DNA of 55,800 nucleotides, taken from the IMG/VR virus record IMGVR_UViG_3300030618_000020, positions 1-55,800 of that record. One strand, 5' to 3'. The notes under the pieces were generated by a model. It worked only from the letters and a program-made list of their open reading frames with translations, had not been told where the DNA came from and searched no databases. This DNA is from a virus. The translations under genes were made by a program, and so were the position numbers. Positions 1 through 55,800 of the stretch are shown here, piece after piece; within the stretch, counting starts at the first letter, position 1, and every line of letters starts with the position of its first letter.

Positions 1-705
1 AACACGACACTGTCCAATTTCATACGAGCTTGAATTGTGCATGTGGCCATGCATCCATAGCTTGATATTCGGATGGTCCAGAATGAAATTTTCCAAATTG
101 GAAGCGAATCCAGCTGTCACAATATCGTTCAAATATCGCGGAAGTGTGGACCTGATAGATGGAGCATGATGAGACACAATCACGATTTTATCGTCTGGTG
201 CTTCAACTTGAAGTTTTTTTGAATAGGCGCTGATATTCTCAAGGCATTCGAGGTGCTCTTTCAGGAAGTCTTTAGGTTCAATCTTTCTTCTATTAATTTC
301 AATGCAATTGTAGTCATTCAGTGCTCTCTGGACTTCGCTCATAGCAATCCATTGCTCCCACTTCGGACTGAAGAGTCTATAGTCGGTCCAGAGTGTTCCG
401 GCTAGGAAATGAACATTATCTTGTTTGAAGAGACAACGAGAGAAACTAGTATCAAACAGGATATTGTACTGTGCAGCTTGAATATGCATTCTCATATTAC
501 ATTCATAATAATCACCTTGATTGTAAAATTCGTGATTACCCGGAACGTATAGAATGCTTTGATCTTTTCCAAATGTCTCTCTTGCCCATTGGAATGCACC
601 ACCTTCTTTGATGTCGCCAGCAAGGATGATAAGATCACAGTCAACCGGATAAAATTTGAAGCTGGAAAATTCTAGATGAAGATCGGAAAGTAGTCTTATA
701 CGCAT
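1..705 (-). CDS. Calcineurin-like metallophosphoesterase (3' end outside window)
   Basis: The protein begins MRIRLLSDLHLEF, the first metal-binding motif (DxH) of the calcineurin-like phosphoesterases. It continues with GDIKEGG, GNHEF (GNHE motif), VSHHAPS and GHMHNS, so all the family's metal-ligand blocks are in order within about 235 residues. The C-terminus runs off the left edge, so the gene is partial. Its start overlaps the end of the small membrane protein gene upstream by 10 bp. The substrate cannot be told from sequence; phage members act as nucleotidases or phosphodiesterases. The window has a second, distant metallophosphoesterase at 22705-23274. Confidence 0.9.
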   Translation of the reverse strand, partial: MRIRLLSDLHLEFSSFKFYPVDCDLIILAGDIKEGGAFQWARETFGKDQSILYVPGNHEFYNQGDYYECNMRMHIQAAQYNILFDTSFSRCLFKQDNVHFLAGTLWTDYRLFSPKWEQWIAMSEVQRALNDYNCIEINRRKIEPKDFLKEHLECLENISAYSKKLQVEAPDDKIVIVSHHAPSIRSTLPRYLNDIVTAGFASNLENFILDHPNIKLWMHGHMHNSSSYEIGQCRV

Positions 706-860
706 AGAAACATCAAAACCAAGAGTGTGTAGAGGATAAATCCTATCCAGTGGAAATTCTGGATAGACCAAAATAATGTATAGGTGAGACCAAAGGCAAC
801 AAGAAACGTTTCGACATTCTTGTTTACACTATACCAGATGTCTTTGATATGTTCAAACAT
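696..860 (-). CDS. Small membrane protein, 54 aa
   Basis: The product begins MFEHIKDIWYSV and has two hydrophobic stretches (about residues 19-31 and 38-53), so it is probably a two-pass or hairpin inner-membrane protein. It overlaps the downstream phosphoesterase start by 10 bp and the upstream gene's stop by 8 bp. That tight coupling matches the rest of the operon and supports it being a real gene. No family is recognised. Confidence 0.7.
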   Translation of the reverse strand: MFEHIKDIWYSVNKNVETFLVAFGLTYTLFWSIQNFHWIGFILYTLLVLMFLCV

Positions 861-1155
861 CTTCGGTAATAATTACTCTCAGTTGAATATGTAGACGATC
901 TACAAGTGTTAAATCTGACGGAAAATAGATATAATTTACTTCAAAGTCTAAAAGATTAATAATCTCTTTCAGGTAAAATTTAAAACATGTACCAGTAACT
1001 TCTGATTCAAGCCAAAATTCTTTCAATAATTTTAAATCAAGTTCTATACCATAATTGTATTGAAATATACTTCTGAGGTTTGAGGTTATTGCTCGAAAGG
1101 TAGCATCAGTTTCATCATAGATGAATTGACGTGTATTGAAAATTGGCGAAATCAC
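853..1155 (-). CDS. Small protein of the local TG-x-x-V-R-F paralog family (100 aa)
   Basis: No known function. It shares two blocks with neighbours at 1586-1909 and 1919-2242: an N-terminal YDETDATF-like block and a central SEVTGTCFKF block. The central block has the pattern S-x-x-T-G-x-x-V-R/K-F, also found in 2292-2582 and 33016-33279. This points to a phage-specific small domain that has duplicated. Its stop overlaps the start of the membrane protein gene downstream. Confidence 0.75.
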   Translation of the reverse strand: MISPIFNTRQFIYDETDATFRAITSNLRSIFQYNYGIELDLKLLKEFWLESEVTGTCFKFYLKEIINLLDFEVNYIYFPSDLTLVDRLHIQLRVIITEDV

Positions 1156-1589
1156 ACAATTCTCCCATCAGGCATGATAATGATTGTCGGTTGTAGCTTC
1201 TTTTTGGCATATCTGACAGTCGCCCATGTACCACTTCTGACTTCTTCTTTTCCTTTCGGTGTAGCAATCAGAACTTGACAAGTATCTACTATATCATGGT
1301 TTCGTTTGATATAGTCTTTTGGTTTTTGAATGATATCACCTTCACAGAAGGCCCTTAGAGTGTCAATGACAGGCGGGTGGATGTAGACCATCAGACCACA
1401 CCTTTTAGCGATCTGGTGGGCCTGTGCGTCTGCGCCACAACAATCTCCATGATGTAGCCAATATGTCTCACTCTCGAAAAGCTGCTCTGCCAAATTGGTT
1501 AATTTGGTTTTATCAAGCAACAAGTCTTGAAATGTGACCATCTGAGGAATGGTCATTCCAATCTGTGTTCCTGTAAATCCTATGTTCAT
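1152..1589 (-). CDS. SLOG/DprA-like Rossmann-fold nucleotide-binding protein
   Basis: The product starts MNIGFTGTQIGMT and has HHGDCCGADAQAH followed by VYIHPP, a conserved arrangement in SLOG-superfamily phage proteins (G-x-T-G loop, then H-G-D/G-C-C-G-A-D). A second glycine-rich part (ATPKGKEE...GTWATVRYA) fits the phosphate-binding C-terminal half. Family members bind nucleotides or related small ligands, so a role in nucleotide signalling or hydrolysis is inference. The ATG at 1589 overlaps the stop of 1586-1909 in an ATGA, which decides the start over a TTG two codons upstream. Confidence 0.7.
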   Translation of the reverse strand: MNIGFTGTQIGMTIPQMVTFQDLLLDKTKLTNLAEQLFESETYWLHHGDCCGADAQAHQIAKRCGLMVYIHPPVIDTLRAFCEGDIIQKPKDYIKRNHDIVDTCQVLIATPKGKEEVRSGTWATVRYAKKKLQPTIIIMPDGRIV

Positions 1590-1909
1590 TTCCAATTATC
1601 CACATATATAAATGCTGTAAGCTGCCCATATGCATGTATATATGGATCATCTGGGTCTGTTTCACACAACCAAACAGGCATTGTATCAGTATGAGCATCA
1701 ACCGATTTCTTTGGATTATGATAGAATTTTACTACTACACCAGTATCAACCGATCTGATTGCGATATATGGACTGGTGTTTGTTTGTCCTTGATCTTTAT
1801 TAAAAATCTGTCGTTTTGGATCACCCTCTTGAATAACAGACCACCAGCCAATAAACATTTTTGCATTTTGGTCGTAAGTGTGAAATTTATCTGAAGGAAT
1901 GACGTTCAT
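1586..1909 (-). CDS. Small protein of the TG-x-x-V-R-F paralog family (107 aa)
   Basis: Unknown function. It carries YDQNAKMF near the N-terminus and RSVDTGVVVKFYHN centrally, matching the motifs of its neighbours. It probably arose by duplication with 1919-2242, which lies 9 bp upstream. Confidence 0.75.
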   Translation of the reverse strand: MNVIPSDKFHTYDQNAKMFIGWWSVIQEGDPKRQIFNKDQGQTNTSPYIAIRSVDTGVVVKFYHNPKKSVDAHTDTMPVWLCETDPDDPYIHAYGQLTAFIYVDNWK

Positions 1910-1918
1910 GGATCAATA

Positions 1919-2242
1919 CTATTGACAATCATCTATAACAACCGACAGACCATTCAATTTTGGAATCGAAGAGTCTTTATAGGTATATTTTATTTGTCCG
2001 TTGCTATCGGTGGACCCAATAAGCTCAGAAAAGTCAAACCTGACTATTACTCCGGTGACTGCGGATTGGACAAGGATGTAGTATTCTGTACCATTAGAAT
2101 CTTCATGTTGGATGTGTTGATATAAACATCCAACATCTCCATAATTTCCTCCCAACAACCGCATAAAGGATGAATGAAGAGTCTTCGTAGATTCGTCATA
2201 GCCGAATAGGTCCGTTGACCAAATTTTATCTATCTTGCTCAT
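1919..2242 (-). CDS. Small protein of the TG-x-x-V-R-F paralog family (107 aa)
   Basis: Unknown function. It has GYDESTKTL and QSAVTGVIVRFDF, the clearest match to the 1586-1909 and 853-1155 proteins. Just before the ATG the sequence reads TTATAAATG, close to but not a full late promoter. Confidence 0.75.
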   Translation of the reverse strand: MSKIDKIWSTDLFGYDESTKTLHSSFMRLLGGNYGDVGCLYQHIQHEDSNGTEYYILVQSAVTGVIVRFDFSELIGSTDSNGQIKYTYKDSSIPKLNGLSVVIDDCQ

Positions 2243-2291
2243 TTATAAATTAAAATACGAAACTTGACATCAGCACATTCTGGGTTGTTTA

Positions 2292-2582
2292 CTACATCAG
2301 TAGCGGTTGGATGGTATATTGCATATATAGATGAACTAAAAAACCTAGTGTGCTTATTATATCAACAAAACAAAATCTAACTGTCTTTCCGGTATGATGT
2401 GAATTTATTGAAATTTGAGCATTTGATCTATCAGCTATGTGATTTACAACCTGAGTCCAAGAAGCAATTGGGAGTAAAATTCCTTTATGCGAACTAACAT
2501 AAGTTTCTAGATCACCAATAGATATAGTCAGATGTCTCTCAAATACATTAAACCTCATACTCGATGTAGAAAGAGTAATCAC
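2292..2582 (-). CDS. Small protein of the TG-x-x-V-R-F paralog family (96 aa)
   Basis: Unknown function. The shared block reads NSHHTGKTVRFCF, closest to TSHWTGRQVRFVV in the protein at 33016-33279, 31 kb away. Both have an aromatic-rich region before the block. The start overlaps the stop of 2579-2794 in an ATGA. Confidence 0.7.
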   Translation of the reverse strand: MITLSTSSMRFNVFERHLTISIGDLETYVSSHKGILLPIASWTQVVNHIADRSNAQISINSHHTGKTVRFCFVDIISTLGFLVHLYMQYTIQPLLM

Positions 2583-2794
2583 ACCCGGATTACCGGTTCA
2601 CCACGAGCATCTTCACCATCATAAGAACTCCAAAACCGGGGCTTGCTCTCACGACCTTTGAGAATCTTACGAAAAGAAACAACAGGTGCGCGAGCAGTAA
2701 CACGAGTCAAATCAAGATTGATTAATTCAACCTCAAGATCGCCGTGTTCGTCACCAAGTGCTTGTAGTTGTTCAATGTAATCACTGATGCGCAT
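2579..2794 (-). CDS. Conserved hypothetical phage protein, 71 aa
   Basis: It begins MRISDYIEQLQALGDEHGDLEVEL, the usual start of a widespread small phage family (xSxLIExLQxLPxDxEV...). A strong ribosome binding site (AGGAGAAACAAC before ATG) fixes the start. Function is unknown. Confidence 0.7.
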   Translation of the reverse strand: MRISDYIEQLQALGDEHGDLEVELINLDLTRVTARAPVVSFRKILKGRESKPRFWSSYDGEDARGEPVIRV

Positions 2795-2832
2795 GTTGTT
2801 TCTCCTAATTAGGTGAAACTATTTTATCAGAG

Positions 2833-3090
2833 TTAAAAAGTAATGCAACCACAAGTTACCGTTCTTGTTTTAAATTTATTTTCTTTTGTTTTCAATGATT
2901 TGGTGTGCTTCTGAACATCCAATTCAGCTTCTGGAACAGTCTCATAGATGAAATGTCGATAATCATCTCCAGTAAAACTACAACCCAATGTCGTCCAAAA
3001 CCAAGGAAAGTTTCTCAATACTCGAAATTGAGCCTTGAAATATCCATCCTTAGCATCAGTTGTGACTACACGCCATTGGTATGTTTTCAT
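2833..3090 (-). CDS. Hypothetical protein, 85 aa
   Basis: Not recognised. It is rich in aromatic and basic residues (MKTYQWRVVTTDAKDGYF). The start overlaps the stop of 3087-3317 in an ATGA, consistent with translational coupling. Confidence 0.65.
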   Translation of the reverse strand: MKTYQWRVVTTDAKDGYFKAQFRVLRNFPWFWTTLGCSFTGDDYRHFIYETVPEAELDVQKHTKSLKTKENKFKTRTVTCGCITF

Positions 3091-3317
3091 GCTACGAGCA
3101 TCCTTTGAGGAACAAATGGAATCAAATCGAGAGCATGTTCTGTCTCGTTATCCTTCCAATAGCCACTATCAGTCCATTGAGTCACAATGTCATTGTGTAG
3201 CTCATGGATGATACCGACAACATTGTGGTTATTCTCTGACCTGATTGCGGTCGATAGAATGGTTACAGGGCTATTGGTCTTTCTGGTTGTGTATGGGGTG
3301 CTTTTGTTTATTTTCAT
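3087..3317 (-). CDS. Hypothetical protein, 76 aa
   Basis: Not recognised. It is a soluble acidic and polar protein. The ATG shares a base with the stop codon of the short upstream gene 3317-3430 (TAATG), and the stop overlaps the next start. It is the middle gene of a three-gene coupled unit. Confidence 0.65.
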   Translation of the reverse strand: MKINKSTPYTTRKTNSPVTILSTAIRSENNHNVVGIIHELHNDIVTQWTDSGYWKDNETEHALDLIPFVPQRMLVA

Positions 3318-3430
3318 TATTTTCTTGGTGTTCTAGAATACCATGGAAGCAATCCTCGTTTCACCATCGCATTGAATGTGAAATATCGACACTCTTCTCT
3401 CAACTTGAGTCTGAAAGGTTTAGTTTTCAC
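3317..3430 (-). CDS. Very small basic protein, 37 aa, GTG start
   Basis: The reading frame opens at GTG 3430 behind a good ribosome binding site (GAGGATTATCT then GTG) and ends in TAA sharing its last base with the next ATG. The product (MKTKPFRLKLREECRYF...) is strongly basic. The coupling and the RBS are the evidence; no family is recognised. Confidence 0.55.
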   Translation of the reverse strand: MKTKPFRLKLREECRYFTFNAMVKRGLLPWYSRTPRK

Positions 3431-3434
3431 AGAT

Positions 3435-3595
3435 AATCCTCATAATATAAGTTAAGCCCTTGACGTGGGCCAACCGGCATTGCTCTCGGAATGCTTCTAC
3501 GTGTCAGTAACGCTACACGACCACGGCATGTACGGTTTGCACTATTGCTTGCCTTGGACTCGGCTCATGCTGTCGAAACATGCTTTGACGCTGCT
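3435..3595 (-). ncRNA. Candidate structured leader or non-coding RNA
   Basis: About 160 bases without a plausible gene, noticeably richer in G+C than the surroundings and lying directly downstream of a sigma70-type promoter. On the minus strand it can form GCATT...AATGC and CGTGT...ACACG hairpins and contains CATG/GCATG repeats. It could be a long structured 5' leader of the small gene at 3317-3430 or a separate small RNA. No known RNA family is recognised. Confidence 0.35.
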
Positions 3596-3600
3596 CGAAT

Positions 3601-3629
3601 AGATTAACAAACTTCCTTTAGAATGTCAA
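3601..3629 (-). promoter_or_regulatory. Sigma70-type promoter
   Basis: TTGACA (3624-3629), a 17-bp spacer, then TAATCT (3601-3606). The -35 box overlaps the stop codon of the gene at 3626-4534. It would transcribe the GC-rich stretch and the small genes below 3430. Confidence 0.6.
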
Positions 3630-4534
3630 ACTACAGCCGCACCACATTCATAACAGAAATTGTTACCGGGAGAGTTCCACTGTCCACAAATTTTACATTG
3701 AGTCTTCTGTCTAGAAGTCATTTTTTGTGTGACAGGATTTCCAGTAACAGTCTCGACAAATAGTTGAAGAATGATAACATGAATTTGCTCTTGTAACTTT
3801 CGCGTTGTTACAGTAACAAAATTTTGGTTAACTTCTGAACCTTGGACTGTAATTCCGGCTACGTCATTATTTGATGGTATCAGTTTAGATGGTTTTGAAC
3901 GCTCAACAGAACGTTCCAACGTATCACTCATAAGAGGTGATTCATACCAATCATTAATAGAACAAGAGTCTGTTGTTATAGTATTGTTGGATGATTGAAC
4001 TTGTCCAATATTATTCACAAAGCTACGAAGAATGGGATCACGTTTGGTATCAGCATTACAAGTTCCATAATATCCACCATGCCAGTATGGATAGCCATAA
4101 TGATTATTGTGAATGTGTGTAACTTCCTCAACTTTCTTGACTACCTCAGGAAGTGGTTCTTCGAATTGATAGGAGACACGAATGATACCATCTTCGATCT
4201 TGTCACCACGATGTTGAGAAATCTTCTCAGTCTTTCGGATATATTTGAAGGCGCGATTAGACCTATCACCCTTGAGGGTGAATGTTTCGTTCGGTCTGAT
4301 AAAGAAACTTTCCTCAGAACCATAGGCATTCTTACCATCAATCTCTATGGTAACTACAGCACCGACACTGTTTAGATTTTTGATATAAATTTCATACTCT
4401 TCGCCGGAAGGTATATAGACCTTTCCGTTTGTTTCCTTGTAGAAACGATTGGAAGAAGATGAAGGACGAAGCGATACCACGAGCATATCTTTATGCATTT
4501 TAATTTCCTCTGAGAGCGTTCGGCTATCGCTCAT
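3626..4534 (-). CDS. Late protein with C-terminal zinc ribbon, 302 aa
   Basis: The N-terminal ~110 residues are beta-rich (SGEEYEIYIKNLNSVGAVVTIEIDGK...) and resemble a beta-sandwich. A middle segment is His/Tyr/Gly-rich (HIHNNHYGYPYWHGGYYG). The C-terminus is a zinc ribbon, CKICG...CYECG (about residues 280-296). It is preceded by a late-type promoter and a hairpin (4555-4585), which suggests late expression and possibly a virion-associated role. Both are inferences. Confidence 0.6.
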   Translation of the reverse strand: MSDSRTLSEEIKMHKDMLVVSLRPSSSSNRFYKETNGKVYIPSGEEYEIYIKNLNSVGAVVTIEIDGKNAYGSEESFFIRPNETFTLKGDRSNRAFKYIRKTEKISQHRGDKIEDGIIRVSYQFEEPLPEVVKKVEEVTHIHNNHYGYPYWHGGYYGTCNADTKRDPILRSFVNNIGQVQSSNNTITTDSCSINDWYESPLMSDTLERSVERSKPSKLIPSNNDVAGITVQGSEVNQNFVTVTTRKLQEQIHVIILQLFVETVTGNPVTQKMTSRQKTQCKICGQWNSPGNNFCYECGAAVV

Positions 4535-4554
4535 GTAAGTAAAGCCGAAGAAAG

Positions 4555-4585
4555 TGTGATTCAGATGATCACAGTGTTATTTATG
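4555..4585 (-). promoter_or_regulatory. Late promoter CATAAATA plus hairpin leader
   Basis: On the minus strand CATAAATA (4578-4585) is followed after four bases by a perfect 6-bp hairpin, TGTGAT-CATCTGA-ATCACA (4555-4573), then the start of 3626-4534. T4 late promoters are TATAAATA about 6 bases before the transcript start, so late transcripts would begin in the 5' arm of this hairpin. Confidence 0.55.
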
Positions 4586-4861
4586 CGATTTTTCTGGGAT
4601 GTCAAGTTTCTTGGAGAAACTTTCGTATTTGAATCTTTTACCTTTGACTATGAATGACTTGTCAACAAAGATGGGATAGTCACCAAACATTCCAAAATAT
4701 TTCAGTCCAGAAAGAACAGCATCAACTCGATCAGTTGGAATGCTCTTGATTTTGTATAACAGACTGTTCTGGTCCGACAGGGTCGCATACAACAGGCGAC
4801 GTGCCGATATCTCCTGATTTTCCAATATTTGTGCTTTGAAGAATCTTAGCCTTGACTGCAT
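4577..4861 (-). CDS. Hypothetical protein overlapping clpP-like gene, 94 aa
   Basis: The frame overlaps the 3' end of the ClpP-like gene by about 130 bp in another frame, which is unusual here. The part outside the overlap (SIPTDRVDAVLSGLKYFGMF..., ending EKSHK) looks protein-like. The only ATG giving a useful length lies inside the ClpP gene, with a weak GGA ribosome site, so the start is uncertain. No family is recognised. Confidence 0.45.
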   Translation of the reverse strand: MQSRLRFFKAQILENQEISARRLLYATLSDQNSLLYKIKSIPTDRVDAVLSGLKYFGMFGDYPIFVDKSFIVKGKRFKYESFSKKLDIPEKSHK

Positions 4862-5459
4862 TGTTTCTGTCCGGTATCACTTCATCGACCATACAAAATT
4901 TGATGGCATCTTCTGCATCAAAGTAAAGGTCAATCTGGTTGTCATAAATTTTCTTGAGTTTTGCTTTTGGAAGTTTGGTGTGTTTGAGAACATGTGATTC
5001 CATAACCTTCTGAAGTCTGACACCTTCTATAGCATCTGCAGCTGCACGCTTGAGAGTAGAAGACTCAGAGCCATCAAAAGACAGCTGGTGGGCCATATAG
5101 GACGCATTCTGATAGCAGGTTCTGTGTGTTCCAGTGATTGCAATCAAAAATGCTGCACTCATGGCACATCCGGTCACGACAGTATCAATTGGCGTTGGAT
5201 TGGCTGTCATAAAAGACAAAAATCCAAGACATGAATATAGATCACCACCGAATGAGTTGATGTAAAGTTTGAATGGCTTTGGTTTGTAGTCTAGTCCGTG
5301 AATGGCATAGAGTTTGGTCAAATATTCATCATTTTCATTGATATCTATCACCTGTTCAATGATCAAACCCAGACTATCGGAAGTGACATCCTGATCCAAA
5401 AACAACTGTCTTTTCATTGGGACTGGTAGAAGGGTAGAACTATCAATCTGAATATTCAT
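4731..5459 (-). CDS. ClpP-like ATP-dependent protease subunit (S14 family)
   Basis: ClpP fold: INSFGGDLYSCLGFLSFM (the GG-loop strand), VVTGCAMSAAFLIA with the nucleophile serine in CAMSA, and ASYMAHQLSF with the catalytic histidine in MAHQ. The acidic member probably lies in the FDAEDAIKFCMVDEV region. At 242 residues it is slightly longer than bacterial ClpP because of a roughly 40-residue polar tail. Phage ClpP-like proteins act as maturation proteases or with host Clp ATPases; which applies here is unknown. No ATPase partner is adjacent. Confidence 0.85.
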   Translation of the reverse strand: MNIQIDSSTLLPVPMKRQLFLDQDVTSDSLGLIIEQVIDINENDEYLTKLYAIHGLDYKPKPFKLYINSFGGDLYSCLGFLSFMTANPTPIDTVVTGCAMSAAFLIAITGTHRTCYQNASYMAHQLSFDGSESSTLKRAAADAIEGVRLQKVMESHVLKHTKLPKAKLKKIYDNQIDLYFDAEDAIKFCMVDEVIPDRNNAVKAKILQSTNIGKSGDIGTSPVVCDPVGPEQSVIQNQEHSN

Positions 5460-5468
5460 TCACATTCT

Positions 5469-6020
5469 CTAGGATTTTGTCTGGACCTCATTATTTAGAA
5501 GTTTGTCAATCTCATCACAAACTTCTGTATGGGTTGTTTCTCCAGCTTTATAGACGAGTGCCTGTCCGCCTGCAGCCTTGAAGGCATCACAATTCTTCTT
5601 CATGTCATCAATCAGAAGGATATGAGAGTTGGCAAGTCTTGCTTTGCTCAAGCCTGTTGTGGTGCAGAGCATGTCCACCTTAGCAAATGCATCAGGTGAG
5701 TTTTCCAGTAACCACTTTGCTTTGTCTTCAAGAATGATCATTGAATCTTTGATGTAGTCACCACGAGAAGTACAGACAGCAAAGTCTACTCTATCCTTGT
5801 AAATTCTGTAGATGTGTTCCAACATCTTGAATCCGGGTGCTGGATCGAGAGTCGCAAACTTTCTTGCCAGTGCGAATGGCTTGAGTAGTTGAAAGAAAAC
5901 ACTTGGTGCAATTCTGTTCGGATCGCCAGATTTGAAGATCGTTCCGGGGAAGAATTTAGCCATTCCGCCTTCAAGGTCTACTAAAACTTCATCCATGTCA
6001 CAAAACACTAGAGGCTTCAT
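5469..6020 (-). CDS. HAD-family 5'(3')-deoxyribonucleotidase-like phosphatase
   Basis: It begins MKPLVFCDMDEVLVDLEGG, giving the HAD motif I (DxDxV/L) typical of 5'(3')-nucleotidases and phage HAD hydrolases. VCTSRG supplies motif II (T/S), and ILLIDDMKKNC the acidic motif IV. The 183-residue length fits the nucleotidase group. The likely role is dephosphorylation of deoxynucleoside monophosphates in pool balancing, consistent with the nucleotide metabolism genes downstream. Confidence 0.8.
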   Translation of the reverse strand: MKPLVFCDMDEVLVDLEGGMAKFFPGTIFKSGDPNRIAPSVFFQLLKPFALARKFATLDPAPGFKMLEHIYRIYKDRVDFAVCTSRGDYIKDSMIILEDKAKWLLENSPDAFAKVDMLCTTTGLSKARLANSHILLIDDMKKNCDAFKAAGGQALVYKAGETTHTEVCDEIDKLLNNEVQTKS

Positions 6021-6023
6021 AAT

Positions 6024-6272
6024 TTATCCAAATTCCTTCATTTTATTTGTAATTCTACCAAAGAAACCAAAGACATTCTCAGAGACCGTCTTTGGCCTGT
6101 CATAGGAGACGATGAGCACAGGCTCACCATGTATGCTCTCAATTGTGGAGAGCTTTACAGTGGCCTTTCCAGAGGCTACAGGAGCGTTTGTATTAATGAG
6201 TTCAAGGAAGTCTAGGAATTCGACCAATGATCGCTCTTCGTTCAGCTTCAGGACTGTGATTTTCTCACGCAT
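6024..6272 (-). CDS. Hypothetical protein, 82 aa
   Basis: Not recognised. Soluble and mixed alpha/beta in character. The start overlaps the stop of the HTH gene upstream by 8 bp. Confidence 0.65.
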   Translation of the reverse strand: MREKITVLKLNEERSLVEFLDFLELINTNAPVASGKATVKLSTIESIHGEPVLIVSYDRPKTVSENVFGFFGRITNKMKEFG

Positions 6273-6615
6273 TATGTTCTACTTTCTGTAGGTTACTGAT
6301 CCATGCTAACACTTCACTATATTTCCAACCAACTGACTTTGGGCTAAGCTGATATTTACTAGGAAATTGACCAATAGCTTCAAATTTGTAAATGCTTGAT
6401 TTTGATAGACCAGTTATATCCTTCACTTCGGCCAATTTCAAAATACGATCTTCATTAGTTTTAATTTCTCCATTCATCATATCATCAATCGCTTCTCGAA
6501 GAGTTCCAAAGTCATTAAATCCTTTACCTTCAACAGAAGAAATGTGGTCTATGTTATGAAAACCGTCTTTGAATTGTTCTAACCAATCCAATCTCTCACC
6601 ATCAGTCAGGTTCAT
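6265..6615 (-). CDS. AlpA/MerR-like helix-turn-helix protein
   Basis: The C-terminal half reads LKLAEVKDITGLSKSSIYKF...SVGWKYSEVLAWI, the winged HTH pattern of AlpA-type regulators (choose site, x-G-x-S-x-x-x-I-Y, then W-x-x-x-E-V-x-x-W). The N-terminal ~70 residues are of unknown fold. ATG 6615 behind GAGGATAAAA is preferred over an upstream GTG. It probably binds DNA to regulate phage genes or as a recombination accessory; the target is unknown. Confidence 0.7.
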   Translation of the reverse strand: MNLTDGERLDWLEQFKDGFHNIDHISSVEGKGFNDFGTLREAIDDMMNGEIKTNEDRILKLAEVKDITGLSKSSIYKFEAIGQFPSKYQLSPKSVGWKYSEVLAWISNLQKVEHNA

Positions 6616-7945
6616 TTTTATCCTCACGAATTTTTACGAAAACTGGCTGGTAATAAGCGCGAAGTTCTGAATTTTTCTTGGTGACAATACCATTACATTC
6701 AATTTCTATAATGCGTCCGATCATGTCATCAGTATTGTATTCTAACCTCTGTGCATCTGAAAATCCACCACCGACAGATGTGATAATGGTTCCAGTCTTG
6801 TCACGAGTCAAGAATGCGCCAAGCTTTCCAAGGTTCTTTCCTTCACCTTCCTCTCGTCCAATGATCTTGACTTCTTTGGTCAGACATTCCTTGAACTTGA
6901 TACAGTTCACAGATCGCTTGGCTTCCCATGGCGCATCAATGTTCTTGACGATGACACCCTCTTCACCATTCTCGATAGCCTTGTCATAGAGCGCCTTGAC
7001 ATCATTCCAATCCTTGACCATGATTGTATCTAACAGGTGGAGACGAGGATAAGCTTCCCATGAGACGTTCTTGATTGCCTGTTGAAGTTTAGCAAGACGA
7101 TCCTTGTATGGCGTCGCACTATAACCCGCTTCAAACTCTTCAACAGTCGTGACATCCCAGATTTTAGCAATGAATTTGTTGCGTTCTTGGTCAATGATAG
7201 TTCCACGAATGGCCTTGGTAAAGATACCATTACCAGTTTGGCGATCATCAATGGTATAGCCGTCTTCACCCCTTGTTAGAAGCTCACCATCAACCACAAA
7301 GGCAATATCATCTGAAGAATTTTCACAAAGATTTTGACACAGATGAGCCAATTCTTCCCTGAGTTCGACATTCAGACAGTCAGCTGGTTTTCCATTTCTA
7401 GAAAAAGCTTGGATATCAAATCCACCCATTTTCCTTCTGATCCAGAAATTTACTCGTCCACCGTCTGCTTTGGACTGAACATAAGCCGGAAATTTGATTT
7501 TCTTCTTGTTCTTCTCGTCTGAATCCTTACAGAGCATGACTTCATATTCAAAAATCAAACCGGGCCAAACTTTATTGGCTGTGGTATCGGTTGCACCACA
7601 CTTCAGGTCTCGGTCTAGGATGTCAAGGAATACAAGACGATCTTCTCGATTGAGTGCTTTTGCAGTCTGTGTAATCTTATCAACAGCTGCATGACCTGTA
7701 TAAAGTCTCTCATTTAGATCATCGAGAAGACTAAAACCTGTGATGCCCAAGTCTGCGACACCATCAAAGAAATCTGGTATTGTCTCAATTTGAGCAGAAG
7801 TGACATAATAGCTCTTCTGAGAGTCATAGGCGTACTTAAACGCTCTCATCAGACACTTGTTATCTTTGTGCTTTTCGAGGATTGCGATCTTTCCGTTCTT
7901 GGAAGGCTCGTTCCTTACTTCATTGAGAATTTGATAGACGCTCAT
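6602..7945 (-). CDS. ATP-dependent DNA ligase (T4 gp30-like)
   Basis: 447 residues starting MSVYQILNEVRNEPSKNGKI. The adenylation motif I is KADGGR (lysine nucleophile near residue 155), followed by VVDGELL (motif III-like), EEGVIVKN (motif IV) and INCIKFKE-type motif V. This is the nucleotidyltransferase core of T4-type ligases, slightly shorter than T4's 487 residues. It seals nicks during phage DNA replication. The start with AAGGAATAAT before ATG is preferred; an upstream extension of the frame overlaps the lipoprotein gene and is not used. Confidence 0.93.
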   Translation of the reverse strand: MSVYQILNEVRNEPSKNGKIAILEKHKDNKCLMRAFKYAYDSQKSYYVTSAQIETIPDFFDGVADLGITGFSLLDDLNERLYTGHAAVDKITQTAKALNREDRLVFLDILDRDLKCGATDTTANKVWPGLIFEYEVMLCKDSDEKNKKKIKFPAYVQSKADGGRVNFWIRRKMGGFDIQAFSRNGKPADCLNVELREELAHLCQNLCENSSDDIAFVVDGELLTRGEDGYTIDDRQTGNGIFTKAIRGTIIDQERNKFIAKIWDVTTVEEFEAGYSATPYKDRLAKLQQAIKNVSWEAYPRLHLLDTIMVKDWNDVKALYDKAIENGEEGVIVKNIDAPWEAKRSVNCIKFKECLTKEVKIIGREEGEGKNLGKLGAFLTRDKTGTIITSVGGGFSDAQRLEYNTDDMIGRIIEIECNGIVTKKNSELRAYYQPVFVKIREDKNEPD

Positions 7946-7946
7946 A

Positions 7947-8186
7947 TTATTCCTTGATAACGTTTTCACTGATCCAGCGCGCATCAGCATTATCTGGGAT
8001 AAACACACAAGATGAAGAGGATTTTTCCTTGTAGAAAAATGGCGTGTCACTAATACCAATCTTATTGAATACAAAAGCACATCCATGAGAATCTATCAAG
8101 ACTCTATGGTCTAGATATGTGGAATCATTTTTATTTACATCACATGCGGACAACCAGAGAAACAGGACAAGAATAATAGTTTTCAT
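7947..8186 (-). CDS. Small lipoprotein, 79 aa
   Basis: It begins MKTIILVLFLWLSACDVNKN, a type II signal peptide with lipobox L-S-A-C, so the mature protein is a lipidated cell-envelope protein starting at Cys15. Two further cysteines (HGCAF, SSSCVF) could form a disulfide. Phage lipoproteins often block superinfection or serve in lysis; the role here is not known. Confidence 0.75.
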   Translation of the reverse strand: MKTIILVLFLWLSACDVNKNDSTYLDHRVLIDSHGCAFVFNKIGISDTPFFYKEKSSSSCVFIPDNADARWISENVIKE

Positions 8187-8596
8187 TACAGATATCCCTT
8201 CTTCTTCATGTAGGAAACTACACGACGCTTGACGTTATAGGCGGTTGGTTGACGATAACTTTGTTCAATAAATAAATTCTTTGCTTCATCATAAGTTAAA
8301 TCGAAAAAGTTCTGTACCGCAGGCCATCCACCAATACCACAAAATGTTGGATAAGTACCGCGTGTAAGATAATTATTCGGCACAAACCCTTCTTTCTTGA
8401 ACCAAGGATCAATCATACAGGAACCAACAGCACATGCAGCGGTTCCACAATTACCACTATTAACCCATATTCCTAGATCAAACTTGACACTCTTGATAAA
8501 TCCATTAATGGTCGCAAGTTCTCCACGTCTCGAAGCTTCGATATGAAGATCAAGAACACGGACAAGATTTTGAAAACGCTGTTTGTAAGTTGACAT
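8186..8596 (-). CDS. Conserved hypothetical protein with CGTAACAVG motif, 136 aa
   Basis: The central block, NSGNCGTAACAVGSCMIDPWFKKEGF, is a signature I recognise from a widespread phage family without known function. The stop shares its last base with the start of the lipoprotein gene. Cysteine spacing (CGTAAC...C) might bind metal, but this is not established. Confidence 0.65.
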   Translation of the reverse strand: MSTYKQRFQNLVRVLDLHIEASRRGELATINGFIKSVKFDLGIWVNSGNCGTAACAVGSCMIDPWFKKEGFVPNNYLTRGTYPTFCGIGGWPAVQNFFDLTYDEAKNLFIEQSYRQPTAYNVKRRVVSYMKKKGYL

Positions 8597-8625
8597 AAAT
8601 TTACCTCAATATTTGTGGTGACTCA

Positions 8626-9213
8626 TCATACACTACGAAAGAGAGTCTTGTCAAGCTCTTTTTCAGAACAGAAATTTCTGACAATCACTCTGGCATGTGC
8701 TTCCAATGCTTCAAATCCAGCATCATTATTGATTAAAAATGCACGTTCTAAAATTTCAGGACTGAGTCCAGCTTCAGACACATGCTCAGACAGCGAGATT
8801 TGACTCTGGGAAGGTCTTACAATATGGACCAATAGGCCACCATTGTCTAGGATGAATTGGGCCTCATTTGAAAATCGCACGTCTGTAATGATGGTATATT
8901 CTGGCATTTTATCTTTTCCGATAAACAACCAAATATCATCTCTAAGACATGCTCTCCCCCAATTTGTTCCTAGTGTCTGAAATGCGTGTCTTGGTGAAAA
9001 TCCAAATTTAGAATCAACAACATCTTTAAGTTCTCCATTTGCATGTCTTTCATCCCAATCAAACAAATAACAGCAAACTTTTTTTATTGGATCAGCTAAC
9101 CCATATCGCTCAATTTTAATTTTCAAATCTTCGAGAGCTATATCAATAATTAACTTTCCAAGAGTATCTTTTCCAGACCCGGCCTTACCATGTATTCCAA
9201 TAAGTTTTTTCAT
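8626..9213 (-). CDS. Deoxynucleoside monophosphate kinase (T4 gp1-like)
   Basis: A P-loop GKAGSGKDT lies at residues 8-16 of MKKLIGIHGK..., followed by the AFQTLGTNWGR and TDVRFSNEAQFI blocks typical of phage dNMP kinases. It phosphorylates dNMPs to dNDPs. Several ATG codons in frame (9228, 9222, 9213) make the start uncertain; 9213 puts the P-loop at the usual position. The outermost ATG overlaps the late promoter of the plus-strand endonuclease cassette. Confidence 0.85.
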   Translation of the reverse strand: MKKLIGIHGKAGSGKDTLGKLIIDIALEDLKIKIERYGLADPIKKVCCYLFDWDERHANGELKDVVDSKFGFSPRHAFQTLGTNWGRACLRDDIWLFIGKDKMPEYTIITDVRFSNEAQFILDNGGLLVHIVRPSQSQISLSEHVSEAGLSPEILERAFLINNDAGFEALEAHARVIVRNFCSEKELDKTLFRSV

Positions 9214-9225
9214 TTCACACATTCC

Positions 9226-9266
9226 CATAAATAAAGTGCCTATCGCGTGTATCTAGCACCATAGGC
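9226..9266 (+). promoter_or_regulatory. Homing-endonuclease cassette leader: late promoter and covarying hairpin
   Basis: CATAAATA (9226-9233) is followed by a stem, GCCTAT (9238-9243) with ATAGGC (9261-9266), with CGCG just after the 5' arm and TCTAC just after the 3' arm, then AAGGA before the ATG. The same architecture with different but complementary stem sequences precedes the endonucleases at 45307, 47311 and 52429. Confidence 0.7.
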
Positions 9267-9298
9267 TCTACAATAATCTGATTAAGGACACTTGCAGC

Positions 9299-9913
9299 AT
9301 GACTATTTACTACGTTTACATTCATCGTACTCAAGATACTAATGAAGTATTTTATATAGGAAAAGGAACTGCAAGGCGTCGGTTTCATTCTAGAGCAAGA
9401 AGTCTTCATTGGACGAATAAAGTCAAAAAGCATGGTGGATTCTACTCTGAAATTTTAATCGATAATATCGAAGATGAATTTTCTGCGTTTGAATGGGAGA
9501 AATATTTCATATATTTTTATCGAATGATAGGTTGGAAATTGGTTAATGGTACCGATGGTGGTGATGCTGGTCCAAATCAAAGAGGCCGAATAGTCACTAT
9601 AGAAAGTAGAAAGAAGATGTCTAAATCGCAGAAAGGTAAAAAGAAATCTGCTGAATTTTGTATAAAAACGTCTCTTAGACAAATTGGACCTAAAAATCAT
9701 TGTTATGGAAAGAAACATTCAGAAGAGCATAAAAGAAAAATTGGAGAAAAATCTAAAGGAAATAAGTATAGATTAGGTATACCAGATTCGCAAGAAACCA
9801 AAGACCTTAAATCAAAACTCATGTTACTCAGACCCAAAATTCTTTGTACTCATTGTAACAAATTGTTCAATACCGGACTTTTTACAATTCACAAAAATAA
9901 ATATCATTTGTAG
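9299..9913 (+). CDS. GIY-YIG homing endonuclease with NUMOD3-type repeats
   Basis: The N-terminal domain MTIYYVYIHRTQDTNEVFYIGKG gives the YVY...YIGKG (GIY-YIG) nuclease core. The basic residues of GTARRRFHSR and a downstream glutamate (FEWEKYF) complete it. The C-terminal half has short basic DNA-binding repeats (KKMSKSQKGKKKS, HSEEHKRKIGEKSKG) typical of NUMOD3, and ends in a C2H2-like finger (CTHCNKLF...H). Free-standing, on the opposite strand from its neighbours, and AT-rich. The 3' end overlaps the 3' end of 9904-10107 by 10 bp, so it inserted between dNMP kinase and that gene. Confidence 0.9.
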   Translation: MTIYYVYIHRTQDTNEVFYIGKGTARRRFHSRARSLHWTNKVKKHGGFYSEILIDNIEDEFSAFEWEKYFIYFYRMIGWKLVNGTDGGDAGPNQRGRIVTIESRKKMSKSQKGKKKSAEFCIKTSLRQIGPKNHCYGKKHSEEHKRKIGEKSKGNKYRLGIPDSQETKDLKSKLMLLRPKILCTHCNKLFNTGLFTIHKNKYHL

Positions 9914-10107
9914 CTGTCATTAGTATGGTCTCTGTTGAGGTCATAGATGATGAATGGTAAGAGAACCATGATCGGAATAAGCAAGAGTATGCCTATACAA
10001 ATGGTTTCCATCCATTCTGAGAATGTTAAGCTGTCATCGTCTACAGCAAACGAAATGATGACGTAGAAGCAAAAGATTGCATAGAGTGAAAGGATTGTCA
10101 AGATCAT
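9904..10107 (-). CDS. Small two-pass membrane protein, 67 aa
   Basis: It begins MILTILSLYAIFCFYVIIS and has a second hydrophobic stretch (ICIGILLLIPIMVLLPFIIY). The ATG overlaps the stop of 10104-10292 in an ATGA, which decides the start over a longer upstream frame. Function unknown. Confidence 0.65.
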   Translation of the reverse strand: MILTILSLYAIFCFYVIISFAVDDDSLTFSEWMETICIGILLLIPIMVLLPFIIYDLNRDHTNDSYK

Positions 10108-10292
10108 AGTTCTGGTCCAAATTCTATTCCAATTGGCTTGGCTGTTCCGATTGAAAATGTAGTACATTTATGGACGGTAGGCCATGCTTGTTTTAGTAGA
10201 GTTGACATGTCCCACCCACTAGTCGCTTCTTCATCTATTCGAAATGTCCTCTTGCATAGAGAACACTCATAGACGATTCTGTAGTCGCTCAT
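10104..10292 (-). CDS. Small zinc-finger-like protein, 62 aa
   Basis: It begins MSDYRIVYECSLCKRTF, with a C-x2-C pair and a later H-x-C (VHKCT) that could complete a zinc site. Start and stop overlap neighbours by 4 bp. Function unknown. Confidence 0.6.
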   Translation of the reverse strand: MSDYRIVYECSLCKRTFRIDEEATSGWDMSTLLKQAWPTVHKCTTFSIGTAKPIGIEFGPEL

Positions 10293-10531
10293 TCATACAT
10301 CCTTGAAGTTCCAAGTGGATACCATATTGATGTTAGTGGACGAGTATCAAGACTTTTAAAATGTTTTGCCAAACATGAACAACAAACATGAATATTTTCT
10401 TTATAGGTTGTTTGTGCGGTAATTTTCAGTGAACCACCCTTCGGTAGTTTCAGTTCAGTCACTGAGTTATCTGCTCTGGGATATTCAAGTGTGAGTTGGT
10501 TATCACATACATCACAATATGTTTTGATCAT
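10289..10531 (-). CDS. Small zinc-binding protein, 80 aa
   Basis: Two C-x2-C pairs (YCDVCD near the N-terminus and VCCSCLAKHF near residue 52) suggest a treble-clef or zinc-ribbon fold. ATG 10531 overlaps the stop of the MazG gene (TGATG). Function unknown. Confidence 0.65.
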   Translation of the reverse strand: MIKTYCDVCDNQLTLEYPRADNSVTELKLPKGGSLKITAQTTYKENIHVCCSCLAKHFKSLDTRPLTSIWYPLGTSRMYE

Positions 10532-10914
10532 CAAAACTTCTTCCCATCGGCCTTCAGGCGGTTTTCGCGCTTATGATCCTCTCTTGTGGCATTATATTCA
10601 AGTTTCTCGACAATGGAACCAGCCAAATCAAGATCATATCCAGCGCAGTAGTCAACGATACGTATAACAGCATCAGCCATTTCTACAACTTCCATTGGTC
10701 GATGGGTCAGGTGTGTATCCATCATATTCTTTCTGACGCCTTCTAGTGCTTCAGATAGTTCAGAGTGAATCAGTGCAATTAACTCACCCTTGTTTCTCTT
10801 CATTGGTTCGCCAGTGTCAAGATTTGTCCACCAATGAGTATTGGTTTTCTTGATATGGCCTTGTAGCATACAAATGCCGAGAAGTACAGCTGTTCTGGTT
10901 CCAGTGTCTATCAT
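10531..10914 (-). CDS. MazG-like nucleoside triphosphate pyrophosphohydrolase
   Basis: 127 residues from MIDTGTRTAV. The motif IALIHSELSEALEGVRK (E-x-x-E of the metal site) and EMADAVIRIVDYC (E-x-x-D) are the two helices of the all-alpha NTP-PPase fold. It probably hydrolyses (d)NTPs or alarmones. The start is fixed by AAGGAATATATT before ATG; a longer frame overlaps the AAA gene. Confidence 0.8.
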   Translation of the reverse strand: MIDTGTRTAVLLGICMLQGHIKKTNTHWWTNLDTGEPMKRNKGELIALIHSELSEALEGVRKNMMDTHLTHRPMEVVEMADAVIRIVDYCAGYDLDLAGSIVEKLEYNATREDHKRENRLKADGKKF

Positions 10915-10924
10915 AATATATTCC

Positions 10925-12082
10925 TTATTGGGTAAATCCAAATTTTGATTTTGCTTCTTGAGTCTTGAACTCTTGTTCTTCAAAGTTGTAAATTTCTGCT
11001 AATGTCATTGGTTTTTGTGCATCAATCTTATACAGAGACTGCATCAAAACAGAAGCCTTCCTCTGAGAGAGTGGTTTGAATTCATACTCTCCAATCAATC
11101 GACCTTTACGTCTGAGTGCGCTATCGATTTTGTTCAAACTAGAGTTGAAGGTTGCTACAACACTGATCGATAAGATATCACTCAAAATTCCGTCACAGAG
11201 GTTCAGAATATTGCTGACAGCTGGATTTCCACCATCCTCTCTAGGTGCAAGAATTTCTTCTGCATCTTCGATCACCAGAATAGCACCTTCATTTGCATGA
11301 AGAAGTGTCATGAATGATGGATCACCCAACATCTTGGCAATCTCATTCGGAACATAGATGACCTTTCTGGTGGCTGTTGTGATGAGAGTTCTGATATAAG
11401 AAGTCTTTCCAGTTCCGGGAACGCCATGAAGCATGATGATGCCTTTTGGTTTGTCCTTCAGACTCTTTCTGATGTGTTCATCGAATGCCACAAAATCGTC
11501 ATTGTAGTTTGTCATCACCTCTTCATTGGATTTTACGCTAGAGACTGGCATTGTGTATTCCGACAAATCCAAACCTCTTGGACCTTGTGTGATGATATGT
11601 ATCTTTCGTTCATTGCTAGGAATTGGATGTACTAGCAAATTTTTTGTTGCAAATTCATAAAATTCGTCGTATCGTTCAAGAGAAGAAGACAAGAAAACGA
11701 TGTTTGACTTTTTACTGTCAATAAGATCGTCGTCTTCTCCATACTCATCAAAAACTGAATCAATAGTAATTGGCTTTGTGGGGTTGTTACTATTCGACCC
11801 ATCTACTGAGATAACAATCCCCGGATAGATATAGAAATTGGAGAATTGGAATGAATGCTTTGAATCACTTACATTGTGAGAAGAGTATTTTTCTTTTTCG
11901 TTGTACCTTACACGAAATTTTGTTAACCTTTCTTCAACTTCACTCGGTGTCAATCCAATTCCATAGATATGCATCGCATGTCTAGGTGCTTCTTTGAATA
12001 CAGCCAAAAACTTTGAATAGCCAAAAGTATTGGTCTGCTCATGCAACATATTTGCATGGACGCTATAAGTGATGTTGTTCAT
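10925..12082 (-). CDS. AAA-family ATPase
   Basis: 385 residues. Walker A GVPGTGKTSYI near residue 220 and Walker B AILVIEDAEEIL, followed by a sensor-type ATFNSS and an arginine-rich ALRRKGRL that fits the arginine finger region. The N-terminal ~200 residues are unfamiliar. The arrangement is like BCS1/CDC48-type AAA proteins found in phages with no set role. It directly precedes MazG in the same run. Confidence 0.8.
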   Translation of the reverse strand: MNNITYSVHANMLHEQTNTFGYSKFLAVFKEAPRHAMHIYGIGLTPSEVEERLTKFRVRYNEKEKYSSHNVSDSKHSFQFSNFYIYPGIVISVDGSNSNNPTKPITIDSVFDEYGEDDDLIDSKKSNIVFLSSSLERYDEFYEFATKNLLVHPIPSNERKIHIITQGPRGLDLSEYTMPVSSVKSNEEVMTNYNDDFVAFDEHIRKSLKDKPKGIIMLHGVPGTGKTSYIRTLITTATRKVIYVPNEIAKMLGDPSFMTLLHANEGAILVIEDAEEILAPREDGGNPAVSNILNLCDGILSDILSISVVATFNSSLNKIDSALRRKGRLIGEYEFKPLSQRKASVLMQSLYKIDAQKPMTLAEIYNFEEQEFKTQEAKSKFGFTQ

Positions 12083-12429
12083 TATGGATGGTGGCAGATG
12101 TTCAGTTGTTCAACGAGGGTTTCATGTTCTTTGGTGTCCCACTTCTGAAGATATTCACCAGTAGGATCGTCTGAATTTTCGACAAAATCAATCCATCCAT
12201 CAGCAATGGCAATTTCATAGGGGTCTTGAGTACCACATTTGAGACAGTATGCACCGGGCCAACCACTCCACTTATGTGAATATTTCCTGTTCAGAATTTC
12301 TTGTATTTGGTCAGTCATTGGATATAGTTTAACTGGCCGTTTCAGGATGTTCAAGTTTCTGAGTCCTTCTCTGATCAATAGCCACGATACATAGATTATT
12401 ATTCGCATAGATATGTTCAATTTTTCCAC
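12082..12429 (-). CDS. Hypothetical protein with CxxC pair, up to 115 aa
   Basis: The C-terminal ~75 residues (MTDQIQEILNRKY...AYCLKCGTQDPYE...NICHHP) look like a folded domain with a possible Cys/His metal site. The start is uncertain: a GTG at 12429 has a GGA ribosome site 8 bases away, while ATG 12318 lacks one. TATAAATG lies just upstream of the GTG, close to a late promoter. Confidence 0.5.
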   Translation of the reverse strand: MEKLNISMRIIIYVSWLLIREGLRNLNILKRPVKLYPMTDQIQEILNRKYSHKWSGWPGAYCLKCGTQDPYEIAIADGWIDFVENSDDPTGEYLQKWDTKEHETLVEQLNICHHP

Positions 12430-12474
12430 TTTCTGATTCCGTTTTTATTATTGACGGAACCATTTATAGTAAAG

Positions 12475-12957
12475 CTACTTAGCTGAAATCATAAGAAAAA
12501 TATGGTGGCCTATTTTGGCTACAACTTTGGCTGCTTTATCCCATTTTGGGTGTACAGTAGTTGTGTGAAAGTGAGTTGCCCCATGAGAAGGATCAATAGC
12601 AATATATCCAACCACCAAATTTGCAATCTCTCGACTATCTTGATAGCTCTGAAAGTCTATAACTTTCTTAGGTGGCTCACATACCCAAGAAAATTGACAA
12701 ATCTTCTTACCATTTCTGACAGCTGATTGATAGACAACAGAACATAGGTTGTTGATGTCCTTCTTTGCTCGGTTGAATGTCACAAAGGCGACTGCGAGTC
12801 TGCCTGTATAAGATTCGCCTCTTGATTCTCTATAGATGTTCTGGACAAGACATTCCATATTTGAATGATAACTATTGGACTGATGACTATAGTTTGCTTC
12901 TACGTTATTGGAGACCATCAATGTAGCGACTATGAGTCCTATTGTAATTAGTTTCAT
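12475..12957 (-). CDS. SleB-like cell wall hydrolase (secreted lysin)
   Basis: A signal peptide (MKLITIGLIVATLMVSNNVEA) precedes a hydrolase_2/SleB-type catalytic domain: IYRESRGESYTGRLAVAFVTFNRA contains the catalytic glutamate in the E-S-R-G-E block, then CSVVYQ...CQFSW and a late GATHFH. Family members cleave peptidoglycan. With an export signal it could act as a SAR- or Sec-dependent endolysin. It is the only clear lysis gene here. Confidence 0.8.
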   Translation of the reverse strand: MKLITIGLIVATLMVSNNVEANYSHQSNSYHSNMECLVQNIYRESRGESYTGRLAVAFVTFNRAKKDINNLCSVVYQSAVRNGKKICQFSWVCEPPKKVIDFQSYQDSREIANLVVGYIAIDPSHGATHFHTTTVHPKWDKAAKVVAKIGHHIFLMISAK

Positions 12958-12990
12958 GTTTCTTCACCCGTTTTAAGAACGAAAGATCGA

Positions 12991-13019
12991 GTGTAACACA
13001 ATGAAACTTTAAAAGTCAA
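12991..13019 (-). promoter_or_regulatory. Possible sigma70 promoter for the lysin gene
   Basis: TTGACT (13014-13019), 17-bp spacer, TTACAC (12991-12996), then GGGTGAAGAAAC before the ATG. The -10 box is weak. Confidence 0.4.
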
Positions 13020-13022
13020 CAC

Positions 13023-13238
13023 TCATCCACAGATAAGGTCGGCTTCTCCAAAACAAAGAATAGAAGAAAACTTATTGACCTTAAATTCTGATTCTGGAAA
13101 TTCCTTGAAGAACTCACTCAAGACCATTTCATGGTTTGAAGTATTGAATTTCTTGGTTCCAGTTACAACTGTTCCTGTCTTGTGGCTCTTGATTTCAAAA
13201 TCAATTTTGATTCCGGTACAATCATTGAAAACCGACAT
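13023..13238 (-). CDS. Hypothetical protein, 71 aa
   Basis: Unknown. It contains KSHKTGTVVTGTKKF, faintly like the T-G-x-x-V block of the paralog family at 853-2582, but the rest does not align by eye. It follows the methyltransferase gene with a 2-bp gap. Confidence 0.6.
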   Translation of the reverse strand: MSVFNDCTGIKIDFEIKSHKTGTVVTGTKKFNTSNHEMVLSEFFKEFPESEFKVNKFSSILCFGEADLICG

Positions 13239-13240
13239 AA

Positions 13241-13882
13241 TTAAACCCTCTTGAAGGCATATGTTCCGATGGATTCTCTTCCGAGCTTCACTTCCATATC
13301 ATTCTGGAAGAGGAATTGAAAGCCATAGTCGTGCATGAAGTCCTTTATACCACAGTCTGTAAAATAGTGAAAGTGTTCATCCTTGCGATAGTGTTTACTC
13401 TTCAGAACATCTTCCTTATTCTTAAAGATCGGAATACTCATAATGATGAATTCTGGTGCAGCTAGCATAACAGACTTCAAATCTTTGATGTGTTCGAATG
13501 AATCCCAAAATGTGTAGGCAGTAGTATTATTCGGCTTGTACATGTCTAAGAACTTCTTGTTCTCAGTCAACCATTCAATACCAGCTGGATTGACATCATA
13601 ACCGTAATAATCTGGTGAAGATCGGACAAATGTTCCTGAACCAATGCCAACGTCTAGGACGATTGCATCATTGTCTGATCCTAGAACTAGCTGAGTAAAT
13701 TCTACTCTGGCATCATTGATGGCGCAGCTTTGTTTTTCATAGACTGAATATTTTTCAAAGTAGGATTTTCCATACACATCCGACTCTTTCAAATTGTTCT
13801 GCTTCCAGTATTCATCAACTGGAAAATAACCATAACCTAGATTCTCCCACCAGAAAAGCTCAAGCTCAAGCTCAGTATGCAC
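13241..13882 (-). CDS. SAM-dependent methyltransferase-like protein
   Basis: 213 residues from a GTG. VLDVGIGSGTFVRSS is the SAM-binding motif I (D-x-G-x-G-x-G), followed by YGYDVNPAGIEWL (acidic motif II) and a WDSFEHI block. This is a class I Rossmann methyltransferase resembling small-molecule or sugar methylases. It sits next to a GT9-like glycosyltransferase, so methylation of a glycan is plausible. The GTG lies inside a 7-bp hairpin below a late promoter. Confidence 0.75.
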   Translation of the reverse strand: MHTELELELFWWENLGYGYFPVDEYWKQNNLKESDVYGKSYFEKYSVYEKQSCAINDARVEFTQLVLGSDNDAIVLDVGIGSGTFVRSSPDYYGYDVNPAGIEWLTENKKFLDMYKPNNTTAYTFWDSFEHIKDLKSVMLAAPEFIIMSIPIFKNKEDVLKSKHYRKDEHFHYFTDCGIKDFMHDYGFQFLFQNDMEVKLGRESIGTYAFKRV

Positions 13883-13920
13883 GTTTTAGTTCTCATTGTT
13901 ATCACCGTGCATTATTTATA
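13877..13920 (-). promoter_or_regulatory. Late promoter TATAAATA with start-codon hairpin
   Basis: Perfect TATAAATA (13913-13920) is directly followed by ATGCACG, which pairs with CGTGCAT (13877-13883). The GTG start of the methyltransferase lies in the 3' arm. Transcripts from this promoter should start about 6 bases in and so lose the 5' arm, while read-through transcripts would keep the start codon paired. Confidence 0.55.
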
Positions 13921-14870
13921 AACTTCTGAAATTCCTCATCAAAGTTGGAAATGATCTTATAACAGTTATGTTTAGCTTCGAAACACATACATGGAAAGTC
14001 TGGATGGACCATTGTGAACTTTTCTAGGTCCATTCTCATGTCACAGATTTTTTCCTGATGGTCGTAACCCGCTCGTCCACCCCCACATATAAATGTATTC
14101 CTCTTGAAAGCAATGCCAGCCGGAACGATCCAGCCTACACCACCAACAATAACATCGGCATGTTGACAGAGAGCCATCAGTTTGACTAGACTCAATTCAC
14201 CTGAATGAAGAATCAAGTCAGCTTCTGGTGTATCACCCACCAGCCATTCCTTACCTTCGACACAATCAGCCACTGATACCGTGTAGTAGCCCACAGCCTT
14301 GAGCATCTGACACGCTCTGTTGGTGTACTGAGGTAGACACTGTCTAGATGGTGTGTGCCACTCAGCACGGTCTGTAGGAGGTCTGACAATGGCTAATTTC
14401 TTGCCACCAGTATCGACCGGACAAGGACCAAAATCTGGCATTGCAAAATCGATAGGTTCAGTTAGAGTGACTTTAGCTTGTCTCTCAAGACATTGAATGA
14501 GATTCCATCTAGAATAGTTGTCAGGACCATAACCAAACCTGATTTCTAGTTCAGGTCTGACAACTCTCTGAATACGATTGAAATTTGGTCTAGGGTATCC
14601 CGGTCTGATTGGTGGATAGGTGATTTGCTGAAAGGCTTCTTCTGGAAGCTGTGAATATTCAATGCCAACATTGTTATCAGCTATTTTTTGTTGGAGATTT
14701 TGTGTTCTCCATGGTGTTTCTGTTTTAAGAAACTTTACATTATCAATCCCAGATAGCATAAATGGGAGTGGAGATTCTACGTATAGCGTTTCTTTCTCAG
14801 CGAGAGCTTTGATGAGCGGTCTTTCATATAAGTGATCCCCAATGCCGTGCAAGCTCTTGATTATCTTCAT
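13902..14870 (-). CDS. GT9-like glycosyltransferase (heptosyltransferase fold)
   Basis: 322 residues beginning MKIIKSLHGIGDHLYERPLI, the G-x-G-D N-terminal loop of GT-B enzymes. A late block, LILHSGELSLVKLMALCQHADVIVGGVGW, fits the GT9 acceptor/donor region (D/S-G-x-x-H-x-A-equivalent). Two more GT9-like proteins lie at 46292-47218 and 48630-49442. The product probably adds sugar to a phage or host glycan. Confidence 0.65.
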   Translation of the reverse strand: MKIIKSLHGIGDHLYERPLIKALAEKETLYVESPLPFMLSGIDNVKFLKTETPWRTQNLQQKIADNNVGIEYSQLPEEAFQQITYPPIRPGYPRPNFNRIQRVVRPELEIRFGYGPDNYSRWNLIQCLERQAKVTLTEPIDFAMPDFGPCPVDTGGKKLAIVRPPTDRAEWHTPSRQCLPQYTNRACQMLKAVGYYTVSVADCVEGKEWLVGDTPEADLILHSGELSLVKLMALCQHADVIVGGVGWIVPAGIAFKRNTFICGGGRAGYDHQEKICDMRMDLEKFTMVHPDFPCMCFEAKHNCYKIISNFDEEFQKFINNAR

Positions 14871-15601
14871 GTTTTAATCTTTATTTTATGCTTTGATCCA
14901 ACTTTAGGACCAGACCTACTTCTCAATATACCTCGTTTCCATCCTTCTGGAATTGTTTCTATTGCTAATATTTGTTTATTATTGATACCATTGTTTATAG
15001 TTATTTTCTTAGGTTGTTTTACTCGTTGTTTTAATCCAGAATGAACATCTGCCCAATATTGAGTAAGCATATTACTTTTCCATTCTGGTGTACATACAAG
15101 ATAGGATTTTTTCTGAACTTCTTTCCAAGCTTGTTCTCTTTTAGGTGTTTTAATTTTTGCTATTCGAGATAAATGCCCAGATTTTACATTCCTTGGGCCT
15201 TGTATTTTTCCTCCTAGAGAGCAAGATTTTCTTCTAAGTTCATCATTAAAAAAGCAACCAAGTTTTTCTGATCGCATAACTTCAACAGCAAGAGCAGAAT
15301 ACCTAAGTCTATCCTCCATTGGCATATTTTTTCCAATATTTGACATATGACCATTTTCAGCATTAATCTTTCCCTGTCTCTGCCCAACCATAGAAAGAAT
15401 TAAGCGTGTAATTTCTTCACATGATATTGATCCTGAGAGAGCTTTCCACGCAATATAATCTTCCTTTTTACCAAAAGTTTCCCATAATTTCCTATGAGCT
15501 TCCGCGTGTTCTTCAATAGTCAATCGAATTAAATTAGAAGGATCGTTAGTACCTCCCATATGTTTTGGTATAATGTGATGTTTGTGTTTAAATATTTGCA
15601 A
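14867..15601 (-). CDS. HNH homing endonuclease
   Basis: KHKHHIIPKHMGGTNDPSNLIRLTIEEHAEAHRKLW is a complete HNH motif (HH...N...H). Basic repeat-like segments follow (RRKSCSLGGKIQGPRN, SRSGPKVGSKHKIK) of the NUMOD/HTH type. It starts at TTG behind GGAG and ends in TGA overlapping the glycosyltransferase ATG. Unlike the other free-standing endonucleases here it is co-directional with its neighbours. Confidence 0.85.
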   Translation of the reverse strand: MQIFKHKHHIIPKHMGGTNDPSNLIRLTIEEHAEAHRKLWETFGKKEDYIAWKALSGSISCEEITRLILSMVGQRQGKINAENGHMSNIGKNMPMEDRLRYSALAVEVMRSEKLGCFFNDELRRKSCSLGGKIQGPRNVKSGHLSRIAKIKTPKREQAWKEVQKKSYLVCTPEWKSNMLTQYWADVHSGLKQRVKQPKKITINNGINNKQILAIETIPEGWKRGILRSRSGPKVGSKHKIKIKT

Positions 15602-15607
15602 AACTAT

Positions 15608-15638
15608 ACTCCTGCATGATATACGCAGGAGTATTTAA
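15608..15638 (-). promoter_or_regulatory. Late-type TTAAATA and RBS-sequestering hairpin
   Basis: TTAAATA (15632-15638) abuts an 8-bp stem ACTCCTGC / GCAGGAGT (15625-15632 and 15608-15615) with a 9-base loop. The 3' arm contains the GGAG ribosome site of the HNH gene. This matches the T4 I-TevI scheme, in which a hairpin blocks translation from early transcripts and a late promoter inside it relieves the block. Confidence 0.6.
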
Positions 15639-15641
15639 TGA

Positions 15642-16112
15642 TTATCTATTTGTGGGAATTTCTTTAATCAAAATTCCAGCCTCTTGTAAAAGTTGAAATC
15701 CAATTTCTGTGCTATAATTTATGCCATTTCCCTTTCCGGGGAATGGTATATCGGTAGTAATAATTTCCTTGATGCCAGCTTGAATAATTCCTTTTGCACA
15801 CTCTTCACAAGGTGAACCGGCCCAATTTAAATATAAACGACAACCTTTAAGTGATACTCCAACTCTCGCTGCATTAAAAATTGAATTTAATTCAGAGTGA
15901 ACAATCATTTTGTACTTTAGAGGTCGTTCCCATCGTTTAGGATCAGTTTCATCAATACCACGAGGAAAACCATTAAAACCGCTAGATTTTATAACATTGT
16001 CATCATCGACAACAACACAGCCTACCTTCGTTGAAGGGTCTTTACTTTTTGATGCCTGTAAATGGGCATTTTCCAAAAAGAACCTATCCCATGAACTTAT
16101 CTGATTGCTCAT
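15642..16112 (-). CDS. dCMP deaminase
   Basis: 156 residues. Zinc-dependent deaminase signatures: VHSELNSIFNAA (H-x-E) and SPCEECAKGII (P-C-x-x-C). The N-terminal WDRFFLENAHLQASKSKDPSTKVGCVVV is the usual start of phage dCMP deaminases (T4 cd). It converts dCMP to dUMP for dTTP synthesis. Confidence 0.9.
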   Translation of the reverse strand: MSNQISSWDRFFLENAHLQASKSKDPSTKVGCVVVDDDNVIKSSGFNGFPRGIDETDPKRWERPLKYKMIVHSELNSIFNAARVGVSLKGCRLYLNWAGSPCEECAKGIIQAGIKEIITTDIPFPGKGNGINYSTEIGFQLLQEAGILIKEIPTNR

Positions 16113-16294
16113 ACTTTATTATCACTTTTGTCAATTACATTTTGAGTTTTTGTATCATAGAAACCTATCCCATTCTTTAAAAGTTCGTTAACCGCACCTG
16201 TTAAAGACACATTGAATATTCCAACACGCTTTTTGTAAGCACTTAAAATAAAGATTGCTTGCTCTTTCAATTTAACATCTATTGCTTCTGACAT
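16109..16294 (-). CDS. Hypothetical protein, 61 aa
   Basis: Not recognised; helical, starting MSEAIDVKLKEQAIF. ATG 16294 (GGA 6 bases upstream) is preferred to the ATG two codons earlier that overlaps its own ribosome site. The stop overlaps the dCMP deaminase start. Confidence 0.6.
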   Translation of the reverse strand: MSEAIDVKLKEQAIFILSAYKKRVGIFNVSLTGAVNELLKNGIGFYDTKTQNVIDKSDNKV

Positions 16295-16473
16295 TTGCAT
16301 TCCTTTTCACTATCATCATTTTTGATTCCCGTCAAACAGAAAAATGCCAATAGGAACCACCATCCACTGTATCCCTTTTCAAACACTACAAAACCAGTTG
16401 AAAATATAACGGCAAAATTATAGATACAGATGATAAGAATCGTCAGTGCTTCACCAATTGAAACTTGTTTCAT
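16279..16473 (-). CDS. Small membrane protein, 64 aa
   Basis: MKQVSIGEALTILIICIYNFAVIF then WWFLLAFFCL indicate two membrane segments. The Lys/Cys tail (KECKCQKQ) is cytoplasmic or metal-binding. Unknown function. Confidence 0.6.
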   Translation of the reverse strand: MKQVSIGEALTILIICIYNFAVIFSTGFVVFEKGYSGWWFLLAFFCLTGIKNDDSEKECKCQKQ

Positions 16474-16892
16474 AGAGACCTCAAATATTTTTCAAAAGTT
16501 TTGTTACTCAAACAACTTTCTGATCTTTTTTCTCTAATCAGAGTAATAGCATCAGATGGAGTCATTCCATCTTGAATGAGGACTATTGCAGCAATGAATG
16601 CAGAGCGATTAATACCCATATGACAATGAATTAAAATTGGTTTATGAATTCTAACCGAACTAATCCAATCAACAATTACACCAATCTGAGTAAGGTCTGG
16701 TATTTTATCAGTGTCAGCAAAGTAGCTTTTCAATGTGGTGACATCTGAATTAAAACGATACGATTCTCTAATAAGAGATACCACATAACCAAACTTTTCT
16801 GGTAGATTGGAGTCAGACCATCCACCGATGTACAAATTGTGTGCAATTTCGGTTATTAAATCCATCGGTTTGATTAAGTAAATTTCGCTCAT
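16470..16892 (-). CDS. Dual-specificity/tyrosine phosphatase-like protein, 140 aa
   Basis: The signature ILIHCHMGINRSAFIAA is the C-x5-R P-loop of cysteine phosphatases (Cys-x-x-Gly-x-x-Arg-Ser). An upstream aspartate region (FADTDKIPD) could supply the general acid. It is paralogous to the next gene upstream (16889-17422): both share NLYIGG/NLYSGG, HCxxGxNRS, RSExCLSNxTFEKYL. Probably acts on phosphoproteins, but RNA or inositol substrates are possible. Confidence 0.8.
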   Translation of the reverse strand: MSEIYLIKPMDLITEIAHNLYIGGWSDSNLPEKFGYVVSLIRESYRFNSDVTTLKSYFADTDKIPDLTQIGVIVDWISSVRIHKPILIHCHMGINRSAFIAAIVLIQDGMTPSDAITLIREKRSESCLSNKTFEKYLRSL

Positions 16893-17422
16893 GAACTCAA
16901 TAGATACTTTTCAAAAGTCGCATTACTCAAACAGACTTCACTACGCTGAGAGCGAAGCAGGTTAATAGCTTCGTTTGCAGTCATACCATCCTTCATGAGA
17001 GCTAGACAAACAATCAACCCGGAACGATTCAGACCCGCCTGACAATGGACGAGTGTTGGTGCGATTTTGCTGACAGCAGCCACATAATCAGCTAGAGCAT
17101 GAAGCTGGATCAGGTTAGGCATCGCTGCTGCATCGTAAAGCCAATTGTAAGAGACATTGACATTGTTGTTCTTGGAAGAAACTTTGTACTTTTCCCAAGG
17201 ATAGGCCGACACAACAAACTTAATGATATCAGGTAGTTGCGCTCCATCTTTACAACCACCCGAATACAAATTTCCCTTGATGTGAGAAATCAGAGGAATA
17301 GGTTCGATTCTTCGTCCGGTATGGGTATATCCCTCAATTCTGTGATGTTCAAGATCAGCAAAAAGTGGTTGATTGTCTTTTAGTGCTTGCATTCGATTAT
17401 TCTCTTCTTCAGTGCGTTTCAT
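16889..17422 (-). CDS. Dual-specificity/tyrosine phosphatase-like protein, 177 aa
   Basis: The active-site loop is LVHCQAGLNRSGLIVCL. It has a ~45-residue N-terminal extension relative to its tandem paralog 16470-16892. The genes overlap by 4 bp (ATGA), so they are expressed together. Keeping both copies with intact active sites suggests different substrates. Confidence 0.8.
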   Translation of the reverse strand: MKRTEEENNRMQALKDNQPLFADLEHHRIEGYTHTGRRIEPIPLISHIKGNLYSGGCKDGAQLPDIIKFVVSAYPWEKYKVSSKNNNVNVSYNWLYDAAAMPNLIQLHALADYVAAVSKIAPTLVHCQAGLNRSGLIVCLALMKDGMTANEAINLLRSQRSEVCLSNATFEKYLLSS

Positions 17423-17769
17423 ATATCTGTCTTGTTTGTAACTAGTGGCAACTCAATCTGACCACCTTCGTATGTGCCATCAGGATGATGGATTTTAACA
17501 TCACAATAAATTATAGGTTCCTTTGGCGTTCCATCTATACCACAGACATAATAGCTTAAATCCTTTCTGAATGGAAGTTTTATGGTTCCAATATCACCAT
17601 GCGGCCAAATGAAATCAACAAATGTTGTTTCCTTTACACCATAGCTTAGATCAAGATCGAGTGGACCAAGATGATCTTTTGGTAGAAAACACATGATCGA
17701 AACTGCAATTATTACAACTATAGCAAAAATAGCACTAAATTTCATCGCATTCTTTTCTTCTGTTGTCAT
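17419..17769 (-). CDS. Membrane-anchored hypothetical protein, 116 aa
   Basis: One N-terminal transmembrane helix (AIFAIVVIIAVSIMCF, about residues 13-28) and a ~85-residue exported domain with two cysteines (YVCGID, IYCDVK). ATG 17769 with GGG upstream is preferred. Unknown function. Confidence 0.65.
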   Translation of the reverse strand: MTTEEKNAMKFSAIFAIVVIIAVSIMCFLPKDHLGPLDLDLSYGVKETTFVDFIWPHGDIGTIKLPFRKDLSYYVCGIDGTPKEPIIYCDVKIHHPDGTYEGGQIELPLVTNKTDI

Positions 17770-17777
17770 GTTCATCC

Positions 17778-18338
17778 CTATTCAAAATATCTGAGCATCC
17801 AAAGGTCTCGAATACAATCATCTACAGGATCGTGTTCTTTTAAACCATCTGGCATTAGTGGAATTGTATCACAATACCCATTGTCTGATCCGGTGAGTAT
17901 ATCGACGGCTGTTCTTACATCTCTCTTACGATGGTATGGATAGAGTTCTGGTAGTCCGAGTTCAAAAGCAATATCAGACAGAACAGAAGATTCAAGATCA
18001 CCACGACACCAATACACAGCCTTATTAGGCGTCATACAGTTCAATTTGATGAACTGTTGGATGGCCTTGTATCCATCAACTAAAGAAACGTCTGACGGGC
18101 TTGGTAGAAGCTGAGAGCGTTGTACTTCAATCGACTGGTTGCGCCACCAATTCAATGTATCGGATGAGATATGTCTATTGGTCTGAGAATTTGATTTGAA
18201 TTTTACAAAGAGACTTCTTTCTTTTAAATCTTCTGCTGTAAAATCTTTGGATAGATCGACAGCAATAATTCCACAAGATAGAACTACAGCATTAGGTCTT
18301 AGTGAGAGTGTTTCTAGATCAAGGATGAAATCATTCAT
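17778..18338 (-). CDS. DnaQ-like 3'-5' exonuclease (DEDD family)
   Basis: It begins MNDFILDLETLSLRPNAVVL, giving ExoI (D-x-E). Later, WCRGDLESSVL supplies the ExoII aspartate and HDPVDDCIRDLW the ExoIII histidine/aspartate. The 186-residue length fits phage DexA/RNase T-like exonucleases, so it could degrade host DNA or process RNA. Confidence 0.8.
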   Translation of the reverse strand: MNDFILDLETLSLRPNAVVLSCGIIAVDLSKDFTAEDLKERSLFVKFKSNSQTNRHISSDTLNWWRNQSIEVQRSQLLPSPSDVSLVDGYKAIQQFIKLNCMTPNKAVYWCRGDLESSVLSDIAFELGLPELYPYHRKRDVRTAVDILTGSDNGYCDTIPLMPDGLKEHDPVDDCIRDLWMLRYFE

Positions 18339-18371
18339 TTTAGGTTCGCATAATGTGGTGTATATTGATAT

Positions 18372-18566
18372 TTAAAGCACATTTCCATCGGGAATGACGA
18401 GTGTTTTAAACCTCAGTAGATAGAGATGCGACTTGAAATATGCGTTCAATTCTGCGTCAGTGAAAATGACATGTGCTGTCGGTGAATATTTATTTCTGAA
18501 ATCCAGACACTGAGCATAGTTCATCTTGGAAATTGATTCTTTCATTTCAGCAGTGATATCGTTCAT
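18372..18566 (-). CDS. Hypothetical protein, 64 aa
   Basis: Not recognised. Starts MNDITAEMKESISKMNY; start overlaps the upstream stop by 4 bp. Confidence 0.6.
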   Translation of the reverse strand: MNDITAEMKESISKMNYAQCLDFRNKYSPTAHVIFTDAELNAYFKSHLYLLRFKTLVIPDGNVL

Positions 18567-18925
18567 GACGCTAGACGAAATTTTGAGAGATGGAGAAGCA
18601 TAGATTTATTGTTGGTAGATTCTGGTGTGGTTTCATTTGGATCAAGAATAAAACCAACAGCTGTAATTTGACCACCATTACATTCTTTAGATTCAGTAAA
18701 ATGTTTGGTTGGAATTTCAGTTCCTTCTACTGCATACTTATTCAACCTAGCACATACATGAATGGATGTCTTCAGATCATCTTGTGGTTGTGATTTTCCA
18801 GTTTCCAATAGGATGATATGCATGTCCTTTTCGGCTGCAGCCCACCCTTGAACGACATGAGCAGCCTGAACAGCACGATTGGCTGGTGCAAGCCATGAAT
18901 GGACTAGGATATAAATTTTGTTCAT
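18563..18925 (-). CDS. Peptidyl-tRNA hydrolase 2-like protein
   Basis: The start KIYILVHSWLAPANRAVQAAH fits the Pth2 fold pattern (hydrophobic strand, then x-G/A-x-x-A-x-Q-A-x-H-A helix) found in bacterial and phage Pth2-like proteins. The middle (TSIHVCARLN...GFILDPNET) fits the remaining strands. If active it would release peptides from peptidyl-tRNA. The active lysine typical of true Pth2 is not evident, so the function is tentative. Confidence 0.5.
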   Translation of the reverse strand: MNKIYILVHSWLAPANRAVQAAHVVQGWAAAEKDMHIILLETGKSQPQDDLKTSIHVCARLNKYAVEGTEIPTKHFTESKECNGGQITAVGFILDPNETTPESTNNKSMLLHLSKFRLAS

Positions 18926-19164
18926 GTGAGTTTGTTTACTTCTTTCTCAATTTCAGAAATTACATAAGAGAAAAATTCTGTTGGAGTGGTCTCATAAAAG
19001 TTCAGATAATTTCCACACAATCCATTGAACTGGGTAAATGTTCTCTTTGTTACGTTTTTCCCAACATTCCTTCTAACATCACCATCGCCTAATTCAGGAT
19101 AGTAGTGTAACATATCATATACTATTATCCTGACTGATTCTGGTGTAAACAATCTAGTTTTCAT
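18922..19164 (-). CDS. Hypothetical protein, 80 aa
   Basis: Not recognised. Starts MKTRLFTPESVRIIVYDML, a helical protein. Its ATG directly follows the nadV stop codon (2 bp overlap). Confidence 0.6.
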   Translation of the reverse strand: MKTRLFTPESVRIIVYDMLHYYPELGDGDVRRNVGKNVTKRTFTQFNGLCGNYLNFYETTPTEFFSYVISEIEKEVNKLT

Positions 19165-19165
19165 A

Positions 19166-20563
19166 TTAGATTTGTGAAGCAACAAGAGAGCGAATCTGCA
19201 TCAGACTTTGATCAACCAACAGGCGACCATTTTCAAACACAGTCTGCATCATGTAATCACCGCCTTCCAGAGGCTTAGATAGATCGTGAACAACCAGCTT
19301 ACCATCAGTGGTCCACATCCTCACAGTCTCGATTCTACCGCGCTTGGAACGCTTTCCTAAATCAGTGATAGGGTCTTTATAGACATCAACCCATTCACCA
19401 TTGATCTTGGCTGCAGAACATTTCATGGCAAACTTCATGGTGTCACGATTGAGCTTCTGAAGCATTCCACCACCAGAACCAAATGCAATGTTATCAGCAC
19501 TAAACCCCCAATCACTCAACTCCCAAAGAATCTCATCAACGATGGTATGACCATCAATTCCATCACCCTGAATCAGACGAACGTTGTTGAAGACTTTGTA
19601 GCCTTTGGCATTGATAGTAGAGCCAAACTTTTCATCAATAATATTTGCGAGCTTCAAAATTGTGGGGACAATCTCACCAGAATCTGGACGAATGACAAGC
19701 GTTCCACCAGCTGCAATCACTTCATCCTTGAGAACACCACCCCACCCGTTTCTGGTTGCATTGAAAACATCGAACGAATCAGAGACACAAGCATAAATTT
19801 TCCCGTCTCCGCCAAACAATTTGATCATATTTCGATAGGCATCAAACTCTCGTTCCTTCCCCCATGACGTGATGGTGCTATGTTCGGAAGCTGGAATACT
19901 GAAACCAGCCATTTCTTCACCATAATATTTGTAGGCACCAAGAAGAGCAGACATTGTGTCAGTTCCCTTAAATCCGGTTGCCAAATGAGCAAGTCCACCG
20001 ACTTCAGCACTTTCTTCAGAAGAAACACCTCTTGCACCAAAATCATGCAATTTAAAGTCAAGACCAGAAACATCACCAGTCTGTTCAAGATAACGTTTGA
20101 TAACCTTTCGGATTTCCATGGACTTTGTTGCGACGGTTGTTGGATACCAAACACCACGAAGAATCGCAGTCTCGGCAAATGATGTCAGCCAATAACACTT
20201 TGGGTCAGTGTTGACAATAGTAACCAAAGGAAGTCCAACAGGAAGAACAGACCCTTCTGGAACCGCCTTGATGAGAAGAGGAAGCTTACCACCATGTTCC
20301 TTGAGGATGTACATCCATCCATCACCATTGAATGGTACACCATGGGCCTTGCACACAATCTGCGCTTCCACAATGTCTGAAATTGTGATCGGCTTGGTCA
20401 GATACTTCTTGATGAACATTTGAAGACCAAAGAACAGAGAATGAGGATATTCTCCACCACGAGATTCGATATAGCTATAGACATACTCAGTTCCGGGTGG
20501 GTACTGAAGCCACTGGCTGTGTTTGTAACTATCTGTATTCAGTAAGAAATTTGTCTGTGTCAT
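19166..20563 (-). CDS. nadV: Nicotinamide phosphoribosyltransferase
   Basis: 465 residues. Features of the NAMPT family: TDSYKHSQWLQYPPGTEYVYSY at the N-terminus, LHDFGARGVSS (phosphoribosyltransferase core), FSIPASEHSTITSWG, RPDSGEIVPT (PRPP/nicotinamide site) and GDGIDGHT. It makes NMN from nicotinamide and PRPP. With the NadM-Nudix protein downstream of its own leader it forms the two-step NAD+ salvage route described in vibriophage KVP40 and as NARP2 in anti-defence work. Its leader carries tandem hairpins. Confidence 0.95.
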   Translation of the reverse strand: MTQTNFLLNTDSYKHSQWLQYPPGTEYVYSYIESRGGEYPHSLFFGLQMFIKKYLTKPITISDIVEAQIVCKAHGVPFNGDGWMYILKEHGGKLPLLIKAVPEGSVLPVGLPLVTIVNTDPKCYWLTSFAETAILRGVWYPTTVATKSMEIRKVIKRYLEQTGDVSGLDFKLHDFGARGVSSEESAEVGGLAHLATGFKGTDTMSALLGAYKYYGEEMAGFSIPASEHSTITSWGKEREFDAYRNMIKLFGGDGKIYACVSDSFDVFNATRNGWGGVLKDEVIAAGGTLVIRPDSGEIVPTILKLANIIDEKFGSTINAKGYKVFNNVRLIQGDGIDGHTIVDEILWELSDWGFSADNIAFGSGGGMLQKLNRDTMKFAMKCSAAKINGEWVDVYKDPITDLGKRSKRGRIETVRMWTTDGKLVVHDLSKPLEGGDYMMQTVFENGRLLVDQSLMQIRSLVASQI

Positions 20564-20608
20564 GAGTCTATCTCCATTTTAAAATTAAAAGTGCAGTCTA
20601 TCCGCACT
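20564..20608 (-). promoter_or_regulatory. Tandem-hairpin leader of nadV (GGATAGACT loop)
   Basis: Hairpin 1 (20590-20608): AGTGC-GGATAGACT-GCACT. Hairpin 2 (20564-20574): GAG-ATAGA-CTC, which pairs part of the GGAG ribosome site right at the ATG. The natV-like gene at 20975-22048 has the same loop with a different, complementary stem. Confidence 0.65.
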
Positions 20609-20626
20609 GTAAGTTTACATCAAAGG

Positions 20627-20971
20627 TTAGTTATATGTCAAATGTGGGTCAGCTACTCTATCGCCATCAACATAAAAGTTTTCATTCATTTCATGCAGAA
20701 CTGCATCCTTGATAGCTTTGTAAGCAAGCCTTAAAATTTCGTATGTGCCTTTATCGGTATCAATTAGATGCCATCTGCAACGTTGTTCTTCCAATATTCC
20801 AGTGTTTGCGTCAGGCGCTTTAAAAACTACCTGAAGAAAATACATATACCTCTTTTCGAGTGTTTTATCCTGCCATGAACGAGGTTCAAGTTTTTCATGG
20901 TGAACACGGAATTCCCAGTCAAGATATTTGACTCTTTTGAGAATGGCTTCGATTTGTGGTTTGGATAACAT
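20627..20971 (-). CDS. Hypothetical protein, 114 aa
   Basis: Not recognised. It lies between the two NAD genes and starts 3 bp below the NadM gene stop, so it is co-transcribed with it. Contains WEFRVHHEKLEPRSWQ and a C-terminal DGDRVADPHLTY. Confidence 0.65.
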   Translation of the reverse strand: MLSKPQIEAILKRVKYLDWEFRVHHEKLEPRSWQDKTLEKRYMYFLQVVFKAPDANTGILEEQRCRWHLIDTDKGTYEILRLAYKAIKDAVLHEMNENFYVDGDRVADPHLTYN

Positions 20972-20974
20972 GGC

Positions 20975-22048
20975 TTAAAATCCGTAACGTTCGGCAATAG
21001 GAACCCAATAGTTCAAAATTGAAAAATGATCCTCAAATAGTTTGTCACTCATTGTATGTAATTTACTGATTGGAATCCATTTTGCTTTTTCAGCATCATC
21101 AGACCCACGAACCTTTGGAAGTTCGTGTTCATCATCCAGAATGATCAATCCAGTTGTGGTAATCGTTCGACCACGAAGAGACCTATTTGGATGATCAAAT
21201 GTCTTGGTTTCCCTAATCACTAGCTTATCTTCTCGGACCTTGATTCTGGTCTCTTCCAGAAGCTCTCTAAGGATGCCATTGTTGATTCGCTCATCAACGT
21301 TCAGGAAACCTCCCGGAAGGGCTAGAAGTCCCTTTCCGGGACTCGCACGACGCTTTACGACAAGGAAATGAGACTTACAGAACACAACAGCATCCACAGT
21401 CTGGAAAATTGGTGGATAAGGAAGCCCGATATAAGGCTTTTTGTAGTTTACGTTCTGCTCATATTCCTCACGCAGTGCAACATACTCATCCGTCTTGACA
21501 AACTTCATCAAGAAGTTAAATACATGCTTCGGAACATTCCATGCGTAATATTCATCATCTTTTAGGGTGAACAACTGTTCACGAATTGTTGTGGCATCCA
21601 AAGGATGTTCAGAATTGGCTTCGACATAGTCATACTGTGGAAATTTATCCAAATACCAGCTGGAAGCATCCTTGTGATACCCGACGATCACAACGTCTTT
21701 GGTAAAAGTTCTGACATGCAAAGGGTGTGGGTCGTTTTCATCAATATCAGAAATTGCTTCATCAACATTATAGGAAACCTCAGAAATCCACTGAGAGTCG
21801 TTATACATGTAGTCAGTCACACCATAGGTATAGACATTTTCGAACATGTTCTTGACAGTTTCATAGAGCATGGCTTCACGCTCTTCAAATGTGAATGGGT
21901 TCTTGATGTTTCGAGCAATGTAAGAAGAACCAACAATGATGACGATGTTGTCAGCAAGTTCGGCTGCTTTTCTGAAGAGTGAGAGGTGCCCCTGATGGTG
22001 GGGCTGGAATCTCCCGATTACAACGGCTGTCTTATATTGTTTTTGCAT
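20975..22048 (-). CDS. natV: Bifunctional NMN adenylyltransferase / Nudix hydrolase (NadM-Nudix)
   Basis: 357 residues. The N-terminal NMNAT domain has VVIGRFQPHHQGHLSLF with the (H/T)xGH motif (HQGH) and a late DATTIREQLF (I-S/T-x-T/S-x-x-R-like). The C-terminal domain carries a full Nudix box, GGFLNVDERINN...RELLEETRI. The fusion is the same as in bacterial NadM-Nudix and KVP40 NatV. It makes NAD+ from NMN, while the Nudix half may clean ADP-ribose or NAD derivatives. Confidence 0.93.
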   Translation of the reverse strand: MQKQYKTAVVIGRFQPHHQGHLSLFRKAAELADNIVIIVGSSYIARNIKNPFTFEEREAMLYETVKNMFENVYTYGVTDYMYNDSQWISEVSYNVDEAISDIDENDPHPLHVRTFTKDVVIVGYHKDASSWYLDKFPQYDYVEANSEHPLDATTIREQLFTLKDDEYYAWNVPKHVFNFLMKFVKTDEYVALREEYEQNVNYKKPYIGLPYPPIFQTVDAVVFCKSHFLVVKRRASPGKGLLALPGGFLNVDERINNGILRELLEETRIKVREDKLVIRETKTFDHPNRSLRGRTITTTGLIILDDEHELPKVRGSDDAEKAKWIPISKLHTMSDKLFEDHFSILNYWVPIAERYGF

Positions 22049-22049
22049 T

Positions 22050-22098
22050 GGAGTATATCTCCGGCTAGTTTCATTTGAGAGACAGTCTATCCGTCTCT
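22050..22098 (-). promoter_or_regulatory. Tandem-hairpin leader of natV (GGATAGACT loop)
   Basis: Hairpin 1 (22078-22098): AGAGAC-GGATAGACT-GTCTCT. Hairpin 2 (22050-22062): GGAG-ATATA-CTCC, which pairs the whole ribosome site 1 base before the ATG. Upstream sequence TCTAAATA resembles a degenerate late promoter. Confidence 0.7.
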
Positions 22099-22114
22099 GT
22101 TGTGTATTTAGACT

Positions 22115-22492
22115 TTATTGATCAACACCATGAATTTTCAAGGTATGACTGATAGAAGGAAGAGCAATCTTTTTTGCCATAATGAGGTCGTTGCGGCGTC
22201 CAGAAGCCAATAGACGAAGAACCTTGATCTTTCGCCCAATCATTTTTTGTTTAGTATCAATTTCCTCACCAATCGGTCCATGACCATGACTAAGCCATGC
22301 ACGACCAGATATTAGTTCTGGTACACCAAGAAGAGATTCCAATTTTAATTGTTCAAATCTAATTGATTTTTTTTGAAAATTTTGTTCAACATAACCTGCG
22401 ATTTCAACACAAATATATCCCGAAAATGAAGTACCATTCTCCAAAATGTTTGCAATGTGTCGATACATCTTCCGACGTTCAGTCTTGTTCAT
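22115..22492 (-). CDS. Hypothetical protein, 125 aa
   Basis: Not recognised. Basic, starts MNKTERRKMYRHIANILE; start overlaps the upstream stop by 4 bp. Confidence 0.65.
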   Translation of the reverse strand: MNKTERRKMYRHIANILENGTSFSGYICVEIAGYVEQNFQKKSIRFEQLKLESLLGVPELISGRAWLSHGHGPIGEEIDTKQKMIGRKIKVLRLLASGRRNDLIMAKKIALPSISHTLKIHGVDQ

Positions 22493-22704
22493 GACGCTGC
22501 AGTCCCTTCTTTGATGTGACGATCATCGAATGTTTCCATCCAATAGATTAAAATAACTGTTGCATCCTTTGCAGAAAGTCCGAACGCACGTTTGAGATAT
22601 GGTGCTGCACCAAACATATTGGTCACACCAGATTCTATCAGCTTGTCCAGATAGACCAGATGTTCTTTGGTAGTGTTTACCGGCATAATAGCTGTGTTGC
22701 TCAT
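22489..22704 (-). CDS. Hypothetical protein, 71 aa
   Basis: Not recognised. A helical protein (AAPYLKRAFGLSAKDATVILIYWM). It begins immediately after the phosphoesterase gene stop. Confidence 0.6.
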   Translation of the reverse strand: MSNTAIMPVNTTKEHLVYLDKLIESGVTNMFGAAPYLKRAFGLSAKDATVILIYWMETFDDRHIKEGTAAS

Positions 22705-23274
22705 TTAGCGTTCCTCGTGATGATCGACGTAAGTGACTTCTTGCTTGTCCATGAATCGCTTGACTTCTGAAAATGAGAACGGTCTGTATTCAGCTTGACC
22801 TGTGATCCACGGAGAATCGGAACCTACATCAACAGACTTTCCATGGGGTGCTAGACTACCATGAGAATGACCAAAAAGCAACCAAGCAGAATGGTGAGAT
22901 TTGTTCCACACACGACAACCGAAGTGAAATAGGTTGATATGTTGACCTTCGACTTTGATTTCCTTGTAGTAATCCATGGACTTGAAATAACCTTTAGCCA
23001 AGAGCATTTCCTTGTTTCGAATCAGTTCACGATCATGATTCCCTAGAGTGAGATGAATGTTACCATTCAGTCTCTTTAAAATCTTGACAGTATCATCAAT
23101 TTTACCAAATGAAAAATCTCCAAGATTATAAACAGTATCATTAGGTTGAACGATAGCATTCCACTTTTGAATCATCTGGTAGTGCATGTCTTCAACGTCC
23201 ACAAATGGACGTTTAGAATATTCAATTATTCGGTTGTGGTAGAAATGGTTGTCACTAGTAAAAAATATTTTCAT
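22705..23274 (-). CDS. Metallophosphoesterase (calcineurin-like), 189 aa
   Basis: Metal motifs in order: FFTSDNHFYH (D-x-H-like, DNH), LGDFSFG (GD), LGNHDREL (GNHD), LFHFGC and LLFGHSHG (GHxH). It matches the compact bacterial/phage phosphoesterase group. Substrate unknown; ADP-ribose 1''-phosphate or nucleoside phosphates are possible given the NAD genes next door, but that is speculation. Confidence 0.85.
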   Translation of the reverse strand: MKIFFTSDNHFYHNRIIEYSKRPFVDVEDMHYQMIQKWNAIVQPNDTVYNLGDFSFGKIDDTVKILKRLNGNIHLTLGNHDRELIRNKEMLLAKGYFKSMDYYKEIKVEGQHINLFHFGCRVWNKSHHSAWLLFGHSHGSLAPHGKSVDVGSDSPWITGQAEYRPFSFSEVKRFMDKQEVTYVDHHEER

Positions 23275-23348
23275 TGAATTGTCCGTATTATCATCTTATG
23301 TGTAGTGTACCATGATAAATAGAAATATACAAGTCATGATAGGTGGTT

Positions 23349-24140
23349 ATGGACACTTCAACTACATACATTATAGAAAACTGTAATAATTTAACGGCAA
23401 CAGAGTTAGCGTCTCATTTGAAGCGTGATGTTAGCTCTATACGAAACACATTAAAAAGATTAAATATTTCAGCAAAGAAACATAAATTCAACAATATCGA
23501 AATTTTGTTAGACCAGACAAACGTGTCTGCTTATTGGATCGGATTTTTATTAGCGGATGGATGGGTAAGTGGTAATACTTCCATTGCATTAGAATTAGGT
23601 AGTAAGGATAAGGAACATATTGAAAAATATGCAAAATATGTTGGTGCAAAAGTTGGTAAATACGTTAGAAACACAAATTTTAAGAAAAATTATACATACT
23701 TTAACGTAACAACAAGAAATTGTGAAGTCGTTCCAAAAATATGTTCTAAGTATGATATCAATGAACGAAAAACCACTAATCCACCAAAACTATCATTGTA
23801 TAACATAACAGATGATCAATGGATTAGTTTATTCATTGGATTTGTAGATGGGGATGGTTGTATTTATCGAACAAAGACTGGATATAATAAAATAAATATA
23901 CAGATTCATCCATCTTGGAAAAATAACTTAGAATTTTTAAATAAGCGGATTCATGATATTTTAAATCAATCATCTAGGGCCAAAGTGTTAAATATTAACA
24001 ATGGAACAGTTGCATTGTGTATATCAAAAGAAAGTACAATTCAATGTTTATTAGAATGTGTGCAGAGGTATAATCTACCGATTCTGACTAGAAAATGGTC
24101 AAAAATAACACCATCTTTATACATTCCTCCTACCCATTAA
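23349..24140 (+). CDS. LAGLIDADG homing endonuclease with N-terminal HTH
   Basis: Two LAGLIDADG helices: AYWIGFLLADGWVSG (about residue 65) and LFIGFVDGDGCIYR (about residue 160), each ending in the catalytic acidic residue. The N-terminal ~50 residues (LTATELASHLKRDVSSIRNTLKRL) form an HTH. Free-standing on the plus strand; its TAA overlaps the convergent gene's TAA in TTAA. It lacks the late-promoter cassette of the other plus-strand endonucleases. ATG 23349 (AGGTGGTT upstream) is preferred over GTG 23343. Confidence 0.9.
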   Translation: MDTSTTYIIENCNNLTATELASHLKRDVSSIRNTLKRLNISAKKHKFNNIEILLDQTNVSAYWIGFLLADGWVSGNTSIALELGSKDKEHIEKYAKYVGAKVGKYVRNTNFKKNYTYFNVTTRNCEVVPKICSKYDINERKTTNPPKLSLYNITDDQWISLFIGFVDGDGCIYRTKTGYNKINIQIHPSWKNNLEFLNKRIHDILNQSSRAKVLNINNGTVALCISKESTIQCLLECVQRYNLPILTRKWSKITPSLYIPPTH

Positions 24141-24331
24141 CCCCACCCAATCCTCTTCGAAGCTGCAACAGCAGCGGTTTCATTCGCATTCCTCAATGAA
24201 AACATCCTGTCTGAGTAATACTTTCCAGACTCACCTTGAAAAATTGAATCAGTCATTTCGGAAAATCTCCAGCGCCTGAGAAGTGTCTCATAGTCTGCTG
24301 AATCAATCCAAGCTTTTTCTGTATCTGTCAT
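24137..24331 (-). CDS. Hypothetical protein, 64 aa
   Basis: Not recognised. Starts MTDTEKAWIDSADYETLLRRWR; ends convergently on the LAGLIDADG gene. Confidence 0.65.
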   Translation of the reverse strand: MTDTEKAWIDSADYETLLRRWRFSEMTDSIFQGESGKYYSDRMFSLRNANETAAVAASKRIGWG

Positions 24332-24355
24332 AAATTTTCTCCAGAACTACAAAAT

Positions 24356-24569
24356 TGGTGGGTCGTCCAAGACTCGAACTTGACGTTGGTAGTACCCATC
24401 CTTGTTTCTCGGGAGGTTGCGGTAGTCTTTCGACCACTCCCTACGCTTCCAAAGACCTCTCCTACCTAGTGCCCATAACCATACCTATATTGTCACACTT
24501 GCAGGATTCCCCACACCAAAGCCCCGCTAACCAAGCCTTGATGCTGTGACAACAGGTCGGCAACGACCC
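24356..24569 (-). ncRNA. 214-base tRNA-like RNA with long insertion
   Basis: The minus strand has a perfect 7-bp acceptor stem (GGGTCGT / ACGACCC) ending in A-CCA and a good T arm (TCAAG-TTCGAGT-CTTGG). About 160 bases separate the acceptor 5' strand from the T arm. That insert can form an 8-bp stem (TTGTCACA / TGTGACAA) and a GNRA hairpin (GTGGTC-GAAA-GACTAC). No normal D or anticodon arm is evident. It may be a tRNA with an unusual insertion, a tmRNA-like RNA, or a decayed gene. This also accounts for the gene-free stretch 24332-24572. Confidence 0.45.
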
Positions 24570-24572
24570 AAA

Positions 24573-24764
24573 TTAAAATTTAACAATCCAAACTAAAAAT
24601 TTAAATCCTCCAACAAAAATCAATCCAATAACAAAGATAGGCCAGAACATAAGCATTGACGCAGTCCAACTATCAGCTTCCAATTTTCCGTTTAGATTAT
24701 ACATGATCTTCGCTACAATCATAGCACACAGAACCCATAATCCAAGACCAATAAGAAAGTTCAC
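24573..24764 (-). CDS. Small two-pass membrane protein, 63 aa
   Basis: Two hydrophobic segments (LIGLGLWVLCAMIVAKIM and MLMFWPIFVIGLIFVGGF). Its start overlaps the stop of 24761-25135 by 4 bp. Unknown function. Confidence 0.65.
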   Translation of the reverse strand: MNFLIGLGLWVLCAMIVAKIMYNLNGKLEADSWTASMLMFWPIFVIGLIFVGGFKFLVWIVKF

Positions 24765-25135
24765 AGTTGAATCCTCTTCCCACTCAGAACATTCACAACA
24801 CTTGCACCGGGACCGAAAGCGGCCCGCATTTCAAACAAGTCTTCAGCAGAATACACACGAGTCTTCTCACGAGCGACCAGCTGTTCCAAGATCACATCAT
24901 GAGCAGCTTCCTGCTTCACCAGATCAACCTGAAACTTGTACGCCTCATCAGCAGGTAGAATTTCCAGAACAAATTCACAGAGGTCCATCGGAACCAGATT
25001 GGTCATATTCTTCCAGCGAGCAACACCGTCACTCACGATAGCATCTTTTATGACATGATCAAAAGAGCGCTTAGCACAATCACGATGAACTTGGTGTTCA
25101 GACTTCCAATCTCGCATATAACCATTGAATTTCAT
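24761..25135 (-). CDS. Hypothetical early protein, 124 aa
   Basis: Not recognised; soluble and largely helical. It has its own strong promoter and a CGGAGAACAC ribosome site, so it is probably an early host-takeover protein. Confidence 0.7.
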   Translation of the reverse strand: MKFNGYMRDWKSEHQVHRDCAKRSFDHVIKDAIVSDGVARWKNMTNLVPMDLCEFVLEILPADEAYKFQVDLVKQEAAHDVILEQLVAREKTRVYSAEDLFEMRAAFGPGASVVNVLSGKRIQL

Positions 25136-25147
25136 GTGTTCTCCGTG

Positions 25148-25199
25148 TTGACAGGGACTTGATGAGAAGAATAATACTCTCTATCCAAGTCCCTGTCAA
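25148..25199 (-). promoter_or_regulatory. Sigma70 promoter inside a 14-bp inverted repeat
   Basis: TTGACA (25194-25199), 17-bp spacer, TATTAT (25171-25176). The 14 bases TTGACAGGGACTTG at the -35 recur as a perfect inverted copy (25148-25161) after the -10, so the core promoter is bracketed by a palindrome. This may be an operator or a transcript hairpin. Confidence 0.65.
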
Positions 25200-25204
25200 G
25201 GACT

Positions 25205-25795
25205 TTATGCATCCACCAGCTTCAATTCACGCGGAACCCACTTGTTGATGCGGTCAGTCTGCCAAGCCACATACTGGTCAATCTGCTTAACGGTAGCTTC
25301 CAGAGACACAGCCTTCTTCTCATTCAGATGAGCAATGACAGTGTTCACATCCTTGCTATCGACGCTGTAAAGTTCAATCTTCTGATCTTTTCCGTCAACA
25401 CCGACAAAAGAATAAGTGTTCCAGTGATAGCTACCATCCTGAGAAACATTTTCAACAAACTCCACGTCCACATAACGCCACTGATAGCCACTCGGAACGT
25501 AACCAGTTCCATGAACATACTCATGGACCCAAGCTTTCTGTTCGGTCGGAACTTCACGAGCTTTGGCCTGAGCAGCCTTCAGATTATCTTTCTGAATCAG
25601 AGCAGCGAAGATGAAATCTTCGACAAGTTCCTTGGAAATCTCCAAAGGAAGCTCATCAGCACCGAGACAGGTGCCAGAGAAGAAACCCCACTGTTTGGTG
25701 TAGCCATGCTTCGACAGACGACCATTCGGGAGCTTCTGGACATGACCGCAGCACTGGCATTCACCGATAAACTTTGCGCGATTCTTGTTGGCCAT
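25205..25795 (-). CDS. Zinc-ribbon protein, 196 aa
   Basis: N-terminal CQCCGHVQKLPNGRLSKHGYTKQWGFFSGTC looks like a zinc site (C-x2-C ... C) conserved in a widespread family of phage and plasmid proteins of unknown role. The rest is a two-domain polar protein. It has the best consensus promoter in the window and so is probably strongly expressed early. Confidence 0.7.
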   Translation of the reverse strand: MANKNRAKFIGECQCCGHVQKLPNGRLSKHGYTKQWGFFSGTCLGADELPLEISKELVEDFIFAALIQKDNLKAAQAKAREVPTEQKAWVHEYVHGTGYVPSGYQWRYVDVEFVENVSQDGSYHWNTYSFVGVDGKDQKIELYSVDSKDVNTVIAHLNEKKAVSLEATVKQIDQYVAWQTDRINKWVPRELKLVDA

Positions 25796-25828
25796 TTCGT
25801 TTCTCCTGTTTCTCGACTTGATGAGAGA

Positions 25829-25857
25829 ATTATATGCTCTCTAGAGGCGATTGTCAA
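25829..25857 (-). promoter_or_regulatory. Consensus sigma70 promoter
   Basis: TTGACA (25852-25857), 17-bp spacer, TATAAT (25829-25834): a perfect consensus. It is followed by TCTCTCATCAAGTC and GGAGAAACGAA before the ATG, elements repeated at other early promoters here. Confidence 0.85.
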
Positions 25858-25865
25858 CAGAAATT

Positions 25866-26024
25866 TTAAAGTTTTCGGTCTCTAAAATAGCAATAAATCA
25901 AGGGTATCAAACCAAAAGACAAGAGTCCACTAACAAACAAAAGAAATCCTTGCCATGCCAATTTATCCATCGCACGGTTCCAATCCTCAACCGAAACATC
26001 TTTTTCATCGATGTAAATTTTCAT
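25866..26024 (-). CDS. Small membrane protein, 52 aa
   Basis: MKIYIDEKDVSVEDWNRAMDK followed by one transmembrane helix (FLLFVSGLLSFGLIPLIYCYF). The ATG overlaps the upstream stop (TGATG). Unknown function. Confidence 0.65.
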   Translation of the reverse strand: MKIYIDEKDVSVEDWNRAMDKLAWQGFLLFVSGLLSFGLIPLIYCYFRDRKL

Positions 26025-26272
26025 CACGACTCAGTTTCAATTTTGTATTGTTGCTGCCACTTCTTGGCAGCAATAGAATTAATATGGTTACACACCGGCA
26101 TAATATAGATATGTTGTGTTTTGTACTCTACACTAACGGCATCTACCTGTGTTCGAACGACACCATCATGAAGAACTCCAGTCTTTTCATAAACTTCAAT
26201 CTCATCAAGAGCTTGAGCTAAAAGTTTTGAATCTTCTTCAAGTTTTACAAAGAACTCGAACCAAGTTTTCAT
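26024..26272 (-). CDS. Hypothetical protein, 82 aa
   Basis: Not recognised. N-terminal helical part (FFVKLEEDSKLLAQALDEIEVYEK), C-terminal strand-rich. Abuts 26274-26471. Confidence 0.6.
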   Translation of the reverse strand: MKTWFEFFVKLEEDSKLLAQALDEIEVYEKTGVLHDGVVRTQVDAVSVEYKTQHIYIMPVCNHINSIAAKKWQQQYKIETES

Positions 26273-26273
26273 A

Positions 26274-26471
26274 TCACGACACCTTCTTGATCAGACCATT
26301 TTCCATGGTCACTTCAGCAAACCATTTGCGCTCATAGGGAGACGGACCAACCACACAGAACTTTCCATTTTCCTTGAATTCAGGACCGAACATTGAAGTC
26401 TCTTCATACTTCAGTGCCTGACCGACAGCAGCCTTAAGGTCTTTCTTGGTCTTGTAGCGTGCGCCCATCAT
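26274..26471 (-). CDS. Hypothetical protein, 65 aa
   Basis: Small basic protein (ARYKTKKDLKAAVGQALKYEE). Driven by the TTGACA-17-TATCAT promoter upstream, with TTAGGAGATTA as ribosome site. Confidence 0.65.
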   Translation of the reverse strand: MMGARYKTKKDLKAAVGQALKYEETSMFGPEFKENGKFCVVGPSPYERKWFAEVTMENGLIKKVS

Positions 26472-26530
26472 GACATTAATCTCCTAAATGAATTGCGAGA
26501 ATTGTGAAAAAGAGTACAGCGCAGAAGAAG

Positions 26531-26559
26531 ATGATACTAAAGACTTCAGATTTTGTCAA
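26531..26559 (-). promoter_or_regulatory. Sigma70 promoter
   Basis: TTGACA (26554-26559), 17-bp spacer, TATCAT (26531-26536), upstream of 26274-26471. A 28-codon frame (26476-26562, hydrophobic) overlaps it but has no ribosome site, so I read the stretch as promoter and leader. Confidence 0.65.
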
Positions 26560-26568
26560 CATAAATTA

Positions 26569-26697
26569 TCAACGATTGATCGTAACGAAGTAAGCACCAA
26601 CAAGATAGGTCAGAATGACCTTCTTGTGTGAACAAGCAAGCGTCAACTTCCACAAATGCTCACGTTTTGTCATACTATTTGCAATATATTGGTTCAC
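26569..26697 (-). CDS. Small basic protein, 42 aa, GTG start
   Basis: GTG 26697 lies behind AGGAGAAATTAA; the product (MNQYIANSMTKREHLWKL...) is basic with a short hydrophobic C-terminal half (VILTYLVGAYFV). Not recognised. Confidence 0.55.
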   Translation of the reverse strand: MNQYIANSMTKREHLWKLTLACSHKKVILTYLVGAYFVTINR

Positions 26698-26711
26698 TTA
26701 ATTTCTCCTAA

Positions 26712-27035
26712 TTAATAAGGAACACGAAGTCCAGCAGCCATCCGAGAAACACGAGAAGCTTCAGTTTTTGCAGAACCATCAGCATCGTGCCACCCACGCA
26801 TCCAAGATTCATTCTGTGCCTTGGAGACAATGCTCAGAGCATCTTTTTTCTCATAAGCACGAGCTTGGTGGACAAACGGACCACCCGGAATCCAAGGAGA
26901 ATTCCATTTACTTCCAGTATCGAAACCACTCTTGTAGGAATCATTGAGAAATGCAGCATAATCCTCAGAATTTTCCAGAAGATACTTGTAGTAATCGGAA
27001 GTGCAGCAAAACTCTTGGTCATATAAAGTTTTCAC
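26712..27035 (-). CDS. Hypothetical protein with G-x-x-x-G/RMF-like spacing, 107 aa
   Basis: Not recognised. NDSYKSGFDTGSKWNSPW and WMRGWHDADGSAK have the aromatic/Gly spacing seen in small RMF-like phage proteins, but the match is weak. GTG 27035 with GGAG at 8 bases is preferred to the adjacent TTG. A TATACT box (27064-27069) lies upstream without a clear -35. Confidence 0.6.
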   Translation of the reverse strand: MKTLYDQEFCCTSDYYKYLLENSEDYAAFLNDSYKSGFDTGSKWNSPWIPGGPFVHQARAYEKKDALSIVSKAQNESWMRGWHDADGSAKTEASRVSRMAAGLRVPY

Positions 27036-27106
27036 CAAAGTTTCTCCTTAATTTGATGAGACCAGTATAAACCAAATTTCAAATTTGAGAAGTACCGTTT
27101 GTCGGC

Positions 27107-27782
27107 TTACAAAATTCCTTTCAAAACTTTGCTCAACTTCAATTTATTTCCAGTCAGATGATCAATGACCATGTCGTGTTTGACAGAATAGGTTTTGACC
27201 TTATCACCACGTTGACCAGAACCAATATTTTGTTTTCTGTCATTATTTGCTGCGCAGTGAATTTCAGATTCATGCTTGGACTTCAATCGAGCTTCCAGAA
27301 TTTCAAAGGCTAGGCGTCTATTTTGAGGCTGAGAACGTTCTGTCCTGATAGAGACTGTGATTCCGGTCGGAACATGTCGAATATGACAGGCACTCAAAGT
27401 TTTGTTCTGATGTTGACCACCATTACCACCGGCTGTTGTATACCTGATTTCTAGGTCTTTCTCGGAAAATTTATATCCCTTGGTTTCCATTTCCAAGGGA
27501 TATACATAGACTGTTACTGTAGAGGTCTGCACACGCCCATTACGCTCTGTAGGGGGTATTCGTTGCCATCTGTGCCCACCTGACTCATTCATGAGTCTAG
27601 ACAGCTTCCTAGAGTCTCCTGATAGTGTTAGTGAAGCAAAGCCTGATGATTCTTCTAGAATCTCAGGGTCAAAGACTCTCCTGCTTGGCATAATTCAGGT
27701 AAATCTTGGCCTGATCTTTAACCAATAACTTGGCATCATCTCCGCCCTCGGCTGCTCTGACTTCAATTAAAATTTTGTTCAT
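27107..27782 (-). CDS. Class I release factor lacking domain 1, with programmed +1 frameshift
   Basis: The gene is in two frames. Frame one (27782 to 27669) encodes MNKILIEVRAAEGGDDAKLL..., the start of the release-factor core, and stops at TGA 27669-27671 within AGGAG-AGT-CTT-TGA-C. This is the bacterial prfB frameshift signal: slippery CTT, UGA stop, C after it, and a Shine-Dalgarno three bases upstream. Slipping +1 gives GAC and continues to 27107 for a 224-residue protein. That contains GGHRWQRIPPTERNGR (P-x-T codon-recognition motif as in RF1), GGNGGQHQNKT (GGQ) and the C-terminal DHLTG. The N-terminal domain 1 of RF1/RF2 is missing, as in PrfH. Probably terminates or rescues translation. 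The pairing of an RF1-type motif with an RF2-type frameshift is odd. Confidence 0.85.
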
Positions 27783-27946
27783 GATTTTCTACTCGGTTTG
27801 TGTGTTATACCTTGTTGATCTTTACTTGGGCGTTTTCGAATAGTTTGTGGATGAGTTACTTTACCTACCCACAATTCTGGAATTTCTATAAGAATGCCTC
27901 TGCGCATTCTATAGAACTTACCATCCATTTCTATTCTCTTTGCCAT
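27779..27946 (-). CDS. Small basic protein, 55 aa
   Basis: MAKRIEMDGKFYRMRRGILIE... with an arginine/lysine-rich C-terminus, so possibly nucleic-acid or ribosome binding. Its TGA overlaps the ATG of the release factor (ATGA), coupling the two. Confidence 0.65.
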   Translation of the reverse strand: MAKRIEMDGKFYRMRRGILIEIPELWVGKVTHPQTIRKRPSKDQQGITHKPSRKS

Positions 27947-27948
27947 AT

Positions 27949-28530
27949 TTAAAGCTCGATTTGAACAATCTCTCTGACTTGCTTAATTTGATCTTCTAGT
28001 GTAGAAATAATCTTATCCTTGATTTCGATAATTTCCTTCAATTGCTTGACTGTTTCTACCAATGATACTTCCTTTGTCTTGACTTCTTCGGGATGCTCAA
28101 GATCGTCGGTGTGATAGTACCAACTATCTTGATTACCATAATACTTATCAAATCTTACATGGATGCAGGTGTTTTTAATTCCAATAATCTCACCAACTAC
28201 ACCAACTACACCAATAGTATCTTTCATTGCTTCAGACCATATAACCTTACCACTCATTCGACAAATTCTGACGGTATCGCCAATCTTAAATTCTCGCTTG
28301 ATGGGTAGAGGAATCTGTGGAGATTTTTCTGGAACAAGTTCGAGTGAACGAGGATCGTAGTAATAACCACGACCGGGACTCAATTTGACATAATATGTCA
28401 AACGTGGTCCTCGTGTAGTGGTTATTGTTCCAGTTTCACCGATGGTCTTATCCATCCAAATTTGTTCCCAGAGAGTCCCATACTTCTTGACAATCTTGAC
28501 TTTATCACCAACTTTAAATTTCTTCTTCAT
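27949..28530 (-). CDS. Protein with two KOW/SH3-like domains and coiled coil, 193 aa
   Basis: Two similar SH3-like units: FKVGDKVKIVKKYG...GETGTIT...YYVKL and FKIGDTVRICRMSG...GVVGVVGEIIG...VRF. The last ~45 residues (LVETVKQLKEIIEIKDKIISTLEDQIKQ) form a coiled coil. This domain set occurs in RNA- or RNA-polymerase-binding proteins. It lies next to the release factor, and a role at the ribosome or RNA polymerase is plausible but unproven. Confidence 0.65.
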   Translation of the reverse strand: MKKKFKVGDKVKIVKKYGTLWEQIWMDKTIGETGTITTTRGPRLTYYVKLSPGRGYYYDPRSLELVPEKSPQIPLPIKREFKIGDTVRICRMSGKVIWSEAMKDTIGVVGVVGEIIGIKNTCIHVRFDKYYGNQDSWYYHTDDLEHPEEVKTKEVSLVETVKQLKEIIEIKDKIISTLEDQIKQVREIVQIEL

Positions 28531-29126
28531 ACAGTTTCCTCATAATGAAAGTTCTTGGAAACACCCTTGATCAAATAGTCCAACTGGACTGGAAGGATGC
28601 GCTTGTTTTGAAGTATCAAGTGCTCGAAATTATTCAGAGTGAACGGCTTGAACCTCAAAACCATACCACATTCAGACAACAGTCGATCACTCTTTTTAGT
28701 GTTGCATTGCTTGCATGCGGTCACACAGTTGTTCCAAGTGTTTTGACCACCCTTTGAAGTTGGAATAACATGATCCCTAGAAAGTTTACTAGAAGCCATG
28801 TAGACATGCCCACAATAAGCACATGTGTGATGATCACGCAAGAACAAAATTCGATTGGTCAGTGCAGGCGCACACTTCCGCTTTCTAGCAGACTGATCAT
28901 CTACTGCAACAACTGGATACAATTCAAACTGTGAGGTAGTTCCATCCTTGCCTGTACCTCCTGTGAGGTCAATAGGATCACCCAGACGCCAGATCACCTT
29001 ATCGGTGAATTCAGCTACCACAATATCTTGCCACTTTGACCAAGCGCACGGAGAGCCTGATTTGTCCAATTTTAAAATCATTGGCAAATGACCACTCTTC
29101 TTCTCTGCTTCGTGGAACTTCTTCAC
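28527..29126 (-). CDS. HNH endonuclease (McrA-like zinc type)
   Basis: 199 residues. TCAYCGHVY...LSRDHVIPTSKGGQNTWNNCVTACKQCNTKKSDR is a complete zinc-bound HNH domain (C-x2-C, D-H, N, C-x2-C). The N-terminal domain (WRLGDPIDLTGG..., YPVVAVDD) is the one common in bacterial and phage HNH proteins that are not mobile elements. It is co-directional and operon-embedded. Start is a GTG. Confidence 0.75.
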   Translation of the reverse strand: MKKFHEAEKKSGHLPMILKLDKSGSPCAWSKWQDIVVAEFTDKVIWRLGDPIDLTGGTGKDGTTSQFELYPVVAVDDQSARKRKCAPALTNRILFLRDHHTCAYCGHVYMASSKLSRDHVIPTSKGGQNTWNNCVTACKQCNTKKSDRLLSECGMVLRFKPFTLNNFEHLILQNKRILPVQLDYLIKGVSKNFHYEETV

Positions 29127-29144
29127 TTCAAATGTTTCCTTTGT

Positions 29145-29447
29145 TTACTTCCGCTCGTAGTTCAGGAACGACCAGACCGACAGACCAGTAAATTCCGCGT
29201 CAGTTCCAGCCATGAACATACTGACACGCCTCATCCAAGGCCGGAATTTAATGGAAGTACAGCTGCGATCATCCATGTCATGGCAATATTCACCACCAAC
29301 ACTCGGATGTTCCATCCCACATTCTTTTGCCCACTGAGCAATCAGACAGTTGATAGTGCTGCCAAATTTAAACTTAGTGGTTGAATTCTTTCCACAAAGC
29401 CAATCACGCATTGCCGACTTGGTGTTGAAACGCTTGACATCAAACAT
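29145..29447 (-). CDS. Hypothetical protein, 100 aa
   Basis: Not recognised. Starts MFDVKRFNTKSAMRDWLCG; ribosome site AGGAGAAATATC. Cys and His residues (CGMEHP, YCHDMDD) might bind metal. Confidence 0.6.
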   Translation of the reverse strand: MFDVKRFNTKSAMRDWLCGKNSTTKFKFGSTINCLIAQWAKECGMEHPSVGGEYCHDMDDRSCTSIKFRPWMRRVSMFMAGTDAEFTGLSVWSFLNYERK

Positions 29448-29461
29448 GATATTTCTCCTGA

Positions 29462-29803
29462 TTAGGAATATTTCTTGATAAAAGCGACCAGATCGACAAG
29501 TTCGTCAAACTTGTTCTCGTCCAATGCCACACGAGCCAAAGTACGAGCCTGTTCGACCAGATCAACATTCTGACTCACCAGATGATAACCATAAGCAGCC
29601 ATCTGGGCCTTAATCTGGGTAAATGTGAAGTTATCATTGAATGTCAACTCTTGAACTTCGTTGTTCTCCACAAAATCCTTGGCTTCCTTCAGGCTACCCA
29701 AAGGACTACCGTAGGCAACTTCACGAATGTACTTGATGGCGCTGATAAAATTGGCAGAGTCGCCAACATTCTTTCCACCATGCTTAATTTTCATCGTCTT
29801 CAT
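29462..29803 (-). CDS. Hypothetical early protein, 113 aa
   Basis: The open frame extends to 29869, but a promoter occupies the extension, so I start at ATG 29803 (CGGAGAAATTT upstream; MKTMKIKHGGKNV). LVEQARTLARVALDENKFDELVDLV suggests a helical C-terminus. Unknown. Confidence 0.65.
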   Translation of the reverse strand: MKTMKIKHGGKNVGDSANFISAIKYIREVAYGSPLGSLKEAKDFVENNEVQELTFNDNFTFTQIKAQMAAYGYHLVSQNVDLVEQARTLARVALDENKFDELVDLVAFIKKYS

Positions 29804-29840
29804 AAATTTCTCCGTTGGTTTGTTGTGATTCAGTAGACGT

Positions 29841-29869
29841 ATATTAAACCAAATTTTAAAAATTTGCAA
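29841..29869 (-). promoter_or_regulatory. Sigma70 promoter
   Basis: TTGCAA (29864-29869), 17-bp spacer, TAATAT (29841-29846), then CGGAGAAATTT and ATG 29803. Confidence 0.65.
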
Positions 29870-29885
29870 GACCCGGTTTCATAGT

Positions 29886-30146
29886 TTAAAGCTTATCCAA
29901 AAATATAGCAATTCCACGAGTAGATGGACGTTGAACAAACATCTTAGACGTGATTCTATACTGGAATCGAACGGAATTCTTCTTTTTTATCAACTTTGTG
30001 ATTCTCTGTTCCTTGAGAAGTGCCCTGAATCCATTATAAGCAGTCTTCTTATCAAAGCCAGATTTCACAGCATCTTGTACCGTAAGGCGAGTTCCAGCAT
30101 GAAATTCGCTAGCCCACTCATAAAACTTTGTAACTTTCATCTTCAT
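29886..30146 (-). CDS. Winged-helix-like DNA-binding protein, 86 aa
   Basis: KFYEWASEFHAGTRLTVQDAV...KKTAYNGFRALLKEQRITKLIKKKNSVRFQYRI reads as helix-turn-helix plus a beta-wing. Likely a small phage transcription regulator; target unknown. Confidence 0.6.
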   Translation of the reverse strand: MKMKVTKFYEWASEFHAGTRLTVQDAVKSGFDKKTAYNGFRALLKEQRITKLIKKKNSVRFQYRITSKMFVQRPSTRGIAIFLDKL

Positions 30147-30155
30147 AAAAACCCC

Positions 30156-30302
30156 TTAAAGGTCCAAACCCGGTTGTTCATCACCCATTAAACGTCCTTC
30201 AATGTTGCCTGCAACACAAACACCAGCAAAGAGGACACCAAATGCTGCAAGTCCAACAAGTTGAATGGTGACACCAACAAGACATTTTGTAAATTTGAAC
30301 AT
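30156..30302 (-). CDS. Small membrane protein, 48 aa
   Basis: MFKFTKCLVGVTIQLVGLAAFGVLFAGVCVAG: one transmembrane helix, then an acidic tail. AGGAGATTTGAA before the ATG decides the start over a longer frame. Abuts 30304-30483. Confidence 0.6.
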   Translation of the reverse strand: MFKFTKCLVGVTIQLVGLAAFGVLFAGVCVAGNIEGRLMGDEQPGLDL

Positions 30303-30303
30303 T

Positions 30304-30483
30304 TCAAATCTCCTTGACAATTTCCAAATTCTTGGTAAGAGGATAACATGCATCTTTGTCACCGTCAAGCAAAACTTGAGTAGAGGTCAGATGACGCCCT
30401 TGATTGACAAGGACAGTGCCTTTCCGATTCTTCCACAAATCGTGGTTTCCGATGTATTTGACTCTGTCATTTTCTTTGAACAT
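30304..30483 (-). CDS. SH3/KOW-like small protein, 59 aa
   Basis: MFKENDRVKYIGNHDLWKNRKGTVLVNQ... has the strand-turn pattern of an SH3-like (KOW) barrel. AGGAGGATTTGAA before the ATG. Not otherwise recognised. Confidence 0.6.
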   Translation of the reverse strand: MFKENDRVKYIGNHDLWKNRKGTVLVNQGRHLTSTQVLLDGDKDACYPLTKNLEIVKEI

Positions 30484-30495
30484 TTCAAATCCTCC

Positions 30496-31491
30496 TTAAA
30501 AGCTGTGCTTCAGCAGGGTGGTACGAGCAATCTTCTGCCAATCTGCAGTCGTCTTCAAAAATCCAGACAGTTGGATCACGGTGCGCAGGGACACATAACG
30601 CAACTTGGTCTCATTCGAAAGCATCCAGTCCATGATCTGAGAAGCTTCATGCACTTCCAGACCAAGATCAGTCCGCATGGTGCTGGTAGCCATGACCTGT
30701 TCGATACGGATAAGAATCTCTTCCGAAGAATGAATCCCAAGGTCCAAAAAGACCGCACGACTGAGAAGAGCTTTCATGTGAGGGGCCATTTTTCCACCCT
30801 TCTCACAAACACGAACCATGTCGCAATTTGTCAAAAATACAATTTGACCGAAGTATTCAAACTGGTTCGGAATGCCAGCATCCGCCAGATAGGTAGACAT
30901 CTTCATCCAAGAAATCTCACGCTTGGTGCTGGAATCCAATGCACCCTTCAGGATGTTCATGGTCTCTTCATCACCGAACACGTCAGCATCATCCAGAATG
31001 ATGATCTGGCCCTTCTCACGATTCTCATAGATCGCAATGTAGAGGGAGATAGCCGAGATGCTGCCCTTGATCGTAGTGACCTTGTTGACCTTACCAGAGC
31101 GCACAGCACCTTCTAACTTCTGTTCCAGAGTGTAGCTCTTGCCGACGCCAGCAGCGCCAGAAACGATCAATGAACGAGTGTTGCCACTGATGATTGAATC
31201 GGACAGGATGTCCATGACTTCAAAACGCTCATTGATCAGGACAGCCTTTTCACCACGAGTCATCTTTGAGGTGATCGGCTGAATCTGTTCGATTTCCGGC
31301 TCTTCATTTTCTTCGACCACGACCGGAACGTCTGACAGGCTGTAGAGAGCACGAGACAGCTTCTGTAGACCACCCTGAGAAGCCCTCCAATACAGAGTGC
31401 CACCCAGAGACTGAAGTTCGGAAGTAGTGACCTGTTCACCAAACTTGGTGCGCAGCTGGTTCATCTCTTCGCTGGTAATTTTAACAGACAT
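30496..31491 (-). CDS. AAA-family ATPase, 331 aa
   Basis: Walker A SGAAGVGKSYTLEQ (about residue 113) and Walker B GQIIILDDADVF, with sensor-like IVFLTNCD and arginines in LLSRAVF. The N-terminal ~100 residues are distinct. It has its own strong promoter. It is unrelated by eye to the AAA protein at 10925-12082. Confidence 0.8.
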   Translation of the reverse strand: MSVKITSEEMNQLRTKFGEQVTTSELQSLGGTLYWRASQGGLQKLSRALYSLSDVPVVVEENEEPEIEQIQPITSKMTRGEKAVLINERFEVMDILSDSIISGNTRSLIVSGAAGVGKSYTLEQKLEGAVRSGKVNKVTTIKGSISAISLYIAIYENREKGQIIILDDADVFGDEETMNILKGALDSSTKREISWMKMSTYLADAGIPNQFEYFGQIVFLTNCDMVRVCEKGGKMAPHMKALLSRAVFLDLGIHSSEEILIRIEQVMATSTMRTDLGLEVHEASQIMDWMLSNETKLRYVSLRTVIQLSGFLKTTADWQKIARTTLLKHSF

Positions 31492-31530
31492 CTAAGTTCT
31501 CCGTTGGTTTGGTGTTGACTTGATGTGTGT

Positions 31531-31559
31531 ATAATATTTCAAATTTGAAGAGTTTGCAA
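31531..31559 (-). promoter_or_regulatory. Sigma70 promoter
   Basis: TTGCAA (31554-31559), 17-bp spacer, TATTAT (31531-31536), then ACATCAAGTC and CGGAGAACTTAG before the AAA gene. Confidence 0.65.
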
Positions 31560-31654
31560 CGAAAAGTTTTCTATTAAAATTTGAAGTTTTATAAAAACTT
31601 TTTATCTTCTACCAATCAACCGAAGTTCATCAACTTCTTCTTGTTTGAGAATAT

Positions 31655-31891
31655 TCATTGACCTTTCAACTTAACTTCATCATCACCAGTGAGATAAGAA
31701 TCAATAACATCTGGTGTATTACATTCATCCTGAAATCGTTCGTTCCAGTTGAACTCATAGGATATGTTTGGATTTTCACCCCATCCACGACCAGATGTCC
31801 CGAGAGTGATTGTCACATCATATTGCTTACACAGAGTGACCAAACTCTCAAAGAAAAGTTTCTGACGCTGATTGACGACTGAGATTGTCAT
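31655..31891 (-). CDS. Hypothetical protein, 78 aa
   Basis: Not recognised. LGTSGRGWGENPNISYEF suggests a compact beta protein. The gap between it and the AAA gene holds only an 18-codon frame and an AT hairpin (AAGTTTT / AAAACTT), perhaps a terminator. Confidence 0.6.
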   Translation of the reverse strand: MTISVVNQRQKLFFESLVTLCKQYDVTITLGTSGRGWGENPNISYEFNWNERFQDECNTPDVIDSYLTGDDEVKLKGQ

Positions 31892-31892
31892 A

Positions 31893-32279
31893 TCACTTCG
31901 CCGTGTTCACAAAAGATTTGTTCCACTTACCAAACTGCAGATAGGCGTAAAAATTCACACAAAAGTAATCACTCTGGCTATCGCTGTGATCGTAGTTATC
32001 AGTATTGATGGCAGCGATAGCAGCCTTGACAATTTCCAGAGTCTTACCGGAGAAGACGTTTCCGGGATAGTAGGTATTCAGCTGATAGCTATTCAGATTC
32101 GCAACAGAAGTCGGATGCGTTCCAAACTCAACCATATCACCAGCCGGAATCGGAGCAGACTTGACGGTCATGGTGATCGAACTCTGATCACAGCGAAGAG
32201 AGTACTTCCAGTCCTTCGGCATGACCAGCTTGAGAGCAGCTGCGATCTTTGCCTTCTTCTCTTGATTCATGTAATCCAT
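31893..32279 (-). CDS. LPD29-like small phage protein, 128 aa
   Basis: AALKLVMPKDWKYSLRCDQSSITMTVKSAPI resembles a strand-rich phage domain (ability to form K-F/Y-S-x-R...S-I-x-V) seen in large polyvalent-protein-associated domains. C-terminus YFCVNFYAYLQFGKWN. The match is from memory and tentative. It has its own strong promoter. Confidence 0.6.
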   Translation of the reverse strand: MDYMNQEKKAKIAAALKLVMPKDWKYSLRCDQSSITMTVKSAPIPAGDMVEFGTHPTSVANLNSYQLNTYYPGNVFSGKTLEIVKAAIAAINTDNYDHSDSQSDYFCVNFYAYLQFGKWNKSFVNTAK

Positions 32280-32316
32280 TTCGTTTTCTCCGTTCGATTC
32301 CTGATTTGATAGAAGA

Positions 32317-32346
32317 ATTATATACCAGAAACAGACTTGGTGTCAA
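32317..32346 (-). promoter_or_regulatory. Sigma70 promoter
   Basis: TTGACA (32341-32346), 18-bp spacer, TATAAT (32317-32322), overlapping the 3' end of 32318-32500. Followed by CTATCAAATC and CGGAGAAAACGAA. Confidence 0.75.
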
Positions 32347-32500
32347 CAACAAAAATCTTAACGATTTCAACAGCCTTATTAAGATATTTCTGTTTGGTTC
32401 GGTATGATAGAGAATCCCATTTTCGATTTTTTGGTGCAAGAAATTTTGCAAGAGTCATGACAATTGCAGCATGATAAAATTCGATATCGGCGTTGTTCAT
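32318..32500 (-). CDS. Hypothetical protein, 60 aa
   Basis: Starts MNNADIEFYHAAIVMTLAKF, helical. Unknown. Preceded by a consensus promoter. Confidence 0.6.
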   Translation of the reverse strand: MNNADIEFYHAAIVMTLAKFLAPKNRKWDSLSYRTKQKYLNKAVEIVKIFVVDTKSVSGI

Positions 32501-32536
32501 GTCTTTTCTCCGTTGATTTCTCGACTTGATGAGAGG

Positions 32537-32565
32537 ATTATAGAGGAAATTTTGATTTCTGTCAA
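32537..32565 (-). promoter_or_regulatory. Consensus sigma70 promoter
   Basis: TTGACA (32560-32565), 17-bp spacer, TATAAT (32537-32542), followed by CTCTCATCAAGTCGAGAAA, identical over 18 bases to the leader at the 25829 promoter. Confidence 0.85.
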
Positions 32566-32593
32566 ACTTTAAAATCTGAATGAAATCAATAGA

Positions 32594-32941
32594 TTACAAA
32601 ATCTCCACAATCTTTCCAACCAGAGCACCATTACCGACAGTTCCATTGCCATCACTGAAAAGTGTAGGAGCGCCATTCAGCCAGTGAAAGACTTCCTTGC
32701 CAACAGAAAGCTTCTTGTCCTCGCTGGAAATGTGTGCAGCAAAGACGGGACGAACTTCACCATCCCACATATGCTGAACCAGACCCATACGGCGAGCCTT
32801 GTAGGCAGTCCGTTCATAAGCATGTCCAAAGAGGAACTGAAATGCACCACAATAAACAGTTCCACGAGTACCGTCCTTAAATTCAACCACAACTTGCTTG
32901 ACAAGACGCGGCGACTTCAGGCCATACATGTAAGTAGACAT
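32594..32941 (-). CDS. Hypothetical early protein, 115 aa
   Basis: Not recognised. VVVEFKDGTRGTVYCGAF suggests a beta-rich start. Has its own promoter and CGGAGAACACGAA ribosome site. Confidence 0.65.
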   Translation of the reverse strand: MSTYMYGLKSPRLVKQVVVEFKDGTRGTVYCGAFQFLFGHAYERTAYKARRMGLVQHMWDGEVRPVFAAHISSEDKKLSVGKEVFHWLNGAPTLFSDGNGTVGNGALVGKIVEIL

Positions 32942-32977
32942 TTCGTGTTCTCCGTTTGGTTTAGATACTGTGAAACT

Positions 32978-33005
32978 AGTATAAACAAAATTTAGAATTC
33001 AACAA
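32978..33005 (-). promoter_or_regulatory. Sigma70-type promoter
   Basis: TTGTTG (33000-33005), 16-bp spacer, TATACT (32978-32983). Confidence 0.5.
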
Positions 33006-33015
33006 CTACCGTTCG

Positions 33016-33279
33016 TCAGTTGTGACAAACACTCAATCTCTCAACATTTCCAGATGGATCAACAGGACGATAATCACACTGTTCACCATCATACCATTCG
33101 TTGACTTCATTCCGTGCATAATCGACTACAAATCGAACCTGTCTTCCAGTCCAATGGCTGGTGACATTGATTTGTTTAGGAAATTTTTTATTGGTCTTTG
33201 AACTATGACACCAAAGAAATCCGTCTTTTTCATACCAAGACATGTCTGTCAACATGAGATTAACAATTTCGTCTAACAT
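33016..33279 (-). CDS. TG-x-x-V-R-F paralog family member, 87 aa
   Basis: Contains TSHWTGRQVRFVVDY, matching the block in the cluster at 853-2582. The open frame extends to 33345, but the promoter at 33304-33332 lies inside the extension, so ATG 33279 (GGAGACCAAAG upstream) is used. Shows that the family is dispersed and under an early promoter. Confidence 0.65.
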   Translation of the reverse strand: MLDEIVNLMLTDMSWYEKDGFLWCHSSKTNKKFPKQINVTSHWTGRQVRFVVDYARNEVNEWYDGEQCDYRPVDPSGNVERLSVCHN

Positions 33280-33303
33280 CTTTGGTCTCCAAAATATAGG
33301 GAG

Positions 33304-33332
33304 ATTATACGACGAATTTTTAAATTTTGCAA
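33304..33332 (-). promoter_or_regulatory. Sigma70 promoter
   Basis: TTGCAA (33327-33332), 17-bp spacer, TATAAT (33304-33309). Confidence 0.7.
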
Positions 33333-33351
33333 CTTTAAAAGTCATTCTAAA

Positions 33352-33618
33352 TTATAGTGTCAAATGTAGGTAGACCCATTCACTTGGAGGATCAACTTTG
33401 ACTCTCTGTAGACGACCAGTATTCAAATACCAGCTACCATCGGCAGTAAGTTCAAGGAAGGCATAGTCAAAATATGATCCAACATGACAGCCACTTTCAT
33501 AACGAGCAAGAACCAACTTTTCTTTTTCTGGAAGACGCTCTTTGGTTCGAATCCAACTAGTTTCTGGAACGTGATCTTTGAATTGATTTTTAAACCATTC
33601 AGTCAAATCTACTTTCAT
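33352..33618 (-). CDS. DUF551-like phage protein, 88 aa
   Basis: WIRTKERLPEKEKLVLARYE ... WYLNTGR ... PPSEWVYLHL follows the pattern of DUF551 (W-x-x-V-x-E-R-L-P ... V-T-H-W-x-P-L-P). ATG 33618 overlaps the upstream stop (TGATG). Unknown function. Confidence 0.65.
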   Translation of the reverse strand: MKVDLTEWFKNQFKDHVPETSWIRTKERLPEKEKLVLARYESGCHVGSYFDYAFLELTADGSWYLNTGRLQRVKVDPPSEWVYLHLTL

Positions 33619-33830
33619 CACTCTCTCCAAGTCAGATATGAAATCTTATCTGACTCTTTTGGTGTTTCTCGGTTAGTGGGACCGATGTGTCTGAATAGAA
33701 ATTCGAGAAGCTTTTTAAACATGCGTTTTACTCTTGACCAACGACTTGTAGGAATGTATGGAGCGTAAAAGAATCCAGAGTCATGAACTTCTTTTACTTT
33801 CAATTTGGTGTAAATTTCTTCAGATTCCAC
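33618..33830 (-). CDS. Hypothetical protein, 70 aa
   Basis: Basic (RWSRVKRMFKKLLEFLFRH, possibly amphipathic). Unknown. Confidence 0.6.
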   Translation of the reverse strand: MESEEIYTKLKVKEVHDSGFFYAPYIPTSRWSRVKRMFKKLLEFLFRHIGPTNRETPKESDKISYLTWRE

Positions 33831-34200
33831 CTTTCAACCTCTGCATCCACTCGGCTGCATCTACAAATTCAATCCGCTTTCCACCATCATATAGATTTAA
33901 AAGTGTAGCATAAAATCCCTGAAGCTTGACAGATTTTTCGAGTGCATTCATCAGTTCATCAATCCGCTCTTGAGCTAGTTGAAGTTGATCAGATAAATTT
34001 CTAACTTCTTCTGTTTCAAATAGATGAACTTCATGTTTTCCAATGGCAATGGCACGAAGTTGATCTACAAACCCACCTTCCAATTTAATAGTCTCAAGAC
34101 CGTACACACGTCCGATAGTATTCAGTGTAGAAATAAGTTCATTAAGACGTTCAATGGCGAAAAGTGCGTCTTGAGCAGTCATCGGTTTCACTTCATTCAT
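33820..34200 (-). CDS. Coiled-coil hypothetical protein, 126 aa
   Basis: Long helical segments (AQDALFAIERLNELISTL, LSDQLQLAQERIDELMNALEK). ATG 34200 with GGAATATTGAA is preferred. Unknown. Confidence 0.65.
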   Translation of the reverse strand: MNEVKPMTAQDALFAIERLNELISTLNTIGRVYGLETIKLEGGFVDQLRAIAIGKHEVHLFETEEVRNLSDQLQLAQERIDELMNALEKSVKLQGFYATLLNLYDGGKRIEFVDAAEWMQRLKGGI

Positions 34201-34201
34201 T

Positions 34202-34402
34202 TCAATATTCCAAATCAACTAAAAATTCATGTCCACATTCTGGACAGACGACTTCCATTCCTGTGGTCTTGGGTGTTCCGTGTTCGGCTATCTTTAAAGT
34301 ACTCCCATCAAAGAAATCTGGATAGTTCAATAGATTAACCCATTCTTTACATCCGGGACAGTCACAATTGAGTTCGACTGTCCATGTTGCTATGGTATTC
34401 AC
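34202..34402 (-). CDS. Zinc-ribbon protein, 66 aa
   Basis: Two cysteine pairs: CDCPGCKEW and VVCPECGHEF, spaced as a zinc ribbon. Unknown partner. Confidence 0.7.
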   Translation of the reverse strand: MNTIATWTVELNCDCPGCKEWVNLLNYPDFFDGSTLKIAEHGTPKTTGMEVVCPECGHEFLVDLEY

Positions 34403-34632
34403 ATTTCACCTTGATACACAACTTCTGGTGTCTTCTTTATGATATTTTCACGCCTAGAGCTAATATATAGTTCAACTCTACCTTTACAATAAAAAAATAC
34501 CTCGTTCATTATCTTCATACTTGGAAGCATATAAATTTGATGTTCGTGATTCATTATGATTATAAATGCTAAGGTAATCCCAACCAGAAAATATCCACCA
34601 CCCACTTTTAATTTGTGGGTATAATTTTCCAT
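34399..34632 (-). CDS. Small membrane protein, 77 aa
   Basis: One transmembrane helix (GYFLVGITLAFIIIM) after a short N-terminus. Stop and start overlap its neighbour by 4 bp. Confidence 0.55.
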   Translation of the reverse strand: MENYTHKLKVGGGYFLVGITLAFIIIMNHEHQIYMLPSMKIMNEVFFYCKGRVELYISSRRENIIKKTPEVVYQGEM

Positions 34633-34659
34633 CCTCTTTTAAAATACGCCATTGCATGA

Positions 34660-34881
34660 TTAGACAGCCTCTGGCTCGTATTCTTCTCTTGGTTCTCGAC
34701 GCTTCTCGTACTTGTCTTTCTTGACCTTCTGAGCAGGACGAGGAAGGATCGTTACATTCCCTTCATGGTCCATAATAACAGGAAGACCACCTGCTGCAAG
34801 ATTGAGACATTCTTGTGCAAAGGAATGGGAGTGGACCTTTAGAAGGGCTTTGGCACGCTGTTGAATATATAGTTTGTTCAT
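34660..34881 (-). CDS. Hypothetical protein, 73 aa, leaderless mRNA
   Basis: Starts MNKLYIQQRAKALLKVH; highly charged C-terminus (KKDKYEKRREPREEYEP). TATAAT ends exactly 6 bases before the ATG, so transcription should start at the A of the start codon and the mRNA would have no 5' leader. Confidence 0.65.
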   Translation of the reverse strand: MNKLYIQQRAKALLKVHSHSFAQECLNLAAGGLPVIMDHEGNVTILPRPAQKVKKDKYEKRREPREEYEPEAV

Positions 34882-34887
34882 TTTTAT

Positions 34888-34916
34888 ATTATATCACTAT
34901 CTGGTTCTGAATTCAA
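34888..34916 (-). promoter_or_regulatory. Sigma70 promoter giving a leaderless transcript
   Basis: TTGAAT (34911-34916), 17-bp spacer, TATAAT (34888-34893), six bases, then ATG at 34881. Confidence 0.7.
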
Positions 34917-34944
34917 TACTCCATCAATAATACACGAAAACCCT

Positions 34945-36162
34945 TTAGTTAATTTTATTGTTTTCATCCTTCTCCTTCTTCATCGCAAGATACTTCCCAT
35001 ATGCTTCACTCTTTGGCTGAGTTAAACCTAAACCTTTACACCACCAATCATTTCTTAATAGAACTTTACACATCCGACGCCATGATGGTGCCCATTGTTT
35101 ATCCTCTAAAACTTTTGGTGCCTCGTCTGGAATACCATCGACATAACCACGCCCTTTCCACCCTTTTATAAATCCCCTAAATCGTTCAATATAGTGCTCT
35201 TGAGTTTTCTTTGGCATCGAAGAAAGAAGAAGGTTGCAGAATGATTTCCATGTATGCCCATCTGGTTTATAAATTTTATTATAACCAGTAATATTTCCAT
35301 TTTCATTGATATAAAGAGCACCAGAATTTACTCCATTGACTCTGGCAATCAGCTTAAACCACGTCTGAGGTTCCAGTAGATGATAGAGCCATAATCCGCG
35401 TCTCTGATCATCACCATAAGGTTGACAAAGTCTTTGTTGAGATATTGGAACACCAGCTTTATGCATCAGGTCATAGATTGGATTATGAATCTTTTCTGGA
35501 AACTTTGCATGAAATCTCCAAATATCTTCTGTCTTCCAATCATAGATCGGGTACACATTGTAAAGTTCATCATCAATGTGTGTTGTGAATCTCTTATTTC
35601 CATGCATTCTCTTATCACTTAATGCAATGGTTCTGAATCGATTTAATGACTCATCGGCGCGAATGCCAACAAACCCACCACAAGATTTTCCATCTGCATA
35701 CCAAAGCCCCCACATGACCATAAATTCTTCAAATTCCAATCCATCTTGAAAAAATGGATAATAGTTGATATCAGAAATTCCAAGTTTAGGAAGGTCACGA
35801 ACCCAAATTTCCTTGTTTTCTGAATCCCAACACTTCCATCTTGGTGTATAGTTTGATACTGCATTTCGTAGAAGCATCGGAAGGCACACCCAATGAAGTT
35901 CAATATGGTCTTTGTATGTTTCTACCATTTCTTCTATATGTTTTATGGTAGCTGAATATTGTGCTTCCAAATCAATAATCAAAAGCGCAACTTTTCTACC
36001 GCGCCTGATAGCTTCTGCCATAACCAAGTGAGTCATGACAGAAGAATCTTTTCCGCCAGAAAACGATATATAAAGTTTTTCAAAATTATCAAATGCATAC
36101 TTAACTCTGCTAACAGCAGCTTCATATACATTAACATCTTGATTGTATTGTTTGATTCCCAT
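34945..36162 (-). CDS. ibrA: IbrA-like PAPS-reductase-family protein (DUF3440)
   Basis: 405 residues. YISFSGGKDSSVMTHL is the SGGKDS PP-loop of ATP-pyrophosphatases such as PAPS reductase. The long C-terminal half (SQQRLCQPYGDDQRRGLWLYHLLEP and GYNKIYKPDGHTWKSFCNLL) matches the DUF3440/IbrA group. IbrA and IbrB act together to turn on immunoglobulin-binding protein genes in E. coli; the chemistry is not known. A ParB-like IbrB partner lies two genes upstream. Confidence 0.85.
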   Translation of the reverse strand: MGIKQYNQDVNVYEAAVSRVKYAFDNFEKLYISFSGGKDSSVMTHLVMAEAIRRGRKVALLIIDLEAQYSATIKHIEEMVETYKDHIELHWVCLPMLLRNAVSNYTPRWKCWDSENKEIWVRDLPKLGISDINYYPFFQDGLEFEEFMVMWGLWYADGKSCGGFVGIRADESLNRFRTIALSDKRMHGNKRFTTHIDDELYNVYPIYDWKTEDIWRFHAKFPEKIHNPIYDLMHKAGVPISQQRLCQPYGDDQRRGLWLYHLLEPQTWFKLIARVNGVNSGALYINENGNITGYNKIYKPDGHTWKSFCNLLLSSMPKKTQEHYIERFRGFIKGWKGRGYVDGIPDEAPKVLEDKQWAPSWRRMCKVLLRNDWWCKGLGLTQPKSEAYGKYLAMKKEKDENNKIN

Positions 36163-36163
36163 A

Positions 36164-36589
36164 TCAATATAAATTTGCCTGAGTTTTTGACTTCGAATCT
36201 TCTAGTGATTTTGGTTCTTCACCGCGTCGTGTTAGCCATATATTAAGATACTTCAATGCCGTTTTATTTGCTTGTTCTTGTTCAGTTTCTGTAAGTAAAT
36301 TGAATCCACCTCTGTAATCTGATGGTATCCCCTTAGCATAGCATAAAGAAGCCTGTCCTAGCCATGCTATTCGATTCATGTTTTCATTGGACAAGTAATG
36401 TTCGCATGAATTTTTCCAAGTATCAATGACACCTTGGAGTGCTGCCTCAAATTCTTCTGTATTGGTTAAAAGATTTTTATAGATTGATTCACAATCTTCA
36501 TCTGTCAATGACTTATCTTTTGGTCTGGATTCGTAAAATCCTGCTGGATAACATTCCCACTTTTCCCATGTATGAAATATTCGTTTCAT
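36164..36589 (-). CDS. Hypothetical protein of the ibrA/ibrB locus, 141 aa
   Basis: MKRIFHTWEKWECYPAGFYES... with helical remainder. It is encoded between the IbrB-like and IbrA-like genes in tight spacing, so it probably belongs to the same system. I recall similar proteins next to phage ibrAB pairs, but no function. Confidence 0.7.
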   Translation of the reverse strand: MKRIFHTWEKWECYPAGFYESRPKDKSLTDEDCESIYKNLLTNTEEFEAALQGVIDTWKNSCEHYLSNENMNRIAWLGQASLCYAKGIPSDYRGGFNLLTETEQEQANKTALKYLNIWLTRRGEEPKSLEDSKSKTQANLY

Positions 36590-36591
36590 TA

Positions 36592-37254
36592 TCAATCACT
36601 CAATGGCGTAAAGTTTTCTTCCATGTTTTCAATATCCCATGACTGAGAAAAATCTTGGTCTTGGAATAGTTCAGAAAGTCCAGTGATCTGACAGAGTCTA
36701 AGAACTTCTTCAGCATCCATCCCAAGATTTTTGCAAATTTTCTCATCAGACCAATTTCTACGCTTCAATTCAATCACAATATCAGACATAGCTTCAACTT
36801 GATGCTTTCCTCTTGCTCGATTATGGCGAATAGTTGATGCCATTCTATTGGTAAGATCAGCCTGACTTTGTTTGATTTTGACAATCGGTACATGTCCATG
36901 AACCCTAGAACGAACATCCTCGCATTCTTTGTTCACTCTGGTTCTATGAAATCCATCCACAACTTCATATTTGTCATTTTCTGGATTTGTTACGACAGGC
37001 TGGGTATAACCATCAGCCATGATTGAAACTCTCAAGAGTTCCATTTCTGGTGGTGCTACGGAATTAGGATTATAATCATTCGCATGCACCAAATCAGAAT
37101 GAACCCAAAGAACACAATCAATTGGTTCATTTTTTAATGGACTGTACTGGTGAACAAGCAATCTCAAATCATTTATTGCGTTAATCCGTTCCCCTACAGA
37201 TTTATTTTCAATAGAAACAAGATATTCTTCCACAACATTATGTATATTATTCAT
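36592..37254 (-). CDS. ibrB: IbrB-like ParB-domain protein
   Basis: 220 residues. VDGFHRTRVNKECE and RHNRARGKHQVEAM are the ParB/Srx-type catalytic/NTP-binding blocks (G-x-H/R-R and R-x-N-R-A-R-G). An HTH-like segment follows (WSDEKICKNLGMDAEEVLRL). This fits IbrB, which works with IbrA. Possible role: transcription control or nucleotide-dependent modification. Confidence 0.8.
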   Translation of the reverse strand: MNNIHNVVEEYLVSIENKSVGERINAINDLRLLVHQYSPLKNEPIDCVLWVHSDLVHANDYNPNSVAPPEMELLRVSIMADGYTQPVVTNPENDKYEVVDGFHRTRVNKECEDVRSRVHGHVPIVKIKQSQADLTNRMASTIRHNRARGKHQVEAMSDIVIELKRRNWSDEKICKNLGMDAEEVLRLCQITGLSELFQDQDFSQSWDIENMEENFTPLSD

Positions 37255-37286
37255 AGTCCATATCTTAAAGCATGAAACTCAGAAAA

Positions 37287-37622
37287 TCAAGCTTTAAATC
37301 CTTGAAATGATGTCTTCCCAATCAATGATTTGTGCCATGCCTGACGAGCATGATGTTGGTCGGCTAGACGTTTGTTGCCAACTTCATCGTGCATATGAGA
37401 TTTTGTATGATACATTCTCATGTGATAATGGTGCTTTGCCAATTCTTCATGTTGAAGATCATGGTGTGTCTGTTTTTCATGTGGCATTGTAGTTTCATCA
37501 TGAAGCATTCTATAAGATCGAGCATTTTTAAAATGATCCAAGGCTTTTTCCAGATGCTTCATATGTTCTGGAAGTGGATCATAGGCTTCATTTTCATTTA
37601 AAAATTGACGTAAAGTTTTCAT
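37287..37622 (-). CDS. His-rich protein with T4-like capsid-targeting N-terminus, 111 aa
   Basis: Begins MKTLRQFLNE-NEAYD, close to the T4 internal-protein capsid-targeting sequence MKTYQEFIAE. T4 gp21 cleaves after the glutamate in (L/I)-x-E; here that is L-N-E. The rest is helical and rich in His and Lys, like small DNA-associated internal head proteins. Inferred: packaged into the capsid and delivered with the DNA. Confidence 0.65.
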   Translation of the reverse strand: MKTLRQFLNENEAYDPLPEHMKHLEKALDHFKNARSYRMLHDETTMPHEKQTHHDLQHEELAKHHYHMRMYHTKSHMHDEVGNKRLADQHHARQAWHKSLIGKTSFQGFKA

Positions 37623-38911
37623 CTTGATCCAGTTCCATGTTGAGCAACAAAGTCATGTAGCTTGATAGGTTTGTGAACACCTACAGAAGGCGCTATAGAA
37701 GCAGCTGTGTGGTTCATAGCCGCTGGATGTGGCTCACTCTTAGGTGAGGCACCTTTACGAGCAATAGCGACGTGTCCACCAGCTTCTGGACGAACTGCAA
37801 AGTTTCCTGCACGCTCTAGATTTGGTCCACCACCCTTCAATCGAAGACCAGCAATGACGCCCTCATGATGAGGAACTTCATTATAAGCCTTATCTAGATG
37901 TCTGTGATCATGTGGATCACCGTCAATGACTCTATATTTCTTTCCAGTCTCTTCATCATGAACATGACTTGGGAGTGCTGAATCGGCTGCGCCTCTTCGT
38001 CCCTGTTTGACAGCAAAGACCATGGATGCAACACCACCTTTATCCAGATGCTGTCTAACCTGATGCCAGTTGGACGTAGGGTGGTTTAATCCAGTAGAAG
38101 AAACAGTCAGATGATAATTTGAAGGGAGACTTTTGTTTTTGGTTCGACCAGACAATTTTGTATAATCATAGAACTGAACGTCATGGTGCTTCTTGAAAAG
38201 TTCTGGTGCAAGATGTTCATGTGGAATATCAGAAGCAACATTCAATCTGACAGCAAGTTTCTTTCCTTCCTTGTGAGCCGCAGTTTTTGCACCAGTGATT
38301 TCCTTATCTAGTCCAGCATAGAAGTGGGCAGGATGATTCATGGCAAAATGAGTTTTTGCAATACGAGCATTTCTGGTTCCAGACATGACAGCACGACCAG
38401 CCGATTTTCCGAGACAAGAAGCTTTACATTCTGGTGTTGCAGCAGGACAAGTATCAATTCCAGACATGGTAGATGGTGCTAGAGAAACACCGAGTGTCTT
38501 ATAGATTGGAATTTTCTTGGCATATTTTCCAAATTTTGGATTGGACTTTTCATTACCCATAAACTTACCAGACTTAGCGAGTTTAGGATTGGATGCTTCT
38601 GGACCTGTGATTTTGGCACGCATCTTTCCAGCTTCTTTCTGCATGTGTCCCTGAAGTTCTGTAGAGGATGAAAAATACTTCTGGGCACCAGCACGCATTT
38701 CCCTCCAGTTTGGATTGGTATGAGCTTCAGTCTGTGCAACGTCTTCATTCATCATAGCGAATCTATCACCAAAATTCATTTCTTCAAATATAACTTCATC
38801 GTCCTCAAGGATCAAATCTTCTTCTGAAATATGTGAGAAATCTTCCAGAAGAAAATAGGTCTCTTCTAGAGGTTCGTGCTGTTCATTGAGAAATTGTCCG
38901 ATTGTCTTCAT
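37619..38911 (-). CDS. Large protein with capsid-targeting N-terminus and GP88-like cysteine block, 430 aa
   Basis: N-terminus MKTIGQFLNE-QHEPLE fits the capsid-targeting sequence with cleavage site L-N-E. The central region CPAATPECKASCLGKSAGR... followed by LAVRLNVASDIPHEH and VQFYDYTK resembles phage proteins of the gene-product-88 group, with a cluster of four cysteines that may bind metal. C-terminal half His/Gly rich. Putative enzyme delivered with DNA; the reaction is unknown. Confidence 0.6.
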   Translation of the reverse strand: MKTIGQFLNEQHEPLEETYFLLEDFSHISEEDLILEDDEVIFEEMNFGDRFAMMNEDVAQTEAHTNPNWREMRAGAQKYFSSSTELQGHMQKEAGKMRAKITGPEASNPKLAKSGKFMGNEKSNPKFGKYAKKIPIYKTLGVSLAPSTMSGIDTCPAATPECKASCLGKSAGRAVMSGTRNARIAKTHFAMNHPAHFYAGLDKEITGAKTAAHKEGKKLAVRLNVASDIPHEHLAPELFKKHHDVQFYDYTKLSGRTKNKSLPSNYHLTVSSTGLNHPTSNWHQVRQHLDKGGVASMVFAVKQGRRGAADSALPSHVHDEETGKKYRVIDGDPHDHRHLDKAYNEVPHHEGVIAGLRLKGGGPNLERAGNFAVRPEAGGHVAIARKGASPKSEPHPAAMNHTAASIAPSVGVHKPIKLHDFVAQHGTGSR

Positions 38912-39244
38912 TTAAAATTGTCCAGTATGTATAGCAGTAGAGTGTCCCAACGCAGAATCCAGATACTTTCGACTGATGGTTCTGGATTCCAAACCTTGAT
39001 GGAGTGGTGAATGCTTCATATGTAGATACATATGAGCATAATGTTCTCGCATATTTCGGTGATATGCTTCTGGATTTCCAGCATTCTTGGCTTGGGCTGC
39101 AGCAGAATGAAATTTCACAGCATGATAGAGATGATCAATTGCAGTATCATTGTCAATCTTTGGTGATGATCTATCACGAGGATGAAGCTGAGCTAACTCA
39201 ACATCCTCTGTGATAGATTGGAGAAATTGGGAAAGTGTTTTCAT
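38912..39244 (-). CDS. His-rich protein with capsid-targeting N-terminus, 110 aa
   Basis: MKTLSQFLQSITE-DVE gives the targeting sequence and an I-T-E cleavage site. AIDHLYHAVKFHSAAAQAKN...MREHYAHMYLHMKHS aligns by eye with the 39250-39756 protein (AIRRLYQAVDSHRAAVKAKS...MRDFHTNMYHHLDNN), so the two are paralogs. Confidence 0.65.
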   Translation of the reverse strand: MKTLSQFLQSITEDVELAQLHPRDRSSPKIDNDTAIDHLYHAVKFHSAAAQAKNAGNPEAYHRNMREHYAHMYLHMKHSPLHQGLESRTISRKYLDSALGHSTAIHTGQF

Positions 39245-39249
39245 GTTTA

Positions 39250-39756
39250 TTATGCTGTCCCAATTTTATCTGAATGATCGACTGCAGCATCCAAATGAGC
39301 CATCTTTTCTTCATAGTTACGACGCCCACTCAAAACTTCATTATTATCCAAATGGTGGTACATATTAGTATGAAAATCTCTCATACCACGATGATAATTT
39401 TTAGTGTCATTTTCCGATTTTGCTTTCACTGCTGCTCTATGAGAGTCAACGGCTTGATATAAACGGCGTATAGCATGATCGTGGATGAGTTCTCTATTTT
39501 TATCATGAGACTCACTTTCACCCAATCTTCCAAACTGGTTTCGAGCAGAATCAACATCTCTTTCCAGACGCTTTTCGTAGTCATTCACTTCATTACTTTT
39601 GACACCCGGAAGACGACCAACACCATTGAATTTATTATAGCGAGTGAATCTCCCTTTAGAAGGCTTATTTCTGAACGGAGAAGCACCTTCTGCAGCTGGT
39701 GATAGTGTTCCGTTATCCTCTGAGATTGTCTGTACAAATTGCTCTAAAGTCTTCAT
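39250..39756 (-). CDS. His-rich protein with capsid-targeting N-terminus, 168 aa
   Basis: Start at ATG 39756, MKTLEQFVQTISE-DNG, with an I-S-E site. The C-terminal half is paralogous to 38912-39244. A longer frame begins 12 codons earlier but loses the targeting sequence position. Confidence 0.65.
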   Translation of the reverse strand: MKTLEQFVQTISEDNGTLSPAAEGASPFRNKPSKGRFTRYNKFNGVGRLPGVKSNEVNDYEKRLERDVDSARNQFGRLGESESHDKNRELIHDHAIRRLYQAVDSHRAAVKAKSENDTKNYHRGMRDFHTNMYHHLDNNEVLSGRRNYEEKMAHLDAAVDHSDKIGTA

Positions 39757-39788
39757 TTTGTTGTGGTCCTGTATTGATTTTGTATTTA

Positions 39789-40343
39789 TCAATTTCCATG
39801 ATTGCCATGAATAGCAACACCATGACCGGCTGGAATGACATCAGTTCTCTTCGGAAGGATCAAACTTTTGTGCATCTTCTTCAAATCACTAAAATCATGT
39901 TCATCATAGTAAGGTTCCAAATCCAGTTGTTTTGGTGCATCACCAGCAGGATCACTTCCAATGTGTTTGATCCAGACATTCATAAATCGATTATAGTCAT
40001 TCCAGTCCACTCTCTCAGAGATGACATAGTCTCTCTCAATTCTCAAGGCAATCTGATGCCCAAATTGGTAAGGGAGTCGATAGGTAGACAATAGAAGTTT
40101 TTCGATTACTTCGTGACAAATCAGGAATCTGTCTGTAAGAATGATTCGACCATTCTTCTTGTATCCACGAGGCATCCTTCTATCGATGAAAAATACTTTT
40201 CCATTGTTGGAATATCCAGCCACGTCAGGAATTTCTTTTGTTCGATCAACTCTAATTTGATTCAAGATAGCTTCAATAGCATTGTGAAATATTGTGCTAT
40301 TAAGAAGCCAATCTCCGGGTTCTGGACTGATGCGCATTACCAT
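39789..40343 (-). CDS. Hypothetical protein, 184 aa
   Basis: Not recognised. Contains VFFIDRRMPRGYKKNGRIILTDRFLICHEVIEKLL with an H-E pair, and a His/Gly tail. Located among the putative internal head proteins but without the targeting N-terminus. Confidence 0.65.
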   Translation of the reverse strand: MVMRISPEPGDWLLNSTIFHNAIEAILNQIRVDRTKEIPDVAGYSNNGKVFFIDRRMPRGYKKNGRIILTDRFLICHEVIEKLLLSTYRLPYQFGHQIALRIERDYVISERVDWNDYNRFMNVWIKHIGSDPAGDAPKQLDLEPYYDEHDFSDLKKMHKSLILPKRTDVIPAGHGVAIHGNHGN

Positions 40344-40353
40344 TATTCATTTC

Positions 40354-41346
40354 TCATGTAACGTTATTAGCACCTTGTCTGAATGCACTATACATATGGT
40401 CAGATGTGGCTGGTAAATGACCAATATCATAGTTACCACCACTATGAACAAAGTCGAAGTGAGTAGCATGACCACCAAATTGTGGTCCTTTATGAGTCAG
40501 GCTAAACTCATGTCCGTTGTGTGGATTTGTCCATGTGTGAGAATGTACTAGAGCAGTCTTTTGGCTGGAATGAAGATATTCAGGATGCTGATTTCTCATT
40601 TCACGTCTGAAGTTATGAACTTCAGGATGGGTGGTATCTGGATCAACAGATTCACTCACACCAATGTAGTCAGCCTCATCAATATGTTCAATCTGTCCAG
40701 CATGACATCTGGCAGCACCTAGACGATAGGAAATCTTATGTGCTGGAATTCTAGTAGGCTTGATATTGAAAGTTCCATCTGGATGTTTGTGGATGATTTC
40801 ATGTTCATGACCGGCGTGTGGGCCTTCATTCGGAACGACTCGATCACCTTTGTTGAATGAGACAGCTTCTAGAAGAGGCATTCCCTCTACTTTTTGCAAT
40901 TTATGAAAAGGAACCTTTGCAGATTCATAACCACCATGATTGACAACTGCAAATGATGAGCCACGATCACTAGGATTCTTTTCAACTCTAACTACACGAC
41001 CGTGCTTCATTCTTCCATTATGGTTAAATTGAACGTCATCACCCTGTCTAAAATCTTCATTCACATCATGGTCCCAGTGCTTTGCATTCTTTGCAAAATT
41101 AGCCATCTGGCGCATGTGAGGATTCTTTGAGTGCTTTGCTCTATTAAGAGCAGACGCTGGAATTTTATGCCCATAAGGGATTCCTAGAGCCTTATGAAGA
41201 CGACCTTCATGGGATGGGTCAATGTGTGGTGCTTCTTCGAACAGACTATTGCGGACAAAATCAGTCTGTTCTGAGACCTGTTCTGTAGCTGATTCTGTCA
41301 AGAATCTGGATAGGACGGTTGTGACGAATTCTTTGGTGACAAGCAT
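40354..41346 (-). CDS. Putative internal/structural protein, 330 aa
   Basis: The N-terminus (FVTTVLSRFLTE-SATEQ) has an L-T-E site at a similar distance to its neighbours but not the MKT-x-x-QF start. Two KOW/SH3-like stretches (FRQGDDVQFNHNGRMKHGRVVRVE and FNKGDRVVPNEGPHAGHEHEI) and a His-rich C-terminus. Probably packaged or structural; not certain. Confidence 0.55.
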   Translation of the reverse strand: MLVTKEFVTTVLSRFLTESATEQVSEQTDFVRNSLFEEAPHIDPSHEGRLHKALGIPYGHKIPASALNRAKHSKNPHMRQMANFAKNAKHWDHDVNEDFRQGDDVQFNHNGRMKHGRVVRVEKNPSDRGSSFAVVNHGGYESAKVPFHKLQKVEGMPLLEAVSFNKGDRVVPNEGPHAGHEHEIIHKHPDGTFNIKPTRIPAHKISYRLGAARCHAGQIEHIDEADYIGVSESVDPDTTHPEVHNFRREMRNQHPEYLHSSQKTALVHSHTWTNPHNGHEFSLTHKGPQFGGHATHFDFVHSGGNYDIGHLPATSDHMYSAFRQGANNVT

Positions 41347-41393
41347 GGTTAAATTCCTGAAATTGGTGATCTTTCAGAAGTATTTAACTAAAT

Positions 41394-41776
41394 TTATTCC
41401 TCAAACTTGTAATAAGTATAGTCAGGACCGAGATATTGAGACCATGAATTTTCAAATGTACAATTATCTCGACTGCCGACAAACAATGGTGCCATGTGAT
41501 GGTCTTTATATCAGCATAACCACATCCAATCTTGGTCACATAGAACGACATTTCTGGATGCATCTTGGCATACTGCTTGAACTGATCAACATACAGTTTG
41601 ATTGTATCATATGGAAGTGTTCTGACATTCCAATCTTTTGTTGGAATGGCGTAGCTGTTTCCTTGTAATCCAACACCGATGCCAAAGATAGCATTCTTTT
41701 CATCAAGAGCGGTTCGAGCAGCACCAGCGCCATGAATACCAGCCAGATTGCTTCCAAATACAAAAATTTCTGTCAC
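41394..41776 (-). pseudogene. Macrodomain-like (A1S_2505-type) gene with a -1 frameshift
   Basis: The first part, MTEIFVFGSNLAGIHGAGAA...GVGLQGNSYAIPTKD...VTKIGCGYAD, matches a phage family with a macrodomain-like ADP-ribose-binding fold. In the original frame it then diverges. A -1 shift at about 41495-41500 restores the family's usual ending (YKDHHMAPLFVGSRDNC, then a WSQYLGPDY tail). Either a true inactivating indel, recoding, or a sequencing error. GTG 41776 with AGGAGAAGGATT is the start. Confidence 0.65.
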
Positions 41777-41928
41777 AATCCTTCTCCTGAGTTTTGATGC
41801 CACCATTCTGACAACTCGTTGTATACCCCATATTCATCTATTTCGACAGAAATAGGCTATTTTCCGTACTTCTTACAGATGAAGATGAGCATTCTCTTCA
41901 ACTTGTCAATTTCTTCTTGTTGATTCAT
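41773..41928 (-). pseudogene. Small gene interrupted by in-frame TAG, 51 sense-length codons
   Basis: MNQQEEIDKLKRMLIFICKKYGK, then TAG (41857-41859), then PISVEIDEYGVYNELSEWW... in the same frame to a TGA that overlaps the GTG of the next gene in a GTGA. The coupling and continued protein-like sequence imply that the full frame was the ancestral gene. It is either an amber mutant, a readthrough gene or a 23-residue protein. Confidence 0.5.
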
Positions 41929-41934
41929 AATTTC

Positions 41935-42126
41935 TTACAACTCAATCTTAACTTGTTTTTGCTTGACAGCAACTACCAAGCACAAAATCCAGACGATTGC
42001 ATAGAGTGTATAATAAACACCCCAGATAGTGGGACTTGCGTTCAAACGATCCAATAACAACCACCACACAATAGGTTGAATTATTGGTAGATAGGTTGGT
42101 AACTGTGTTCTGCTGATGACGTTCAT
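41935..42126 (-). CDS. Small membrane protein, 63 aa
   Basis: Two hydrophobic segments (LPIIQPIVWWLLLD and IWGVYYTLYAIVWILCLVVAV) and a basic tail. Overlaps its upstream neighbour by 4 bp. Unknown. Confidence 0.6.
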   Translation of the reverse strand: MNVISRTQLPTYLPIIQPIVWWLLLDRLNASPTIWGVYYTLYAIVWILCLVVAVKQKQVKIEL

Positions 42127-42317
42127 ATATTTCCTGAGTGTTTTAACTGGGTTTCATCTAACTCACTGATAATCTGAGCAGCTGTGGTGCGCAGAAGTGG
42201 TGTCATATCACCGACCAACACTTCTGTCACATTCTCTTTAATACGATTGTATGCCAAATCTAACAGACAGCGCACAATTTCGTCTTTCGTTACCGGAAAT
42301 TCGACTAGATTTCTCAA
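42123..42317 (-). CDS. Hypothetical protein, 64 aa, TTG start coupled to Ro60
   Basis: Starts at TTG 42317 overlapping the Ro60 stop (TTTGA). Helical, no ATG near the start. Translational coupling to Ro60 suggests a joint function, but no family is recognised. Confidence 0.55.
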   Translation of the reverse strand: MRNLVEFPVTKDEIVRCLLDLAYNRIKENVTEVLVGDMTPLLRTTAAQIISELDETQLKHSGNI

Positions 42318-43714
42318 ACCGAATACCGTTCCTTGTCAACAGCTGTCAACATGACATCTATTGGTGTAATACTCTTTGCAGCTAGAACAGACAACATGAT
42401 TGCTGGTGAAAACCCACTAACCAAAGCAACATTTTTTGTAAATTTATTGACAGGCACGTTTCCACCACGACCACATAGATTCCAGAAAATGACCATTGGA
42501 AGCTCATATCCTGCATGTTCAAATTTTAACTCCATTTCTTCGAAGTTGGTATGTGAAGAACAGCAAGAGTCGAACTGCATATCACTGATTATAAGGAGAT
42601 ACTTCGGCATCTGAGACTGGTCAATATTCTTGGACTTTGCAACACGCAAAATCTCATTAAAACCAGCCTGAAGATTGGTATTCATACCCCAATCCAATGT
42701 CTTGATCTGACTGACCTTCTGTTGCAAGTCACCACGAAGAACATTAATCTTTGAATTCTCAGAGAAAGTTAACATCATATCCTTGAATGGACCCTTCTGC
42801 TTGTCTGCAAGATACAATCCTAGAGATACACAGACATCCAATGCAGTCAATGATCCAGACACAGCTGTTCCCATCGATCCAGAAACGTCACACATAGGCA
42901 GGATGAAACCGTTGTCGCCCAAGTAGTTAGGCATTGCCTCCCACTGAGCAACAGCAATTTCTGCATTACCAGCTAGTAACGAACGTAGGACATCATATGG
43001 ATAAACTACAGATGCATTGATCTTGGCAGCAGGATCGCCCTTAGTGAGTGCTGTAGCGTATGCCTGATAGCGAATAGGATCATGACGACCGAATGCCTTC
43101 TGATTGCGAGCAGCTGCAATGGAAGGAACGTGGTTGTAGTTGATTTCATCCCACTGATTGGCACACATCTTTTGTTCGACGGTGTTGGATAGAGCTACAA
43201 GACCCTTACGCCAAGCTTTTGGAGACATTCCCATAAACTTGCGCAACTTGGCTGCGGTCTTGCCTTGGCGAGGAATCCATTTGGCACAGAGACCATTACT
43301 GTCTCTTAGACCAGATGCAATCTTCTCAAAAGCTTCCGTCTCAAACTTGGTTCCTTCGAAGATCAAAAGATCATCCCAACGACCTAGCTCTGGAAGCTTC
43401 TCAATGATGGCAGGAATGAACTTGTGGAATGCACGGATACCCAACATGCTCTGAATGATGTGACGAGGTACAGCACGCTCTCCAGCGCCTCCACGAGCAT
43501 CACGAGACCATAGTAGAATCTTGGTCGCAAGCTCTGGATTCTCAGCAAAGGCTGAGTTGAATAGATTCAGAGCAACTTCTGGACGCTGACGAGAAGCACC
43601 GATCTGGAAGAACAAATCAACATTCTTGTCCAGAGACGAGGTAAGTGTCAATGCGCCATTCTCAGTCAAAGAATATTCCTGAGTGTTCTCTACCGCTTGT
43701 GCAAATGTGTTCAT
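42314..43714 (-). CDS. Ro60/TROVE RNA-binding protein (Rsr-like)
   Basis: 466 residues. The N-terminal HEAT-repeat TROVE ring starts YSLTENGALTLTSS and includes FFQIGASRQ, LLWSRDARGGAGERAVPRHII and HKFIPAIIEKLPELGRWDDLL. The C-terminal von Willebrand A domain has the MIDAS CDVSGSMGTAVSG. Bacterial Rsr binds Y RNAs and misfolded RNAs, aids rRNA/tRNA processing and works with PNPase, so a role in phage or host RNA surveillance is likely. It sits directly downstream of the candidate structured RNA repeats and at the head of the tRNA region. Confidence 0.92.
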   Translation of the reverse strand: MNTFAQAVENTQEYSLTENGALTLTSSLDKNVDLFFQIGASRQRPEVALNLFNSAFAENPELATKILLWSRDARGGAGERAVPRHIIQSMLGIRAFHKFIPAIIEKLPELGRWDDLLIFEGTKFETEAFEKIASGLRDSNGLCAKWIPRQGKTAAKLRKFMGMSPKAWRKGLVALSNTVEQKMCANQWDEINYNHVPSIAAARNQKAFGRHDPIRYQAYATALTKGDPAAKINASVVYPYDVLRSLLAGNAEIAVAQWEAMPNYLGDNGFILPMCDVSGSMGTAVSGSLTALDVCVSLGLYLADKQKGPFKDMMLTFSENSKINVLRGDLQQKVSQIKTLDWGMNTNLQAGFNEILRVAKSKNIDQSQMPKYLLIISDMQFDSCCSSHTNFEEMELKFEHAGYELPMVIFWNLCGRGGNVPVNKFTKNVALVSGFSPAIMLSVLAAKSITPIDVMLTAVDKERYSV

Positions 43715-43786
43715 GATATATTTTCCTTCTAACAGAATGTGTTTTGGCTCTTTACAGGAGAATTTTATAGTGCTGCAAACATTCTT

Positions 43787-43995
43787 AAACTATACAGACT
43801 AGTGTGCGTTCTCGGTGGTCAGCCCGAAGGTGCATTATTTGCCCATTTTGTGACCAGCTAGTATGCGTCTTTCGACGAAATTTTGGTTGCAGTATCTAGT
43901 CTAAAACTTTAACAGACTCGTATACGTTTATGGTGATCAACCCACAGGTGTACTATTTGCCGATTTTGTGATCTGGCAGACCTTCCGGTCTAAGT
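43787..43995 (-). ncRNA. Two tandem structured repeats (candidate Y-like RNAs) upstream of Ro60
   Basis: Two ~72-base copies (43787-43857 and 43904-43976, roughly 75-80% alike) each followed by a hairpin with a GNRA loop on the minus strand: CGTC-GAAA-GACG and AGACC-GGAA-GGTCT. Within the copies a 5-bp stem covaries (GGTCA/TGACC in one, GATCA/TGATC in the other). The stretch 43735-44098 has no gene. Ro60 partners are Y RNAs, so these are candidates. The strand is not certain, and the symbol minus here follows the GNRA evidence. Confidence 0.5.
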
Positions 43996-44098
43996 TTGGT
44001 AATCTTTGCTGAACCGAATCTAAGACCACTATAAACGACATGTACTAGAATGTCAAACATGTCGATGTCTCGTAAAATCATAATACTATTTCTGTTGA

Positions 44099-44174
44099 TG
44101 GAACCGCTGACTGGACTCGAACCAGCATTAAACACTTTAGGAAAATGTTCCGTATCCTTTCCGGGCACAGCGGT
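44099..44174 (-). tRNA. tRNA-Arg(CCT)
   Basis: Acceptor ACCGCTG/CAGCGGT, discriminator T, encoded CCA; anticodon loop TTCCTAA; T arm around GTTCGAGTC. Confidence 0.85.
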
Positions 44175-44181
44175 GTAAATT

Positions 44182-44267
44182 TGGCGGAAAATTGAGTATT
44201 CGAAACTCTATCTATTATGATCCTACTGTTTTCGAGGCAGCGGCTGATCCTCTCAGCTTAACTTTCC
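44182..44267 (-). tRNA. tRNA-Ser(CGA)
   Basis: Acceptor GGAAAGT/ATTTTCC with G-CCA, long variable arm, loop CTCGAAA. The anticodon stem has a C31-A39 mismatch. The 5' end overlaps the 3' end of the Nudix gene by 10 bp. Confidence 0.8.
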
Positions 44268-44695
44268 GTTCTATATGAAACATGTGTGAAAATTCTCTTA
44301 ATATCCTTGTCGAGACACAACCCTAAAAGCCAAGATATATTCGATAGTATTTGGTCCTTTGACAGATGATTAACAAATGGAACCGTAACTTCTTCCTCTG
44401 TCATAGACGCTGCAAAGAGAGCAGAATTACTCACACAAAAATAACAATCGACATCAAACTTCTCTCCAGTCATCAGTGCAAAATTATACCATTGACCAGT
44501 TACTGTTTTAATACCTGTCTCTTCTTCAAATTCTCTGATCATTGCATTCTCAGAAAATTCAAATTCTTCAACATGCCCACCGACACCGTTCAGAAGACCT
44601 TTCTGCCACTCTGGCTTATTCTTCTTGATCAGGACGACTCGCTTCATATCTTCTGTGAACATGAAGCCGAGAACGTATCGAGTAATCTCATCCAT
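44258..44695 (-). CDS. Nudix hydrolase
   Basis: 145 residues with the Nudix box GVGGHVEEFEFSENAMIREFEEETGI. Such phage enzymes hydrolyse nucleoside diphosphate derivatives or NAD-like compounds. The last codons overlap the 5' end of tRNA-Ser(CGA). Confidence 0.85.
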   Translation of the reverse strand: MDEITRYVLGFMFTEDMKRVVLIKKNKPEWQKGLLNGVGGHVEEFEFSENAMIREFEEETGIKTVTGQWYNFALMTGEKFDVDCYFCVSNSALFAASMTEEEVTVPFVNHLSKDQILSNISWLLGLCLDKDIKRIFTHVSYRTES

Positions 44696-44906
44696 GCTGA
44701 GTCACTTCAAAATTTTCATCCTTGACCAGAGACATGTTGAATGCAAATTCTTTGGTACAGGAAATGTGAGTCAGATGAGGGAGTAACTTGCATGTCAAAT
44801 CATTGGCTGGAGACTTACCACCACGAAACTGAGCAAAAATTAATTCTCTGTTTCGATAGACTTCCTGACCGTCTTTCTTCTGCTTCTTTTCTTTACATTC
44901 GCTCAT
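44688..44906 (-). CDS. Hypothetical protein, 72 aa
   Basis: Charged N-terminus (MSECKEKKQKKDGQEV), rest unfamiliar. Its stop overlaps the Nudix gene start. Confidence 0.6.
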   Translation of the reverse strand: MSECKEKKQKKDGQEVYRNRELIFAQFRGGKSPANDLTCKLLPHLTHISCTKEFAFNMSLVKDENFEVTQHG

Positions 44907-44912
44907 AATATT

Positions 44913-45139
44913 TTAATCCTTTGGAAATGCGTTGATTCTTGCGTGAAGAATTGTTGAATATGCTCGCATGATATGCAACTGAGACATCATGCGACTTTGC
45001 TCTGCTTTATCGAGTCCTTGAAATTTTGCACTCAATGTTCCAACCATCCATCGTTTGCGCCATGGACAAACTTTGTCAGATTGATGATCTTCTCATCAAG
45101 TTCTTTGACTTCAAAGACTCTTTCTTCATGTGGTTGCAT
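44913..45139 (-). pseudogene. Small conserved phage gene split by a frameshift
   Basis: MQPHEERVFEVKELDEKIINLTKFV is the usual start of a common phage family. It then runs into TGA. The frame shifted -1 near 45058-45068 continues with GTLSAKFQGLDKAEQSR and MRAYSTILHARINAF, the family's normal C-terminus, to TAA at 44913. Ribosome site AGGAAACTATATT is intact, so the gene looks recently broken, or the indel is a sequencing error. Confidence 0.65.
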
Positions 45140-45160
45140 AATATAGTTTCCTAAAATTTG

Positions 45161-45234
45161 TGGTGCTGCATAAGTGAATCGAACACTTACATACGCTATA
45201 CGAAGGCGTCATTCTACCATTAAATTAAAGCAGC
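45161..45234 (-). tRNA. tRNA-Thr(CGT)
   Basis: Acceptor GCTGCTT/ATGCAGC (one T-T mismatch), A-CCA, loop TTCGTAT with C31-A39 mismatch. The 5' end abuts the late promoter of the HNH cassette. Confidence 0.75.
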
Positions 45235-45275
45235 ATAAATAAAGGTGCTAGTCGCGTACTATCAATACCACTAGC
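45234..45275 (+). promoter_or_regulatory. Homing-endonuclease cassette leader
   Basis: CATAAATA (45234-45241), stem GCTAGT (45247-45252) with ACTAGC (45270-45275), CGCG after the 5' arm, TCTAC after the 3' arm, then TTTAGGAG. Confidence 0.7.
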
Positions 45276-45306
45276 TCTACATAACTTTCTTTAGGAGATT
45301 AGTAGC

Positions 45307-46125
45307 ATGACTATTTATCAGTGTAAATATTGCGATTTCACTACCAAAAATAAAAGCTCTCTTGGTGGTCACTCATCTAACAATCATAGTACAATCGACT
45401 ACACTGTGCTTAGTATAGCAAACCATTCAAAGAAACAAAAGAATATTTTAAAGTATAACGAAAATCCAAAATTGTGTCTTGAATGTAAGAGTATTATACC
45501 ATATGATAAAAGACATGATAATAAAGATTTTTGTTCACATTCATGTAGTGCTACTTATAAAAATAGAGCAGGTTGTTCGAATCCAGAAAAATCTAGAGTA
45601 TCTGCATTAAAAGCAGTTAATAAAGATTTAAATGTTGTTGGAGATTTTTGCTACATCAAAGATTCACCAACAAATTTTAAAGTTACAAAAGAGAAAACTT
45701 TATGTCTAATTTATTTCAAACAGTGTGTTAATTGTGAAAAATATGAAGCCAGAAAAACATCAATATCATCAAAATTGTGCATGACCTGTCGCAATTCTAT
45801 ATTCTTCGAGTATAGAAAATTATGCAATTTTTCTTTCAACATTGGTGATTTTCCAAAAGAGTTTAATATTAAACTTCTCTCAGAATGTAAAATGTTCAAT
45901 CCAAAAAATAATCAAAATGGATTATCTAGAGATCATAAGTTTTCAATTTATGATGGATTTCTGTTAAAAATTTCACATAACATAATGAAACATCCTGCAA
46001 ATTGCGCCCTTATGACCCAACGAGAAAATATGAAGAAATTTAGTCGATCTTCTATTACCATTGAAGAATTGAATCAAAATATTAGAATTTGGAATGACAA
46101 ATATGGTAGTGATAACCAGAGTTAA
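45307..46125 (+). CDS. HNH-type homing endonuclease with zinc fingers
   Basis: 272 residues. A C2H2-like finger (YQCKYCDFTTKNKSSLGGHSSNNH), a second cysteine cluster (CLECKSII...CSHSC) and a third (CVNCEKYE...CMTCRN) precede an HNH-like end: LSRDHKFSIYDGF ... KHPANCALMTQREN. The last 22 bases are antisense to the 3' half of a tRNA with anticodon CAT. AT-rich and opposite to its neighbours, so mobile. Confidence 0.8.
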   Translation: MTIYQCKYCDFTTKNKSSLGGHSSNNHSTIDYTVLSIANHSKKQKNILKYNENPKLCLECKSIIPYDKRHDNKDFCSHSCSATYKNRAGCSNPEKSRVSALKAVNKDLNVVGDFCYIKDSPTNFKVTKEKTLCLIYFKQCVNCEKYEARKTSISSKLCMTCRNSIFFEYRKLCNFSFNIGDFPKEFNIKLLSECKMFNPKNNQNGLSRDHKFSIYDGFLLKISHNIMKHPANCALMTQRENMKKFSRSSITIEELNQNIRIWNDKYGSDNQS

Positions 46126-46178
46126 ACTGGTCTAATCTTCCTTATGAGGGAAGTGCATGATCGCTCTGCCATATCACC
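46104..46178 (-). tRNA. tRNA with anticodon CAT (Met or lysidine-type Ile)
   Basis: Acceptor GGTGATA/TATCACT (G1-U72 wobble), A-CCA, anticodon stem CTTCC/GGAAG with loop CTCATAA. T loop TTTAACT is unusual. Overlaps the endonuclease 3' end in antisense. Met versus Ile cannot be told by eye. Confidence 0.75.
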
Positions 46179-46190
46179 ATAATTTGAACT

Positions 46191-46282
46191 TGGTGCTCCC
46201 GACGTGACTTGAACACGTATTACGCCCTAATCTGGGGCTTACAGGGTATAAATCTGCTTTCTTACCATTAGAAGACAGGAGC
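46191..46282 (-). tRNA. Class II tRNA with apparent anticodon TAT
   Basis: Acceptor GCTCCTG/CGGGAGC, A-CCA, D arm TCTT/AAGA, T arm around GTTCAAGTC, and a long variable arm with GCCC-CAGATTA-GGGC. Loop TTTATAC gives UAU with a A31-C39 mismatch. Ile(UAU) with a long variable arm would be odd, so the identity is doubtful. Confidence 0.6.
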
Positions 46283-46291
46283 ATATTTTAT

Positions 46292-47218
46292 TTACAACTT
46301 GTTTCCATTCACCAACGATGTTAACACGGTCTGACAGGATGTCAAGATTTCTTCTGGTGTTTGATCAAATGTGAATCCGTTGAAAATCTTTCGCTCAGCA
46401 TGACCGGGTTTACACCAAGTGTTTAACATTGGTTTTAGATATGGAAAATACAACATGATCTGTGGGACATTGTAGTTGTCTGCAATGATATTCATTCCAG
46501 ACTGATACCCTATGAACAGACGTGCGTCTCGGATGCATCTGATTGCGTCCTGTGGCGTCCCATCGATCTGTAGTTTGATAGGTATCTTGTCTCTAGCAAG
46601 AATTGGAACGATGGCTCTCAAAACAGCAGCATCATAGTTGGCACCAAAAAGGACTAGTGTGTCACGAAGTCTGTAGCGACGATACATGGTCACGATGAAA
46701 CTTGCCCACTTGTTGTGGTCCCATGACATATTATTCTTTGATCCTGAGATGTAGAGAACGATGTAGTTCCCGGCATGAAATCTAGGTTCAGGGACATTGA
46801 ACTTCAAGTCCCATTCAACTTGGGTATCAGGATCGATAGCATCAATTCTCATTCCTTCTTCCATTGGCTTGTTGACAGCATACTCATGGATTTTATTTGG
46901 GTCAATAAGAATTGGACCCATCTTGTGGTGTGTCCATGCTACTTTGTTGTAATGTTCAGAAGATGTGATTTTGTAGTTGATTGTTCCAACTTTTGGGAGA
47001 AGTTCGATGAACTTCTTGGCTCTCATTTGAAGCTCTGAGTTATCTACTGCGAGGATGTTCAGGTTGATCTTACCGAAGTATGGTGCAAGCTTCTGATAGA
47101 CCCATACGAGGTCTCCTACGCCTTGGACTGTATCGACTGTTATAGACTTTCCCTGAGTGCTCAGATTTCTTCTATAGTTTTCAATCAGTGTAATTTCAGC
47201 TGGATCAGTCAATAACAT
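46292..47218 (-). CDS. GT9-like glycosyltransferase, 308 aa
   Basis: TVQGVGDLVWVYQKL is a G-x-G-D loop of GT-B enzymes; YIVLYISGSKNNMSWDHNKWASFI is the heptosyltransferase-like core; DARLFIGYQSGMNIIADNYNVPQIMLYF is the donor-binding end. Related in layout to 13902-14870 and 48630-49442. Confidence 0.65.
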   Translation of the reverse strand: MLLTDPAEITLIENYRRNLSTQGKSITVDTVQGVGDLVWVYQKLAPYFGKINLNILAVDNSELQMRAKKFIELLPKVGTINYKITSSEHYNKVAWTHHKMGPILIDPNKIHEYAVNKPMEEGMRIDAIDPDTQVEWDLKFNVPEPRFHAGNYIVLYISGSKNNMSWDHNKWASFIVTMYRRYRLRDTLVLFGANYDAAVLRAIVPILARDKIPIKLQIDGTPQDAIRCIRDARLFIGYQSGMNIIADNYNVPQIMLYFPYLKPMLNTWCKPGHAERKIFNGFTFDQTPEEILTSCQTVLTSLVNGNKL

Positions 47219-47236
47219 TTATATTCACTCGATTTC

Positions 47237-47278
47237 TATAAATAAAGGTGCACATCGCGGTTTCTCAGACCCATGTGC
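47237..47278 (+). promoter_or_regulatory. Homing-endonuclease cassette leader
   Basis: Perfect TATAAATA (47237-47244), stem GCACAT (47250-47255) with ATGTGC (47273-47278), CGCG after the 5' arm, TCTAC after the 3' arm, then TTTAGGAGG. Confidence 0.75.
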
Positions 47279-47310
47279 TCTACTTTAACTTTCTTTAGGA
47301 GGTCAGCAGC

Positions 47311-47973
47311 ATGGATATTTATTCAAAATTTCTAAACAACAAATACACTAATCTATATTTCATTTTGATCAAGCATTTTAACGGCTCTGAATATGGAGAA
47401 AAGCATCATATTTTACCTAAGAGTATGGGTGGAAATAATTCTTCTGAAAATATAACAAAAATTCCAGCTAGAGTCCATTTCATTCTTCATCGTCTTTTGG
47501 TTAAAATGACAATAGGTAGTGATAAATCTAAGATGTATCGGGCACTGTGGGCGATGTCGGTACCACCAAGAAAGTGGAACAATAGAACATATAAAGTAAC
47601 TTCTCATGTATACACTATTGCAAAGTCAGAATATTCAAAATTTATGAAAGAAAATAATCCTATGTTTAGAAAAGATGTAATCGAACGATGGATGACTACT
47701 AATACTGCACTTGGTTGGACTAATGCATCACCAAAAGGAATACGAAGACCGGGACAAAGTGCAGTTTGTAAAAGGCGAAATGAGATATATTGGAAGACTA
47801 GAAAACTACCAATATTAGAATTGGTGTGCCAAGAATGTAATTCAAATTTCAAAACAAATCTAACAAAACGAATGTTTTGTAGTAATACTTGTTCTGGTAA
47901 ATTCAATAATAGAAAAAGAAAGCGCAGTTGTTTGGATAACAAGGAACAACTGCCAAATCCCAGCTTGGTTTAA
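47311..47973 (+). CDS. HNH homing endonuclease with C-terminal zinc finger
   Basis: EKHHILPKSMGGNNSSENITKIPARVHFILHRLLV is an HNH motif, and CQECNSNFKTN...MFCSNTCSGKF is a zinc finger. The last codons are antisense to the 3' part of the tmRNA coding piece: its TAA overlaps the tag stop codon region at 47970-47973. Confidence 0.85.
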   Translation: MDIYSKFLNNKYTNLYFILIKHFNGSEYGEKHHILPKSMGGNNSSENITKIPARVHFILHRLLVKMTIGSDKSKMYRALWAMSVPPRKWNNRTYKVTSHVYTIAKSEYSKFMKENNPMFRKDVIERWMTTNTALGWTNASPKGIRRPGQSAVCKRRNEIYWKTRKLPILELVCQECNSNFKTNLTKRMFCSNTCSGKFNNRKRKRSCLDNKEQLPNPSLV

Positions 47974-48243
47974 GCAGCGAGTGCCATATCCCAAGAAGTA
48001 TCATTTGCTGCTGCAATTACTTGCTTGATCTTTTTAACGAGAGTTCTTCTCGGGTTGTCCATTTTCTCTAATAACCTGCCAGTCGAATCCTTTTAGGCCC
48101 ATCAGAAACATCCTCTATTGCATTAATCCTCGCAAACTGTCTTGGGCTATGACAGTGAAGATGTTTTTGGTGGACCTATCGGCATTGAAGCCGAGTCCTA
48201 GCCGCTTTCGATACACTTCATCCAACCGTTCTCTACAACTTAA
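47925..48243 (-). ncRNA. ssrA: Circularly permuted (two-piece) tmRNA
   Basis: Minus strand, 5' to 3'. Acceptor piece (about 48243 to 48168): T-arm-like TCGGC-TTCAAT-GCCGA, then TAGGTCC-A-CCA. Intervening part (48167-48101) with an ACTGTC/GACAGT hairpin and AAACATC/GATGTTT pairing. Coding piece from 48100: GGGCCTA, pairing with TAGGTCC (one G-U), then AAGGATTCGACTGG, the tmRNA D-loop signature. A CGAGA/TCTCG hairpin follows, then the tag frame AANDTSWDMALAA ending in TAA (47970-47972). A 9-bp hairpin GCAGTTGTT/AACAACTGC (47925-47955) may end it. The tag and TTCGAC motif are diagnostic of tmRNA. Outer ends are estimates. Confidence 0.85.
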
Positions 48244-48245
48244 AG

Positions 48246-48319
48246 TGGACCCCTCGACAGGAATCGAACCTGCACCAGATGCCTTCGTAGGGCTTCGGCT
48301 GTAATCCAACAGCAAGGGG
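48246..48319 (-). tRNA. tRNA-Arg(ACG)
   Basis: Acceptor CCCCTTG/CGAGGGG, T-CCA, loop CTACGAA. One 28-42 mismatch. Confidence 0.8.
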
Positions 48320-48321
48320 AT

Positions 48322-48618
48322 TTAAACTTTCTTTAATTTTTCTATTGCGCCAGAAGTATTTTCATACCCGCGCTTATAAAAAGAATTCAATTGACACTTA
48401 TCTCTACAAGCTTCTATATAAGAAGCATTTTCATAAAATTTGATATGGATTGCCATCTCAACACCCTGCATATAGTAAGAAACATTCCTCTCATCATAAT
48501 TGAAAAAAGTGAATGCAAATTCATATTGTGATTTATAGATTTTTCCTACTTGTTCATTCTTCCATTTTGTCCAGTCGTAATTCATCGCTTCTGGTGTTAT
48601 AAAATATACAAATCTCAT
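48322..48618 (-). CDS. Hypothetical protein, 98 aa
   Basis: Starts MRFVYFITPEAMNYDW; aromatic and rich in Tyr/Asn. Unknown. Start after the stop of 48630-49442 is preferred over an overlapping longer frame. Confidence 0.6.
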   Translation of the reverse strand: MRFVYFITPEAMNYDWTKWKNEQVGKIYKSQYEFAFTFFNYDERNVSYYMQGVEMAIHIKFYENASYIEACRDKCQLNSFYKRGYENTSGAIEKLKKV

Positions 48619-48629
48619 TTTATCACTCT

Positions 48630-49442
48630 CTAAACAAACGTCAAAGTAGGAACATCCTTGAATTTCTTCTTCCAAATGTCCACTTCGGCACGATACACAA
48701 AATGGATGATTGAAGGAATGCCAAGCTGAGCAGCCAATAATGAACTACTACTCTCGGTTGAGAGATTTGACTCACTATTATAGATGATTCGAAAATATTC
48801 TTCAATATTCACACCACAACAATTTACCATATCTATGTCAGGATTGTCAAGTTTCAAAATATCAATCTGTTCCTGAACTCTCTGCTTCTCTACCAATGAT
48901 CCGGTAAACTTTATCTTTTGATGTGGACCATGCAAGAATGCATCCATGTAAATTTTAGGAAGAATCTTTACAGTGTTATAGTGAGTGCTCAGACACTGAA
49001 TGGTTGAATATGGTTCTTCGTCACTATCCAGAAAAGAAAACCTCTCTCTAAGCTCTTCTGGCATGTACACAGTCGATCCAATCTCAACAGGGATACCAAG
49101 ATGCACTTCATCATAATGCTTTGAGTAGACCTTGGCTATGAAGCTTCTGCAAGTCTCTCTGTGAATCCAGTTTCCTGCAACATGACCTTCGTTGTAATTT
49201 CGGTTGCTAAGTCTGTCAATGTAAATTAGATTCTTGAACAGACCGGCTTTACGATAGAGGTTGAAAAGTTCGAAGTGAATCCACCCATCAGTGAGTCCTG
49301 AATTTACAGATGGACTATCAGACGTGTGTAACAACCAATATTGATCATCAGATGTCTTTTCTACCAATAGATCGATGTACATCTGATTGATAGTGTCACC
49401 GATTGAATGAGCATTGAGAATGCTGACGAACGCTCTTGTCAT
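48630..49442 (-). CDS. Putative glycosyltransferase (GT9-like), 270 aa
   Basis: NAHSIGDTINQMYIDLL resembles the G-x-G-D loop, and STESSSSLLAAQLGIPSIIHFV the C-terminal (D/S)-S-x-x-x-x-A-x-x-L-G-x-P segment. Weaker than the other two. Confidence 0.5.
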   Translation of the reverse strand: MTRAFVSILNAHSIGDTINQMYIDLLVEKTSDDQYWLLHTSDSPSVNSGLTDGWIHFELFNLYRKAGLFKNLIYIDRLSNRNYNEGHVAGNWIHRETCRSFIAKVYSKHYDEVHLGIPVEIGSTVYMPEELRERFSFLDSDEEPYSTIQCLSTHYNTVKILPKIYMDAFLHGPHQKIKFTGSLVEKQRVQEQIDILKLDNPDIDMVNCCGVNIEEYFRIIYNSESNLSTESSSSLLAAQLGIPSIIHFVYRAEVDIWKKKFKDVPTLTFV

Positions 49443-49473
49443 AATATTTAGTTATATCCAGATTTGAACAAAT

Positions 49474-49563
49474 TGGGGTGATACCTTAGAATCGAACTAA
49501 GTAGCCTAGCTTTCGCATATAACGGAGTCACAGTCCGCGCCCGCACCATTTGGGTTGTATCAC
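49474..49563 (-). tRNA. Class II tRNA with apparent anticodon GTG
   Basis: Acceptor GTGATAC/GTATCAC, discriminator C, CCA; anticodon stem GCGGA/TCCGT with loop CTGTGAC. His tRNAs have C73, but the ~20-base variable arm (containing TATATGCGAAAG, as in the neighbouring tRNA-Ser) is not His-like. Identity uncertain. Confidence 0.6.
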
Positions 49564-49572
49564 ATATTTGTT

Positions 49573-49661
49573 TGGCGGTTCAATGAGGTATCGATCCCCA
49601 TACACTTTCGCATATAGTCGGTTTTCAAGGCCGATGCTGACGCCCGCCAGCTAACTGAACC
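49573..49661 (-). tRNA. tRNA-Ser(TGA)
   Basis: Acceptor GGTTCAG/TTGAACC, G-CCA, long variable arm, loop CTTGAAA. C31-A39 mismatch. Confidence 0.8.
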
Positions 49662-49671
49662 ATAATTCTAT

Positions 49672-49872
49672 TTAGACTCTTTCCAAGCAAGAGTCAATGA
49701 TATTGATTGCTTTTTCACCGTTGTATGGTACATCGAGCAAAACAATATTGAAATTGCACATATAGGCCCTAGACGAAGTTCCCATAACCAATCCAGTCAA
49801 TCCATCCAAGGATGAATCTCCAGTTTGATACAAACGAACTCGTTCATCTACAGACAAATTTTTACCTTCCAT
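49672..49872 (-). CDS. Small KOW-like protein, 66 aa
   Basis: GLTGLVMGTSSRAYMCNFNIVLLD looks like an SH3/KOW-type strand pair. GAGGATTGAGAG before the ATG and a promoter at 49907-49934. Unknown. Confidence 0.6.
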   Translation of the reverse strand: MEGKNLSVDERVRLYQTGDSSLDGLTGLVMGTSSRAYMCNFNIVLLDVPYNGEKAINIIDSCLERV

Positions 49873-49906
49873 CTCTCAATCCTCTTTATCAATCTAATGG
49901 ATGTCC

Positions 49907-49934
49907 AGTATACATCATACAATAAAATTGTCAA
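49907..49934 (-). promoter_or_regulatory. Sigma70 promoter
   Basis: TTGACA (49929-49934), 16-bp spacer, TATACT (49907-49912), within the tRNA region. Confidence 0.6.
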
Positions 49935-49970
49935 GAGTATTTGAATAAAATCTGCAATTTTATGTTTTAG

Positions 49971-50044
49971 TGGTACGTCTACTCCGATTCGAGCGGAGGT
50001 CATATGCGTGTCGTGCATAGGTTCTACCATTGAACTATAGACGT
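49971..50044 (-). tRNA. tRNA with anticodon GAC (Val), C33
   Basis: Acceptor ACGTCTA/TAGACGT, A-CCA. Anticodon stem TATGC/GCATA, loop ACGACAC: base 33 is C instead of U. T loop begins CTCGAAT. Confidence 0.65.
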
Positions 50045-50048
50045 ATAT

Positions 50049-50252
50049 TTAATTCGAATCCCTATCCTTTTCAGCAGCTGCTTGACCAGCAGCAAAGTCA
50101 CAACCTTCTGGTGAGATTGAAGAATAAGGATTCTCCGTTGTCTTGGAGGCATTATAACCTTTCCAATACGCAACAGTCCGACTTCTCTCAACCATCTTAC
50201 TGTTGTGCTTGACGGTCTTTCTTACTGAACTATTCACAAAAACTTCAGACAT
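50049..50252 (-). CDS. RMF-like small protein, 67 aa
   Basis: VAYWKGYNASKTTENPYSS...DFAAGQAAAEKD follows the pattern of ribosome modulation factor-like phage proteins (A-Y-x-x-G-Y-x-A ... N-P-Y ... G-x-x-A). If it binds ribosomes it would fit the translation theme; not proven. AAGGTGA before ATG 50252. Confidence 0.55.
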   Translation of the reverse strand: MSEVFVNSSVRKTVKHNSKMVERSRTVAYWKGYNASKTTENPYSSISPEGCDFAAGQAAAEKDRDSN

Positions 50253-50387
50253 GAGATTCACCTTTTAAAATAGGTGGAGACTCTCTCGTCTCCCTGTCAA
50301 GCCACTTTAAGAAGTTGGCTTTCCTTCGAACTATACAGGCTCTACCGTTCTTATCATAGAAGTGAATGCTGAAGAGAGCCTTAAACT

Positions 50388-50479
50388 TGGCGGACACGTA
50401 GGTATTCGAAACCTGAGCGACTTATGTCACTTCATCTGCTTTCCAAGCAGCGCCTGCATCCTCGCTGGTAACGATGTCC
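50388..50479 (-). tRNA. tRNA-Ser(GGA)
   Basis: Acceptor GGACATC/CGTGTCC (one mismatch at 7-66), G-CCA, loop TTGGAAA, variable arm AGTGAC-ATAA-GTCGCT. Confidence 0.75.
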
Positions 50480-50560
50480 AAAATCTGTTGCGGTACTCTC
50501 CCGCCGTCACACAACTTTAATCCTGTTAGGGACTGGCATGTGTCGCTCGATAACTTTGTG

Positions 50561-50791
50561 CTACTTCTTTCCGACCGGACAGTAAGTCTCATCAGCCAGA
50601 ACGATGACAGGCGGAACGATAAACTCAACGAAGACCAGACCAACCACTGCATTGACAACATTCAACTTGTAAACAAGTGCTGGATTCTCGTCGTCATAAA
50701 TACCAACACAAGACCCATACCTCGTTTCACTGGTACAACCAGAAGCCAGCATAGATGCAGCAAGTACCAACAAACAAATAGCTTTTTTCAT
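50561..50791 (-). CDS. Small lipoprotein, 76 aa
   Basis: MKKAICLLVLAASMLASGCTSE is a type II signal peptide with lipobox L-A-S-G-C. A second hydrophobic stretch (VVNAVVGLVFVEFIVPPVIVL) suggests inner-membrane embedding. Unknown function. Confidence 0.75.
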   Translation of the reverse strand: MKKAICLLVLAASMLASGCTSETRYGSCVGIYDDENPALVYKLNVVNAVVGLVFVEFIVPPVIVLADETYCPVGKK

Positions 50792-50822
50792 AAATTTATC
50801 CATTCTCAATTTTTTGTTGAAA

Positions 50823-51101
50823 TTAAACGCGAACTGCACGTTCCTTATGAACACGAGTGCGCTGACCATGAACCATCTTGACAGCGACCGAAGAATTTCC
50901 CTTACCACCACAGGTGTGAAGCGGGAAAGCACTCTTGGCACGAAAATCACCACGACTTTCATTGATCCAATTGTGACGCTCTTCCTGATTGGAACGGTTC
51001 TTCTTGGAAGCATGTTTGCCATGATCCTTCTGAGTCTTGCCGTGACGAACCTTTTCTTCAGCAGCACTCTTGATCTTCTCTGAAACTGCAACGCTGAACA
51101 T
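50823..51101 (-). CDS. Basic His-rich protein, 92 aa
   Basis: MFSVAVSEKIKSAAEEKVRHG..., strongly basic, probably nucleic-acid binding. GAGGATTTAACA before ATG and its own promoter. Confidence 0.6.
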   Translation of the reverse strand: MFSVAVSEKIKSAAEEKVRHGKTQKDHGKHASKKNRSNQEERHNWINESRGDFRAKSAFPLHTCGGKGNSSVAVKMVHGQRTRVHKERAVRV

Positions 51102-51142
51102 TGTTAAATCCTCATTTGGTTGGTTTGTGTTGTGACATGAGT

Positions 51143-51171
51143 AGTCTATAACTTTCGAACTAGGAGGTCAA
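51143..51171 (-). promoter_or_regulatory. Sigma70-type promoter
   Basis: TTGACC (51166-51171), 17-bp spacer, TAGACT (51143-51148). Confidence 0.5.
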
Positions 51172-51189
51172 CTACCGCTTATCGGAACA

Positions 51190-51465
51190 TCAAGCCAAAT
51201 TCAATCTCATCACACGTCTTGCACGGCGCTGTAAGCGGCTCTTGGCGCGCTTCTCTTCACGAGCAATAGAATGTTGTGCCCATCCACCACGATGCTTGCT
51301 AGCAGGCTTTGCAAGGCTCATATAGTGCTTAACAAGACAACCTACAAGAAACTGTGAATAGCTCTGCTTCTTCTTTGGCTCTTCAGCAGAATTTGGAAAC
51401 TTCAACATCACTGGTTTACCGTCCTGATCGACACCAAGACTCATTACACGCTTATCATTATTCAT
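51190..51465 (-). CDS. Hypothetical protein, 91 aa
   Basis: MNNDKRVMSLGVDQDGKPVML with a strongly basic C-terminus (AREEKRAKSRLQRRARRVMRL). Probably nucleic-acid or ribosome binding. AAGGAAATAT before ATG 51465. Confidence 0.6.
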   Translation of the reverse strand: MNNDKRVMSLGVDQDGKPVMLKFPNSAEEPKKKQSYSQFLVGCLVKHYMSLAKPASKHRGGWAQHSIAREEKRAKSRLQRRARRVMRLNLA

Positions 51466-51473
51466 ATATTTCC

Positions 51474-51692
51474 TTAGAAGACGACACCACAAGACCAATC
51501 AACTGTTGTTGGTGGTCTACCCTTAAATTTTGCAGTTGTTGCTACCTTAGCAGCTATAACAGGCGCTCTGACATCACAGACGAGATGTGATTCCACAACC
51601 GAAACAGTCGGATAGGAATAATATGTCTCTTGATGGAGTTGCTTCCCATGAGAGGTCCAGACCAGAACGACGATGATGAAAATCTTGATCAT
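51474..51692 (-). CDS. Secreted small protein, 72 aa
   Basis: N-terminal signal-like MIKIFIIVVLVWTSHG; mature part has two cysteines (LVCDVR, SCGVVF). Unknown. Confidence 0.6.
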   Translation of the reverse strand: MIKIFIIVVLVWTSHGKQLHQETYYSYPTVSVVESHLVCDVRAPVIAAKVATTAKFKGRPPTTVDWSCGVVF

Positions 51693-51731
51693 TTTGAAAC
51701 CTCGAAAGAGAGTATCAAAATGTATTTAGAG

Positions 51732-51807
51732 TGGTGCCCCAGATTGGAATTGAACCAACTGCCTCGTCCTTACCAAGGACTTATTCACCCATATGAACTT
51801 CAGGGGC
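51732..51807 (-). tRNA. tRNA-Thr(GGT)
   Basis: Acceptor GCCCCTG/CTGGGGC (T6-T67 mismatch), A-CCA, loop TTGGTAA. Confidence 0.75.
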
Positions 51808-51809
51808 AT

Positions 51810-52007
51810 TTAATGACTTTCTACACCACTACCAAGTGAACACCGAATCATAATATTCATATCCCATTGATTAGCATTGCCATGGGCAAAACCGCCTCTA
51901 GGAAAGACTACACAGCCAGTTTCTGGGATTCTATGCTTTTCGACAATGACATTCATTGATGCACAGGAAGACATAAAGATGACTGCGATGATGATCACAT
52001 TGCGCAT
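51810..52007 (-). CDS. Small lipoprotein, 65 aa
   Basis: MRNVIIIAVIFMSSCASMN is a type II signal peptide with M-S-S-C lipobox. Mature part has two cysteines. Unknown. Confidence 0.65.
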   Translation of the reverse strand: MRNVIIIAVIFMSSCASMNVIVEKHRIPETGCVVFPRGGFAHGNANQWDMNIMIRCSLGSGVESH

Positions 52008-52042
52008 AGAGCGCCCTGTTGGGTGTGGTGATGTTATTTAAG

Positions 52043-52119
52043 TGGTCCTTGGGATCGGTACTGACCCGAACAATTTTTGTCTTATCAGGACAATATTTTA
52101 TCCATTAAATTAGCCAAGG
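52043..52119 (-). tRNA. tRNA-Ile(GAT), possibly degenerate
   Basis: Acceptor CCTTGGC/CCCAAGG (C7-C66 mismatch), A-CCA, perfect anticodon stem TTGTC/GACAA with loop CTGATAA. The T loop (GTCAGTA) departs from the normal TTCRANY, so function is uncertain. Confidence 0.6.
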
Positions 52120-52269
52120 ATAAACAAGTCACGACCGTAGGCAATAATAGCTTGGATGGGACGACTTGTTTAATAAACTATGGAGCATGCTGGATGGATT
52201 TCACCACCATTTGTATCAACCGACTTCACCGCGAGTCCGGACTACATCAGTGATTCAGCGTGCATTGTT

Positions 52270-52353
52270 TGGAGGATACTATTGGAATCGAACCAATTAT
52301 GTGTTTCCACTCTCGTTTTGCAGGCGAGTGTCGTACCATCTGACTCAGTATCC
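52270..52353 (-). tRNA. tRNA-Cys(GCA) with extended variable arm
   Basis: Acceptor GGATACT/AGTATCC, T-CCA, loop CTGCAAA with C31-A39 mismatch. The variable region holds a hairpin GTG-GAAA-CAC, unusual for Cys. Its 5' base is the first base of a homing-endonuclease late promoter. Confidence 0.75.
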
Positions 52354-52394
52354 ATAAATATAAGTGTGCATCGCGTATTGAACGTACCATGCAC
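52353..52394 (+). promoter_or_regulatory. Homing-endonuclease cassette leader
   Basis: CATAAATA (52353-52360), stem GTGCAT (52366-52371) with ATGCAC (52389-52394), CGCG after the 5' arm, TCTAC after the 3' arm, then TTAAGGAG. Intact although the gene it drives is broken. Confidence 0.7.
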
Positions 52395-52428
52395 TCTACT
52401 TTATCTTACTTAAGGAGTCAAGCAGGCA

Positions 52429-53083
52429 TGCGTATTTATAATCAAAGATTTTGTTTGTTTTGTTCAAAACCATTACCATATAAAAATAGATATGGCAAAT
52501 ATTGTAATCATGTATGTTCGGCTACAGCGGTTAATAAAACTAGAAGTCTTAATGGATATAAACCAAACAGTTTAAAAACTAGCGCATCTATGGTCGAATA
52601 CCACAGGAAAATCCAAAGCAATACATTAAGAAAATTATATATTCAGATAAACCATTAATAAGTTTTATTCGGTGTTGTAAACAATGCCTGAAATATTTTA
52701 AGTTGGATAATAGCAAATCTATGAAATTGTTTTGTGAGAATTGTAAACCAAATATTGAAATGTACAGGGCTGAATGTAGGTTTGATTTTGTTGTCAATCA
52801 TTATCCTAACGATTTTGATCTAAGTCTTATTGAAAAATATGGTTGGTATATTCCATATGGGAGAGCTAGTATCAATCGTGCAGTCAATATGACTGGCGTA
52901 TCGCGTGATCATCTATATTCTGTATACGATGGATTTTCTAATAAAATTGATCCAAAAATTTTAAAACATCCGGCAAATTGTCGCTTAATGATTCATTCCG
53001 AAAACTCTAGAAAACATAAGACATCAAGTATAACACTAAATGAATTGAAAGAACGTATTAAAATTTGGGATTTAACACATTGA
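52429..53083 (+). pseudogene. HNH-type homing endonuclease with frameshift
   Basis: First frame: MRIYNQRFCLFCSKPLPYK...YCNHVCSAT, a zinc-finger N-terminus like the 45307 protein, stopping at 52658. The rest continues in the -1 frame (CCKQCLKYFK..., GVSRDHLYSVYDGF...KHPANCRLMIHSEN) to 53083. The two parts together align with the 45307-46125 endonuclease. A single indel near 52600-52650 explains it. It ends 3 bp from tRNA-Gln. Confidence 0.8.
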
Positions 53084-53086
53084 ATT

Positions 53087-53162
53087 TGGCTAACGGAAAA
53101 GGGTTCGAACCTCTAACCTCTTCGTTCAGAGCGAAGTGCACCACCAATTGTGCTATCCGTTA
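53087..53162 (-). tRNA. tRNA-Gln(CTG)
   Basis: Acceptor TAACGGA/TCCGTTA, G-CCA, anticodon stem CTTCG/CGAAG, loop CTCTGAA. Confidence 0.85.
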
Positions 53163-53259
53163 ATAATTTGGTTTCGGTAGACTCTTTGCTCTTCCAATAT
53201 AGCCATAGAGATATTCCTGTCGTTACTGTCAACTAACGTTTCCTCTTCAAGAGGAAATT

Positions 53260-53333
53260 TGGCAGGAGATGTCAGAATCGAACTGACTCCAAGAGGGTTG
53301 GAGGCTCTTGTGCTACCGGAACACTTATCTCCC
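53260..53333 (-). tRNA. tRNA-Trp(CCA)
   Basis: Acceptor GGGAGAT/ATCTCCT (G1-U72), G-CCA, loop CTCCAAC with C31-C39 mismatch. Confidence 0.75.
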
Positions 53334-53341
53334 ATATTGTT

Positions 53342-53425
53342 TGGTGCCCTTGACTGGATTCGAACCAGCATGACTTTCGTCGCTTGCTTCTAAGGCAAGT
53401 GTGTAAACCGTCCCACCACAAGGGC
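53342..53425 (-). tRNA. tRNA-Leu(TAG)
   Basis: Acceptor GCCCTTG/CAAGGGC, A-CCA, loop CTTAGAA, variable arm GAC-GAAA-GTC. Confidence 0.85.
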
Positions 53426-53464
53426 ATAAATTAAACAGAGTATTTTGTTCACCATGAACAATTT

Positions 53465-53523
53465 CTTGCCCGAAGGAAAGAATGGATTCGAACCATTTAT
53501 TTTAGTTTGCTGAAGATACTCTA
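53465..53523 (-). pseudogene. tRNA remnant (T arm)
   Basis: A well-formed T arm (AATGG-TTCGAAT-CCATT) without a matching acceptor/CCA or a normal 5' half; appears to be a decayed tRNA. Confidence 0.4.
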
Positions 53524-53527
53524 AAGT

Positions 53528-53612
53528 TGGTGCTCTTGATCGGATTCGAACCGATATGTCCGAAGACGTATCCACCTCAAGGATATGGGTCTACCAATTT
53601 CCCCACAAGAGC
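53528..53612 (-). tRNA. tRNA-Leu(GAG)
   Basis: Acceptor GCTCTTG/CAAGAGC, A-CCA, loop TTGAGGT, variable arm GTC-TTCG-GAC. Confidence 0.85.
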
Positions 53613-53728
53613 AAATAAATTTTCAATCACTATAGCCGATATTCTGTCTAGAGCAATCATTTTTCTCAGTCTTTCAACTGGTGTCCGGTTATGGATCACT
53701 GCACCAACCCGTTCTCATAGAATGTGAC

Positions 53729-53944
53729 TTATCTCGAACTGTTTGGCTTGCATCGGCTGCTTTCGCAAATCAGTAGTGTATGCGACTTTCGTCTTCTACA
53801 GGTCACGCCGATGTATCGAACTTCCTCTGAATAGTTACGATATCCAGCGATTGCTCGTGATTGAAAGCTTGGTCGAGTTGATGGACTTACACCGTCTTCT
53901 AGGCGCATATGATCGCGTAAGCTGATAGGATGCCTAGTCGCCAT
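53729..53944 (-). other. Uncertain 71-codon frame in tRNA array
   Basis: MATRHPISLRDHMRLEDGV..., rich in Arg and Ser, with no clear ribosome site. The same stretch ends in CAACTCG-A-CCA with a six-base acceptor match to CGAGTT, so it may be a degenerate tRNA-like gene instead. I cannot decide. Confidence 0.25.
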
Positions 53945-53961
53945 TACGCGAACTCGATATT

Positions 53962-54063
53962 TGGTGCGAACCCAAGGGATTCAACCTTTGATGTGAGTTA
54001 GTTTCTAGAATAACGTCACACTTCCTCTGTACAAGCTGAGTGATGCCACTATCAAAGGTTCGC
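53962..54063 (-). tRNA. Degenerate class II tRNA, perhaps Tyr(GTA)
   Basis: Perfect acceptor GCGAACC/GGTTCGC with A-CCA, D arm TGAT/ATCA, and an unusually long variable arm (9 bp, TGTGA.GTTA with TAAC.TCACA). The anticodon stem is poor around CTTGTACA. T loop TTGAATC is abnormal. 102 bases. Confidence 0.45.
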
Positions 54064-54069
54064 ATTGTT

Positions 54070-54154
54070 TGGTACCCATACTCGGACTCGAACCGAGACG
54101 CTTTTCAGCAGCAGATTTTGAGACTGCCAAGACTACCAATTCCATCATATGGGC
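54070..54154 (-). tRNA. tRNA-Leu(CAA)
   Basis: Acceptor GCCCATA/TATGGGT, A-CCA, loop CTCAAAA with a T31-T39 mismatch. Confidence 0.8.
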
Positions 54155-54162
54155 ATATTGTT

Positions 54163-54241
54163 TGGTGCCGCAAATCGGATTCGAACCGATATAAACCTAC
54201 TTTCTGAGAATAGGATGTCTACCAAATTGCATCATTACGGC
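54163..54241 (-). tRNA. tRNA-Leu(CAG) with short variable loop
   Basis: Acceptor GCCGTAA/TTGCGGC, A-CCA, Leu-type D loop, anticodon stem CTATT/AGTAG, loop CTCAGAA. The variable region is only ~6 bases, unlike normal tRNA-Leu. Confidence 0.7.
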
Positions 54242-54282
54242 TTAGTAAACAGGATAGACTTTTTTGACCATTCTTTGACCAC

Positions 54283-54360
54283 CAAACTTCATCCCTATGG
54301 GATGCCGGGATTCGAACCTCGGAATTACGGTTTGAGTATTGAATGCTGCAAATATCCTTA
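54283..54360 (-). pseudogene. tRNA remnant
   Basis: A T-arm motif (GGTTCGAATCC) and a possible acceptor (GGAT...CATCC) but too few bases for D and anticodon arms and no encoded CCA. Confidence 0.35.
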
Positions 54361-54364
54361 AATT

Positions 54365-54455
54365 TGGTACGCACTGTGGGATTCGAACCCACACGAAGTA
54401 TTTCATTCCTACAGATTTTAAGTCTGCGCTGTTTGCCGGTTACATGCAAGTGCGT
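54365..54455 (-). tRNA. tRNA-Leu(TAA)
   Basis: Acceptor ACGCACT/AGTGCGT, A-CCA, stem GCAGA/TCTGT, loop CTTAAAA, long variable arm, T stem GTGGG/CCCAC. Confidence 0.88.
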
Positions 54456-54466
54456 ATATTTGATCA

Positions 54467-54520
54467 ATGTATCATATTCGATACATTATAGCACAAATTT
54501 TGATGTAAGTATCAAAATTT
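54467..54520 (-). promoter_or_regulatory. Extended -10 promoter between two inverted repeats
   Basis: TGCTATAAT (an extended -10; TATAAT at 54485-54490) sits between hairpins TGTATC/GATACA (about 54467-54487) and AAATTTTGAT/ATCAAAATTT (about 54494-54520). A -35 TTGATA is 19 bp away. It would transcribe tRNA-Leu(TAA) and the downstream array. The repeats may be operators. Confidence 0.5.
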
Positions 54521-54591
54521 TGTACATTAGTTGTCAGGGCCTATTAGTCTTTCGGACTCCCACTACGAATTGATGACTATCGTAACATGTT

Positions 54592-54650
54592 TGGTGCTCA
54601 TCACGTAGTTCTTAAGGATGCCAGAAAACATAAAGGCAACTACTATGAGC
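54592..54650 (-). ncRNA. 59-base tRNA-like hairpin ending in CCA
   Basis: Stacked stems GCTCAT/ATGAGC, GTAGTT/AACTAC and GCC/GGC with A-CCA at the 3' end but no T or anticodon arm. Could be a tRNA that lost arms or an unrelated hairpin. Confidence 0.35.
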
Positions 54651-54695
54651 ATTCGGTTCATTACGCCGAAGTGTTACATTTTCGGTTTGATAATT

Positions 54696-54771
54696 TGGTA
54701 GTCCCTCGGGGTTACGATCCCCGCTTTCAAGCTTTTCAGACTTGCACTTTCACCAGATTAGTTTAAGGACT
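54696..54771 (-). tRNA. tRNA-Phe(GAA)
   Basis: Acceptor AGTCCTT/AGGGACT, A-CCA, loop CTGAAAA. T loop ATCGTAA is unusual. Confidence 0.75.
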
Positions 54772-54779
54772 ATATTGTT

Positions 54780-54855
54780 TGGCTCCCAAACTTCGGATCG
54801 AACGAAGGACCAATCGCTTAACAGGCGAACGCTACTGCCACTGAGCTATTTGGGA
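54780..54855 (-). tRNA. tRNA-Asn(GTT)
   Basis: Acceptor TCCCAAA/TTTGGGA, G-CCA, loop CTGTTAA. Confidence 0.85.
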
Positions 54856-54862
54856 ATAAAAT

Positions 54863-54941
54863 TGGCTGCTACTGCAGGAATCGAACCTGCCGCCTCTTGA
54901 TTAACAGTCAAGCCTCAGCCCACCTTGGGGAGTTAGTAGCA
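54863..54941 (-). tRNA. tRNA-Asn(GTT), second copy
   Basis: Acceptor TGCTACT/AGTAGCA, G-CCA, stem CTTGA/TCAAG, loop CTGTTAA. Diverged from the first and with a long D loop. Confidence 0.75.
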
Positions 54942-54949
54942 ATATTGTT

Positions 54950-55023
54950 TGGTTCTCGCACACAGATTTGAACTGTGATCCTCCACTAATCGGGTGGGTA
55001 TCCTACCATTGGATGATGCGAGG
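54950..55023 (-). tRNA. tRNA with anticodon GAT (Ile-like), C33
   Basis: Acceptor CCTCGCA/TGCGAGA (C1-A72 mismatch), A-CCA, D arm ATCC/GGAT, loop CCGATTA with C33 and T37, T loop TTCAAAT. Doubtful identity. Confidence 0.5.
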
Positions 55024-55030
55024 ATAAATT

Positions 55031-55108
55031 TGGTTGGTGTGAAGGGAGTCGAACCCTCATGTAGTCGGTTTAAAGGACCGCTCAGTATGCCTTTCCTGTC
55101 ACACACCA
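55031..55108 (-). tRNA. tRNA-Lys(TTT) with C33
   Basis: Acceptor TGGTGTG/CACACCA, A-CCA, anticodon stem CGGT/ACCG, loop CCTTTAA where base 33 is C, T arm GAGGG-TTCGACT-CCCTT. The 5' end overlaps the preceding gene's stop region by 10 bp. Confidence 0.7.
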
Positions 55109-55608
55109 ATAGTTCGTAATAAATGAATGAATAATTCAGCCGCTGTTGTTTTAAGTATCCACTCGCCTTTGGCAAGTGAAATGTTCGTTGAGGCAAAAAT
55201 AGCATTTTCTGTTTGTTTTCTATCCCTTGAAAATTCATATTTCTTAACTGAATAATCTCGATATGGAGAACATGTCTGATATGTTGCTAGTCTTTTTGGA
55301 ATGGATGTTGTTATACCAACTTTATAATGATCTGGAAAAGATGGATTCTCAATCAAATAAACCATTCCTTCTTTACAATTTGAAGGCGATCCACCGCGAT
55401 TCTGTAATTTTAAATTTAACAAATTTAAACCGGCCAGTCTGCGTGCATGATGTTTGTCATATCGCCTTCCATAAAGCCCATTTACTCGATTATAAATCGA
55501 GATGTATGCACATAACATATCTTCAGTTATGTCAAACAATCCAACTTCTGGAATAATTTTATGTTTAATTAAAGAGTCTGTTGTCTTTGAAATTTTATCA
55601 ATATTCAT
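55099..55608 (-). CDS. T5orf172/GIY-YIG-like nuclease-domain protein
   Basis: 169 residues. EGMVYLIENPSFPDHYKVGITTSIPKRLATYQTCSP is the T5orf172 (MUG113) version of the GIY-YIG fold, with VYLI...YKVGIT as the two strands and the helix R following. Family members are phage and eukaryotic proteins of mostly unknown role. N-terminal ~80 residues are unfamiliar. Its mRNA looks leaderless and its stop overlaps tRNA-Lys. Confidence 0.75.
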   Translation of the reverse strand: MNIDKISKTTDSLIKHKIIPEVGLFDITEDMLCAYISIYNRVNGLYGRRYDKHHARRLAGLNLLNLKLQNRGGSPSNCKEGMVYLIENPSFPDHYKVGITTSIPKRLATYQTCSPYRDYSVKKYEFSRDRKQTENAIFASTNISLAKGEWILKTTAAELFIHLLRTIGV

Positions 55609-55614
55609 GTCACA

Positions 55615-55643
55615 AGTATATTACACTGTTGACAGAATATCAA
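55615..55643 (-). promoter_or_regulatory. Sigma70 promoter giving a leaderless transcript
   Basis: TTGATA (55638-55643), 17-bp spacer, TATACT (55615-55620), six bases, then ATG 55608. Confidence 0.65.
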
Positions 55644-55655
55644 TTTTATGATAAT

Positions 55656-55732
55656 TGGTGGGAAGTGAGAGCATCGAACTCTCGTCTCTCTGCTTAAGAG
55701 GCAGGACTCTAGCCAAGTTGAGTTAACTTCCC
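55656..55732 (-). tRNA. tRNA-Lys(CTT)
   Basis: Acceptor GGGAAGT/ACTTCCC, A-CCA, anticodon stem CTGC/GCAG, loop CTCTTAA. Confidence 0.82.
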
Positions 55733-55739
55733 GTAAATT

Positions 55740-55800
55740 TGGTGGGTCGGCTTGGAATCGAACCAAGATCAACCCGTTATGAGCAGGCCGCGTTTGCCAA
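55740..55800 (-). tRNA. tRNA with anticodon CAT (partial)
   Basis: 3' part only: loop CTCATAA, T stem CTTGG/CCAAG, CCGACCC-A-CCA. The 5' end lies outside the window. Met or lysidine-type Ile. Confidence 0.7.

What the first reader, a model, noticed from the sequence alone, without database searches (positions are those of the whole stretch)
47925..48243. Circularly permuted two-piece tmRNA encoded by a phage
Seen: on the minus strand an acceptor piece ends TAGGTCC-A-CCA. It precedes an intervening stretch that folds on itself, then a piece starting GGGCCTA (the matching acceptor strand) with the TTCGAC signature and the tag AANDTSWDMALAA-stop. Known: permuted tmRNAs occur in alphaproteobacteria, cyanobacteria and some betaproteobacteria, made by cutting a precursor. 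Inference: the phage captured a permuted gene, and the host may belong to one of these groups. I do not recall how common this form is in phages. The 3' end of an HNH endonuclease runs through the distal part of the coding piece in antisense.
Basis: partly seen in the sequence, partly recalled or inferred. Interest (0 to 1): 0.9.

Follow-up and report, generated by a model that had tools for sequence, protein, structure and literature searches.

The report
Phage-borne two-piece tmRNA gene
A large phage carries a complete, rearranged copy of the gene for tmRNA, the RNA that frees stalled ribosomes and tags their unfinished proteins for destruction; it is real, but this two-piece form is already known from phages and turns out to be common among them.

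Summary
On the minus strand at about 47911-48245 there is a permuted (two-piece) tmRNA gene. It matches Rfam tmRNA_permuted at 82.7 bits (cut-off 47), and ARAGORN calls it independently, with tag AAANDTSWDMALAA. Three Gammaproteobacteria loci just over the cut-off (48-49 bits) are one-piece genes, so 82.7 lies well above cross-matching. Acceptor stem, encoded CCA, the G3-U70 alanine signal, T arm, inner P2 helix, open tag frame and a 3' hairpin are all present; acceptor and inner P2 stems covary across 91 permuted genes. It abuts a tRNA-Arg gene in a 20-tRNA array on a 55.8 kb fragment of an uncultured large phage.

It is not new in kind. Permuted tmRNAs were reported in 53 of 18,146 phage genomes in 2022, and scans here gave 124 distinct virus genes. 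No SmpB was found in 17 virus records, so the RNA most likely works with host SmpB. Oddities: a 6-base T loop (also in three other virus genes), and HNH endonuclease genes running head-on into RNA-gene 3' ends.

The parts
48246..48319 (-). tRNA-Arg(acg) directly upstream, CCA encoded; its 3' processing would leave a 5' end at 48245 for the acceptor piece (inferred)
   Evidence: ARAGORN; sequence
48168..48245 (-). acceptor piece of the two-piece tmRNA (5' end inferred; modelled core 48168-48227)
   Evidence: RF04321 positions 1 onward start at 48227; sequence
48223..48227 (-). GGTTG, outer P2 strand, pairs with CAACC 48053-48057
   Evidence: RF04321 alignment
48197..48204 (-). inner P2 strand (5'-GCGGCTAG-3' region), pairs with CTGGCAG 48076-48082; 6 of 7 pairs form here
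   Evidence: covariation in 91 genes
48179..48194 (-). T arm, 5 pairs, with a 6-base loop TTCAAT (48184-48189) instead of the usual 7
   Evidence: sequence; T-arm lengths of 91 genes
48168..48178 (-). acceptor 3' strand TAGGTCC, discriminator A, encoded CCA; holds U70 of the G3-U70 pair
   Evidence: sequence
48101..48167 (-). intervening sequence, 67 nt, folds on itself and holds the acceptor strands together; expected to be cut out
   Evidence: fold; length
47911..48100 (-). coding piece (3' end inferred from the T-rich tail)
48094..48100 (-). acceptor 5' strand GGGCCTA, 7 pairs with TAGGTCC including G3-U70
48082..48087 (-). TTCGAC D-loop signature
47970..48014 (-). tag frame AAANDTSWDMALAA and stop TAA
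   Evidence: ARAGORN; VAAND homology in X1 and Bhz51
47924..47953 (-). 3' hairpin, 9 pairs, loop CCTTGTTATCCA as in the beta_tmRNA consensus, followed by T-rich GCTTTCTTTTTCT (47911-47923)
   Evidence: beta_tmRNA alignment; fold
47311..47973 (+). HNH homing endonuclease gene, head-on to the tmRNA; last 18 codons overlap its 3' hairpin and tag end
   Evidence: phrog_655 E 2.9e-27; Pfam HNH_5 just under cut-off

Best explanation
It is a functional permuted tmRNA gene of a phage lineage. One transcript carries tRNA-Arg, acceptor piece, intervening sequence and coding piece. Host tRNA-processing enzymes (RNase P at GGGCCTA, 3' trimming at the encoded CCA) remove the intervening part, leaving two RNAs held together by the acceptor and P2 helices. 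Host alanyl-tRNA synthetase charges it through G3-U70, host SmpB takes it to stalled ribosomes, and the ribosome switches to the tag frame, adding Ala plus AAANDTSWDMALAA, whose ALAA end should be read by ClpXP-type proteases. This would keep ribosomes free while host mRNA is being degraded. Shown: sequence, structure, open tag, relatives. Inferred: transcription, cutting, charging, use of host SmpB, benefit to the phage.
For: RF04321 82.7 bits against a cut-off of 47; three Gammaproteobacteria loci at 48-49 bits are one-piece by ARAGORN. Seven of seven acceptor pairs with G3-U70 as in 89 of 91 genes; six of seven inner P2 pairs; covariation: acceptor 6.74 pairs against at most 5.96 in 500 reshufflings of strands between genes, P2 6.41 against at most 5.33. 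Open tag frame and 3' hairpin with the beta_tmRNA loop. No SmpB match in this record nor in 17 other virus records.
Against: No RNA data. The gene is divergent (82.7 bits against 110-147 for most phage relatives), with one broken P2 pair and a 6-base T loop, so partial decay cannot be ruled out. No close relative exists to test for selection. SmpB could lie on the missing part of the genome.
Confidence: 0.78

Rival explanations
1. It is a decoy or competitor: it folds and is charged, but mainly titrates host SmpB or replaces the host tag, changing which proteins are destroyed, rather than restoring rescue.
For: A tmRNA-like RNA of phage DS6A lacking a tag frame inhibits the endogenous tmRNA (reported in PMC11915505). 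Tag sequences vary widely among phages, as expected if the tag itself is under selection.
Against: The tag frame is intact, with a normal -ALAA end and stop, which a pure decoy would not need.
Confidence: 0.12
2. It is a decaying passenger: a tmRNA captured by an ancestor, now drifting, its 3' end overrun by an HNH endonuclease gene.
For: Lowest-scoring group of phage permuted tmRNAs; A-G mismatch in P2; 6-base T loop; HNH frame overlaps the 3' end.
Against: All motifs needed for charging, rescue and tagging persist despite strong sequence divergence; the HNH family match ends before the tag, and the 3' hairpin is complete.
Confidence: 0.08
3. It is a chance arrangement of tRNA-like pieces in a tRNA array.
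For: It lies in a dense tRNA array, and tRNA T arms share motifs with tmRNA.
Against: E 2.2e-14 over the full model, an independent ARAGORN call, no ARAGORN tmRNA call in 60 shuffled windows, and alignment to annotated phage ssrA genes.
Confidence: 0.01

Closest known systems
Permuted tmRNA of Xanthomonas phage X1 (OQ427096, 121009-121337) and ssrA of Stenotrophomonas menderaviruses (Bhz51, OR797040, 67979-68352)
   Same: Permuted order, GATGAAG...ATCGAAAG in the acceptor piece, 14-residue tags beginning xAAND; X1 also shares the run after TTCGAC (GGCAGGTnATTAG). They lie in or next to tRNA arrays of large phages.
   Different: Different tag ends (VAANDADYSVARYA, VAANDDSYTVRIAA), intervening sequences of 126 and 56 nt, 7-base T loops; overall sequence similarity is modest and does not make a firm clade.
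Two-piece tmRNA of phage Melnitz and relatives (PMC9004378)
   Same: Complete permuted tmRNA in a lytic phage genome; noted there in 53 of 18,146 phage genomes, 50 of them marine or aquatic.
   Different: Melnitz has an alphaproteobacterial-type gene next to a glutamine riboswitch; no riboswitch reached Rfam's cut-off in this window.
Rfam beta_tmRNA (RF01850)
   Same: 3' hairpin with loop CCUUGUUA; full-length weak match.
   Different: 40 bits, below the cut-off of 84, so not a member of that family.
Virus-contig permuted tmRNAs with tags ending -DMALAA (L012, L028, L088-L118)
   Same: Tag end -DMALAA and permuted form.
   Different: ANDxxYDMALAA tags without the extra leading residues, and a resume context (GTAAACGCAAACGA) unlike this one.

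Membership tests
tmRNA_permuted (RF04321) | Score above the curated cut-off over the whole model | tested here: met
   82.7 bits against 47, model positions 1-213 of 213
tmRNA_permuted (RF04321) | Acceptor piece encoded before the coding piece, both in one gene | tested here: met
tmRNA_permuted (RF04321) | Mature RNA is two pieces made by cutting a precursor | not testable with these tools
   needs RNA ends; the 67-nt intervening fold is consistent
tmRNA in general | G3-U70 in the acceptor stem (alanine identity) | tested here: met
   present here and in 89 of 91 permuted genes
tmRNA in general | Tag reading frame ending in a proteolysis signal and stop | tested here: met
   AAANDTSWDMALAA-stop; that it acts as a degron was not tested
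tmRNA in general | Works with SmpB | not testable with these tools
   no SmpB gene in the record or in 17 other virus records; host SmpB assumed
beta_tmRNA (RF01850) | Score above the curated cut-off | tested here: not met
   40 bits against 84
alpha_tmRNA type | T arm of the form GGGGGCGGTACCC seen in the alphaproteobacterial genes inspected | tested here: not met
   window has TTCAAT in the loop; bacterial examples

The most novel reading that the evidence does not exclude
Permuted tmRNA may be a long-lived phage gene in its own right, passed between large phages independently of the form used by their hosts, with its own variants (6-base T loop, phage-type tags), and used in hosts that make one-piece tmRNA, for instance as a version that escapes host or defence nucleases aimed at the host RNA.
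Probability: 0.15. Interest if true: 0.6.

Novelty: new member of a known kind. Interest (0 to 1): 0.28.

Why it matters
It adds a divergent member to the phage two-piece tmRNAs and shows that the kind is common: 124 distinct virus genes were collected from a few pattern scans. It also warns against reading a phage's host from the form of its tmRNA, since phages of gammaproteobacteria carry permuted genes while the class almost lacks them. Whether phage tmRNAs rescue ribosomes or compete with the host's is an open question that cultured phages such as the menderaviruses could settle.

Tried and rejected
DNA search for close relatives of the tRNA-array region in 50,697 phage records: none; tmRNA-region searches gave only short or tRNA-Arg matches, and the Acidovorax phage ACP17 hit was dropped as chance (38 bases at E 1, inside annotated coding genes). 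A pattern from the stretch shared with X1 found nothing in virus contigs, and the flanking 307-residue protein has no relative there. Reading the extra Ala codons as a GCA repeat expansion was dropped when X1 and Bhz51 showed VAAND at the same place. Host assignment by gene content failed: 5 to 10 window proteins match each of six large phages at roughly 25-60% identity, without a clear best. Very short intervening sequences (3-5 nt) first looked phage-specific, but bacterial genes have them too. The promoter and terminator scan found no terminator on the minus strand, as its rule excludes the 12-base loop. A script to measure intervening lengths in bacteria returned nothing, so the sequences were read by eye.

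Full report
What is there. The minus strand at 48245-47911 reads, in order: an acceptor piece ending TAGGTCC-A-CCA, a 67-nt intervening sequence, and a coding piece beginning GGGCCTA with TTCGAC, a 14-codon tag frame and a 3' hairpin with a T-rich tail. Rfam's tmRNA_permuted model matches over its full length at 82.7 bits, E 2.2e-14. ARAGORN calls a permuted tmRNA independently and calls none in 60 Markov-shuffled copies of the window. As a yardstick, the same model rang in 184 of 276 Gammaproteobacteria, but over the cut-off in only four: one real permuted gene at 141 bits, and three at 48-49 bits that ARAGORN reads as one-piece. In Alphaproteobacteria it was over the cut-off in 53 of 57.

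Anatomy. All seven acceptor pairs form, including G3-U70, the alanine signal (identity role: established knowledge). Across 91 distinct permuted genes, viral with a few bacterial, G3-U70 is kept in 89, and the acceptor strands pair better with their own partner (6.74 of 7) than with one from another gene (highest of 500 reshufflings 5.96). The inner P2 helix does the same (6.41 against at most 5.33) and forms six of seven pairs here. That control does not remove shared ancestry. The window's T loop is 6 bases; three other viral genes (L079, L080, L151) share a T arm shortened by one base. The intervening sequence folds on itself in continuity with the acceptor stem. The 3' hairpin loop CCTTGTTATCCA follows the beta_tmRNA consensus, although that family's cut-off is not reached (40 bits of 84).

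Setting. The record is a 55.8 kb IMG/VR virus contig, probably part of a larger genome, with 20 complete tRNA genes by ARAGORN and phage genes such as a head maturation protease, DNA ligase and nicotinamide phosphoribosyltransferase. tRNA-Arg ends with CCA at 48246, next to the acceptor piece. No SmpB match lies in the record or in 17 other virus records; of the records in which a permuted tmRNA was sought as well, all had one. Most of these are not shown to be complete genomes.

Relatives. The permuted model also rings in cultured phages: menderavirus Bhz51, Rhodobacter phage RcXuper, Stenotrophomonas phage DLP_6, Xanthomonas phage X1, Synechococcus phage BUCT-ZZ01 and Acinetobacter phage BUCT628. 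By summed local alignment score the window's gene is nearest to virus contig L019 and X1, then L236, L258, L197 and Bhz51; the alphaproteobacterial genes rank lower. The order is not a tree, and the placement is a lead rather than a result. Gene content did not assign the phage.

Literature. PMC9004378 reports a two-piece tmRNA in phage Melnitz and 53 two-piece calls in 18,146 phage genomes; PMC11915505 describes the merged permuted model and lists 79 phage tmRNA sequences of all forms. The kind is therefore known.

How it works. Most likely it works as tmRNA does: cut by host tRNA enzymes, charged with alanine, brought by host SmpB to stalled ribosomes, tagging unfinished proteins. Everything after the sequence itself is inferred. 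The rivals are a competitor of the host tmRNA and a decaying passenger.

Verdict.

Noticed in passing
window 45307-46125 (+), 47311-47973 (+), 52389-53083 (+): Three plus-strand endonuclease-type genes or remnants run head-on into the 3' end of a minus-strand RNA gene: tRNA-Met 46104-46178 (22-bp overlap), the tmRNA, and tRNA-Gln 53087-53162 (3-bp gap). The first and third share family phrog_23051 (HNH-like residues read by eye); the third looks frameshifted.
   Followed up: partly
L012, L028, L088-L118: Permuted tmRNAs with tags ending -DMALAA are frequent in virus contigs (33 loci matched one pattern), while the same pattern gave 3 loci in 84,980 prokaryote species genomes, two of them one-piece.
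   Followed up: partly
e.g. L090, L091, L150, L258; also bacterial L314, L352: Many permuted tmRNAs have an intervening sequence of only 3-5 nt between CCA and GGG; how so short a spacer is cut out is unclear.
   Followed up: partly
L314 (a Gammaproteobacteria genome): One gammaproteobacterial genome has a permuted tmRNA at 141 bits and no one-piece tmRNA over the cut-off, with an alpha-like T arm; possible gene transfer.
   Followed up: partly
window 48184-48189; L079, L080, L151: T arm one base short, giving a 6-base T loop closed by a C-G or T-A pair instead of G-C, in four viral permuted tmRNAs.
   Followed up: partly
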